A stretch of DNA of 40,387 nt, from assembly GCA_937921555.1 (NCBI GenBank), contig CAKZUV010000047.1, positions 1 to 40,387 of the forward strand, given 5' to 3'. A program made the translations under genes and the position numbers. This DNA is from an uncultured Saprospiraceae bacterium. GTDB taxonomy: Bacteria > Bacteroidota > Bacteroidia > Chitinophagales > Saprospiraceae. Positions within the stretch are counted from its first letter, which is position 1. Every line of letters starts with the position of its first letter. Shown here piece after piece: positions 1 through 40,387 of this stretch. The notes under the pieces were generated by a model. That model saw only the letters and a program-made list of their open reading frames with translations, searched no databases and was not told where the DNA came from.

Positions 1-30
1 CCGATTTATGGCTGGCCCTTTTGATCCAAT

Positions 31-85
31 ATTTCGTTAAAAAGCCTCGCCGATGCTATGGCATCGTCTACGTTTTTTGCCTCAT
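31..85. repeat. Dispersed 55-bp repeat, copy 1
   Basis: This stretch matches 14896-14950 in the same orientation at 51 of 55 positions. It contains an inverted repeat, CGATGC-TATG-GCATCG (51-66); in the second copy only the loop changes there (TAAG). It lies in the 218-bp region downstream of the minus-strand holA gene. The reverse strand is open for about 38 codons here but has no good start codon, and most differences between the copies would change amino acids, so I treat it as non-coding. Apart from this repeat I see nothing in 1-218. Confidence 0.75.
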
Positions 86-218
86 CTTGAACCAAAATTC
101 CCTTGCCAAAATGCGGAACTTATTATTCGACCATTACTAAACTACTTTAATTGCTTATACTGTAAAGAGTACTTTATAGGTTTTAACGCTGCATTAGGAT
201 CAAAAAAGGGGTGAAATA

Positions 219-1220
219 TTAGTGTAAAATCTTAAAAACCATTTCTTTCAATAGCGCACCGTGATCGGTCGAATGATTGTGAACACCTTTGGCCCGGAGG
301 TCATATTCACTTAAAATACCGATGACCTGTTTTGTTTTGGGAAAAGGAAACTGCCGGGCAGCAGCTTTATATTCTTTGATAAAATAAGCAGAACCAATTC
401 CGCAGGTTTTTTGAATTTCAAGGTCAGAGGCTCCACGCAAATGATGCAGCAAATAGAGTTTACTGAAATAACTGTAAAGTGCCGGAATCACCATCATGAG
501 CGGATGCTGTTTTGGATTCGCAATAAAATAATTGACGATCCGGTTGGCCTTCAGTACTTGACGCAATCCGAGCGCCTTTTGTAATTCGAAAACATTATAA
601 TCTTTGCTGATTCCAATATTATCCTGAATGTGCTGAACGGACACTTTGGTCCCTTTGGGTACGTTGATGGCCAGTTTATCAAGCTCATTGGCCACCTTGG
701 AAAGGTCCGTCCCCAGATATTCGGCCGTCAGCTGAGCAGCATTGGCGCTGATATCAAGTTTTTTCTTTTTTAAATAACGGGTAATCCAGTCGGGCATCTG
801 ATTATCATAAACTGGTTTGATTTCCAGCATGACCGAATGCTTTTTGACCAGTTTGCCAAACTTGGTACGGCCGTCAAATTTTTTATGTTTATAACAAATC
901 ACCAGCAGCGTGGTTGGAACCGGGTTTTCAAGATAAGCAGCCAACTGAGACAGCGTTTTCATCTCCTGGGCTTCTTTTAAAATCACCACCTGCCGCTCGG
1001 CCATCATCGGATAACGGGAAATAATATCCCGCAGAGTATGATACTCGGTATCTTTTCCGTAGAGAATCGTCTGATTGAAGGAACGCTCCGCTTCCGTAAG
1101 GACATTGCGTTCAATGTAATCAGAAATCTGATCAATAAAATAAGATTCTTTTCCGTGCAGGAAATAGACGGGCTGGAAGTTACGAGCCTTGAGCGAATCC
1201 ATTATCTGATCGGAGGTCAT
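219..1220 (-). CDS. holA: DNA polymerase III subunit delta
   Basis: The 333-residue product looks like the delta subunit of the clamp loader, which opens the beta sliding clamp and loads it on primed DNA in the cytoplasm. The N-terminus has the typical delta opening (PVYFLHGKESYFIDQI), followed by the degenerate AAA+ region with LVICYKHKKFDGRTKFGK, and a helical collar domain towards the C-terminus (KDYNVFELQKALG, HPLMMVIPALYSYFSKLY). The length fits bacterial HolA (about 330-345 residues). The ATG at 1220 is the first in frame and the protein starts as the family does. It is the last gene of a minus-strand run with the kinase and M43 genes; the gap to the kinase is 78 bp, so cotranscription is possible. 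Family assignment is by motif recognition and is firm. Confidence 0.92.
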   Translation of the reverse strand: MTSDQIMDSLKARNFQPVYFLHGKESYFIDQISDYIERNVLTEAERSFNQTILYGKDTEYHTLRDIISRYPMMAERQVVILKEAQEMKTLSQLAAYLENPVPTTLLVICYKHKKFDGRTKFGKLVKKHSVMLEIKPVYDNQMPDWITRYLKKKKLDISANAAQLTAEYLGTDLSKVANELDKLAINVPKGTKVSVQHIQDNIGISKDYNVFELQKALGLRQVLKANRIVNYFIANPKQHPLMMVIPALYSYFSKLYLLHHLRGASDLEIQKTCGIGSAYFIKEYKAAARQFPFPKTKQVIGILSEYDLRAKGVHNHSTDHGALLKEMVFKILH

Positions 1221-1298
1221 GTCGGAAAATTAGGTTTGGTGAAGTATCACAAATTTACTACTTTTTCAGGAAGAGAGATTAACTGCGCTGGACCAATA

Positions 1299-2339
1299 TT
1301 ACGGTTTTAATAAAAATAGCTGGGCCAGTTTCAACTGCGCCTGAGCTCTGCGCAAATTCTGCCGGGGTCCGTTGATTTTATAATAAACATCTCCGCACAG
1401 ATAGTCGGTCAGAAAACGGACGCCCATGATATAGGCCAGCGTCGGAGCGGCCAGCGGCAGGGTCTCCAACTCAAAAGGGGTCAGCCAGTCTTCCGTTACC
1501 GACAGATATCCCCGGTGAAAAGCATCATAACGATCCCAGTCTACGGTGACCCGCTCCACCGCATCTTCGGGCGCAGTTACGGCGGCAGTTCGCAATCCGT
1601 CTCCGTAGTCAAAATGGACACAACCGGGCATCACCGTATCCAGATCGATAACTACTTTTGCCTGGTGGCTTTCGTCAAATAATACATTGTTAAATTTTGT
1701 ATCGTTATGACTAATCCGCCGGGGAATCATTTCCATATCCAGCCAGGCATCCAGCAACGTCATCTTGGGAATCAGTTTTTTCACCAGCGAAATTTCCCGT
1801 CCAACGGCTTCGACCCGATCCGCAGAATCCGTCTGAATAGCAGCCTGTAATTGTTCCAGACGCCAGGTGACCCGGTGAAAATCAGGCAGCACCGCCGTTA
1901 TCTGATCAACCGGCAGTTCCCGCACATTTGTGGCAAACTGACCAAAAGCCTGTCCGGCACTTTCAATCTGAACCAGAGCAACCGCCGGATCTGCGTCCGG
2001 TAAATCATAAGCCACCAGGTCAGAAAAAAATGGATACATCCGCCAGTAATCTCCCGCCGAATCTTTGAAAAAAGCGGTTCCATCACGCGCAGGAATAACG
2101 CTCAACTGCCGGGTACCGGGTGCGCTGGATTTGAGAAATTCGGTGGTAGTCCGGATATTTTGCATCAATACCACAGGGTCCGGAAAAACGGTTTTATTTA
2201 TTTTCTGCAACAAAAAACCGGACTGGCCGGATTCTGTACTTTCAATCCGGTACGTATCGTGAATATGTCCGTTGCCAAAAGGACGAATCACGTATTTCCG
2301 GTTATTCTCTAAAAACTGACCAACGATATTTTCCAGCAT
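1299..2339 (-). CDS. Aminoglycoside phosphotransferase-fold small-molecule kinase (NahK-like)
   Basis: The 346-residue protein has the choline/aminoglycoside kinase fold. The catalytic segment RRISHNDTKFNNVLFD carries the HxD-type base and Asn, and VVIDLDTVMPG is the metal-binding Asp segment; HFDYGDGLR follows. The N-terminus (FGNGHIHDTYRIE) and this catalytic pattern resemble N-acetylhexosamine 1-kinase (NahK) and related Bacteroidota sugar kinases, so phosphorylation of a hexosamine or similar sugar is a reasonable guess, but the substrate cannot be read from the sequence. It starts 9 bp after the stop of the M43 protease gene and is probably cotranscribed with it. No motif residue appears to be missing. 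Confidence 0.82.
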   Translation of the reverse strand: MLENIVGQFLENNRKYVIRPFGNGHIHDTYRIESTESGQSGFLLQKINKTVFPDPVVLMQNIRTTTEFLKSSAPGTRQLSVIPARDGTAFFKDSAGDYWRMYPFFSDLVAYDLPDADPAVALVQIESAGQAFGQFATNVRELPVDQITAVLPDFHRVTWRLEQLQAAIQTDSADRVEAVGREISLVKKLIPKMTLLDAWLDMEMIPRRISHNDTKFNNVLFDESHQAKVVIDLDTVMPGCVHFDYGDGLRTAAVTAPEDAVERVTVDWDRYDAFHRGYLSVTEDWLTPFELETLPLAAPTLAYIMGVRFLTDYLCGDVYYKINGPRQNLRRAQAQLKLAQLFLLKP

Positions 2340-2348
2340 AGCTTTGTT

Positions 2349-3665
2349 CTACAACAGTGTTATTTTATTTTTTGCGTCGTTAATCGTAGGCGAATTAAAA
2401 TAGACGACTTCCCCTTTGTCTTCCCCATAAGACCAAACCTCAATCCCCTGCCATTGTTCGCCACAATCATTTTCCAGCGTCGCACCATCCAGAATTAATT
2501 TTCCTTTCGGATAGACAATTATTTTTGCCAGTTTGGGTAAAGAAAGACGGCACCGCAGCGTAAGCGTTGCGCCATCCATCACGACGAGATGACCTTCAAT
2601 ATCTTTGGACCCATTCCATTCGTGATCCTGTTTTATTTCGATGGTTTTGTTTTTGTCAAACTCGCACCACGTCTTTTTCAGGCAACCTCTGACTTTTCGG
2701 TTTTTATTGGACATGGTCCAGTGTGCGGTCCCGATCTGACACGGCGTGACCGCCTGGGCTACCGGAATATAATCCATCATATTATTGGAAATGGCTTTTC
2801 CGTCACATGGCGGTTTACCGGTAATCCCCCAGCAATTTGCGTGGGACGGCGTATCATCGCAACCGTCATTTTTTCGCCAGGAATGGGCCATTCCCAGACA
2901 GTGTCCGATTTCATGATTGAGGGTACGTTGCTGGGCGTACCGGCCGTAGATTAATTTTCTACCATTTGCGGTAATCGTGGTATCTCTGGTATTCTGATAC
3001 ACCGCCGTTAGTTTTAGCCAGTCACCGAAGGCAATCCCACGCCCGGTCACCTGGAAGGTAGGTGATTTTAAACTGTCCAGATGAGGTTCCATCAAAAAGA
3101 TATTCAGGACTTCTCCTTTCTTTTTACCATATTTTTCAAATACTTCCCGGCTGCCATGATTGCGGTCTTTTGATTTGGTGCCGTTCATGTGATACAGGTC
3201 GTCGTCCCGGTGAAAATAAATACCGTGGCCATCAGGAGTAGCAGGATCTACGGCCATCGCGTAAGCGTAGCGCAGGGGAAGTTGCGGCGTATTATTCCCG
3301 ACGGGTAAACTCATTTTCAGATTATCTTTCAAATACTGATTACAGTGGTAAATAAACTGATGGGCAAATTTGTATCCATCGGTTTCATCAAAATTATTTT
3401 TCACTTTTTCGGACAACATATAATGAATATTCACCCATATTATTTTTTCCGGGGTATGGTCCAGAAATTCCGGGTCGGGCACGTAATTCATCCGGTCATT
3501 GCAGGGAGAGGCACCACGGGTAGTCGCGTATTCGGCGGGCAAATCCGCCGGAAGAACGGGTGCTACCTTGTTTACGTAATCTTTTTTCAGTTGACTGGAA
3601 CAGGAACTGGCCGTAAGATAACCAACAACCACAAAGAGTAGAAAAAGACGGAAGGAAGTGTACAT
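2349..3665 (-). CDS. M43-family (pappalysin-like) zinc metalloprotease, probable lipoprotein
   Basis: The 438-residue protein begins with a signal peptide ending in ASSC (Cys22), a lax Bacteroidota lipobox, so it is probably anchored in a membrane. The catalytic centre HEIGHCLGMAH (His251, Glu252, His255, His261) is the extended zinc motif HExxHxxGxxH, and NNMMDY (about 294-299) fits the Met-turn of metzincins of the M43 family. The C-terminus (about 350-425) has an acidic/Gly beta-type segment (GATLTLRC, DCGEQWQGIEVW) that I associate with large Saprospiria surface proteins. Here it stops soon afterwards, with no T9SS sorting domain, which fits lipoprotein anchoring instead. It is followed after 9 bp by the kinase gene. 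The natural substrate is unknown. Confidence 0.88.
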   Translation of the reverse strand: MYTSFRLFLLFVVVGYLTASSCSSQLKKDYVNKVAPVLPADLPAEYATTRGASPCNDRMNYVPDPEFLDHTPEKIIWVNIHYMLSEKVKNNFDETDGYKFAHQFIYHCNQYLKDNLKMSLPVGNNTPQLPLRYAYAMAVDPATPDGHGIYFHRDDDLYHMNGTKSKDRNHGSREVFEKYGKKKGEVLNIFLMEPHLDSLKSPTFQVTGRGIAFGDWLKLTAVYQNTRDTTITANGRKLIYGRYAQQRTLNHEIGHCLGMAHSWRKNDGCDDTPSHANCWGITGKPPCDGKAISNNMMDYIPVAQAVTPCQIGTAHWTMSNKNRKVRGCLKKTWCEFDKNKTIEIKQDHEWNGSKDIEGHLVVMDGATLTLRCRLSLPKLAKIIVYPKGKLILDGATLENDCGEQWQGIEVWSYGEDKGEVVYFNSPTINDAKNKITLL

Positions 3666-3871
3666 AATATTTATTTTAAAAAGGTGATTTCTTTTATAAA
3701 ATTTTTTAAATTTGTTGGAATACTGAAAAGCGTGAAATATTTTGGGTTTTTAGTATTGAAAACACCTGGTTTACTGATTTAGACTCAAATTTACGGGAAA
3801 GGAACGATTTACCAGTTAAGTTATCGTAAAGTTGTTTAAAAACTTTATTCACAGAAAAAAATAATTATATA

Positions 3872-4432
3872 ATGAGATTACTACTCGTATTGATGTTAAG
3901 CACTTTATTTCTTGCAGGTTGCCAGACGGACAGTACCAAATCACCCGCAGCAGAAAAGATGGATGCGGCAACCCTAAGTGAAAAAATCGGAACTTCCCGC
4001 AGTCAGATTTATAATGAAAAGGACAATAAGTTTGACCGGGAAAAAGCGATGGAATATATCGGTTACTGTCAGGCGTACGCCAAGGTAGCGCCTCAGGATC
4101 CGGATGCTGCGAAGTATCTTTTTCAGGCGGCAGAAACGGCCCGTTCTATTAAAAAATACGATCTGGCGATGAATATTTACGACCAGATTTACAGTGATTT
4201 CAGCAGTTATCCAAAAGCACCGCAGGCGATGTTTTTGAAGGCATTTACCCTGGATAGTGAGATGGGAAAATTTGATCAGGCGAGAGCAATTTATCAGGGT
4301 TTTCTGGAAAAGCACCCAACGGACGAATTTGCCGATGATACTAAATTCTTACTGGAAAATCTCGGAAAGTCCGACGAGGAGATCATTAAGCAGTTTGAAG
4401 AGCAGCAGGCTAAAATGAAGGAACAGCAGTAG
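3872..4432 (+). CDS. TPR-containing lipoprotein
   Basis: The 186-residue protein has a textbook lipoprotein signal (LFLAGC, Cys17), so it should be lipidated and sit in the inner or outer membrane facing the periplasm. Residues of about 60-165 form helical tetratricopeptide-type repeats (for example KYLFQAAETARSIKKYDLAMNIYDQIY and QAMFLKAFTLDSEMGKFDQARAIYQGF), resembling the BamD/YbgF style of periplasmic TPR protein. The C-terminus is Glu/Gln/Lys-rich (KQFEEQQAKMKEQQ), likely a short helix. It stands alone on the plus strand, convergent with the next gene. Role: probably a scaffold in envelope assembly, but the partner is not evident. Confidence 0.8.
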   Translation: MRLLLVLMLSTLFLAGCQTDSTKSPAAEKMDAATLSEKIGTSRSQIYNEKDNKFDREKAMEYIGYCQAYAKVAPQDPDAAKYLFQAAETARSIKKYDLAMNIYDQIYSDFSSYPKAPQAMFLKAFTLDSEMGKFDQARAIYQGFLEKHPTDEFADDTKFLLENLGKSDEEIIKQFEEQQAKMKEQQ

Positions 4433-4544
4433 GGTTGCTGTAAGGAGAAACGCAGGAAAGCGTTAATTACAAGCCGCAAATCTGTTGTCAGATTCGAAAA
4501 ATAAACCAGAAAGGTAGAATGATGGAGTTCGGAAAGCGGTCTCT

Positions 4545-5009
4545 TTAGACGATATGCACGTATTTTTTGTCGAAGGGATTTAAGGGAGTCCCGATGACAT
4601 CGGCTTCCGCTTCTACCCGATATTCAGACTGAATGCCACTGATCCATTTAGCGGTTTTGACCAGTTTACCCAGCACGAAATTTTTGTCTTCCAGGGTATC
4701 CATTTCCGACTTGACCAGTTCAAACGGCAGTTTAAATTCTACTTCGATAATCTCTCCGGCAGGTATCTGAATTTTTTTGCTGATATCGATCTCTCCCAGT
4801 TCATATTCGTCGGTTACCTTTTCGTTTTTACGACCCCGTGTGTATCTTTCCACTAATTTTATCTTCAGGCGGGAAACCGTTTGTTCGTGCATCGAGTAAA
4901 ATTGAATTTTCCCGACCAGCTTACCAGCAGATAAATCCACTTCTTCCGGCAGGATCAACTCCAGCTTGACTCCTTCAATACCCAGCCATTTTTTTACTTT
5001 TTTTAACAT
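4545..5009 (-). CDS. Spo0M-like arrestin-fold protein
   Basis: The 154-residue soluble protein has no signal peptide. It is predicted to be mostly beta strands: VKLELILPEEVDLSAGKLVGKI and IQIPAGEIIEVEFKLPFEL match the pattern of the SpoOM/arrestin-like family (the bacterial relatives of arrestin first named from Bacillus Spo0M). In that family the typical length is longer (about 250 residues), so this may be a single-domain version. Function in non-sporulating Bacteroidota is unknown. It lies 73 bp downstream of the next minus-strand gene and may share its transcript. The assignment rests on pattern similarity and is moderate. Confidence 0.62.
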   Translation of the reverse strand: MLKKVKKWLGIEGVKLELILPEEVDLSAGKLVGKIQFYSMHEQTVSRLKIKLVERYTRGRKNEKVTDEYELGEIDISKKIQIPAGEIIEVEFKLPFELVKSEMDTLEDKNFVLGKLVKTAKWISGIQSEYRVEAEADVIGTPLNPFDKKYVHIV

Positions 5010-5082
5010 CTGTTGCTTTTGGTTGTAATCTCTAAACGCACAGGCTTTAAAATAAGTTTATCGGGAAGGAAAAATTACGCAG

Positions 5083-5571
5083 TTATTTTGCAAACCGGTA
5101 ATGCCAGCTATCCTTCAAAGGAACCATCCACCGCGTTTGTAATTCCCCCTTATTCTTCACCAAATTATCAAAAAACAGGGTTTCTTCCGAAATAACTCCC
5201 TCGGCGAGCTTTTCCGGCAATTCCGTTTTATGAACTATTTTGACAGTTTCTCCCTCAAAATACGCAAAGTCCAGACGGCCAAACAGATCTGTCTGGAAAG
5301 CACGCCCCAGTTCCTGTACGAATTTTACCGAAGCATCAATACTGCATCCACTGGCGCCATTTCCCTGAATATCATCCACCATCAGAACGACAAAACGCCG
5401 GTGCAGTACTTCTCCGTGCGCAATCAACTGCCGCTGGTGACTTACCCATTTTTCGGAAAACTGGGTCAGATGGGAATTAATGGTGGCTACCTCCGCGTCG
5501 GAAAATTCACGCGCACTCTGGTAAATCCAGATGCGGCTCTGATCGGAGAAGGTATGTTTTTGAGCGTTCAT
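5083..5571 (-). CDS. Conserved Bacteroidota protein (often labelled 'ABC transporter ATPase')
   Basis: The 162-residue protein matches a family I recognise in many Bacteroidota genomes: RIWIYQSAREFSDAEVATIN near the start, then VLMVDDIQGNGASGCSID and LFFDNLVKNKGELQTRW towards the end. Database entries often call it an ABC transporter ATPase, but no Walker A, Walker B or signature motif is visible, so that name is not supported. It has no signal peptide and no membrane segment, and is presumably cytosolic. The conserved GASGCSID suggests a functional Cys/Ser/Asp cluster, but no reaction is known to me. Confidence 0.75.
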   Translation of the reverse strand: MNAQKHTFSDQSRIWIYQSAREFSDAEVATINSHLTQFSEKWVSHQRQLIAHGEVLHRRFVVLMVDDIQGNGASGCSIDASVKFVQELGRAFQTDLFGRLDFAYFEGETVKIVHKTELPEKLAEGVISEETLFFDNLVKNKGELQTRWMVPLKDSWHYRFAK

Positions 5572-5594
5572 TTTTTTTGGTTGAATTACTGCGC

Positions 5595-5615
5595 GGTTGA
5601 GGCACTGCGCTGGTT
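5595..5615. repeat. GCGC-type dispersed repeat fragment
   Basis: These 21 bases match 16336-16356, the beginning of the GCGC repeat block after pgk, with two mismatches. It lies just upstream of the minus-strand gene that starts at 5571. Confidence 0.5.
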
Positions 5616-5737
5616 ATATTATTGCTATTAAAAAAATTAGCTAATGATTTAATTTACTCCTTGAGTCAAAGTGCAATTACCGTCTAAGCGCTTGTGCAAA
5701 AATCAACATTGAAAATTCAGTATCCGATATTCTTATC

Positions 5738-6529
5738 CTACTCCCAGCCTTTATTATTCACGATCAGTTCTGCCAGGTCATACACCATCACTTCTTCCTG
5801 CTTTTCTTTGGCTTTCATACCGTCGGATAACATGGTCAAGCAAAAGGGACAGTTGGCCGCCACGATGGTCGCTCCCGTTGCCAGGGCTTCCTCGGTACGT
5901 TCGATGTTGATTCGCTTGTCGCCCGGTTCGTCCTCTTTAAACATCTGGGCGCCACCGGCGCCGCAACAGAGGCCATTGGTTTTGCACCGTTTCATTTCGA
6001 CGAGTTCGTTGTCCAGTTGTTCCAGCAGATTCCGGGGGGCTTCGTATACGTCGTTGGCGCGTCCCAGATAACAACTATCGTGGTAGGTTATTTTTTTGCC
6101 AGCAAAGGCACCACCGTCAATTTTCAGTTTACCCGAATCAATCAATTCCTGCAAAAACTGTGTATGGTGGACCACTTGATAGTTTCCTCCCAGCGCCGGA
6201 TATTCATTTTTCAAAATATTAAAACAATGTGGACACGTCGTAACAATTCTTTTTACTTCGTATAAGTTCAGTGTTTCAATATTTTGTAAAGCTGTCATCT
6301 GAAAAACGAATTCGTTGCCGGCTCTCCGGGCGGGATCCCCCGTACAGCTTTCTTCCTTTCCCAGAATAGCGTAGTCTGTTCCCGTCTCATTAAGAATTTT
6401 ACAAAAGGCCCGTGTTACTTTCTGGGCACGTGCGTCAAAACTACCGGCACAGCCTACCCAAAAAAGGATTTCCGGTTTTTTTCCGGCAGCGACCACATCG
6501 GCCATACGGGGTACATTAAGTGAAGACAT
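5738..6529 (-). CDS. CCG-domain (Fe-S)-binding protein, heterodisulfide-reductase subunit B-like
   Basis: The 263-residue protein has two cysteine-rich CCG domains: TTCPHCFNIL with YHDSCYLGR, then GLCCGAGGAQMF with ANCPFCLTM. This pattern is that of HdrB/GlcF/LutA-type proteins that bind Fe-S clusters and take part in electron transfer or thiol/disulfide chemistry. In Bacteroidota it usually pairs with a membrane ferredoxin-type protein, which here is the gene at 7892-9250, upstream on the same strand. A T9SS-exported DUF1028 gene lies between the two, ending 5 bp before this start. The electron donor and acceptor cannot be told from sequence. Confidence 0.85.
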   Translation of the reverse strand: MSSLNVPRMADVVAAGKKPEILFWVGCAGSFDARAQKVTRAFCKILNETGTDYAILGKEESCTGDPARRAGNEFVFQMTALQNIETLNLYEVKRIVTTCPHCFNILKNEYPALGGNYQVVHHTQFLQELIDSGKLKIDGGAFAGKKITYHDSCYLGRANDVYEAPRNLLEQLDNELVEMKRCKTNGLCCGAGGAQMFKEDEPGDKRINIERTEEALATGATIVAANCPFCLTMLSDGMKAKEKQEEVMVYDLAELIVNNKGWE

Positions 6530-6534
6530 TGATT

Positions 6535-7542
6535 TTATTTTGATTTTATAAACTTGCCGTTGGCAATTGTTTTTTCATTATGGATAATCCGGTAAAAATA
6601 CATATTGTTTCCCGCCAGTCCGGCAATATCCAGTTCGGTTTTTGATTGTATCAGCTTTCCGGTTTTCACCAATTTTCCGGTAACGGAATATATTTCTACC
6701 AGAGATCGTTCTGCGGGAATAATTAATCCCAGATCTATCTGAATGATCGTGGTGGCCGGATTGGGAAAAACACGTACCGACCGGATATTTTCTTCGTCAA
6801 CCGAAGTTAACAACCATTCGTTAAACATATTTTGCAGCTCGTCAATCGGTTCTACCCCAAAAGCAGTAAACGGTACATTTAAATCAAGATACAGATCATC
6901 CTCCGAATCATCGGGTCGTGCTACCCGGACAAAAGCGGACAACGAAGAAACCCCTTCGTTCAGACAACGGGAATCGGCGCCCGGCACGTTAGCTCCTTGC
7001 AAGGAACTCATCAGCCGTTCGGCGAGTGTGCCCGTAGACCGCAAAAACCTGGCTTCCATCGAATCCAGTATTTCGGGTCCGATCAGAATATTACCCTGAA
7101 TGGCATAGTTGGAGCCTACGCGCTGGCCTTTGTGATCCAAACAATTCAATCCGGTAAAAGCCCTGGCCCGGCCCACGCCATTGTCATCAAAATCCACCAC
7201 GCCGTATTGTCGCTGGGAGTTGTTGCCCTGCACGTCGTTGATCGCCAGCCACGTGATAATCTCCTCCGGACTATCTCCCGCTTCCATTCGCAACCGCGCA
7301 TTGTTCTGATTTCCCGCCAGGTAAAAAGACTGGGTATGAATGGCACCCCGTCCCGGTAGAATATCGGAAATAATAAACGCTCCTCCCGACCCCGGAAACT
7401 GGTTATCATCCAGACAGGAAGCACCCGCTGAACCAATCTCTCCGGTGGCCTCATCTACCGCTACAATTGAAAATGTATCCTGAGCAAGTACCGACATTAT
7501 TGTCAGAAGAGAACATAGTACAGGCAGTATTATTTTTTTCAT
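6535..7542 (-). CDS. Secreted DUF1028 protein with T9SS sorting domain
   Basis: The 335-residue protein starts with a Sec signal peptide (IMSVLAQ) and continues with DTFSIVAVDEATGEIGSAGAS, the opening of the DUF1028 family, which is thought to have an Ntn-hydrolase-like fold. Residues of about 22-225 form this domain (GRGAIHTQS, GNQNNARLRMEAGDSPEEI). The C-terminus (about 258-335) is a type A T9SS sorting domain: VFPNPATTIIQIDL, VEIYSVTGKLV, and the final strand NGKFIKSK. It is therefore probably exported across the outer membrane and attached to the surface or released. Activity is unknown. It sits between two Fe-S genes that usually adjoin, which suggests a later insertion. Confidence 0.87.
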   Translation of the reverse strand: MKKIILPVLCSLLTIMSVLAQDTFSIVAVDEATGEIGSAGASCLDDNQFPGSGGAFIISDILPGRGAIHTQSFYLAGNQNNARLRMEAGDSPEEIITWLAINDVQGNNSQRQYGVVDFDDNGVGRARAFTGLNCLDHKGQRVGSNYAIQGNILIGPEILDSMEARFLRSTGTLAERLMSSLQGANVPGADSRCLNEGVSSLSAFVRVARPDDSEDDLYLDLNVPFTAFGVEPIDELQNMFNEWLLTSVDEENIRSVRVFPNPATTIIQIDLGLIIPAERSLVEIYSVTGKLVKTGKLIQSKTELDIAGLAGNNMYFYRIIHNEKTIANGKFIKSK

Positions 7543-7582
7543 TGTTAGTTGGTTAATTAGTTATTGGTTATTGGTGAGCCTG

Positions 7583-7674
7583 CTCTAAAAACTAGGAAAA
7601 CAGAAAAATTGAGACACATTTAATAAAAATAATATTCATATTTGATTTACGATAATAGATTTACACGTTAAAGA
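7583..7674. repeat. Direct repeat of about 92 bp, copy 1
   Basis: The block begins CTCTAAAAACTAGGAAAAC and ends with a CGATAATAGATTTACACG segment. It aligns with 7748-7840 in the same orientation, with several substitutions and short gaps. It lies between the DUF1028 gene and the Fe-S membrane gene. No open frame is seen. Between the copies (about 7674-7710) is a CTCTGCG-rich run (TCTCTGCGTTCTCTGC). Confidence 0.6.
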
Positions 7675-7747
7675 ATCTCTGCGTTCTCTGCTCCTCTGCG
7701 CGAAAATCACTTTTTAGAATGGGCTCATTGTTTAATCGGTAAGCGTA

Positions 7748-7840
7748 CTCTAAAAACCAGGAAAACGGAAATTCTTAATCATATTTGATAAAAACAAACT
7801 ATATATTCGATTCACGATAAAAGATATACACGCCAGAAGA
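7748..7840. repeat. Direct repeat of about 92 bp, copy 2
   Basis: Diverged second copy of 7583-7674, offset by 165 bp. The best conserved parts are the first ~25 bases (CTCTAAAAACCAGGAAAAC) and the last ~35 bases (around CACGATAAAAGATATACACG). Confidence 0.6.
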
Positions 7841-7891
7841 GACATTATTAATTTTTCATTAACCCATTGTTAATTAATATCCACTACCCTT

Positions 7892-9250
7892 CTAATTAGC
7901 CCATGCGTCCCGGTCATCCGGCACCTGCCAGACAGCTCCACCATTTTCAATACTTGTAAACATCGGTACCCAATCGGATGGTCCGGCGGATTCGGTCAGG
8001 ATTTCGTAGCGGCGTAATTTTAAAATAATATCCAGTGGATTGATCAGTATCGGACAAGCTTCAACGCAGGCGTTACAAGTTGTGCAGGCGTGTAATTCTT
8101 CTTTTGAAACATAATCAAATAATGATTTTCCGTCGTCAAAATTAGCTTTGGTCAACGTTTTTTCGCTGGCGCGTAATTCTTCTTTTATAAACTCTACCGA
8201 TCCGGTGTCCAGTTTTTTACCGATCTCTTCGGCCCGGTCCCGCGTATCCATCATGATCTTACGGGGAGACAATTTTTTCCCGGTGATATTGGCCGGACAG
8301 ACTGCGGTACAGCGGCCACATTCGGTGCAGGAGTACGCGGCTAATACATCTCGCCATTCCAGGTCGGTCACGTCTTTGGCACCGAATTCGGGAATCTCCT
8401 CGTCCATCGGCATTTCCTCGGCGCCTTCTGGTCCGAGTCCCATCATGGATTTCACTTCGTTCATAATTTCGGGCATATTATCCATTGCTCCTTTCGGCTG
8501 TAGTTTGGCAAAATAGACATTCGGAAAAGCGAGAAAAATATGCAGGTGTTTGGAATGTGGCAGATAGTTTAAGAAGGCAAAAACGACGATAATGTGCAGC
8601 CACCAGCCAAAACGTTCGATGCCGACCAGGGTGCTTTGTTCCATACCACCAAAGATTGCGGGTCCCATCCAGGAACTCAGTGCGGTAGCTCCCGTGGAAG
8701 TATAATGTTGAGGGTCTACCTGCTGTAAAACGGCGTCGGCACCATTCATACAAAAAATACCGAGCAACAGTAACAACTCACCGTAGAGGATCAGGTTACC
8801 ATCCAATTTTGGCCAACCGTTCATTTCCGGTTTTTGGAAACGTGGAATTTTCAGCAAATTTCTGCGCGCCAGAAATACGAGGGTTCCCACGAAAGCACCG
8901 AGCGATAACAACTCAATGGAACTGATCAGAAAAGTGTAAATTCCACCTAGTAACGGGGCAAAGAAACGGTGTACCCCGAAGATTCCGTCGATAAAAATTT
9001 CAATCAGTTCTATTTGTGTAAACAAAAAAGCAACGTAAATAAACAGGTGAAAAATAGCGGGAATCCACCGCTTGAACATTTTTTTCTGACCAAAAGCAAT
9101 CAGCAGCACATTTTTCCAGCGCTTCCCTGGATTGGCTTCCATCGGGGTATCTTTACCAAGCATTATATTTCGCCGAATCTTCAGAAATTGACGACCCCCC
9201 CAGGAAAATGCAACAATGGCTACGAGCGCAAAAAGTATTTGTTGAATCAT
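7892..9250 (-). CDS. Membrane-bound 4Fe-4S ferredoxin-type electron-transfer protein
   Basis: The 452-residue protein has about five to six membrane segments in its first ~260 residues (for example LFALVAIVAFSWGG, AIFHLFIYVAFLFTQ, FLISSIELLSLGAFVGTLVFL, WLHIIVVFAFLNYLP), similar to the NarI-type cytochrome b region. It then has two 4Fe-4S motifs: CTECGRCTAVCP and CTTCNACVEACP. It probably passes electrons between the quinone pool and the CCG-domain protein at 5738-6529. Its start lies about 150 bp from the divergent PyrR-like gene, and that gap probably holds both promoters; on the minus strand TTTTG (9298-9302) and TACTTTAG (9272-9279) are 18 bp apart, a moderate match to the Bacteroidota consensus. 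Confidence 0.85.
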   Translation of the reverse strand: MIQQILFALVAIVAFSWGGRQFLKIRRNIMLGKDTPMEANPGKRWKNVLLIAFGQKKMFKRWIPAIFHLFIYVAFLFTQIELIEIFIDGIFGVHRFFAPLLGGIYTFLISSIELLSLGAFVGTLVFLARRNLLKIPRFQKPEMNGWPKLDGNLILYGELLLLLGIFCMNGADAVLQQVDPQHYTSTGATALSSWMGPAIFGGMEQSTLVGIERFGWWLHIIVVFAFLNYLPHSKHLHIFLAFPNVYFAKLQPKGAMDNMPEIMNEVKSMMGLGPEGAEEMPMDEEIPEFGAKDVTDLEWRDVLAAYSCTECGRCTAVCPANITGKKLSPRKIMMDTRDRAEEIGKKLDTGSVEFIKEELRASEKTLTKANFDDGKSLFDYVSKEELHACTTCNACVEACPILINPLDIILKLRRYEILTESAGPSDWVPMFTSIENGGAVWQVPDDRDAWAN

Positions 9251-9399
9251 ACGGATATTTCTTAATTTCGGCTAAAGTAAGAATTGCTAGCCATTATCAA
9301 AAGTTTTTATATGGCGAAATCTTTTTTTTTTACGAACTTGTCACTGTTTATATTTTATCTACATTAGCAAATCAAAAAAACGAATTGCTCGCTACGCTT

Positions 9400-9897
9400 A
9401 TGAAAATACTCGACGCACGAAAAATCAGTCAAAAGGTCAATCGGTTGGCTATTGAAATTTTAGAAAATAATTACAATGAGTCCGGAATTATCCTGGCAGG
9501 TATCAACAATAACGGTAACCGGTTCGCGGATTTGCTGGAAGCAGGTATCGCCAAAAGGTCTCCGATAAAAATTACCAGGGCAACCATTCAGCTGAGTCCG
9601 GCGGCACCACTTTCGGCGCCCATTACCATCAGTCTGACGCCTGCCCAGATTCGTAACAAAGTCGTCATTATTGTCGATGACGTGGCCAATACGGGGCGCA
9701 CCATTTTTTATGCTTTTGAACCGCTGATGCGCGTGCTGCCCAAAAAAGTGGAAGTAGCCGTTCTGGTTGATCGAAAACACAAGTCGTTTCCCATCAAGGT
9801 AGATTACGTAGGTCTGTCTCTGGCAACCACCCTGAAAGAAAACATTCAGGTCAATCTCAAGCACCAAAGTTCACAATCTGTTTTACTTTCTGAATAA
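9400..9897 (+). CDS. PyrR-like phosphoribosyltransferase
   Basis: The 165-residue protein carries the PRPP-binding loop VVIIVDDVANTGRT, and the following KVEVAVLVDRKHKSFPIKVDYVGL closely resembles the C-terminal half of PyrR. PyrR proteins bind or convert uracil and UMP, and in some bacteria regulate pyrimidine mRNA; whether this one regulates anything is not shown here. The open frame continues upstream to an ATG at 9208, but that part runs through the divergent promoter region and the start of the opposite gene, and the 65th codon (ATG at 9400) begins the usual PyrR N-terminus (ILDARKISQKVNRLA). I chose 9400. Confidence 0.82.
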   Translation: MKILDARKISQKVNRLAIEILENNYNESGIILAGINNNGNRFADLLEAGIAKRSPIKITRATIQLSPAAPLSAPITISLTPAQIRNKVVIIVDDVANTGRTIFYAFEPLMRVLPKKVEVAVLVDRKHKSFPIKVDYVGLSLATTLKENIQVNLKHQSSQSVLLSE

Positions 9898-9903
9898 AAA
9901 ATG

Positions 9904-9960
9904 GGCTGATTTTTTAAACATCAACCCCTTTTAACCTTTAGGGGTTAAACTTGGTCAGCC
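9904..9960 (+). terminator. Nested hairpin downstream of the PyrR-like gene
   Basis: An outer 6-bp stem GGCTGA/TCAGCC (9904-9909, 9955-9960) encloses an inner stem AACCCCT/AGGGGTT (9923-9929, 9940-9946) with a 10-nt loop. It starts 6 bp after the stop codon. No T-run follows, so it is at best a weak or non-canonical terminator. The rest of 9961-10302 is AT-rich without a gene; TACGTTTG at 10204-10211 matches the Bacteroidota -7 consensus TAnnTTTG, but no well-spaced -33 box is seen. Confidence 0.35.
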
Positions 9961-10302
9961 GTCAATACAAATTTTCCGTGACTTAGTCGTATTGTTTACC
10001 AAACATTTGCTTCTTTTTTTCACAAAAACAGTATAAAACCCAGCTATTTTATTAAATTTACCAATAAATTAGCGAATTTTCACTAAGATATGTTAACTTA
10101 TTAAATATCAACAACTTACGCCCTCCCTCAAAACCAAATCAGTTAACCATCTATTTTTTCAGACCTCAATTTTGGTTGAAAAACCAGCGAAATAAGGGCC
10201 AATTACGTTTGTAATGAAGCGTTGTAAAGCCGGAAAATGAACTTATCCAGTGTTTTTTATATCGTTTTTTATTCCCATTTAACCTTAACTAAATAAATTT
10301 TT

Positions 10303-13110
10303 ATGCTAAAAAGACTACTCCCTGCCCTCATTTTCTTTTTGATTGTAAGTAGTGTATCGGCTCAGCTTACCTTTAAAGGAACCTTAAAGGACGAAAGTAC
10401 CGGTGAAGAACTCATCGGCGCCAACGTAATCATCAAGGGAACGACCACCGGAACGGTAACCGATTGGGATGGATCATTTAGCTTTCAAGCCAGCAATGCC
10501 ACTTATCCGGTTACACTAGTGCTTTCATATATCGGTTACGAAGACAAAGAAGTCGTCGTGAACAGTGCCGATCAAAACCTGGATTTAAAATTAGGCGAAG
10601 GGGCCATCACTACGACGGAAGTAGTCGTAAAGGGACAAAGGGTCTCCGACAAACAAAAAGCCGCTCCCCTCACCGTAGAAAGTATGGACTTGCTGGCGAT
10701 CAAAGAAACACCCGCAGAAAACTTTTACGACGGTCTTGGTTCCCTGAAAGGAGTCGACCTGACCGCCGCCAGTCTTGGATTTAAGGTAATCAACACCAGA
10801 GGATTTAACTCAACTTCACCCGTCCGGTCGCTCCAGACCATTGACGGAGTGGATAATCAGGCGCCGGGTCTGAACTTTTCGCTGGGTAATTTTCTCGGTT
10901 CTTCGGAACTGGACGTACTTAAAGTGGATCTGATTCAGGGAGCTGCCTCGGCCTACTACGGACCCAATGCCTTTAACGGCGTAATTGCCATGGAGACCAA
11001 GAATCCATTTTTTCAGCGTGGACTGGCCGCTTCGATCAAAGCCGGAGAAAGAAATCTTGTTTCGGGTGCCGTCCGGTACGCCGATCACGTACTGAACAAA
11101 GAAGGCAAACCGTGGATGGCTTTTAAGCTCAACTTGTTTGCTTTACGGGCGGACGACTGGGAAGCCAACAATGATGAGGCAGTCGATGGAACAGAATCGC
11201 CACGGGGTAATCCGGGTGGCTGGGATAGAGTGAATAGCTATGGAGATGAATTCTTTGCAGGTGGAGACTTTTCTGATCCCACCAACCGGCTGCAAAGAAC
11301 CGCTGAGCTTGGAATTTTTCACCGGCCAGGATACGACGAAGTAGATTTAGTGGACTATGATACCGAAAACCTGAAAGGAAATGTAGCGCTCCATTTCCGG
11401 ACCAATCCCGAAAAAGAATACGAATCTCCGGAATTAATTTTTTCTTCTAGTGTTGGAACGGGAACGACCGTTTATCAGGGAGACAATCGTTTTAGTTTAC
11501 GGAACCTGAGATTTTTTCAGAATAGAATCGAGTTCCGTAAAAAAGATAAATTCTTTATTCGTGCTTATTCAACCAATGAGAATGCGGGTGATTCTTACGA
11601 TCCTTTTTTTACAGCATTACGGTTGCAGGAAAGCGCGAAATCAAATTCTGACTGGTATAAGGATTATAATAACTTCTGGACTAACAATATCTACAGCCGC
11701 TTAGTAGAAGCCGGATATCCGGAACCAATGGTTGATCCGGTTACCTTTACGTTAACTTTTGATGAAGCAGCCGCCGATCAGTTTGTGGCTCAAAATCAAG
11801 CCTTGTTGAGTGGCTTTCACGAAGAAGCCCGGAATTTTGCCAATCAGGCTAATCCTACACTCCCGGACAGCCGGGACTTTTTTGCTCCTGGAACAGATCG
11901 TTATCAGCAAGCCTTCGACAGTATTACCAGTCTGAAAAATAACGAAGGAGGAACCAGATTTTTTGACGAATCTGCTCTTTATCACATTGCGGGAGAGTAT
12001 AAATTTTCTACCGATTTTTTTGACGAAATTACGGTGGGAGCCAGTGGAAGATTGTACAGACCAGTATCTGATGGAACCGTATTTAAAGATACAGCAGGCG
12101 TAACCATTACGAATCACGAAGCGGGCGGTTACCTTGGAGTACAGAAAAAATATGGCCGGGAATATATTCTCTCCGCTACCATGCGAGTAGATAAAAACCA
12201 AAATTTTAATTACCTCGTGACCCCGGCCCTATCCTTTGTCTGGTCTCCTAATCCGAATGATTATCTCAGGTTTTCCTTTTCCGGAGGTATCCGAAATCCT
12301 ACGCTTTCAGATCAATATCTGAATCTCAATGTTGGGCGTGCGACTTTATTAGGAAATCTGGATGGCTTTCAAAATCTAATCACCGTAGAATCTTTTACAG
12401 ATTTCCTGGGGTCACTGGAGCAGGATGATTTAGTCAGATTCGACGTCGATCCCATTCAGCCGGAAAAAGTTAAAACCTTTGAGCTGGGTTACCGTACAAC
12501 GCTGTTTGATGCACTCTACATGGATGCCAGTTATTATTTTAGTATTTATGATGATTTTATCGGATTTAATTTAGGTTTACAATCAGACTTCGTCAATAAT
12601 TTCCCTACTAATACCGAGGCTTTTCGGGTTGCTGCCAATTCCCAGAATACGGTGACCACCCAGGGATTTGCTATTGGTCTTAATTATTATTTTGCGAAAT
12701 ATTACGGACTAAGTGGAAATTATTCGTGGAACCGACTTAATAAAACCTTTGAAGATGATCCGATTATTCCGGCGTTTAATACCCCCGAGCATAAATTTAA
12801 TCTAGGGATTTCGGGAAGAAATTTACCCCTTAATCTGGGATTTGTCCGATTAGATAATACGGGATTTAGTCTGAACTATAAGTGGATTGAAGGTTTCTTA
12901 TTTGAAGGATCTCCACAATTTACCGGATTTATTGACACTTATTCCTTACTGGATGTACAGTGGAATGTTACTTTTGAAAAAATAAATACAACCTTTAAAA
13001 TTGGTGCTTCAAATATTCTGGACAACCGAGCTTCACAAACCTACGGTGGCCCGGAGATCGGTCGTCTTGCGTATATATCGGCCACCTATGATTTTGTAAA
13101 AAAGCAATAA
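10303..13110 (+). CDS. TonB-dependent outer-membrane receptor
   Basis: The 935-residue protein begins with a signal peptide (LIVSSVSAQ). Residues of about 22-105 form a carboxypeptidase-regulatory-like domain (GTLKDESTGEELIGANVIIKG, VTDWDGSFSF). About 120-235 is the plug (LGFKVINTRGFNS, VDLIQGAASAYYGPNAFNGV), and the rest is the beta barrel. It is an energy-coupled transporter for a substrate that cannot be named from sequence. There is no adjacent SusD-type gene, so it is not a classical SusCD pair. Downstream, after a strong hairpin, lies a secreted hydrolase-like gene that may act with it. The long upstream gap (405 bp) may hold its regulation. Confidence 0.93.
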   Translation: MLKRLLPALIFFLIVSSVSAQLTFKGTLKDESTGEELIGANVIIKGTTTGTVTDWDGSFSFQASNATYPVTLVLSYIGYEDKEVVVNSADQNLDLKLGEGAITTTEVVVKGQRVSDKQKAAPLTVESMDLLAIKETPAENFYDGLGSLKGVDLTAASLGFKVINTRGFNSTSPVRSLQTIDGVDNQAPGLNFSLGNFLGSSELDVLKVDLIQGAASAYYGPNAFNGVIAMETKNPFFQRGLAASIKAGERNLVSGAVRYADHVLNKEGKPWMAFKLNLFALRADDWEANNDEAVDGTESPRGNPGGWDRVNSYGDEFFAGGDFSDPTNRLQRTAELGIFHRPGYDEVDLVDYDTENLKGNVALHFRTNPEKEYESPELIFSSSVGTGTTVYQGDNRFSLRNLRFFQNRIEFRKKDKFFIRAYSTNENAGDSYDPFFTALRLQESAKSNSDWYKDYNNFWTNNIYSRLVEAGYPEPMVDPVTFTLTFDEAAADQFVAQNQALLSGFHEEARNFANQANPTLPDSRDFFAPGTDRYQQAFDSITSLKNNEGGTRFFDESALYHIAGEYKFSTDFFDEITVGASGRLYRPVSDGTVFKDTAGVTITNHEAGGYLGVQKKYGREYILSATMRVDKNQNFNYLVTPALSFVWSPNPNDYLRFSFSGGIRNPTLSDQYLNLNVGRATLLGNLDGFQNLITVESFTDFLGSLEQDDLVRFDVDPIQPEKVKTFELGYRTTLFDALYMDASYYFSIYDDFIGFNLGLQSDFVNNFPTNTEAFRVAANSQNTVTTQGFAIGLNYYFAKYYGLSGNYSWNRLNKTFEDDPIIPAFNTPEHKFNLGISGRNLPLNLGFVRLDNTGFSLNYKWIEGFLFEGSPQFTGFIDTYSLLDVQWNVTFEKINTTFKIGASNILDNRASQTYGGPEIGRLAYISATYDFVKKQ

Positions 13111-13133
13111 ACTAATTTACTAATTATAAAGAC

Positions 13134-13194
13134 TTGTTCAATGCCGTGATGATGATGATCTAACGTACTATCTATCCGGCGTTGAACAATTTTT
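13134..13194 (+). terminator. Strong hairpin with T-run between receptor and hydrolase-like gene
   Basis: Arms TTGTTCAATGCCG (13134-13146) and CGGCGTTGAACAA (13177-13189) pair over 13 bp with one G-U pair. The loop is 30 nt and the right arm is followed by TTTTT (13190-13194). It begins 24 bp after the receptor stop and ends 33 bp before the next start, so it may end or attenuate transcription into the next gene. The loop includes TGATGATGATGAT. Confidence 0.75.
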
Positions 13195-13226
13195 AACAAA
13201 TCACTTCTTAACACAAATCAAGATTT

Positions 13227-14729
13227 ATGAAAAATTTTACACTTTTACTTTTTTTATCCATCCTTACCATCCAGCTTGGATTTAGTCAGGAAGGACGTTT
13301 TATTGATGACGTTTTTACGGACGTAGACGTTCAGGAAAATGTTATCTACGGTGCCAATGCTACTATTCTGCCCAGATTAGCTGGATTGACCGACGAAGCA
13401 GTTCTTCGTCCACTCAACGCTGACGTTTACACCCCTTCAGGCGATACTGAGACGGAGCGACCTTTAATTATTTTACTCCATACCGGAAACTTTTTACCTC
13501 CAACCAGTAACGGTGGTTGTGGTGGAACGGTAAAGGACAACGACATGGTTAACTTTGCTAACCGCCTGGCGAGAAAAGGCTACGTAGTAGCAGTAGCGGA
13601 TTACCGAATTGGCTGGAATCCTGTTGATCCCGATCAGAGTATCCGTACCTTTTTCCTGATCAACGCTGCTTTCCGTGGTGTCCAGGATTCTCGTACCGCA
13701 GTACGTTATTTCAAAAGAACGGTAGCTGAAAACGGCAACCCTTTTGGCGTAGATCCTAACAAAATTGCGATCTGGGGTTTTGGAACCGGTGGTTATATCG
13801 CCTACGGAAGTTCGTTCCTGGATGAAGTAACGGATACGTTTGTTCCCAAGTTTTTCCTGAATGCCACAACACCTATGATTATCGAAGGTATCAATGGTAA
13901 CGTAGATGGAACAACAGTAGGTATTGTACCTGAAGGTTACCCCGGTTTCCCAGCGGGTGATACGTTGAATTACCCTAACCACGTCGGTTTTTCTTCTGAG
14001 TTCCAGTTAGGAATTGCTGCGGGTGGTGCCAACGGTGAAAACTCCTGGATTGACGAAAATGATACTCCTTTTATTGGATTTCAAGTAGAAACAGATCCTT
14101 TTGCTCCTTGTGAAACTGCCGTATTGACCGTACCTCCTCCGGTTAACTTACCAATCGTAGAAGTTTCTGGTAGCTGTGTTACAATTCCTTTGGTAAACGA
14201 TGCTGGTTTAAATGATGTTTTTGATGTTAACTTCATCGATGACGTTAGTGCAGCTTCTGGCGATGTAGTAGGATTCTACCGGTTTACTTCTAATGATCCG
14301 GCAGAATCTGCTCCCTGGAATTTCCACCTGGTTGCGGAGCCTTACGGTGTTGCAGGTTCTGATTGTCCCACCGACGCAGTTTCTGCTCAGATGGTAGCAG
14401 ATACTATGATGGCTTTTGCTACGCCAAGAATTTGTCTTGCTTTAGGGTTGGGTTGTGACCTGACGGCAGTTTCTACCAACAACTTAGAGGCGGCTCAGGT
14501 TGGTCTGGAAATTATGCCTAATCCTGCTTCTATCGACGTTCGTTTCGAAGCGGCAGAAAATATTCAGAGCATTTACGTGTATGACCTGACGGGTCGTCTG
14601 GTAAAAGCACACACGGATATCAACGCTTTACAGTTTACAATGCAGCGCAATAATCTGGCGAACGGTCTTTACGTCGCACAGGTAAGATTTGAAAATGGTT
14701 TTGTTTCACAAAAACTTTCTTTCAACTAG
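13227..14729 (+). CDS. Secreted alpha/beta-hydrolase-like protein with T9SS sorting domain; nucleophile Ser absent
   Basis: The 500-residue protein has a signal peptide (LTIQLGFSQ) and an esterase-like core: PLIILLHTGNF (oxyanion strand), GYVVAVADYRIG, FRGVQDSRTAVRYFKR, then IAIWGFGTGGYIAYGSS. Carboxylesterases have GxSxG at this elbow; here it reads GFGTG, so the nucleophile Ser is missing. The C-terminus (about 430-500) is a type A T9SS sorting domain (IMPNPASIDVRF, SIYVYDLTGRLV, NGFVSQKLSFN), so export to the cell surface is likely. It may be a binding protein or use other chemistry; the receptor upstream could be its partner. It is followed by a clear terminator at 14791-14827. Confidence 0.82.
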   Translation: MKNFTLLLFLSILTIQLGFSQEGRFIDDVFTDVDVQENVIYGANATILPRLAGLTDEAVLRPLNADVYTPSGDTETERPLIILLHTGNFLPPTSNGGCGGTVKDNDMVNFANRLARKGYVVAVADYRIGWNPVDPDQSIRTFFLINAAFRGVQDSRTAVRYFKRTVAENGNPFGVDPNKIAIWGFGTGGYIAYGSSFLDEVTDTFVPKFFLNATTPMIIEGINGNVDGTTVGIVPEGYPGFPAGDTLNYPNHVGFSSEFQLGIAAGGANGENSWIDENDTPFIGFQVETDPFAPCETAVLTVPPPVNLPIVEVSGSCVTIPLVNDAGLNDVFDVNFIDDVSAASGDVVGFYRFTSNDPAESAPWNFHLVAEPYGVAGSDCPTDAVSAQMVADTMMAFATPRICLALGLGCDLTAVSTNNLEAAQVGLEIMPNPASIDVRFEAAENIQSIYVYDLTGRLVKAHTDINALQFTMQRNNLANGLYVAQVRFENGFVSQKLSFN

Positions 14730-14790
14730 TCTGTTGTAATACTTTGTCTCAGATTTGTCTAAGACAATTTGAGGTTGGCCCCTCAACAAA

Positions 14791-14827
14791 AACGTCTTTC
14801 CGCTTTTACGCGGAAAGGCGTTTTTTT
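14791..14827 (+). terminator. Rho-independent terminator of the hydrolase-like gene
   Basis: CGTCTTTCCGC (14793-14803) pairs with GCGGAAAGGCG (14810-14820) over 11 bp with one G-U pair. The loop is TTTTAC and TTTTTTT follows (14821-14827). It lies about 60 bp after the stop codon. Confidence 0.9.
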
Positions 14828-14895
14828 ATTGATGTTGTTTAAAGAACTTGTCTAAACTTCCATTAATTGGCTGCAATTGGCAAATTTTATTCCGA

Positions 14896-14950
14896 ATTTC
14901 GTTAAAAAGCCTCGCCGATGCTAAGGCATCGCCTATGTTTTTTGCCTTAT
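14896..14950. repeat. Dispersed 55-bp repeat, copy 2
   Basis: Same orientation as 31-85, 51 of 55 identical. Its internal inverted repeat CGATGC-TAAG-GCATCG keeps both arms intact. It lies between the terminator of the hydrolase-like gene and pgk, in a 386-bp gap with no gene. Just upstream of pgk, TAACTTCG (about 15045-15052) is one base from the Bacteroidota -7 consensus. Confidence 0.75.
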
Positions 14951-15115
14951 TCAAAACAAAATCTTCTCAATTTCGCACAATCATGAAAATTTGGACAAGC
15001 TCTAAGAACTTTTCCGATTTTCTAACTTAATTTTATTTTTTCGACTAACTTCGCGTCCTGAAGCGCAAATGGCTATTTTCAAAAAAAATTATTTCAAAAG
15101 ACAAACTATCACCTT

Positions 15116-16321
15116 ATGAATCTTGATTTAAAAAATAAAAAAGTATTACTCCGGGTTGATTTCAACGTTCCGCTCAACGACAAATATCAGGTAACGGATG
15201 ATACCCGAATTCAGGGTGCCTTGCCCACCATCAAACATATTTTAAAAGAAGGGGGTGCGGCCATTATCATGTCTCATCTGGGACGACCACAAAAAAAGAA
15301 AAAAGAAGATGGCAGTATTGATGTAGAAAAATTTACCCTGAAACACATCGTTCCGTTTTTGTCCAAACAACTGAAAGGCGTAAAAGTCATGTTCTGTCCG
15401 GTCACCGTCGGCAAGGAAGCCAAAGAAATGGTCAAAGCCTTAAAATCAGGTCAGGTACTCGTTTTGGAAAATACGCGTTTTAACCCCGGAGAAGAAAAAG
15501 GGGACAAAGAACTGGCGAAAAAAATGGCCAAACTTGGAGATGTGTACGTAAACGACGCCTTCGGAACGGCACACCGGGAACACGCCTCTACCGCTACAGT
15601 CGCTCAATTTTTCACACCAAAGAAAAAATCTTTTGGCTTTTTGATGGACGCAGAAATTGCCAATGCCACTAAGGTTCTTAATAATCCGGATCGCCCCCTG
15701 ACCGCCATTGTCGGTGGCGCCAAAGTTTCTGATAAAATTTTATTGTTGGAAAAATTAATTGACTTTGCGGATAACGTAATCGTCGGTGGTGGGATGGCAT
15801 ACACATTTTTAAAAGCACAAGGTGGCAACGTTGGTAATTCGCTGGTAGAAGACGATCGCCTGAAACTCGCCAATAAATTATTGGCCAAAGCCAAAAAGAA
15901 AAAAGTAAACATCTACTTACCCAAAGATTCTATGGCGGCGGATGATTTTTCTGCTAAAGCTAAAAAGGCAGTTAAATACAGCAAACGAATTCCAAAAGGC
16001 TGGATGGGACTCGACATCGGTGAGAAAGCACAAAAAGAATTTACCGACGTTATCCTGAAATCCAAAACCATTCTATGGAACGGTCCCATGGGCGTTTTCG
16101 AAATGAAACCGTTTGCCAAAGGCACCAAAACCATTGCCAAAGCTGTCGCCAAAGCCACCAAAAAAGGAGCGTTCTCCCTCGTCGGTGGTGGGGACTCAGT
16201 GGCCGCCGTTAACCAAATGGGACTGGACGATCAGGTCAGCTATGTCTCTACGGGTGGTGGCGCCATGCTGGAGTTTCTGGAAGGAAAGGAATTGCCGGGT
16301 ATTAAGGCGATGAAGGGGTAG
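15116..16321 (+). CDS. pgk: Phosphoglycerate kinase
   Basis: The 401-residue enzyme converts 1,3-bisphosphoglycerate and ADP to 3-phosphoglycerate and ATP in glycolysis, and works in reverse in gluconeogenesis. Signature segments are LLRVDFNVPL near the start, SHLGRP, the C-terminal nucleotide site WNGPMGVFE, and VGGGDSVAAV near the end. The length is typical. It is Lys-rich (for example a KKKK run near residue 61). It is a single gene with no obvious operon partner. It ends 15 bp before a GCGC-type repeat block and no standard terminator is seen there. Confidence 0.97.
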   Translation: MNLDLKNKKVLLRVDFNVPLNDKYQVTDDTRIQGALPTIKHILKEGGAAIIMSHLGRPQKKKKEDGSIDVEKFTLKHIVPFLSKQLKGVKVMFCPVTVGKEAKEMVKALKSGQVLVLENTRFNPGEEKGDKELAKKMAKLGDVYVNDAFGTAHREHASTATVAQFFTPKKKSFGFLMDAEIANATKVLNNPDRPLTAIVGGAKVSDKILLLEKLIDFADNVIVGGGMAYTFLKAQGGNVGNSLVEDDRLKLANKLLAKAKKKKVNIYLPKDSMAADDFSAKAKKAVKYSKRIPKGWMGLDIGEKAQKEFTDVILKSKTILWNGPMGVFEMKPFAKGTKTIAKAVAKATKKGAFSLVGGGDSVAAVNQMGLDDQVSYVSTGGGAMLEFLEGKELPGIKAMKG

Positions 16322-16335
16322 GCGCGGTGCGTGTG

Positions 16336-16468
16336 GGTTGAGGCGCTGCGCTTGTTGAGACGCTGCAACGCGCGAAAGCGCATTCAACATTTCAACGCGC
16401 AAAGCGCATTCAACACCTCAACGCGCGAAGCGCATTCAACGTTTCACCGCGCGAGGCGCATTCAGCCT
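16336..16468. repeat. GCGC palindromic block with four 26-bp tandem units
   Basis: Four units of 26-27 bp (the last shorter) lie at 16366-16392, 16393-16418, 16419-16444 and 16445-16468. Each has the core CAACGCGCGAAGCGCATTCA with small changes, and each core can fold as GCGC-GAA-GCGC. The preceding 16336-16356 matches 5595-5615 with two mismatches. The units are contiguous, with no spacers, so it is not a CRISPR. The last units overlap the 3' end of the CoA-transferase gene (stop at 16436). Confidence 0.8.
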
Positions 16469-17536
16469 AAAAGCCACGCTGCGCACCACTTGCACAGCGT
16501 GGCCTTTTTCGTCTGTGCCATCCAGCAGCATTTCCTGAGTACGGGGATCATCGAAGACCATCTTTAAATTTCGGATGGGTGCCACGGGTATGCCTTTTGC
16601 TTCACAAGCCCGAAGAAAATCGGTCGCCAGCATTTGAGCAGCGGCGGTATTTAATTCCAGCATTAGTGCCTGGCGGTGCGTCAGGCGGGCAGCATTGTTA
16701 TTGAATCTGGGATCTTTTTTTAAGTTATCTAAATCCAGTACATTCAGCAGTTTTTCAAACTGACCTTCCGTCCCTGTGGATAAAATAATTTCAACCTTAT
16801 CTTTTGTTAACAATATGTCGCCGTAGGGAGCAATGTTGGGATGCTGGCTGCCCATGCGCTGGGGAAGATGTCCGGCGTTGAGCCAGTTACTGGCCTGATT
16901 GACGAGGGACGCTACTCCACTGTCGTACAGTGTGGCTTGCACCTCGCTTCCCTGTCCGGTACGTTCGCGGTGTAACAATGCGACGAGAATTCCTTCTTTG
17001 AGTTGGTGCGCAGTCAGGACGTCCATCAGGGCGACGGGAAGTTTGACGGGACCGCGACCAGTTTCTCCGTTCATGGACAACCAACCCGTTTCGGCCTGCA
17101 TCAATACGTCAAATCCAGGGCGATGATCACCGGGGCCGTAGGCAGAAATATTGGCAAAAATGATGGATTCATTGACAGAACGAATAGCGGTGTAGTCGAG
17201 TCCCATTTTTTTTGCTGAGTCGGTTTTAAAGTTAGAAATAACAATATCTGCCGTGGTCAGATGAGTCGTCAGAAGTTCATAATCCTGTTGATTATTTAAA
17301 TCCAACAATATACTTTTCTTTCCCCAATTTATGCTGTGATAATAAGCAGAATCTTTGGCGGCGGGATCTTCGGAAGGCATTTTCCATTTACGGGTTACGT
17401 CGCCGTTGGTGGTTTTATTTTCTATTTTAAGAACGGTGGCCCCGAGTTCAGCGAAGAACATTCCGACCGACGGTCCGGCGAGAACAGAAGCGAGTTCGAT
17501 AATTTTCAGGTCTTTAAAAAAAGAGGAAAGGTTCAT
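16436..17536 (-). CDS. CaiB/BaiF-family CoA-transferase
   Basis: The 366-residue protein has the family's N-terminus (LKIIELASVLAGPSVGMFFAELGATVLKIE) and the active-site region LPVALMDVLTAHQLKEGILVAL, with the conserved Asp of class III CoA-transferases. These enzymes move CoA between carboxylic acids; the substrate is not predictable here. The last nine residues (LNAPRAVKR) and the stop codon are encoded within the GCGC tandem repeat at 16366-16468, so the normal C-terminus has been altered by repeat sequence. The N-terminal ATG at 17536 gives a natural start. There is no operon partner nearby. Confidence 0.88.
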   Translation of the reverse strand: MNLSSFFKDLKIIELASVLAGPSVGMFFAELGATVLKIENKTTNGDVTRKWKMPSEDPAAKDSAYYHSINWGKKSILLDLNNQQDYELLTTHLTTADIVISNFKTDSAKKMGLDYTAIRSVNESIIFANISAYGPGDHRPGFDVLMQAETGWLSMNGETGRGPVKLPVALMDVLTAHQLKEGILVALLHRERTGQGSEVQATLYDSGVASLVNQASNWLNAGHLPQRMGSQHPNIAPYGDILLTKDKVEIILSTGTEGQFEKLLNVLDLDNLKKDPRFNNNAARLTHRQALMLELNTAAAQMLATDFLRACEAKGIPVAPIRNLKMVFDDPRTQEMLLDGTDEKGHAVQVVRSVAFRLNAPRAVKR

Positions 17537-17614
17537 GTATTACATTTTATTTGAGCAGAGGGCTGTCAAATTCAGTTTGTTTGATAAGAAGACTATTTAG
17601 AAATTTCCCAAAAT

Positions 17615-17651
17615 AGAAAAAGCCACCGCAATCATCAGATTACCGTGGCTT
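17615..17651 (-). terminator. Terminator of the small basic protein gene
   Basis: AAGCCAC (17620-17626) pairs with GTGGCTT (17645-17651), with further AATC/GATT pairing inside the 18-nt loop. Read on the minus strand, TTTTTC follows the stem. It lies 20 bp past the stop codon at 17671. Confidence 0.65.
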
Positions 17652-17670
17652 CTTCGTTAATTTTTAAAAC

Positions 17671-17895
17671 TTATCTTTTCTTTTTCTTAGGTTTTCCTTT
17701 ATCGTCGAGGAATTTACCCTCTTTCATTTGACCCAGATAAGTAACATCTCTCATTCGCTGATATTGCTCCATTAGATGATCAATTTCTTTTTTAGTTTCG
17801 CGGTGGATTTTGATCCCTCGTCCGTGACTTCCGCCACTCAACTCAATGTAAAATCCGTCTTTCAATTTTGGTGGTTTCAATGATGGTCTTGCCAT
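17671..17895 (-). CDS. Small basic conserved protein
   Basis: The 74-residue protein begins ARPSLKPPKLKDGFYIEL and ends in a Lys-rich tail (GKPKKKKR). I recognise the opening as that of a small Bacteroidota family of unknown function; the middle (KIHRETKKEIDHLMEQYQ) looks helical. There is no signal peptide or membrane segment, and the charge suggests contact with nucleic acid, though that is only inference. It has its own terminator downstream, and a perfect 20-bp palindrome lies about 60 bp upstream of its start. Confidence 0.65.
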   Translation of the reverse strand: MARPSLKPPKLKDGFYIELSGGSHGRGIKIHRETKKEIDHLMEQYQRMRDVTYLGQMKEGKFLDDKGKPKKKKR

Positions 17896-17955
17896 AATCG
17901 TACAAAATTTTTTTCGGCGGTCATGAAGAATTCATCACGCCTTCTGTTAAAAAAT

Positions 17956-17975
17956 AATGCAAGCTTTCTTGCATT
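17956..17975. promoter_or_regulatory. 20-bp perfect palindrome between divergent genes
   Basis: AATGCAAG-CTTT-CTTGCATT forms an 8-bp perfect inverted repeat with a 4-bp centre. It lies in the 261-bp gap between the small basic protein gene (minus, start 17895) and the amylase gene (plus, start 18157). No T-run follows on either side, so an operator or a leader hairpin is more likely than a terminator. Confidence 0.4.
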
Positions 17976-18156
17976 GTGCGGAAAAAACGCCTGAAATGAC
18001 CTTAATCCCGAACTAATCGAAGATACACTTTATTCGCCGTATTATCAAGATTTTGCTGACAAAATCCCTTTATTTAAGTAATTTTTAATAAATATGACTT
18101 ATTTTTATGAAGATACCCGCAAAACGCTGATTTTTTTCACAAAGAAACAATTACTC

Positions 18157-20988
18157 ATGAACATTCTTATCCGCTCTTTCCAGAATTTGTCAATTACGCT
18201 GCTGTTTCTCTTTCTCAGTGCCACGCTGCTCCCCGCCCAGGTCGTGACCGTCGATCCTGCGCTCCCCTCTCAGGTGGATGATGTTACCATTACTTTCGAT
18301 GCCAGCGAAGGCAACGGGGCGCTGGCCGGGGTGTCGGGTAACGTCTATGCCCACACGGGCGTAATCACTAATTTCAGCTCTAACGGAAACGACTGGCAGC
18401 ATGTCCAGGGTAACTGGGGAACGGACGACAACAACGTACGCATGACGGCTATCGGTAATAACAAATACACCATCAGTTATAATATCAACGATTTTTACGG
18501 AATCAGCAGCGGGGAAATAGTAGAACAAATGGCTTTTGTCTTTAGAAATACGGATGGCTCCGTTGTTGGCAGAGCGGCCAGTGGTGCTGATATTTTTACG
18601 CCCGTTTATCCCGAAGGTACGGTACTCGCCGCGGGCTTTAATACTCCGGCGGCCAGTAATCTCGTCGTCGCTCAGGGAGACCAGATTCCGGTGGAAGGTT
18701 TCTGTACTCCGCTGGCCGGTATGACACTGACCGACAACGGAACGTTGATCGCGATCGCCTCGGGGACGTCTATTAACCACACCATCACCGCCAACCAACT
18801 GGGATTACACGAGGTAGTGCTGACCGCCACCCAGGGTGGCGCATCTGCTGCGGCCAGTTTTGAGTACACCGTCGTTCCTCCCACCACCATAGAAAATCCT
18901 CCCGCCGGCACCGAACTTGGTGTCAATGTACTGGATGACAATACCGTCCGCCTGGCGCTCTACGCTCCCAATAAATCCACCGTTTTTGTCCTCGGAAGTT
19001 TTAATGATTTTAATACGGAGGCCACTTATCAGATGAAGCGAAGTGTAGACGGAACAACTTACTGGCTGGACATTGCCGGACTCGATCCCGACCAACCATA
19101 TCCTTATCAGTATCTGGTGGATGGAAATATAAAAATTGCAGATCCGTACACGCCTTATGTACTCGATCCGGCCAACGATAATTTTATTCCTGCGGTCACC
19201 TATCCTGACCTGCTGGAATACCCACAAAACGGTTCCGGTATTTTATCGGTTCTGCAAACCCGTCCGCCGGAGTACGACTGGCAGGTAGATAATTTTGAAA
19301 ATCCAGCGGTGGAAGAACTGGTCATTTACGAACTATTGGTACGGGATTTTCTGGAGCGGCACGACTATCAGACCCTGATTGATACGCTTGCTTATCTGGG
19401 CCGTCTGGGAATTAATGCGATTGAGCTGATGCCCGTCAACGAGTTTGAAGGAAACCTGAGTTGGGGATATAATCCCAGTTTTCATTTTGCGGTGGACAAA
19501 TATTATGGTCCGGTCAACGAATTAAAGAGATTTGTGGACGAAGCACACAGTCGGGGAATTGCCGTTATTCTGGACGTTGTATTTAACCACGCTTTTAGTC
19601 AAAGTCCGCTGGCGCAATTGTACTGGGATCCGGTAGCTTTTAAGCCGACCGCCGAAAATCCCTGGCTGAATCCCGACGCCCGGCATCCGTTCAACGTCGG
19701 ATATGATTTTAACCACGAAAGCGATGCCACGGATTACTACGTCAACCGGACGCTCACGCATTTTCTGGAAGAATTCAGAATGGACGGTTTCAGATTTGAT
19801 TTATCGAAAGGTTTTACGCAAATTAATTCCGGTGGCGATGTGGATCTCTGGGGACAATACGATGCTTCCCGGATTGCGATCCTGAAAGACTACGCCGATG
19901 TAATCTGGAATATCAATCCCGATGCTTACGCCATCATGGAACATTTCGCAGTCAACAGCGAAGAAAAAGAACTGGCCGATTATGGGATGTTGTTTTGGAA
20001 TAATATGAACTTCCAATACAACGAAGCAACGATGGGTTATAACAATGATCTCACGGGAGCGGATTATCAGGCGCGGGACTGGACCAGTCCAAACCTGATT
20101 ACGTTTATGGAAAGCCACGATGAGGAACGCCTGATGTACAAAAATTTAGAATTTGGAAATGCTACGAGCACCTATAATGTACAGGAAATTTCGACGGCAC
20201 TCGACCGGGTGGAACTGGCCTCCGTATTTTTTTATACGATTCCGGGCCCCAAAATGCTTTGGCAGTTCGGAGAACTGGGCTACGACTTTTCGATTAATTA
20301 TTGCCCCGACGGGACCATTAATGAAAACTGCCGGGTAGATAATAAACCAATTCGCTGGGATTATTTGGGAGATGCCGACCGACGGGATCTTTTCAATGTA
20401 ACCCGCCAGTTGATTTATTTAAAAACAACTTACGATGTATTTAACACCACGGATTATCAGGGGACTTTGGACAATCCTGATTTCAAAACTTTTCATCTGA
20501 ACGGCGATGATTTTGACGTGACGGCCCTCGGAAATTTTTCGGTACAGGCCGGTAATATTACGCCCGGTTTTCCCAATGCGGGAGTTTGGCACGAATACTT
20601 TACGCAGGATAGCCTGGTGGTGACCAATACCACGGCGCCCATCAATTTACAACCGGGCGAATACCGGCTTTACACCAGTACCCGACTTGAAAAACTGGAA
20701 GATGTGATGGTCAATACGAATGACTTTTCCACAGCTGCAATCAACTTATCGATCTTTCCAAATCCCGGAAACAGCGCGTTGAATATTCATTACGAATTGA
20801 AAAATAGTGCCCCGGTCCATATCGAAGTAGTCGATTTGCTGGGGAGATCGCAAGGTATGATTGTTCAGAATATCCAAAATTCGGGCGTGCATCGTCATCA
20901 TTGGGAACATACACTGAGAGCGGGGATATACTTTTTAAATTTTTCAATTAATGGAAAAAAGTATAGTCAACGGGTCGTGATTAATTAA
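18157..20988 (+). CDS. Secreted GH13 alpha-amylase-family glycosidase with T9SS sorting domain
   Basis: The 943-residue protein has a signal peptide (LSATLLPAQ), an N-terminal beta region, a CBM48-like domain at about 260-330 (NTVRLALYAPNKSTVFVLGSF), and a GH13 barrel. The four conserved regions are present: DVVFNH (Asp473), GFRFD (Asp548, nucleophile), IMEHF (Glu595, acid/base) and ESHDEER (Asp655). The C-terminus (about 863-943) is a type A T9SS sorting domain (IFPNPGNSALNIHY, VEVVDLLGR-like, final KYSQRVVIN). It should act outside the cell on alpha-glucans such as starch or glycogen. An ATG at 18094 is in frame, but 18157 starts the signal peptide directly, so I chose it. No SusCD pair lies nearby. 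Confidence 0.92.
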   Translation: MNILIRSFQNLSITLLFLFLSATLLPAQVVTVDPALPSQVDDVTITFDASEGNGALAGVSGNVYAHTGVITNFSSNGNDWQHVQGNWGTDDNNVRMTAIGNNKYTISYNINDFYGISSGEIVEQMAFVFRNTDGSVVGRAASGADIFTPVYPEGTVLAAGFNTPAASNLVVAQGDQIPVEGFCTPLAGMTLTDNGTLIAIASGTSINHTITANQLGLHEVVLTATQGGASAAASFEYTVVPPTTIENPPAGTELGVNVLDDNTVRLALYAPNKSTVFVLGSFNDFNTEATYQMKRSVDGTTYWLDIAGLDPDQPYPYQYLVDGNIKIADPYTPYVLDPANDNFIPAVTYPDLLEYPQNGSGILSVLQTRPPEYDWQVDNFENPAVEELVIYELLVRDFLERHDYQTLIDTLAYLGRLGINAIELMPVNEFEGNLSWGYNPSFHFAVDKYYGPVNELKRFVDEAHSRGIAVILDVVFNHAFSQSPLAQLYWDPVAFKPTAENPWLNPDARHPFNVGYDFNHESDATDYYVNRTLTHFLEEFRMDGFRFDLSKGFTQINSGGDVDLWGQYDASRIAILKDYADVIWNINPDAYAIMEHFAVNSEEKELADYGMLFWNNMNFQYNEATMGYNNDLTGADYQARDWTSPNLITFMESHDEERLMYKNLEFGNATSTYNVQEISTALDRVELASVFFYTIPGPKMLWQFGELGYDFSINYCPDGTINENCRVDNKPIRWDYLGDADRRDLFNVTRQLIYLKTTYDVFNTTDYQGTLDNPDFKTFHLNGDDFDVTALGNFSVQAGNITPGFPNAGVWHEYFTQDSLVVTNTTAPINLQPGEYRLYTSTRLEKLEDVMVNTNDFSTAAINLSIFPNPGNSALNIHYELKNSAPVHIEVVDLLGRSQGMIVQNIQNSGVHRHHWEHTLRAGIYFLNFSINGKKYSQRVVIN

Positions 20989-21096
20989 CCCGACGAACTA
21001 TTTTACCCTTATTTTAAGACGATATTACCCATGGTTGATAACGAGATAGAAATATAAATCTTCTATCTTTGCCTGTGTACTTTAACCAATGGTATT

Positions 21097-22761
21097 ATGA
21101 ATTTCAACATCAGGATTTTTCTATTTTTCGTTTTGATTAGTTTAAATCAAAACAAGTTATCGGCGCAGCATCTTCCGGAAATTCTTTCGGATAAAAAAGT
21201 AATGAGCGAAAATTACTTGCCCGATTTTAGTTACGCGGGTTATCATAATGGTGAAAAAGAGATTCCACTGGTTACGGATAAAATAGTGATGGCCACCGAC
21301 TTTGGGGTGGTCGCAGATGACGGTCTCGACGATACAAAAAACCTGCAAAAAGCCATTGCGTCCGTGCAGGAAACAACTGGAAGCGTTGTTTTGCAGTTGC
21401 CCGCCGGAAGAATTATTCTGAGTGACATTATTTATTTAGAACGAAGCCATTTCGTTTTAAGAGGCGCTGGTTCTGGTAAAAGCGGAACAGAAATTTACTT
21501 TCCAAGACCGCTGATGTATACCAAAGACCCGGAAGATTTAAAGGAGTTAAGAGCATATTTACTAAAATTTAACAAACGACAACGAGAGAAAGAAAACAAC
21601 ATTGATTTACCTTTTTCGCAATACGCGTGGTCGGGCGGATTTATCTGGACGCGCGTTCCCGGCGTACGCGTAAAATCTTATTTAAAAGAATACGAACAAC
21701 CTTATACCGTTTTGGCAACGGTCAACAATGGTAAAAAAGGAACGCTCCACGTCGAAGCAGGCAATACCAATAAGTTAAAAGCAGGAGACGTCGTACTATT
21801 ACAACTCTTTAACAAAGACGGGGAAAAAGGACAGATTATTTCAGACCTATATCAGGATACCAATGTAAAAACAGGATCGCACCACTGGATGTTTCCCGAC
21901 CTTCCGCTGGTCAACCAGCAACTGACCATCCATTCGATTAATGACAATACCGTTACGTTCAAATCTCCTTTAACCATTGACATCAAAGAAAGTTATAAAG
22001 CCCAACTGGTCGCGTGGGAACACCTGGAGGAAGTTGGCATTGAGCATTTAAAGTTGACCTTTCCCGCAAGTCCCAGAGTAGCGCACCACGTCGAACCTGG
22101 CAATAATGGTATTTATCTGACGCGGGTTTTCAATAGCTGGGTGAGAGATGTGGTGATTGAAAACGCGGACAGTGGCGTTCTCACCGAAGAAATTTCTAAC
22201 GTGACCATCAAAGATATTACCACCCAGGGGACCAATCACGCGCATTATACGGTCGCGATGGCTGGCGTTCATAATGTACTGGCCGAAAATATTAAAGTGT
22301 TTAACAAAGCAGTGCACCCACTGAGCTTTAACACTTTTTCTACAAAAAATGTCTATTTGGATTGTGAAGTCTTCGTCGATCCAATTCTCGATCAACATTC
22401 GGGTGCCAACCACCAAAATTTATTTGATAAAATCAGCGTGCATCTAACTCCCGAAAAAGATAGTCGCAGCGCGCCCCTCTTTGCCGGTGGCGGTGCTTCT
22501 TACTGGAAACCTTCCCACGGTGCGTTCAGTACTTTTTGGAATATCAAAGTGACGATCCTGGGTGGACTGGATAGCGTAGAACCCGTTTTGTTGAATGGCA
22601 TGAAAGACGGACCACTGGCCAGAGTCGTTGGGGTGCACGGTAATCATCCGCTCAAAGTAACGTACGGTCCGGATGCTTATTTGGAAATGATCAATCAGGA
22701 AATTAAAAAAGTGCCTTCACTTTACCGATACCAGATGGAGCAGCGTTTGGTAAATAAGTGA
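21097..22761 (+). CDS. Secreted pectate-lyase-fold (right-handed beta-helix) protein
   Basis: The 554-residue protein has a signal peptide ending near KLSAQ. The segment TDFGVVADDGLDDTKNLQKAI is the typical start of the pectate lyase superfamily/GH28-like beta helix, followed by AGRIILSDIIYLERSHFVLRGAG, and later coil repeats (IKDITTQG, VLAENIKVFN, NVYLDCEVF). It may cut or bind an acidic polysaccharide, but no catalytic set can be assigned. It has no clear T9SS domain. Upstream, TATCTTTG at 21064-21071 is a perfect -7 match to the Bacteroidota consensus. It follows the GH13 gene by 108 bp. Confidence 0.78.
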   Translation: MNFNIRIFLFFVLISLNQNKLSAQHLPEILSDKKVMSENYLPDFSYAGYHNGEKEIPLVTDKIVMATDFGVVADDGLDDTKNLQKAIASVQETTGSVVLQLPAGRIILSDIIYLERSHFVLRGAGSGKSGTEIYFPRPLMYTKDPEDLKELRAYLLKFNKRQREKENNIDLPFSQYAWSGGFIWTRVPGVRVKSYLKEYEQPYTVLATVNNGKKGTLHVEAGNTNKLKAGDVVLLQLFNKDGEKGQIISDLYQDTNVKTGSHHWMFPDLPLVNQQLTIHSINDNTVTFKSPLTIDIKESYKAQLVAWEHLEEVGIEHLKLTFPASPRVAHHVEPGNNGIYLTRVFNSWVRDVVIENADSGVLTEEISNVTIKDITTQGTNHAHYTVAMAGVHNVLAENIKVFNKAVHPLSFNTFSTKNVYLDCEVFVDPILDQHSGANHQNLFDKISVHLTPEKDSRSAPLFAGGGASYWKPSHGAFSTFWNIKVTILGGLDSVEPVLLNGMKDGPLARVVGVHGNHPLKVTYGPDAYLEMINQEIKKVPSLYRYQMEQRLVNK

Positions 22762-22786
22762 GAATAGGTGAAACTGTTTATTAAGA

Positions 22787-23018
22787 ATGCGAATCAGGAG
22801 TTAAATTTCTAATCTATAATAGAAAGGTCTCTGAAAGATGCTTCTTGCCGCTTGCTTCTAGCTATTTGCTATTTGCTCCCTTCAATCGCAATGAAAGAGC
22901 GCAAATAGCAAATGGCCAAAAGCAAATAGCAAATAGCAAATAGCAAAAACACCCATATTAATTAGAAGGATATTGTAAATCTATGCTATTCTAATGCTTT
23001 TCAACTCCTGATTCGCAT
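22787..23018. repeat. Inverted-repeat-bounded block with (GCAAATA)7 array
   Basis: ATGCGAATCAGGAGTT (22787-22802) and its exact reverse complement (23003-23018) bound 200 bp between two convergent genes. Inside, GCTATTTGCTATTTGC (22861-22876) faces seven GCAAATA-type heptamers in a row (22901-22949; five with at most one change and two with two or three), so the two arrays can pair. No flanking target duplication and no open frame were seen. The right arm ends 3 bp before the proline dehydrogenase stop codon. Confidence 0.7.
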
Positions 23019-23021
23019 CAT

Positions 23022-24230
23022 CTACAATTCCCCTGCTTTCCGCCGGTCCATTTCTTTTTTAACCAGTCCGTACTCCCGGCTCATATCACCAACCACGGCG
23101 GTATTCTCCTGTGCCCGTCGCACAAGATAAGGAAAGACATCCTCGACCAGACCGTAAGGTACATATTTTGAAGCCAGGTATCCAGCGTGCGCCAGATTGA
23201 AAGTCAGGTGGTCACTCATTCCGTACAGCTGACAAAACAAGGTGTGGGGATGATCTCTTGGAATACCTTTTTCTTCCATCAGTCTGGCCATCAACAAACA
23301 ACTCTCCTGATTATGAGTGGCGTTGCAAACCGCGATTTTTTCGTAGTTGTCCAGACAAAATCGCAATGCCATGTTATAACCGTCATCCGTCGCCGCTTTA
23401 TCTACCTGAATAGGAGATTTGTATCCCATTTCCTGCGCACGATCCCGTTCTTTATCCATATAAGCACCACGGACCAGTTTGGCACCGAGCATAAAATGCT
23501 GGTCTTCCGCGTAAGAAAAATTATCTATCAAAAACTGAAGCCGGTCGTGGCGGTACATCTGATACGTATTGTAGACCACTACCCTTTCCTGGTTATAACG
23601 GCGCATCATTAACAGTACGAGGTGATCGATTGTATTCTGAATCCAGCTTTCCTCGGCGTCAAAAAATACACTCACGCCCTGTTCGGTGGATACGTGACAG
23701 ATTGAATCTATTCTTTTTAACAAATTACGGTATTCCCGCCGGGTTTCTTTGTTAAGCGATTCACCGTTTTGGATACTTACCAGGAGTCCATGCCGGGTCA
23801 GGCTGCTGATTTTCACGACGACTACCGGAGTACTCTCGTTGGTCGCCGCAAATTCAATTGCCCGGATAAATTCGTTCATCGACTGGTTGTAGCCTTTCTC
23901 CGTATCCCGGCCTTCGGCACCGTAGTCCAGAATCGTTAATACGTTGGATTCGTAGAGTTTATTGATAACGGGAGTTGTGTTGAGCAGGGTGGTTCCTCCC
24001 ACAAACTGATCAAAGATAGTTGCTTTGGCAATCCATTTTACGAAGGGTAATTTCCATTTCATGGCAGTCAGTCCGAGTGGAGCACTCAAATCTACCAGCC
24101 ATTTTTTATTCATGGTACCAAACAAGCGCGCGGCTTTTTTTAACGCCGCGTCGGATTTTGCCGCAAAGGCGATCTCCGTATTGCTGAAATCCGGTAGTCC
24201 GGCCCCGTTATTATCTGCCTTTTTTACCAT
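23022..24230 (-). CDS. Proline dehydrogenase
   Basis: The 402-residue FAD enzyme oxidises proline to pyrroline-5-carboxylate, the first step of proline use as carbon and nitrogen source, passing electrons to the quinone pool. Typical segments are FVGGTTLLNT, LDYGAEGRDTEKGYNQ, KLVRGAYMDKERDRA and, near the end, FPYLVRRAQENTAVVG, which holds the paired Arg that bind the substrate carboxylate. It is a stand-alone (monofunctional) form; no P5C dehydrogenase gene is in the window. It lies 38 bp downstream of aroE on the same strand, so they may be cotranscribed. Confidence 0.93.
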   Translation of the reverse strand: MVKKADNNGAGLPDFSNTEIAFAAKSDAALKKAARLFGTMNKKWLVDLSAPLGLTAMKWKLPFVKWIAKATIFDQFVGGTTLLNTTPVINKLYESNVLTILDYGAEGRDTEKGYNQSMNEFIRAIEFAATNESTPVVVVKISSLTRHGLLVSIQNGESLNKETRREYRNLLKRIDSICHVSTEQGVSVFFDAEESWIQNTIDHLVLLMMRRYNQERVVVYNTYQMYRHDRLQFLIDNFSYAEDQHFMLGAKLVRGAYMDKERDRAQEMGYKSPIQVDKAATDDGYNMALRFCLDNYEKIAVCNATHNQESCLLMARLMEEKGIPRDHPHTLFCQLYGMSDHLTFNLAHAGYLASKYVPYGLVEDVFPYLVRRAQENTAVVGDMSREYGLVKKEMDRRKAGEL

Positions 24231-24268
24231 TTAAAATAGTGTTAAAGAGGATTTTCTTTTATAAGAAG

Positions 24269-25036
24269 TCACTCGGTCGTATTCCATATTTCCCAGGCTT
24301 TTTCTGCCTGTAAAGATAACATCTTTAATCCATTGTTGGTTTTTGCACCGACCCGATTTCCCCGCGCTAAAAAAGCGGTTTCTTCTGGATTATAAACCAA
24401 ATCATACAGATAATGTTCTTTCGTCAGCGCCTTATAGGGCAAATCAGGTAAAGTGGTTACGTCCGGAAAGGTACCCAAAGGCGTGGTATTTATAATCAAC
24501 AAATGGTCATTAATCGTTTTTTCCGTAAGATCCCGGTAGGTAATCCGGTCGGCACCGGGCGTGCGGGAGACCATTGAGAATTCGATTTTTTCCTTTTTCA
24601 AAATGTAAGTAATAGCTTTGGCGGCTCCTCCCGTTCCCAGGACCAAAGCACGGGCCGGTAGTTTTTCGCCCGCCGGCACCATTTCCAAAAGAGATTTTTG
24701 AAAACCATAATGATCCGTGTTATGACCGATACGTTTTCCGTTGACAAAACGAATCGTATTAACGGCACCAATCTCCCTGGCGTCCGGGTGTATTTCATCC
24801 AGAAAGTCAAATACTTGTTCTTTGTAGGGAATCGTTACGTTCAGGCCTTTTAAATTGGGATACTGACCGATAAGTGTTTCGATATCCGCAATTTCCGGGA
24901 TGGGAAATAATTCGTAAAAACTGTCGGTTCGCTTTTCTTTGGTAAATTTTTCTCCAAAATATTTTTTAGAAAAAGAATAAGAAAGATACGCGCCAATAAG
25001 TCCGTAGAGATGTTTATAATTTTTTAAATCCATCAT
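24269..25036 (-). CDS. aroE: Shikimate dehydrogenase
   Basis: The 255-residue enzyme reduces 3-dehydroshikimate to shikimate with NADPH in aromatic amino acid synthesis. Seen in order: the substrate loop GLIGAYLSYSFSKKYF (usually LSHS; here Tyr replaces His), LNVTIPYK with the catalytic Lys, GAVNTI, NTDHYGF with the partner Asp, the nucleotide site LGTGGAAKAI, and NTTPLG. The length is slightly short for the family, as is usual in Bacteroidota. Two adjacent Met codons occur at the start; either could be used. Confidence 0.92.
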   Translation of the reverse strand: MMDLKNYKHLYGLIGAYLSYSFSKKYFGEKFTKEKRTDSFYELFPIPEIADIETLIGQYPNLKGLNVTIPYKEQVFDFLDEIHPDAREIGAVNTIRFVNGKRIGHNTDHYGFQKSLLEMVPAGEKLPARALVLGTGGAAKAITYILKKEKIEFSMVSRTPGADRITYRDLTEKTINDHLLIINTTPLGTFPDVTTLPDLPYKALTKEHYLYDLVYNPEETAFLARGNRVGAKTNNGLKMLSLQAEKAWEIWNTTE

Positions 25037-25129
25037 AATTTTTTCATGGCAATTTTAAAGTTGTTTATAACTTCAAAGAAATCATCATAATTAAGTAACG
25101 ATCAGTCTCTCGTAATCACCCATGATCTC

Positions 25130-26092
25130 CTACTCTTTACTTCCCATTTTTTCTAATAAAAAAACAGATAAAAATCCAACAATCATCAGGACCACAACTG
25201 CCAGAATCAGCGTGTCATCTCCCTGATAATTTGCGGGCCAGACATTTTCTTCCATCAATATTTTTTTCGGAGTAACTCCGTCGTCTTTTAAAATAATTGC
25301 GCCACTACTATCACGTAGCCATTCGACGGGATTGCGCCACGGCCAGATTTTATTAAGCGATCCGAGCATAAACCCCGTCAGGGTAGCCAGGGTAAGATTG
25401 CGGTAAAATTTAAAAGTCCACGACAACAAGCGGGAGACGGTCATCAGTCCCGTCAGACAACCCAGTGCAAAAACAACCATGATGAGCAATTTATCAAGCG
25501 CCAGCGTGGAGAGGGCCGGTTTGAGGGTTTCCGTAATGATATAGCTGTACATCCCCATAATTAGTAGGATAAAGCTTCCGGAAATGCCCGGCAGAATCAG
25601 CGCAGAAATAGCGATAGCACCGGAAAAAAAGACAAAAATCAACGATTCTGATCCCTCTGCCGGAGCAATCGTCGTGATCCCAAAAGCAACGATCGCCCCC
25701 AGAATCATCAGGGCTATTTCACCCGGTCCCCAACGGGTAATCTGCCGTCCGATATAAATGGCCGAGGCGATAATGAGTCCAAAGAAAAATGCCCAGACGG
25801 CCGGTGGATAATTTTCTAATAAATAGGATATCGCAAAAACACCGAAGACCACCCCCAGTACCATACCACCGAGTAACCGCAACAGGAAAGGCCCGTTGAT
25901 TTCCGACCAGACACCTTTGACGCCGGATGCTTTAAAAACCGGAAGCAGTCCCGGCCCAAAAGCCTTGATGGTATTGAGCAGTTTTTCGTAAATGCCCGTA
26001 ATAAAGGCAATCGTTCCGCCGGAGACTCCGGGAATCACCTCAGCGGTTCCCATGGCCATCCCTTTAATCATTGTACTAACTGTATCTTTCAT
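25130..26092 (-). CDS. DUF368 integral membrane protein
   Basis: The 320-residue protein begins with the family's signature (GMAMGTAEVIPGVSGGTIAFITGIYEKLL) and has about eight to nine membrane segments. The second signature ALILPGISGSFILLIMGMYSYI is its internal repeat. Some DUF368 proteins have been linked to recycling of undecaprenyl phosphate carriers across the membrane (PopT family), which would place it in envelope synthesis. The frame runs on upstream to 26290, but that extension crosses a short-loop hairpin and does not look coding, so I chose ATG 26092. Confidence 0.88.
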   Translation of the reverse strand: MKDTVSTMIKGMAMGTAEVIPGVSGGTIAFITGIYEKLLNTIKAFGPGLLPVFKASGVKGVWSEINGPFLLRLLGGMVLGVVFGVFAISYLLENYPPAVWAFFFGLIIASAIYIGRQITRWGPGEIALMILGAIVAFGITTIAPAEGSESLIFVFFSGAIAISALILPGISGSFILLIMGMYSYIITETLKPALSTLALDKLLIMVVFALGCLTGLMTVSRLLSWTFKFYRNLTLATLTGFMLGSLNKIWPWRNPVEWLRDSSGAIILKDDGVTPKKILMEENVWPANYQGDDTLILAVVVLMIVGFLSVFLLEKMGSKE

Positions 26093-26242
26093 GGTCGCAA
26101 ATTTAAGTAATTTTAAAATGGGATTTACACCAATCAGCGGTTGAAAATAAGAGCGTAAAAGAGAAATATTATTTTCAAATTGGGTTTGGGATATGTTGAT
26201 TATGGAAATTTTACTATTTTTTAAATCATAAAAAAAATAATG

Positions 26243-26399
26243 CGACCTCTCTGAGGTCGGCTGTGGAACGCTGGTTGCCTTGGCTAACATAATTTGACCG
26301 CGCTGCGGTCATTCTTATGCTCGAAGCTATGATCTCAAATTCTGATGTTCATTTTATATCCTCAGATTGATTAAAAATCGAAAAACGGACTTTGTTCGT
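26243..26399. repeat. Cluster of three short-loop hairpins
   Basis: Three hairpins with 3-nt loops lie in a 390-bp gap: CGACCTC-TCT-GAGGTCG (26243-26259), TGACCGC-GCT-GCGGTCA (26295-26311) and ACGGAC-TTT-GTTCGT (26385-26399, one G-U pair). None has a T-run directly after it. They resemble REP-type palindromic units rather than terminators. No gene is seen in 26093-26482. Confidence 0.55.
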
Positions 26400-26482
26400 C
26401 GATCTTTTTAAGGTGGAGGCCCGAAATTTTCTATCTTTATAGTGAGACCGTTTGAATTTTTTTTATAAAAAAATTATCCATT

Positions 26483-26722
26483 ATGTATACTTATAAAATT
26501 GTAGAAATAAAGCACTCGATGTGGACCGGTAAACCGGTAGAAAATTTTGAGGATATTATTCATGATTATGCGTTGCAGGGATGGCGTTTTGTGCAGATTG
26601 CACAGGATTATGGAGCGATGTGGTACAAGGGAAGAATCTACACTAAACTGATATTTGAACGTCCCGTCGGGCAGGATGCTGCTCGTACTCAAAATTCTTA
26701 CAACGATTCGGAACTCATTTGA
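26483..26722 (+). CDS. DUF4177 protein
   Basis: The 79-residue protein matches the small DUF4177 family: MYTYKIVEIKHSMWTGKPVENFEDIIHDYALQGWRFVQI is seen in sequence order (Tyr/Lys-rich opening, Trp pair around residues 13 and 33). Its function is unknown; it is presumably a small soluble cytosolic protein. Upstream, TATCTTTA lies close to its start and is one base from the -7 consensus. The stop codon overlaps the -33 box of the next promoter. Confidence 0.8.
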   Translation: MYTYKIVEIKHSMWTGKPVENFEDIIHDYALQGWRFVQIAQDYGAMWYKGRIYTKLIFERPVGQDAARTQNSYNDSELI

Positions 26723-26750
26723 TCACGCTGGAGTTATTAGGCTATCTTTG
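26718..26750 (+). promoter_or_regulatory. Bacteroidota-type promoter of the MFS/arginase pair
   Basis: TTTG (26718-26721) and TATCTTTG (26743-26750) match the Bacteroidota -33 and -7 consensus (TTTG, TAnnTTTG), with 21 bp between them. The TTTG overlaps the stop codon of DUF4177. Transcription would start near 26757 and leave a leader of about 125 nt that can form TACGGAA/TTCCGTA and GGGTA/TACCC hairpins. Confidence 0.65.
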
Positions 26751-26882
26751 CCAGGCATTACGGAAAAATTCCCCGGACTGAAATTCCGTAGAGTGTGTCT
26801 GCATAACCGGCTTTGATTGGGATAAAATGGGTAAAGTAAAATACCCCGCGTTGTCAAACAATCCAGCTATAAATGATCGTCT

Positions 26883-28139
26883 ATGCTCCGAAACTTCTAC
26901 ACCCGTTATCGCGATGCTTTTGCGGGACTCTCCCCCGTCATCTGGTTACTCTCTGTCGTTACGCTCATCAACCGCGCAGGTACGATGGTCATTCCTTTTA
27001 TGACCATTTATCTGACCAACGAACTTGATTTTTCCGAGGTACAGACCGGATATATCATGGCCTGTTTCGGGCTGGGTTCCGTGGCGGGTTCTTATCTGGG
27101 TGGAAAACTGACGGAGCTAATCGGATATTTTCAGACCATGTTCTGGTCTTTTTTTCTGGGCGGATTTATGTTTTTTTTGTTGATGTACCAGCAGGATTTT
27201 ACATCGGTGGCCATCGTCATTTTTCTTTTGAGTTTAATCAATGACCTGTTCCGGCCGGCGTTGTTTTCTGCGGTGGCGATTTTCAGTCCCGAAAAAGACC
27301 GTACCCGTTCTATCTCCCTGATTCGGCTGGCGATTAATCTTGGTTTCGGAGTTGGCCCCGCATTTGGCGGATTGATTGCCGAAAGCATTGGCTTTTCCTG
27401 GCTGTTTGTGGTAGACGCCTTTACCTGTATTTTTGCGGCGCTCTTTGTCTGGTGGAAAATACCCCGCAACGTACAGCCGCAACATCAGGAGACGGAAAAA
27501 CCTCAGATTCCGGCTTCTATTTTTCAGGACCGGATTTATCTGGTTTTTTTGTTTTTAACAACTTTGATAGCCATTATTTTTATGCAACTCATTTTTGTGA
27601 TTCCGGTGTATTACAAAGACGTACTGTATTTTAGCGAAGCAAACGTGGGTTATCTCATGGCGCTGAATGGGTTGTTGATCGCCGTGGTGGAAATGCCGTT
27701 GGTCCACCATTGTGATAACCGAAAAACCAATTTATTCTGGGTGATGGTTGGAACGGGAATGGTGAGTCTCTCCTATTTATTTCTGGTGGTCCCGGACAGT
27801 CGGTTTGTCTGGTATCTGATGCCGGTTCTTTTTATGATTACCATTAGTATTGGAGAAATTTTCATGTTTCCCTTTACAAATAGTTTTGCCTTCAGCCGCT
27901 CGACGGATGAAAACCGGGGAAGTTATATGGGTTATTATTCGATGAGTTTTTCCATTTCACTGGTCGTTGCTCCAGTCATCGGATTTCAGGTTGCGGCGTT
28001 GTTTGGGTTTGAAATGCTATTCTACTTTTTAGCAATCGCCGGTTTGTTAATTGTCGTGGGATTTGGTTATTTGCAGCGTAAAGTGCTGACCGCACCATCG
28101 GGAGATACAAAAACTTCCGGCCAAACCGTACATGTATGA
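26883..28139 (+). CDS. MFS transporter (drug-resistance/MdtH-like)
   Basis: The 418-residue protein has about 12 membrane segments of the major facilitator superfamily. The first half carries VIPFMTIYLTNELDFSEVQTGYIM and the conserved loop 2-3 region LGSVAGSYLGGKL. The pattern is closest to proton-driven exporters of the DHA1 type (MdtH and similar); the substrate is not predictable. Its stop overlaps the next start by 4 bases (ATGA), so the two are translationally coupled. The promoter at 26718-26750 drives both. Confidence 0.87.
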   Translation: MLRNFYTRYRDAFAGLSPVIWLLSVVTLINRAGTMVIPFMTIYLTNELDFSEVQTGYIMACFGLGSVAGSYLGGKLTELIGYFQTMFWSFFLGGFMFFLLMYQQDFTSVAIVIFLLSLINDLFRPALFSAVAIFSPEKDRTRSISLIRLAINLGFGVGPAFGGLIAESIGFSWLFVVDAFTCIFAALFVWWKIPRNVQPQHQETEKPQIPASIFQDRIYLVFLFLTTLIAIIFMQLIFVIPVYYKDVLYFSEANVGYLMALNGLLIAVVEMPLVHHCDNRKTNLFWVMVGTGMVSLSYLFLVVPDSRFVWYLMPVLFMITISIGEIFMFPFTNSFAFSRSTDENRGSYMGYYSMSFSISLVVAPVIGFQVAALFGFEMLFYFLAIAGLLIVVGFGYLQRKVLTAPSGDTKTSGQTVHV

Positions 28140-28942
28140 TTTTACTTTTTCCACAATGGCAGGGTGCCAATCGTCGTGATCCGATTGTCCGTGGTACGGA
28201 TACGCTGAATAATTATTACGGCGAACAGATCACCCACCGGATTATTACCGAAAAGCACACCATGGTGACGAATAATCCGATTAAAAACTATTCTGCTATT
28301 TATAATCAAACCCTGCGGTGCCGGGAATTATTAAAAAGAGAACAACCCAAAAAATTATACACCATCGGCGGAGATTGCGGGGTGGAACTGATGCCCGTAT
28401 CCTACTTAAACGAGCGATACGAAAATCTGGGTATCATCTGGTTTGACGCACACGCCGATGCGAATACGCCCGCCTCTTCCGTCAGTAAAAATTTTCACGG
28501 GATGCCGTTGCGGCAATTATGCGGAGACGGAGATGACCGACTGGGTCAGCTTACTTTTTCGACGGTAAAACCGGAACAAATTTTATATCTGGGTCTCAGA
28601 GATGTGGATATTCCTGAAAAAGAATGGATCAGCAAAAAAGATATTTTCGTCTCACCGGAAGCAGACATAGCGGCCATCACAGCGACGCTGCGAAAACGAA
28701 AAGTCCGGCATTTATACATTCATTTCGACGTGGACGCGCTGGACAAAACGGCATACCATCATTCCCTCTTACCAATTGCCGGAGGCATAAACATTCCACA
28801 TGCTTACAAAGTAATTAAAAGTTTAGAAAAAGAATTTAACGTGGTAGGTACGTCTTTGACGGAAGTAGTTGCGGCCAGTCAAAAGGAATTGAAACCGATA
28901 AATGCTATTTTAGAGATATTGGTGGCTGTGCTGAATCTTTAG
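28136..28942 (+). CDS. Arginase/ureohydrolase-family protein
   Basis: The 268-residue protein keeps the ureohydrolase metal motifs: DAHADANTP (Asp104, His106, Asp108) and HFDVDALD (Asp198, Asp200). The first metal motif, usually GGDH, reads GGDC (78-81), so the His ligand is replaced by Cys81. Family members hydrolyse arginine, agmatine, guanidino acids or formiminoglutamate; the changed ligand makes the substrate uncertain. It overlaps the MFS gene by 4 bp, so import or export of its substrate or product by that transporter is a reasonable inference. Confidence 0.85.
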   Translation: MILLFPQWQGANRRDPIVRGTDTLNNYYGEQITHRIITEKHTMVTNNPIKNYSAIYNQTLRCRELLKREQPKKLYTIGGDCGVELMPVSYLNERYENLGIIWFDAHADANTPASSVSKNFHGMPLRQLCGDGDDRLGQLTFSTVKPEQILYLGLRDVDIPEKEWISKKDIFVSPEADIAAITATLRKRKVRHLYIHFDVDALDKTAYHHSLLPIAGGINIPHAYKVIKSLEKEFNVVGTSLTEVVAASQKELKPINAILEILVAVLNL

Positions 28943-28952
28943 AAAAGAAGGT

Positions 28953-28971
28953 AATACGTCGTAGTATTTTT
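28953..28971. terminator. Possible short terminator between convergent genes
   Basis: AATAC/GTATT (28953-28957, 28964-28968) with a 6-nt loop, ending in TTTTT (28967-28971). It lies just after the arginase-family stop. The stem is only 5 bp, so this is weak. Confidence 0.3.
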
Positions 28972-29396
28972 CAGGCAACAGATTGGCTCAGTTTTTCCAG
29001 TTCCGTTTCGATAATTTTCATGTCTGCTACTGCCTGATTTTTAAACCGTTCAAAATATTCCGGAATATTGGCAATATTGGTGGCGTCGTACGAATCGCGT
29101 TCCAGGATCATTGCCAATTCACATAAAGCAGGTAACCCAACAATACTAATGGTAGATTTTATTCGATGAATTTCAAAATAGAAGCCTTTGTAATTTTTAT
29201 CGTGCAGGCATCGTTCTAATTTTCCCAAAGTAATGGGAATCTGGGATTTAAAGATCCCAAGCATCTCTTTTATAATTGATAAGTTTTCACCAAAATGTCC
29301 GTAAAGTGAAGAAAAATATTCCAGTTTATCCATTTGCTCTGGTACGGAATAGGTAGGTTCCCGTCTTTCATGCTTACTATCTGTGGCCTTTTTCAT
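28971..29396 (-). CDS. Histidine phosphotransfer (Hpt) domain protein
   Basis: The 141-residue product is helical with the phosphorylatable His in IHRIKSTISIVG (His77 from this start), where Hpt domains usually read HxLKG. It would relay phosphate between receiver domains in a multistep pathway. The frame is open further upstream to a GTG at 29516, which would add 40 residues, but ATG 29396 is the better start. No kinase is directly beside it; a histidine kinase and a receiver protein lie 4-6 kb away and are possible partners. Confidence 0.72.
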   Translation of the reverse strand: MKKATDSKHERREPTYSVPEQMDKLEYFSSLYGHFGENLSIIKEMLGIFKSQIPITLGKLERCLHDKNYKGFYFEIHRIKSTISIVGLPALCELAMILERDSYDATNIANIPEYFERFKNQAVADMKIIETELEKLSQSVA

Positions 29397-29653
29397 TTTA
29401 AAAAACTTTTTTGCGTGTAAAGTATTAGCGGGGTTATCTTTGATCAACAGAATATCATCCTGCCACACGGCGGGAATTTTTAGTATTTCCGTTGTTTCCA
29501 CCACTATCTCTGCCACTGATTGGCCTGAAAGTGTAGTTTGTTCTCATGCTTTTTTCAAAGAAATAAACCATTTTTTCTTAAATACATGAGTCTACAAAGG
29601 GGAAATTATGCTAATGTATCAGCCAAAAACCGTGCTAAGTTCTCAGACCATTG

Positions 29654-29677
29654 AACATACACTACCTTTTGTATGTT
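29654..29677. promoter_or_regulatory. Inverted repeat upstream of the second receptor gene
   Basis: AACATAC (29654-29660) and GTATGTT (29671-29677) pair over 7 bp with a 10-nt loop, about 60 bp before the receptor start, with TTT after it. It could be an operator or a leader hairpin. The rest of the gap 29397-29736 shows no gene. Confidence 0.3.
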
Positions 29678-29736
29678 TTTAATTCTTGTTTCCTTCTTGA
29701 ACCTATTGAAAATTTTTCAAAAATTTAATATTCAGC

Positions 29737-32199
29737 ATGCGCAAATTTATACTTATCACTATTTTATTAATCCTATTGGTTAGTGCCGGTTTCGGCCAGC
29801 GGCCAGGCGGAAAACGAGGACCAAGACCAACGGCTACGATCACCGGAACGATAGTAGATAACGATACTCAAACACCATTGGAATTTGCCACCATTACCCT
29901 TTTTTCCCTTCGGGACAGTTCGGTCGCCGGTGGTATCATTACGGACGATGCGGGAAAATTTCTGTTAGAAACAAAAGCAGGACGCTATTTTGCAAAAATT
30001 GAATTTATCGGATACCAGCCTTACACCATCGATCAAATTAAATTGGGTCGTGACAATCTGAATGCGGACCTGGGCATTATCCAGCTATCCGGGGACGCAG
30101 AGATGCTCGAAGAAGTGGAAGTAGTAGGTGAAAAAAGTACATTTACGATGTCGCTGGACAAGCGGGTTTTTAACGTTGGAAAAGATTTGACCAGTACGGG
30201 TGCCAACGCGGCAGAAATCCTTGACAATGTTCCTTCGGTGACCGTAGACGTAGAAGGAAACGTAGAATTGCGGGGAAGTGGGAATGTACGGGTGCTAATC
30301 AACGGAAAGCCTTCCGGAATCATCGGAGTGGGTGATACCCGTGGCCTGCGTAATCTCGCGGGCGGAGTAATTGACCGCATTGAAGTAATTACCAATCCTT
30401 CGGCCCGGTACGACGCAGAAGGTATGGCCGGAATTATCAATATCATCTTAAAGGAAGAGCGTGCTGGTGGATTGAACGGTAGCTTTGATTTTAATCTTGG
30501 TTATCCGGAATTATACGGAACAGCCATCAACTTAAACTACCGGAAAAACAAACTTAACTTTTTCACTACTTACGGTCTGCGGTACAACGAAAGTCCGGGA
30601 GGTGGTACATTATTTCAAAAATTTACGCAGGATGGTACTACCTTTATTACCGATCAGACCCGGAGATTTGACCGTAGCGGGCTTTCGCATAATTTCCGTT
30701 TTGGCTCAGATTATTTTTTTACAGAAAAGAGTATTCTTACCCTGGCTTTCAACTATAACATTAGTGACCAAAAGAATAACAATGGAGTTGTTTACCGGGA
30801 TTTCATCGGTAGTCTGGATAATGCGATTGGAATTAATGACCGGGACGAAATCGAGGGAGAAGAAGATGAACGCCTGGAATATGAAATAACGTTCCGGAAA
30901 GATTTTGCCCGGAAAGGCCAGCGATTTACCGTCAATTTTAATTACCAGGATAATAATGAAACGGAAAGTTCTGACTTCGTGGAACGGTTGCTTAATCCGG
31001 ACGGAAGTTTGAAAGGTGAACCGGATATTATTCAATTCAGTGAAAATGCCGAAGGAGAAAAACGGGCGATTTTATCGGCAGATTATATTCATCCTTTTGG
31101 GAAAGATGGAAAATTTGAAGTGGGACTCAGAACTTCCAACCGGGAGATTAAAAATGATTTTTTGGTGCAGCAGGAAACAGCGGATGGATTAGAAGTGGTC
31201 AATGGATTATCAAATAATTTCATTTACGAGGAAGGAGTATATGCGCTCTACGCCATTTATGGAAATAAGGCAGGCAAGTTTTCTTATCAGGTGGGGGTCA
31301 GAAATGAGTATTCCGACGTGCTCACACTGCTGTTAAATACGGGACAGGAAAATGACAGGGATTATAACAATTTATTTCCGAGTGGATTTCTGGGCTATCA
31401 GTTGTCTGAAACTGCGAGCGTACAGGCTAGTTACAGCCGGAGAATACGACGGCCCCGGTTCTGGGATTTAAATCCATTTTTCACGTTCAGTGATTCCCGT
31501 AATTTCTTTAGTGGAAACCCGGATCTTGATCCCGAATATACGGACGCCTACGAAATTGGATTTATGAAACAGTTCAATAAAGGTTCTATTTCTTCCTCTG
31601 TTTATTATCGCCATACCACGGACGTGATTACGCGCGTTGTAACGGCAGATACGCTGGGCAATACGCTTCGCCGCCCCGAAAACCTGGCCACCGAAGACAA
31701 CTATGGGCTGGAAGTAAATGGATCCTACGAACCCATTAAAGCCATCCGGATCAATGCGAACGTAAACTTGTTCCGTTCTGTTACCGAAGGTACGAGTAAT
31801 GGACTGGATCTATCCGCAGATGCCTTTTCAATGCGCGGTCGTTTATCTTCTAAAATAACTTTTTCGAAGGATTTTGACGGGCAGTTTACCTATAATTTCC
31901 GGGGGCCGCGTAATACGCCTCAGGGACGCAATCTGGCGATTCACAGTCTGAATATTGGTTTGGCAAAGGATATTTTTAAAGGCAATGGCACGCTTTCGCT
32001 GAGTGTCCGGGACGTTTTTAATTCGCGGAAAAGACGGTCTATTATCGGTGAACCCGATTCAGACTTTTTCCAGGAATCTGAATTTCAGTGGCGGGAGCGG
32101 CAAACTACTTTGTCGTTGAATTACCGGTTGAATCAAAAGAAGAAAAGAGGGGGTAATCGTGGAGGCCGTTCCGGCGGAGAAGAAGGTGGTGAGTTTTAA
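29737..32199 (+). CDS. TonB-dependent receptor (outer-membrane beta-barrel)
   Basis: The 820-residue protein starts with a signal peptide (LLVSAGFGQ), then a short Gly/Arg stretch and a carboxypeptidase-regulatory-like domain (about 33-110: ITGTIVDNDTQTPLEFATITLF). About 140-235 is the plug (AAEILDNVPSVTVDVEGNVEL, GIINIILKE), followed by the barrel of the OMP_b-brl_3 type. The C-terminus ends in an unusual low-complexity tail (KKKRGGNRGGRSGGEEGGEF). No SusD-type gene is adjacent. The substrate is unknown; this group often handles peptides or siderophore-like ligands, but that is only inference. Confidence 0.9.
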   Translation: MRKFILITILLILLVSAGFGQRPGGKRGPRPTATITGTIVDNDTQTPLEFATITLFSLRDSSVAGGIITDDAGKFLLETKAGRYFAKIEFIGYQPYTIDQIKLGRDNLNADLGIIQLSGDAEMLEEVEVVGEKSTFTMSLDKRVFNVGKDLTSTGANAAEILDNVPSVTVDVEGNVELRGSGNVRVLINGKPSGIIGVGDTRGLRNLAGGVIDRIEVITNPSARYDAEGMAGIINIILKEERAGGLNGSFDFNLGYPELYGTAINLNYRKNKLNFFTTYGLRYNESPGGGTLFQKFTQDGTTFITDQTRRFDRSGLSHNFRFGSDYFFTEKSILTLAFNYNISDQKNNNGVVYRDFIGSLDNAIGINDRDEIEGEEDERLEYEITFRKDFARKGQRFTVNFNYQDNNETESSDFVERLLNPDGSLKGEPDIIQFSENAEGEKRAILSADYIHPFGKDGKFEVGLRTSNREIKNDFLVQQETADGLEVVNGLSNNFIYEEGVYALYAIYGNKAGKFSYQVGVRNEYSDVLTLLLNTGQENDRDYNNLFPSGFLGYQLSETASVQASYSRRIRRPRFWDLNPFFTFSDSRNFFSGNPDLDPEYTDAYEIGFMKQFNKGSISSSVYYRHTTDVITRVVTADTLGNTLRRPENLATEDNYGLEVNGSYEPIKAIRINANVNLFRSVTEGTSNGLDLSADAFSMRGRLSSKITFSKDFDGQFTYNFRGPRNTPQGRNLAIHSLNIGLAKDIFKGNGTLSLSVRDVFNSRKRRSIIGEPDSDFFQESEFQWRERQTTLSLNYRLNQKKKRGGNRGGRSGGEEGGEF

Positions 32200-32326
32200 A
32201 GAGGTCGGACTCCAAACTTCTGCAATTACGGGAACTCTTTTTCTAAATTGTGAAAAGTCTATAAATCAATATGACACTTTTTTTCCAGAGCTATAAGTCA
32301 GCCAACAGCATTCAGGTGCAGAAGCA

Positions 32327-33247
32327 CTACGGCCAAACGTGCAGCTTTCGGGATTTGAAGTCGATAGAAAATTTACAGCTGCTCAGGAAAGGAAAACCCA
32401 GGATACCATCGATGTTGGTAGAATTATGGTTGATCGCCGTGAAATCGGTGAGGACATACTCCATTTGGCGATAAGCCGCCCGTGCTACTTTGGTCAGCTC
32501 GACTTTTATGATATGAGCTGAGTTATTATCCTCCCCTACTCCGTGTATCTTTGAAAAAGGCTGTGGCTCGGAAGCTACGCTGGCGATCCGGGAAGAAAGG
32601 CGGTCATCCAGCAAATTTATTTCAGCGCCGGTATCCAGTCCCAATCTCAATTTTTCTTTTCCAATCACGGCCTCGATCACCGGCAGGTGGTCTTCAAAAT
32701 ATAATGGAAAACTGACTAATGGCTGCGACTTAACGGCTGGTTCGGTATCCAGTCTTCTGATCTGAATAGCCTGCGAGCTATAATCCAGCAATAGTTCAAA
32801 GTCCTTAATCAATTCGTATCCAATCAAGCCGCTGATTTTTCGTTTGGTTAGCGACTCCAGGTGAGATAAATCCATAGAAATGGCTGCCAGTTCCGTATAA
32901 TTAATACCCGCCCAGCGAAAATTTTCGACGGTGAGCGCGTAAGCATCGGCCGTCCCATTAATGCCGGATATTTTCTCTTTCCGTCCTTTTTTTTGAAAAT
33001 TATTGAGTACCAATCCGGGCGCCCCTGAGTCGAGTATAAAAGTCTGCAAAGTATTATTTAAAACTGCTTCTACCAGTATGATTCCTCCATCCAGTTCAAA
33101 TTTCACCTCTTTGATTCCTGAAAAATTGTGAGATACTACGTTATCATCCGGCTCGGCTCCACCAACGTAAGCAACCCGTTCCTGTCCGGCCAGTGATCCG
33201 GTCAGTGCCACAAAAAAGAGCATAAAAAGGTAAAATCGGTTAAACAT
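32327..33247 (-). CDS. Secreted retropepsin-like aspartic protease
   Basis: The 306-residue protein begins with a signal peptide ending in SLAGQ. It has two catalytic-type motifs: FILDSGAPGLVL (Asp73) and LGLDTGAEINLL (Asp205), the arrangement of bacterial aspartic proteases with two retropepsin-like domains in one chain. Further support is GLIGYEL and GILGFPFLSSCKF, the usual Gly-rich end of each domain. It would act in the periplasm or outside; the substrate is unknown. It is convergent with the second receptor gene. Confidence 0.86.
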   Translation of the reverse strand: MFNRFYLFMLFFVALTGSLAGQERVAYVGGAEPDDNVVSHNFSGIKEVKFELDGGIILVEAVLNNTLQTFILDSGAPGLVLNNFQKKGRKEKISGINGTADAYALTVENFRWAGINYTELAAISMDLSHLESLTKRKISGLIGYELIKDFELLLDYSSQAIQIRRLDTEPAVKSQPLVSFPLYFEDHLPVIEAVIGKEKLRLGLDTGAEINLLDDRLSSRIASVASEPQPFSKIHGVGEDNNSAHIIKVELTKVARAAYRQMEYVLTDFTAINHNSTNIDGILGFPFLSSCKFSIDFKSRKLHVWP

Positions 33248-33438
33248 ACAATATAATGTTTAGCTAATATTAAGCCAATGTTAATTAAAAGTAAACAATA
33301 TTTTGCAAATACGCAATAAACAGGTAACAATAACTTAACATTGGGATAAAAATTCTTTTCATCCCCTTTTTCATAAGGAAAATCTATAACCTCCCCTTTG
33401 GGCATAGATTATGCTGGTTTATATCAAAATGATATGAG

Positions 33439-34563
33439 ATGTCAATAAGCAGAATGATTATATACAGTAGTAGTCTTGTAGCGGTAATTGCCGGAGTGGC
33501 GGGTATTATTGCTTATGAAAATTTTTCTCAGTTGGAGGAATCCATTATAAAAGTAGAAAACTGGCAAGGACATCTGGAGCAACTTCGGGCTACTATTCTA
33601 ATTACCTGCTTTTCTATCTTTCTGATCGCCCTGGTCTGTGGACAATTTATAGCCAGGTTTTTAGATAAGACAGTTAGGAACCTATCCCTGCTGGCGAATG
33701 GTATTGAAGACGAGACAAGTAGCATAGCCCCGGTAAAAGAAAAGAATTTTGATGGATTGGCCAATGCGCTGCGTCAATCCCGGATTATCTCCCGTCAGAA
33801 AAAGCAGATGGAAAATCTGAATCAGGAATTACAACTAAAAAATGATTCGCTGGATAGTCTGGTGTATCGGGTTTCTCATGAACTGAAAGCTCCAATTATC
33901 AATATTCAGTCTTTGTTGAAAATTATCAAAAGGAGAGCCAGTGTTGATGATCTGCTGACAGGACAGTCACTCAGTATGGCCGAAAAGGCCACGGAAACAC
34001 TGCAAGCGACCATCGTGGATTTACTGGAGGTAGCCCGGATAGAGAAGCGCCTGAAAGAAGAGAACGAATGGTTATCTATTTCTGAAATTCTTTCAGAGAT
34101 TCTTTCAGACAATCAGGAACAGATCAAACAACGGGAGACGATGTTTGATATTGATTTAGGAGCTGCTGATCAACTTTATTTTTCAAGAAATAATTTATCC
34201 AGTATTCTAGCCAACCTGATCACCAACGCAATTAAATATGCTTCTCCCGACCGTGATTCTATGGTTAAAATTCGTACCCACAAGGAAGGAAATACGACGG
34301 TGCTCACCATTGAGGATAACGGAATAGGAATGGACCTTAAAAAGCATCACGACAATTTATTCCAGATGTTTAAACGATTTCACGACCACGTGGAAGGTAC
34401 GGGTGTGGGTATGTATATTGTAAAAAAACTTTTAGATGAAAACAACGGGTCGGTCACTTTGGAAAGTGAAGTAAACGCAGGTACCAAACTGACGCTGTAC
34501 TTTCAACAGCCCTCCTATACTCCTTCAACGACAACATCCATCGGCCTGTCCCAGTCAGTTTAA
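33439..34563 (+). CDS. Sensor histidine kinase
   Basis: The 374-residue membrane kinase has two transmembrane segments (about 7-24 and 52-71) with only a short part between them, then a coiled region (about 118-140). The HisKA motif is VSHELKAPI (phosphoacceptor His147) and the ATPase domain has NLITNAIKYA (N box), DNGIGM (G1) and GTGVGMYIVKK (G2). It is a standard, complete kinase without a receiver domain. A receiver-only protein is encoded convergently next to it, and the shared terminator lies between them. Confidence 0.94.
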   Translation: MSISRMIIYSSSLVAVIAGVAGIIAYENFSQLEESIIKVENWQGHLEQLRATILITCFSIFLIALVCGQFIARFLDKTVRNLSLLANGIEDETSSIAPVKEKNFDGLANALRQSRIISRQKKQMENLNQELQLKNDSLDSLVYRVSHELKAPIINIQSLLKIIKRRASVDDLLTGQSLSMAEKATETLQATIVDLLEVARIEKRLKEENEWLSISEILSEILSDNQEQIKQRETMFDIDLGAADQLYFSRNNLSSILANLITNAIKYASPDRDSMVKIRTHKEGNTTVLTIEDNGIGMDLKKHHDNLFQMFKRFHDHVEGTGVGMYIVKKLLDENNGSVTLESEVNAGTKLTLYFQQPSYTPSTTTSIGLSQSV

Positions 34564-34592
34564 TAAAGCAAATGGGATTTGTTAACAAAAGG

Positions 34593-34634
34593 AAAAAAAA
34601 AATCAGCCCGTTTTTACAGGCTGATTTTTTTTTG
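34593..34634. terminator. Bidirectional terminator between kinase and response regulator
   Basis: AATCAGCC (34601-34608) and GGCTGATT (34619-34626) form an 8-bp stem with a 10-nt loop. An A-run precedes it and a T-run follows it, so it can work on both strands and serve both convergent genes. Confidence 0.9.
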
Positions 34635-34652
34635 AAAGCTCAATAGCTTTTA

Positions 34653-35087
34653 TCAAACTTTCGTATTGTCTTTTTCCAGTTTTTCTTCCCAGTACATATC
34701 GATTACCTTCATGAGTTGATCTTTTTCCAGCGGTTTGCTCATGTAGCTGTCGAGGTTGATGAATTTGGAAGCCTTCACCTGGTCTTTTTCGTGTAGCGAA
34801 GTCGTCAACATCGCCGTTATGACGGATGCTTTTTTTGATTCTGGTAATAATTCGTAGGCCTCTAAAAACTCAAACCCATTCATCACCGGCATATTTATAT
34901 CAAGCAAAATCATACTCGGCGGTTGTTGACCAAAATCATCATTCTGCTCCAGAAAGTCCAGCGCTTCCTGGCCGTTCGCAGCAGTGTAAATTTGATCGGT
35001 CACATCCCATTCCGTTAAAAACAATTTGTGAACAAAATTAATTGTAGGGTCATCATCCACTAATAATACAGACTTAAATTTTTTCAT
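34653..35087 (-). CDS. Receiver-domain-only response regulator
   Basis: The 144-residue protein is a single CheY-like receiver: the acidic pocket VDDDP (Asp11-13), phosphoacceptor Asp63 in LLDINMPVMNGFEF, the TT pair after AML (about 95-96), and Lys118 in MSKPL. It has no output domain, so it must act by protein contact or as a relay to another protein such as the Hpt protein at 28971-29396. It is convergent with the histidine kinase gene. Confidence 0.92.
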   Translation of the reverse strand: MKKFKSVLLVDDDPTINFVHKLFLTEWDVTDQIYTAANGQEALDFLEQNDDFGQQPPSMILLDINMPVMNGFEFLEAYELLPESKKASVITAMLTTSLHEKDQVKASKFINLDSYMSKPLEKDQLMKVIDMYWEEKLEKDNTKV

Positions 35088-35264
35088 TGGAGTTGTTTAT
35101 ACATATAAAATTATTGGAGAATCTATATTGATCCACCCTAAATACGCCTAAAACAATGCCAAAATCAAAAATATCTCATTTTATTTAATATATATTACAA
35201 TGCTGACTATTCTCCCCATTTCTTGCCCGAAAATCAACAAAAATCAAACAACATACACCTCAAT

Positions 35265-36713
35265 CTAAAAATCATTAAAATAACGTCGTGCCCTTCTGCC
35301 CACATTATCCGGAGCGGCCCGGGAATCTATGTTTGCCCCCTGAATCGTTCCACTACCATCATCCCGGTACAGTTCTATCTCCCACTGTGGATTAAATAAT
35401 TCTCCCCTGGCGGTAGAATGCAGCAGCTGAAACTGGCCTACTGCCAAAGTAGGGTTATAAAATAAAAATCTGATGTTCTGCTGTCCTGTGGTGGGAAAAT
35501 GATTGTAAGACCATATTTCATAGGGAGGTGCAGAAGGTTCGTCCTCCACGGTCGTAATATCATCCGGACGCCCGTATTTCAAAAAAACGTACCCCCGATC
35601 ACTCTCAAAACCAGCCCCCAGTCCCGAATAAAATTGCTTATCTACCGCCCGGGCAACTTCCATATAAGCGTCGTAAACTACCTTTGGATTCTGCTCATTC
35701 TGATCCGACCAGTAAGCGTACAGATATTGTTTTTGCTGCTCATAAGTTCCCTTCCGGAGAAGCTCATTGACATAAGGAGCCTGATTACCACCAAGGACCG
35801 GTACAATGGCTTTCAGAGAATAATACACTTGCTGGGTATCCAGTTTTTCCACAAATTTGCCTTCCAGTTTTACCGGATCTCTCAGGATCACCTGAGAAAC
35901 GTTCGGATTACTCCGCTGAAACAAAACGGACCTGGCCGCCAATACTTCTTTTGATTTATTTTGAATTTCTACTACTAACCGGTAATTTCCGGAAGGCAAA
36001 TCCTTGATATCTGCTTGCATAAGTACCGGTAAAACTGCCGTTGGTTTCCGGCGGACCGTCCGCTGCAACATCGTTTTCTTTCTACCATTCGTATAAATTA
36101 GCTCTACCCGGTAGTGGAAAGCGAAATCCTGTCCGATATGCCGGTCCGTACCGTATAATTCGTTGTAGAAATAAAGCGTCTTTGTTTCTTTGGTATAAAA
36201 CTGATACGGCAAAGTTTCCAGAAAATATCCTCCTTTCGTCAATGGTCCATTCGTACTGTCCCGGTAAATACTGGCAATCAGTTGAATATCAGAAATATTC
36301 AAACTGTCGGGTGAACAATCAACGGATACCTTTTTTTTGACAATTACCGGAGCCAGCGACTGATGGATATCTCTGACCTGTACTTCCAGTTCGTAATCCC
36401 CCTTATCTACGGCAAATCTTTTTAAATCTACAAAACTTACGGGATCAATCGTTTCGGGACTATTGAGCATATATTTCTCAAAGTTAACGATGTGCGTATC
36501 CTGCCGTAGCAACATCAGTACTTCCACGGAGGCTTGTTGTTGAAGAGAATCGGAATTAACGGGGTCAAAACGAACGCTGCTCCCCAGTACGAAAAGATGA
36601 ACTTCCAGGTAACTTTGATCAGTATTTTGGAAAACCAGTGGCGTAATGCTTAAATTTTGGGCATTCAGAAAAGTAGAAAAGCAGATCGCCAGGATCAGAT
36701 AAAAATTTTTCAT
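35265..36713 (-). CDS. GWxTD-domain secreted protein
   Basis: The 482-residue protein has a signal peptide (FSTFLNAQ). The C-terminal region has the features of GWxTD proteins: YLYAYWSDQNEQNP, where the usual Trp-x-Thr-Asp is WSDQ here, followed by VYDAYMEVARAVDKQF and the conserved GYVFLKYGRPDDI and PPYEIWSYNHFP. The N-terminal ~350 residues are beta-rich repeats. Such proteins are widespread in Bacteroidota but have no firm function; a role at the cell surface or periplasm is inferred. It is followed on the plus-side by a lipoprotein gene 32 bp upstream in transcription, so the two may be cotranscribed. Confidence 0.85.
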   Translation of the reverse strand: MKNFYLILAICFSTFLNAQNLSITPLVFQNTDQSYLEVHLFVLGSSVRFDPVNSDSLQQQASVEVLMLLRQDTHIVNFEKYMLNSPETIDPVSFVDLKRFAVDKGDYELEVQVRDIHQSLAPVIVKKKVSVDCSPDSLNISDIQLIASIYRDSTNGPLTKGGYFLETLPYQFYTKETKTLYFYNELYGTDRHIGQDFAFHYRVELIYTNGRKKTMLQRTVRRKPTAVLPVLMQADIKDLPSGNYRLVVEIQNKSKEVLAARSVLFQRSNPNVSQVILRDPVKLEGKFVEKLDTQQVYYSLKAIVPVLGGNQAPYVNELLRKGTYEQQKQYLYAYWSDQNEQNPKVVYDAYMEVARAVDKQFYSGLGAGFESDRGYVFLKYGRPDDITTVEDEPSAPPYEIWSYNHFPTTGQQNIRFLFYNPTLAVGQFQLLHSTARGELFNPQWEIELYRDDGSGTIQGANIDSRAAPDNVGRRARRYFNDF

Positions 36714-36745
36714 GGTTACAAATTTAACTGCCGTCTCGACGATCT

Positions 36746-37180
36746 CTAACTTTCCTCCGTATCCTCATTCAGTGGCGGTTCTTCCTTCGTCTTCAGGACT
36801 AATTTAAAAAGATATCCTTCCATTTTTGTGCGCAGCACTATTCCGGTTTCCGTCAAAGACTGAATCAGATAAGGCTGCTCGGGCGTACTGAGTGCAACGA
36901 GTGTATCGCCCCGCATCTGGTAGGGCACGGTTCGTTCTTCCAGAGATAAATTAAAATTGGAGATTAATTTTTTGTCTTCTGTAAAGGTAAAATAAATTCC
37001 TTCCAGGGTCGCAGTATTTCTACCATTTCGCTCTGCATGCGACACTTCCCAGGTACCGGAAAGCTTTTCCATTGGCACGGTGGTCGGAGGTAGTGGTGGT
37101 GGCTTGGGGTCACTGGTACAACCGCCGGCGATCATTCCGATTAAGCATAACAACAAACCTATCTTTTTTAATACAATCAT
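36746..37180 (-). CDS. Lipocalin-like lipoprotein
   Basis: The 144-residue protein has a lipoprotein signal ending in IAGGC (Cys21) and a Pro-rich spacer (PKPPPLPPTTVP). Residues of about 40-130 contain LSGTWEVS and FTEDKKL, typical of lipocalin-like beta-barrel domains in Bacteroidota lipoproteins. It probably sits in the outer or inner membrane facing the periplasm. The ligand is unknown. It ends 32 bp before the start of the GWxTD gene on the same strand. Confidence 0.68.
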   Translation of the reverse strand: MIVLKKIGLLLCLIGMIAGGCTSDPKPPPLPPTTVPMEKLSGTWEVSHAERNGRNTATLEGIYFTFTEDKKLISNFNLSLEERTVPYQMRGDTLVALSTPEQPYLIQSLTETGIVLRTKMEGYLFKLVLKTKEEPPLNEDTEES

Positions 37181-37268
37181 TATTCGTAAATACTTTTTTA
37201 TTTTCTGTAAAGATAAATATTTATATAAACATCAGACTTTATTCCAGCAGTTACTGTTAGCAGCTTGT

Positions 37269-38504
37269 CTAAGTTGAAACATCTGCCTCCAGTTCCAGCA
37301 CAGTAATCTCCGGCAAAATCCCTACCCTGCCCGGATATCCCAGAAAGCCAAAACCCCGGTTGACGTATAAATACTGATTGGCCTGTTGGTACAGCCCCGC
37401 CCAGTATTTATAAAAATATTGCACTGGACTCCATTTCCAGTTAAAAATTTCAACACCAAATTGCCCTCCGTGGGTATGACCACTCAGGGTCAGCTCGATA
37501 CCGGGATATTCGGTGATAATTTCCGCAGACCAATGACTGGGATCGTGGGACAAACATACCCGAAGGTCCGCTCCGTGAGTCCCCAAACTAGCCTTTTTGA
37601 GATCTCCGTATCTGGAAAACCGTCGGTTGGCCGAAAAATTTTCTACCCCGATAATCGCTACCTCAGCACCCCGGATATTGATGATTTCGTTTTCATTATT
37701 TAATAAATTCCAGCCAAGTGCCTGATGTGCGGCTTCCAGTGCGGACCGGTTTTCGGATTTAGCTGCGGCGCTCGGCCAGCGGGCATAATCTCCGTAGTCG
37801 TGGTTGCCCATGATCGAATATACGCCATATTTTGCTTTTATTTTTGAAAAAACGGATACAAATGGTTCTACTTCCCGGGCCACGGTATTCACCAGATCTC
37901 CGGTAAAAAAGAATAAATCGGGTGCCTCAGCTATAATTTTTTTGACACCCACCTTCACCGGTTCAATGGCCGTAAAACTTCCCGCGTGAATATCCGAAAT
38001 CTGAACGATCTTCAGACCATTAAGCTGGGCCGGTAAACCCGGAATTTTTACTTTTTCACGAAAAATCCGATAGCGATATTTATTGCGCAGCATTCCGTAG
38101 GTAAGCAGCACGACGGGAATGATTCCAATGAGTACTGAAATAAAAACAATTGCCTCGGGCCGGGTACCAGCCGTAAAATTATCACTGATAAAATATCCAA
38201 TCCAGCCAATTACCAGCCAAATCAAGCTCCCCAGCAAAAGACTGATTACCGTAAGTATTTTCCCCAGATATAAAATAAGTGCAAAGCTGCCAGCCGTTCG
38301 CCAGTGGTGAGACAATGGTTTTTCCTTTCGGGCAATATTGTAAAAACAGACGATTAATAAAAACAGGAGCAGGGGAATCAACCAATAGGTAACTAAAAAT
38401 ACCGTCACGCTCACCGAATTACTGGTAGAAAACAACGAAAGAATTTCCCGGAAAATGTAGAAATCCAGTAAAAAAATAATCCCCATCAATAACAATATTC
38501 GCAT
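37269..38504 (-). CDS. Membrane metallophosphoesterase
   Basis: The 411-residue protein has about four membrane segments in its first ~140 residues and then a calcineurin-type phosphoesterase domain: SDIHAGSF (Asp171, His173), TGDLVN, GNHDYGDY (His and Asp), CLSHDPSHW and LSGHTHGGQFG. These bind two metals. Relatives cleave phosphate esters such as UDP-diacylglucosamine or lipid-linked substrates at the membrane; the substrate is not clear here. A MITE-like element lies 15 bp upstream of the start codon and may affect expression. Confidence 0.9.
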   Translation of the reverse strand: MRILLLMGIIFLLDFYIFREILSLFSTSNSVSVTVFLVTYWLIPLLLFLLIVCFYNIARKEKPLSHHWRTAGSFALILYLGKILTVISLLLGSLIWLVIGWIGYFISDNFTAGTRPEAIVFISVLIGIIPVVLLTYGMLRNKYRYRIFREKVKIPGLPAQLNGLKIVQISDIHAGSFTAIEPVKVGVKKIIAEAPDLFFFTGDLVNTVAREVEPFVSVFSKIKAKYGVYSIMGNHDYGDYARWPSAAAKSENRSALEAAHQALGWNLLNNENEIINIRGAEVAIIGVENFSANRRFSRYGDLKKASLGTHGADLRVCLSHDPSHWSAEIITEYPGIELTLSGHTHGGQFGVEIFNWKWSPVQYFYKYWAGLYQQANQYLYVNRGFGFLGYPGRVGILPEITVLELEADVST

Positions 38505-38519
38505 ATTTTCTCTATTTCA

Positions 38520-38602
38520 CACACTACTGGACATTTCTCCCATTTTCTACCTCCCTGCCTCTTAAAGGAGTAGCTCCAAACCCGCAAATGTCCAGTAGTG
38601 TG
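38520..38602. mobile_element. MITE-like element (83 bp) with 9-bp target duplication
   Basis: CACACTACTGGACATTT (38520-38536) and its exact reverse complement (38586-38602) form perfect 17-bp terminal inverted repeats. On both sides lies TCTATTTCA (38511-38519 and 38603-38611), a perfect 9-bp direct repeat. This is the structure left by transposition of a small element. The 49-bp middle has no open frame. No full insertion sequence with these ends is in the window, so the family cannot be named. It lies 15 bp upstream of the metallophosphoesterase start. Confidence 0.85.
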
Positions 38603-38806
38603 TCTATTTCATTAAAAACAAACATAGTCCGCATCGGAATTTTGTTGGTAACTTTGCGGGACGGGATGGATGGTTTTATTCCATTTATATACACTTTTAT
38701 AGAACACCCCCGACCGGGTGCATGTTTAGATTTACAATAACTGAAAAAATAATATTTTAAACATACGCTGAAAGAATTTAGCGCTTGTCCAAATCTTTAT
38801 TTGTCT

Positions 38807-40387
38807 ATGAGAATTTCTGCCTTTATCTTTTTCATTGTTTCTTTAGGATTATTTGTCACTTGTCAAACCAGTAATTATCTGCCGGTTGATTATCATAAAA
38901 AAACTTTTACCGAGGCAGATACCCTGCGGGGCCAGCTTTCTCCGGCAAGAACCTGCTATGATGTCCGTTTTTATGATCTCAAAGTAGCGGTCGATCCTGC
39001 GGATAGAACGATCTCAGGGGAGGTAGATATTGTTTTTGAGGCCATCCGGGACTTTAAATTATTGCAAATAGACCTGTTCGAAAATCTCCAAATCGACAGT
39101 ATTATTTACCACGGCAATCCGGTTAACTATCATCGTCAGTATAATGCGGTTTTTGTGCAGTTTCCAACAATCAAAAAAGGAGCGACGGATCAGTTTACCG
39201 TATATTATCAGGGTGCTCCGGTGGTTTCCAGAAATCCTCCCTGGTCGGGCGGTTTTGTCTGGACCAAAGATAGGCGGGGAACTGACTGGATAACGGTCGC
39301 CTGCGAAGGAGACGGGGCCAGTTTGTGGTGGCCCAATAAAGATCATCTTTCGGACGAACCGGACAGTATGATGATCCGCATCACCGTTCCCGAGCCACTT
39401 TTTTGCGTAGCCAATGGCAACCTGAAGGGTATTTATCCGGTAGATGGCAAGCGCCGTCGCTTTGACTGGCAGGTTTCTTATCCGATTAATAATTACAATG
39501 TGACGGTCAATATCGGGGATTATGTGCACTTTTCGGAAACCTACCAGGCGGAAGACCAGACGACTATGCCACTGGATTATTATGTGCTTTCTTATAATCT
39601 GGATATTGCCAAAGATCATTTTCAGCAAGTACCGGGTATCCTGAAATGTTTTGAAGATTTACTGGGAAAATATCCTTTCTGGGAAGACGGTTACGGGTTG
39701 GTGGAAACGCCGTACCTGGGTATGGAACACCAGGGCGCGATTGCTTACGGCAACCAGTATATGCGCGGCTACCAAGGAGGTATGATTCCTGCGGATATGG
39801 ACTGGGATTATATCATCGTACACGAATCGGGACACGAATATTTTGGGAATAGCCTCAGTTGTAATGACCACGCAGAAATGTGGATTCACGAATCCTTCAC
39901 GACTTATCTGGAGGCACTTTACGTGGAATGTACGACGGGTTACGAGGATTATTTGCGGTATCTGCAGGTATTCCGCAGCAGGCAATATATCAAAAACAGG
40001 ATGCCCATTGTGGGTCCGCTGGAGGTCAACTACACAGATTTCGGGTCCAGTGATCATTATTTTAAAGGTTCGTGGGTGCTGCATACGATTCGCCACGCCA
40101 TTGGCGACGACGAACTTTGGTTTCGGCTTTTCCACGATTTTTACCAGTATTTTTCGATAAATCACACAGATACAGAAACGGTGATTGCCTGGTTTGACAA
40201 GCGAACGGATTTGAAGCTGACTCCTGTTTTCCGGCAGTATCTTTATCATCCAGCCATTCCCAAATTGGTGTATTCGCTGGCAACAAAAGGCGATGAAGTA
40301 ATTATGACGCACCAGTGGATTACGGATGAAACGGATTTTGAAATGCCTTTGCTGGTGGGAAATCCCAATAATTACCAGCGTATCACC
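38807..40387 (+). CDS. M1-family aminopeptidase lipoprotein (5' part, runs off the window)
   Basis: The first 527 codons are present. The signal (LGLFVTC, Cys19) is a weak lipobox, so a lipoprotein is likely. The catalytic set of M1 peptidases is seen: the exopeptidase-type segment GMEHQG (Glu307; the classical form is GAMEN), and HESGHEYFGNSL (His339, Glu340, His343) followed by the third zinc ligand Glu362 in WIHES, giving HExxH-X18-E. It would release N-terminal residues from peptides in the envelope. The C-terminal part is outside the window. The 302-bp gap upstream holds the MITE-like element and no other gene; TAACTTTG near 38652-38659 fits the Bacteroidota -7 box. Confidence 0.92.
   Translation, partial: MRISAFIFFIVSLGLFVTCQTSNYLPVDYHKKTFTEADTLRGQLSPARTCYDVRFYDLKVAVDPADRTISGEVDIVFEAIRDFKLLQIDLFENLQIDSIIYHGNPVNYHRQYNAVFVQFPTIKKGATDQFTVYYQGAPVVSRNPPWSGGFVWTKDRRGTDWITVACEGDGASLWWPNKDHLSDEPDSMMIRITVPEPLFCVANGNLKGIYPVDGKRRRFDWQVSYPINNYNVTVNIGDYVHFSETYQAEDQTTMPLDYYVLSYNLDIAKDHFQQVPGILKCFEDLLGKYPFWEDGYGLVETPYLGMEHQGAIAYGNQYMRGYQGGMIPADMDWDYIIVHESGHEYFGNSLSCNDHAEMWIHESFTTYLEALYVECTTGYEDYLRYLQVFRSRQYIKNRMPIVGPLEVNYTDFGSSDHYFKGSWVLHTIRHAIGDDELWFRLFHDFYQYFSINHTDTETVIAWFDKRTDLKLTPVFRQYLYHPAIPKLVYSLATKGDEVIMTHQWITDETDFEMPLLVGNPNNYQRIT

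Follow-up and report, generated by a model that had tools for sequence, protein, structure and literature searches.

The window, by which we mean the whole analysed stretch of 40,387 nucleotides from an uncultured Saprospiraceae bacterium, contains a metallophosphoesterase gene and a divergently oriented Peptidase M1-like gene (Table 1). Between them lies an 83-bp element at positions 38520–38602, and reading of the sequence revealed that both its 17-bp terminal inverted repeats are perfect. A search of the window for this end at up to three mismatches returned exactly the two ends of the element, compared to a mean of 0.08 in shuffled windows; one of 100 shuffles reached two matches. The element is separated by 15 bp, and the duplication flanking it by 6 bp, from the start codon of the metallophosphoesterase gene, whose open reading frame starts at 38504 on the minus strand. 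A sequence-only reading of this DNA had described an 83-bp element with perfect 17-bp ends and a perfect 9-bp target duplication, 15 bp upstream of the metallophosphoesterase start, and in each of these points it was exact.

MITEs are typically shorter than 500 bp, are bounded by terminal inverted repeats of about 4–30 bp and lack a transposase, according to the definition in the consulted part of PMC10969869. The element agrees with this definition in size, in its inverted repeats and in the absence of a transposase, which 83 bp are far too short to encode. It is a genuine MITE.

Table 1. Features of the MITE and of its surroundings, in window positions
Feature	Positions	Strand	Basis
Peptidase M1-like gene, divergent neighbour, runs off the contig end	38807–40387	+	PF01433, E 1.4e-14; synteny with G005
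TATGTTTG, a 6/6 match to TANNTTTG, which we take to be the Bacteroidota -7 box consensus; points to the metallophosphoesterase gene	38619–38626	-	weak
Target-site duplication TCTATTTCA, 9 bp, right copy	38603–38611		sequence
Right 17-bp terminal inverted repeat, perfect inverse of CACACTACTGGACATTT	38586–38602	-	exact match
MITE interior, 49 bp, non-coding	38537–38585		shared with genus copies; no match to interiors of seven full-length insertion sequences (ISs)
Left 17-bp terminal inverted repeat CACACTACTGGACATTT	38520–38536	+	exact match; same as both ends of the full-length IS in L131/L152
Target-site duplication TCTATTTCA, 9 bp, left copy	38511–38519		sequence; 9 bp is the family-wide duplication length
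Metallophosphoesterase gene, 411 aa	37269–38504	-	PF00149, E 9.1e-15; MITE probably in its leader

Copies of the MITE and their target duplications

The genome from which the window comes (G000) is a draft assembly of 5.44 Mb in 403 contigs. It contains 45 matches to the 17-bp end at up to two mismatches, compared to one match for a reversed control pattern; the inverted repeat is thus found far beyond chance. A 101-bp query gave 29 blastn matches in the same genome, the best three besides the query itself being 97, 99 and 98% identical. The family is carried by six of the seven genomes of the genus, the own genome counted. Together with the matches in the own genome, this bears out the expectation that further copies would be present in the genome and its relatives. 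A recent insertion had also been proposed, and it is supported by the perfect ends, the perfect duplication and the existence of a second copy that is 99% identical.

When 40 genomes were searched, all six with a match (own included) belonged to the window's genus. The full 83 bp were found at E 1e-6 or better in seven of 398 Saprospiraceae genomes, six in the genus and one elsewhere; the latter contains two matches with 77–79% identity. Genome G004 has 111 ends at up to one mismatch and holds versions of the MITE of both 83 bp and 92 bp. The end itself is spread more widely. An end scan at up to one mismatch detected it in 76 of the 398 genomes, with four or more matches in 45 of them by our own reading of the scan table. 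In a named sequence collection the exact window end occurs in at least 114 stretches. Among the matches listed, 59 of 80 records are titled Saprospiraceae, Saprospirales, Lewinella, Lewinellaceae, Neolewinella or Phaeodactylibacter, and the remaining ones are mostly less precisely named Bacteroidota.

Several unusual occurrences were observed. At L022 (G000, contig C54, 5629–5755) a copy of the MITE adjoins another that is partial and has the same orientation, which may reflect nested or tandem insertion. L031 (G000, contig C69, 165–456) is a 292-bp stretch bounded by the family ends, in which the two MITE arms enclose a longer middle; a segment may have been captured by, or later inserted into, a MITE here. 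Neolewinella antarctica DSM 105096 has a MITE of 184 bp that is uniform across seven loci (L172, L178, L197, L205, L226, L228 and L242), shares these ends and is flanked by duplications of 8–9 of 9 bases. The same 17-bp end is also present in two MAGs labelled as other phyla, Thermoanaerobaculia (L195) and Calditrichaeota (L177), by contamination or horizontal transfer. Phage records gave no match to the MITE. Nine single ends were found on viral contigs; one of them has a partner with four mismatches at a distance of 1.87 kb and lacks a matching duplication. The transposase described below is on none of these contigs, and we take the ends to be chance matches.

The family inserts by a 9-bp staggered cut. 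Among 66 candidate end pairs from the genus, in which spurious pairings were left, a perfect 9-bp repeat flanks 21 and a repeat with at least eight of nine identical bases flanks 29, while all other duplication lengths from 5 to 13 summed gave two perfect repeats. After flanks were swapped between pairs, at least eight of nine bases agreed in 5 of 2000 draws. When the set was widened to many genera, the distinct nearest pairs numbered 139; the 9-bp duplication is perfect in 61 of them and has at least eight of nine bases in agreement in 85. The first base of the 61 perfect duplications, both strands pooled, is G in 49%, compared to 21% in nearby flank.

The sequence-only reading had also called for a comparison with empty sites. 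Sixteen own-genome copies were prepared as joined flanks, and three of them were searched in the genus genomes; two sites were found empty. For the copy on contig C62, which has a 9/9 duplication, one continuous match in G001 runs across the junction of the joined flanks: here two convergent neighbours are present, the element is absent and there is a single TAATCAG stretch. The copy on contig C8, whose own duplication has decayed (2/9 in register), likewise gave one continuous match, in G005, where the element is absent and the spacer more diverged. G001 keeps both neighbours of the C8 site; its spacer exceeds that of the joined query by about 111 bases, and no end at up to five mismatches was detected in the fetched stretch of this locus. 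No continuous match across the joined flanks of the third copy, on contig C52, was found in the genus genomes. The C52 flanks are 3–7 bases apart in G001, G002, G003, G004 and G006 and 270 apart in G005, compared to about 95–99 in the joined query, and since this spacing is unlike that of the query, the base-level comparison fails at the site.

At the window site, the whole metallophosphoesterase gene is kept only in G005 (74% identical protein), with the same divergent neighbour; G003 has a 73-residue fragment matching the metallophosphoesterase. The G005 spacer is too diverged to align, and the G005 genome contains no MITE match. Many further copies and the empty sites of two other copies thus uphold the reading of the window element as a MITE that made a 9-bp target duplication.

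Insertion sequences with matching ends

Full-length ISs of 1.19–1.26 kb with the same or nearly the same ends as the MITE were found elsewhere in Saprospiraceae. Relatives of their transposase were found in 10 of the 398 genomes by a protein search at E 1e-60, and seven of these 10 are among the 45 genomes with four or more end matches. Two of the 76 end-bearing genomes, G199 and G145, have ends paired at a distance of about 1.19 kb. The G199 IS encodes an intact transposase of 372 aa at L131, 1090–2208, and both its ends are identical to the window's 17-bp end; its contig stops at the terminus, and ends of G199 elements are seen at contig edges. One end is identical to the window end and the other has T at position 3 in the ISs of G408 and G145, the reading frame of the latter being broken. 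The G393 IS has T at position 3 at one end and one other base changed at the other. The G347 IS has one mismatch at each end, and its ends begin with TA, not CA. The ends of the G408, G393 and G347 ISs are within one mismatch of CAYACTACTGGACATTT, the first 15 end bases of the G024 and G331 ISs are CATACTACTGGACAT, and relatives in G359 and G397 have end variants such as CACACCGCTATACATTT and TATACTGCTATACATGA. For the relative in G406, whose gene contains stops, one end with one mismatch was seen. A clean 9/9 duplication flanks the ISs of G393 and G024 and one G359 element, and a 10/10 duplication was found in G397; no clean 9-bp duplication was found at the ISs of G408, G331 and G145.

The G199 transposase matches PF01609 (E 4.5e-18, over the cut-off) and the NCBIfam IS4 model NF033591 (E 1.3e-42, with 146.1 bits against a curated cut-off of 152). 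Alignment of six of the putative driver transposases revealed invariant residues D100, D164-REY (DREY 164–167) and Y262-R265-E269-K276. Thus 63 and 104 residues separate D, D and E, and the motif is Y(2)R(3)E(6)K. In Table 1 of PMC2266710, subgroup IS4Sa is given a length of 1150–1750 bp, CA------T ends, a duplication of 8–10 bp and YREK. The putative driver ISs agree with the subgroup in length, in the CA------T end and in the duplication, which is seen at G393 and G024. By these features the transposases would be of the IS4 type (DDE, YREK, CA...T ends), fitting subgroup IS4Sa. IS1, IS4 and IS256 had been named as candidates from the duplication length, no choice between them being possible from the ends; IS4 is the one favoured by the profile matches, the ends and duplications, the DDE and YREK motifs and the IS4Sa table. 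On plasmids, relatives of the transposase were found at less than 60% identity only, and a PDB sequence search gave no useful match.

A full-length IS with the MITE ends, which the sequence-only reading had proposed to look for, is therefore found in other Saprospiraceae (G199) and was not found in the window's genus. The genus search covered PF01609-type transposases and relatives of the G199 protein. None of 21 PF01609 loci fetched from the seven genus genomes has an end within three mismatches of the MITE end. At 13 of these loci the IS's own ends were worked out, and the PF01609 transposases of the genus were rejected as parents. In the own genome, a draft of 403 contigs, no intact driver with matching ends was found. 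The only long relative of the G199 transposase there is 33% identical and has other ends and a 10-bp duplication (L065/L150, contig C65; ends TAAGGTACTATACACTTT, duplication TGAGCAACTT, a 411-codon transposase frame), and G001 contains a 53-residue partial match. Another own-genome IS, at L059 (contig C165, 973–2143), has 18-bp perfect ends TAGGTTGATTGCATCAAA, a 9-bp duplication TTTTGCCAT and a 367-codon PF01609 transposase frame. Single ends in G004 were considered as halves of a full IS and rejected: the 20 stretches are mostly MITEs with a decayed second end, and the few remaining ones are at a contig end or partnerless, none of them beside a recognised transposase. With no IS bearing these ends found in the genus, the driver would be lost, unassembled or visiting. 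Draft assemblies often break or lose insertion sequences, so its absence from the genus is only suggestive.

The interiors of the short elements were compared as well (elements of up to 450 bp with at least eight of nine duplication bases; blastn at E 1e-3, single linkage). The 83 elements fell into 17 interior clusters without detectable similarity between them, seven being single elements, a number that may be inflated as short interiors may be split too finely. Only one of the 83 interiors matches any of the seven full ISs, over 23 bases; the window MITE interior shows no match to, and no derivation from, any of them. Given this near-absence of matches, the MITEs do not appear to be deletion derivatives of these ISs. 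Because 17 interior clusters without detectable similarity lie within the same ends, MITEs seem to arise repeatedly around one 17-bp terminus.

Proposed origin of the MITE and alternatives

We hold with considerable confidence that the element is a non-autonomous MITE that was moved by the IS4-family (IS4Sa-like) DDE transposase of a separate IS and that is now probably a leader hairpin. The transposase, encoded by another element, an IS that shares the 17-bp ends, would bind those of the MITE and excise or copy it. Joining across a 9-bp staggered cut would give the TCTATTTCA duplication. For the window copy we infer that a transposase of the IS4 type very probably carried out this movement and that the driver has since been lost from, or was not assembled in, the own genome. 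The inserted MITE would form a stable hairpin inside the 5′ leader of the metallophosphoesterase mRNA.

The strongest alternative concerns the present effect of the MITE, which might instead bring or complete a promoter now driving the metallophosphoesterase gene. Its position 15 bp before the start codon would suit this role, and the consulted part of PMC10969869 reports sigma70-like promoters in several other MITEs of prokaryotes. Inside the MITE, on the minus strand from 38592, there is a 5/6 -7-like box with 3/4 -33-like boxes 20–22 bases upstream. This -7-like box is imperfect, however, and no sigma70-type promoter was found inside the MITE. Moreover, the 6/6 -7 box lies just outside the MITE, upstream of the gene, although it has no -33 box at the spacings tried. 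We consider the promoter explanation unlikely and think that a leader hairpin, the probable state of the MITE judging from its predicted fold and the motif matches, is the likelier of the two. If the outer -7 box belongs to the native promoter, a leader of roughly 16 bases became one of roughly 108 through the insertion. With 15 bases between it and the start codon, the hairpin would then more likely lower expression than raise it.

It could also be that an unrelated transposase, happening to accept the same ends, moved the MITE. This would agree with the lack of a matching IS among the PF01609-type transposases and G199 relatives searched in the genus. But the G199 IS has the MITE end, base for base, at both termini, and the G408 and G145 ISs have it at one terminus each; in G393 and G024 the duplications are of the same length too, with 9/9 bases matching. 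We regard a coincidence of this kind as quite improbable.

Even less probable is that the MITE is not a transposon but is retained for a function as an RNA or DNA hairpin, such as a REP- or terminator-like repeat. Its RNA folds at -30.5 or -34.8 kcal/mol, depending on the strand, far better than shuffled sequences (z -8.1 and -5.7). A simple ORF caller placed 16 of 19 classified own-genome copies between genes and one at a contig edge, while two overlap an ORF, one of them touching just its first 24 bases; the same caller leaves about 12% of the window non-coding. Thirty-three copies with at least seven of nine duplication bases were compared at the ends, and position 3 pairs T/T in 22, C/C in nine and is mixed in two, as a maintained stem might. 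On the other hand, this position looks like a subfamily difference, and we read it as marking two putative subfamilies. At the other 16 positions, 33 one-sided changes and one compensated change were found. With changes so one-sided, no selection on the stem is visible once the element has inserted, and a selected RNA hairpin was rejected on this ground. The 9-bp duplications also speak against a non-mobile repeat, and no terminator-like site was detected at 38400–38820. A chance palindrome, finally, is practically inconceivable in view of the window shuffles, the 101-bp blastn matches and the 9-bp duplications, and is refuted by the copies in the genome.

Beyond the IS4-driven origin of the window MITE, we tentatively suggest, at somewhat short of an even chance, that the 17-bp terminus is a shared 'public' substrate across Saprospiraceae. 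Scarce, possibly horizontally visiting IS4Sa-like elements would mobilise resident MITEs of unrelated interiors, and new families would be repeatedly born from little more than two ends and outlive the driver, with as many as about 150 ends in one genome. An abundant repeat of a large environmental bacterial family gains a likely driver class, a duplication length and a host range. Elements of 17 interior clusters on the same 17 bases provide a natural test of the minimal part of an IS that the transposase needs. Annotators of these genomes should expect to meet such elements in leaders and in intergenic stretches.

Comparison with known systems

No description of this MITE family was found in the part of the literature covered, on MITEs in Saprospiraceae/Lewinella, on IS4-type MITEs in Bacteroidetes or through 14-base pieces of the end. 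The only paper found to mention MITEs as well as Saprospiraceae is PMC12542641, whose MITEs, in the portion consulted, are on other contigs.

The closest known system is subgroup IS4Sa of the IS4 family as given in the consulted sections of De Palmenaer et al. 2008 (PMC2266710), which the putative driver resembles in its length of about 1190–1255 bp, in CA ends with T at position 9, in the 9-bp duplication where intact, in D/D/E spacing and in Y(2)R(3)E(6)K. In contrast to these ISs, the window MITE has no transposase and shares the 17-bp ends only. The MIC231 elements are non-autonomous and are moved by an IS4-family transposase, like the mode proposed for the window MITE; they are larger than it and carry genes. 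These mobile insertion cassettes of Bacillus cereus (IS231, IS4 family) appear in titles cited in PMC2266710, where, in the part consulted, subgroup IS231 is given duplications of 10–12 bp.

The MITEs of Porphyromonas gingivalis, in the excerpts of PMC4596501 available, are likewise Bacteroidota MITEs sharing ends with full ISs, and one of them, BrickBuilt, likewise has no transposase remnant. They differ in that their ends are common to IS5-family elements of the same species and in that BrickBuilt duplications are of variable length. The Correia elements of Neisseria, as covered in the consulted part of PMC10969869, are likewise short mobile repeats near genes, but they carry documented promoters and an IHF site, whereas no convincing promoter was found in the window MITE.
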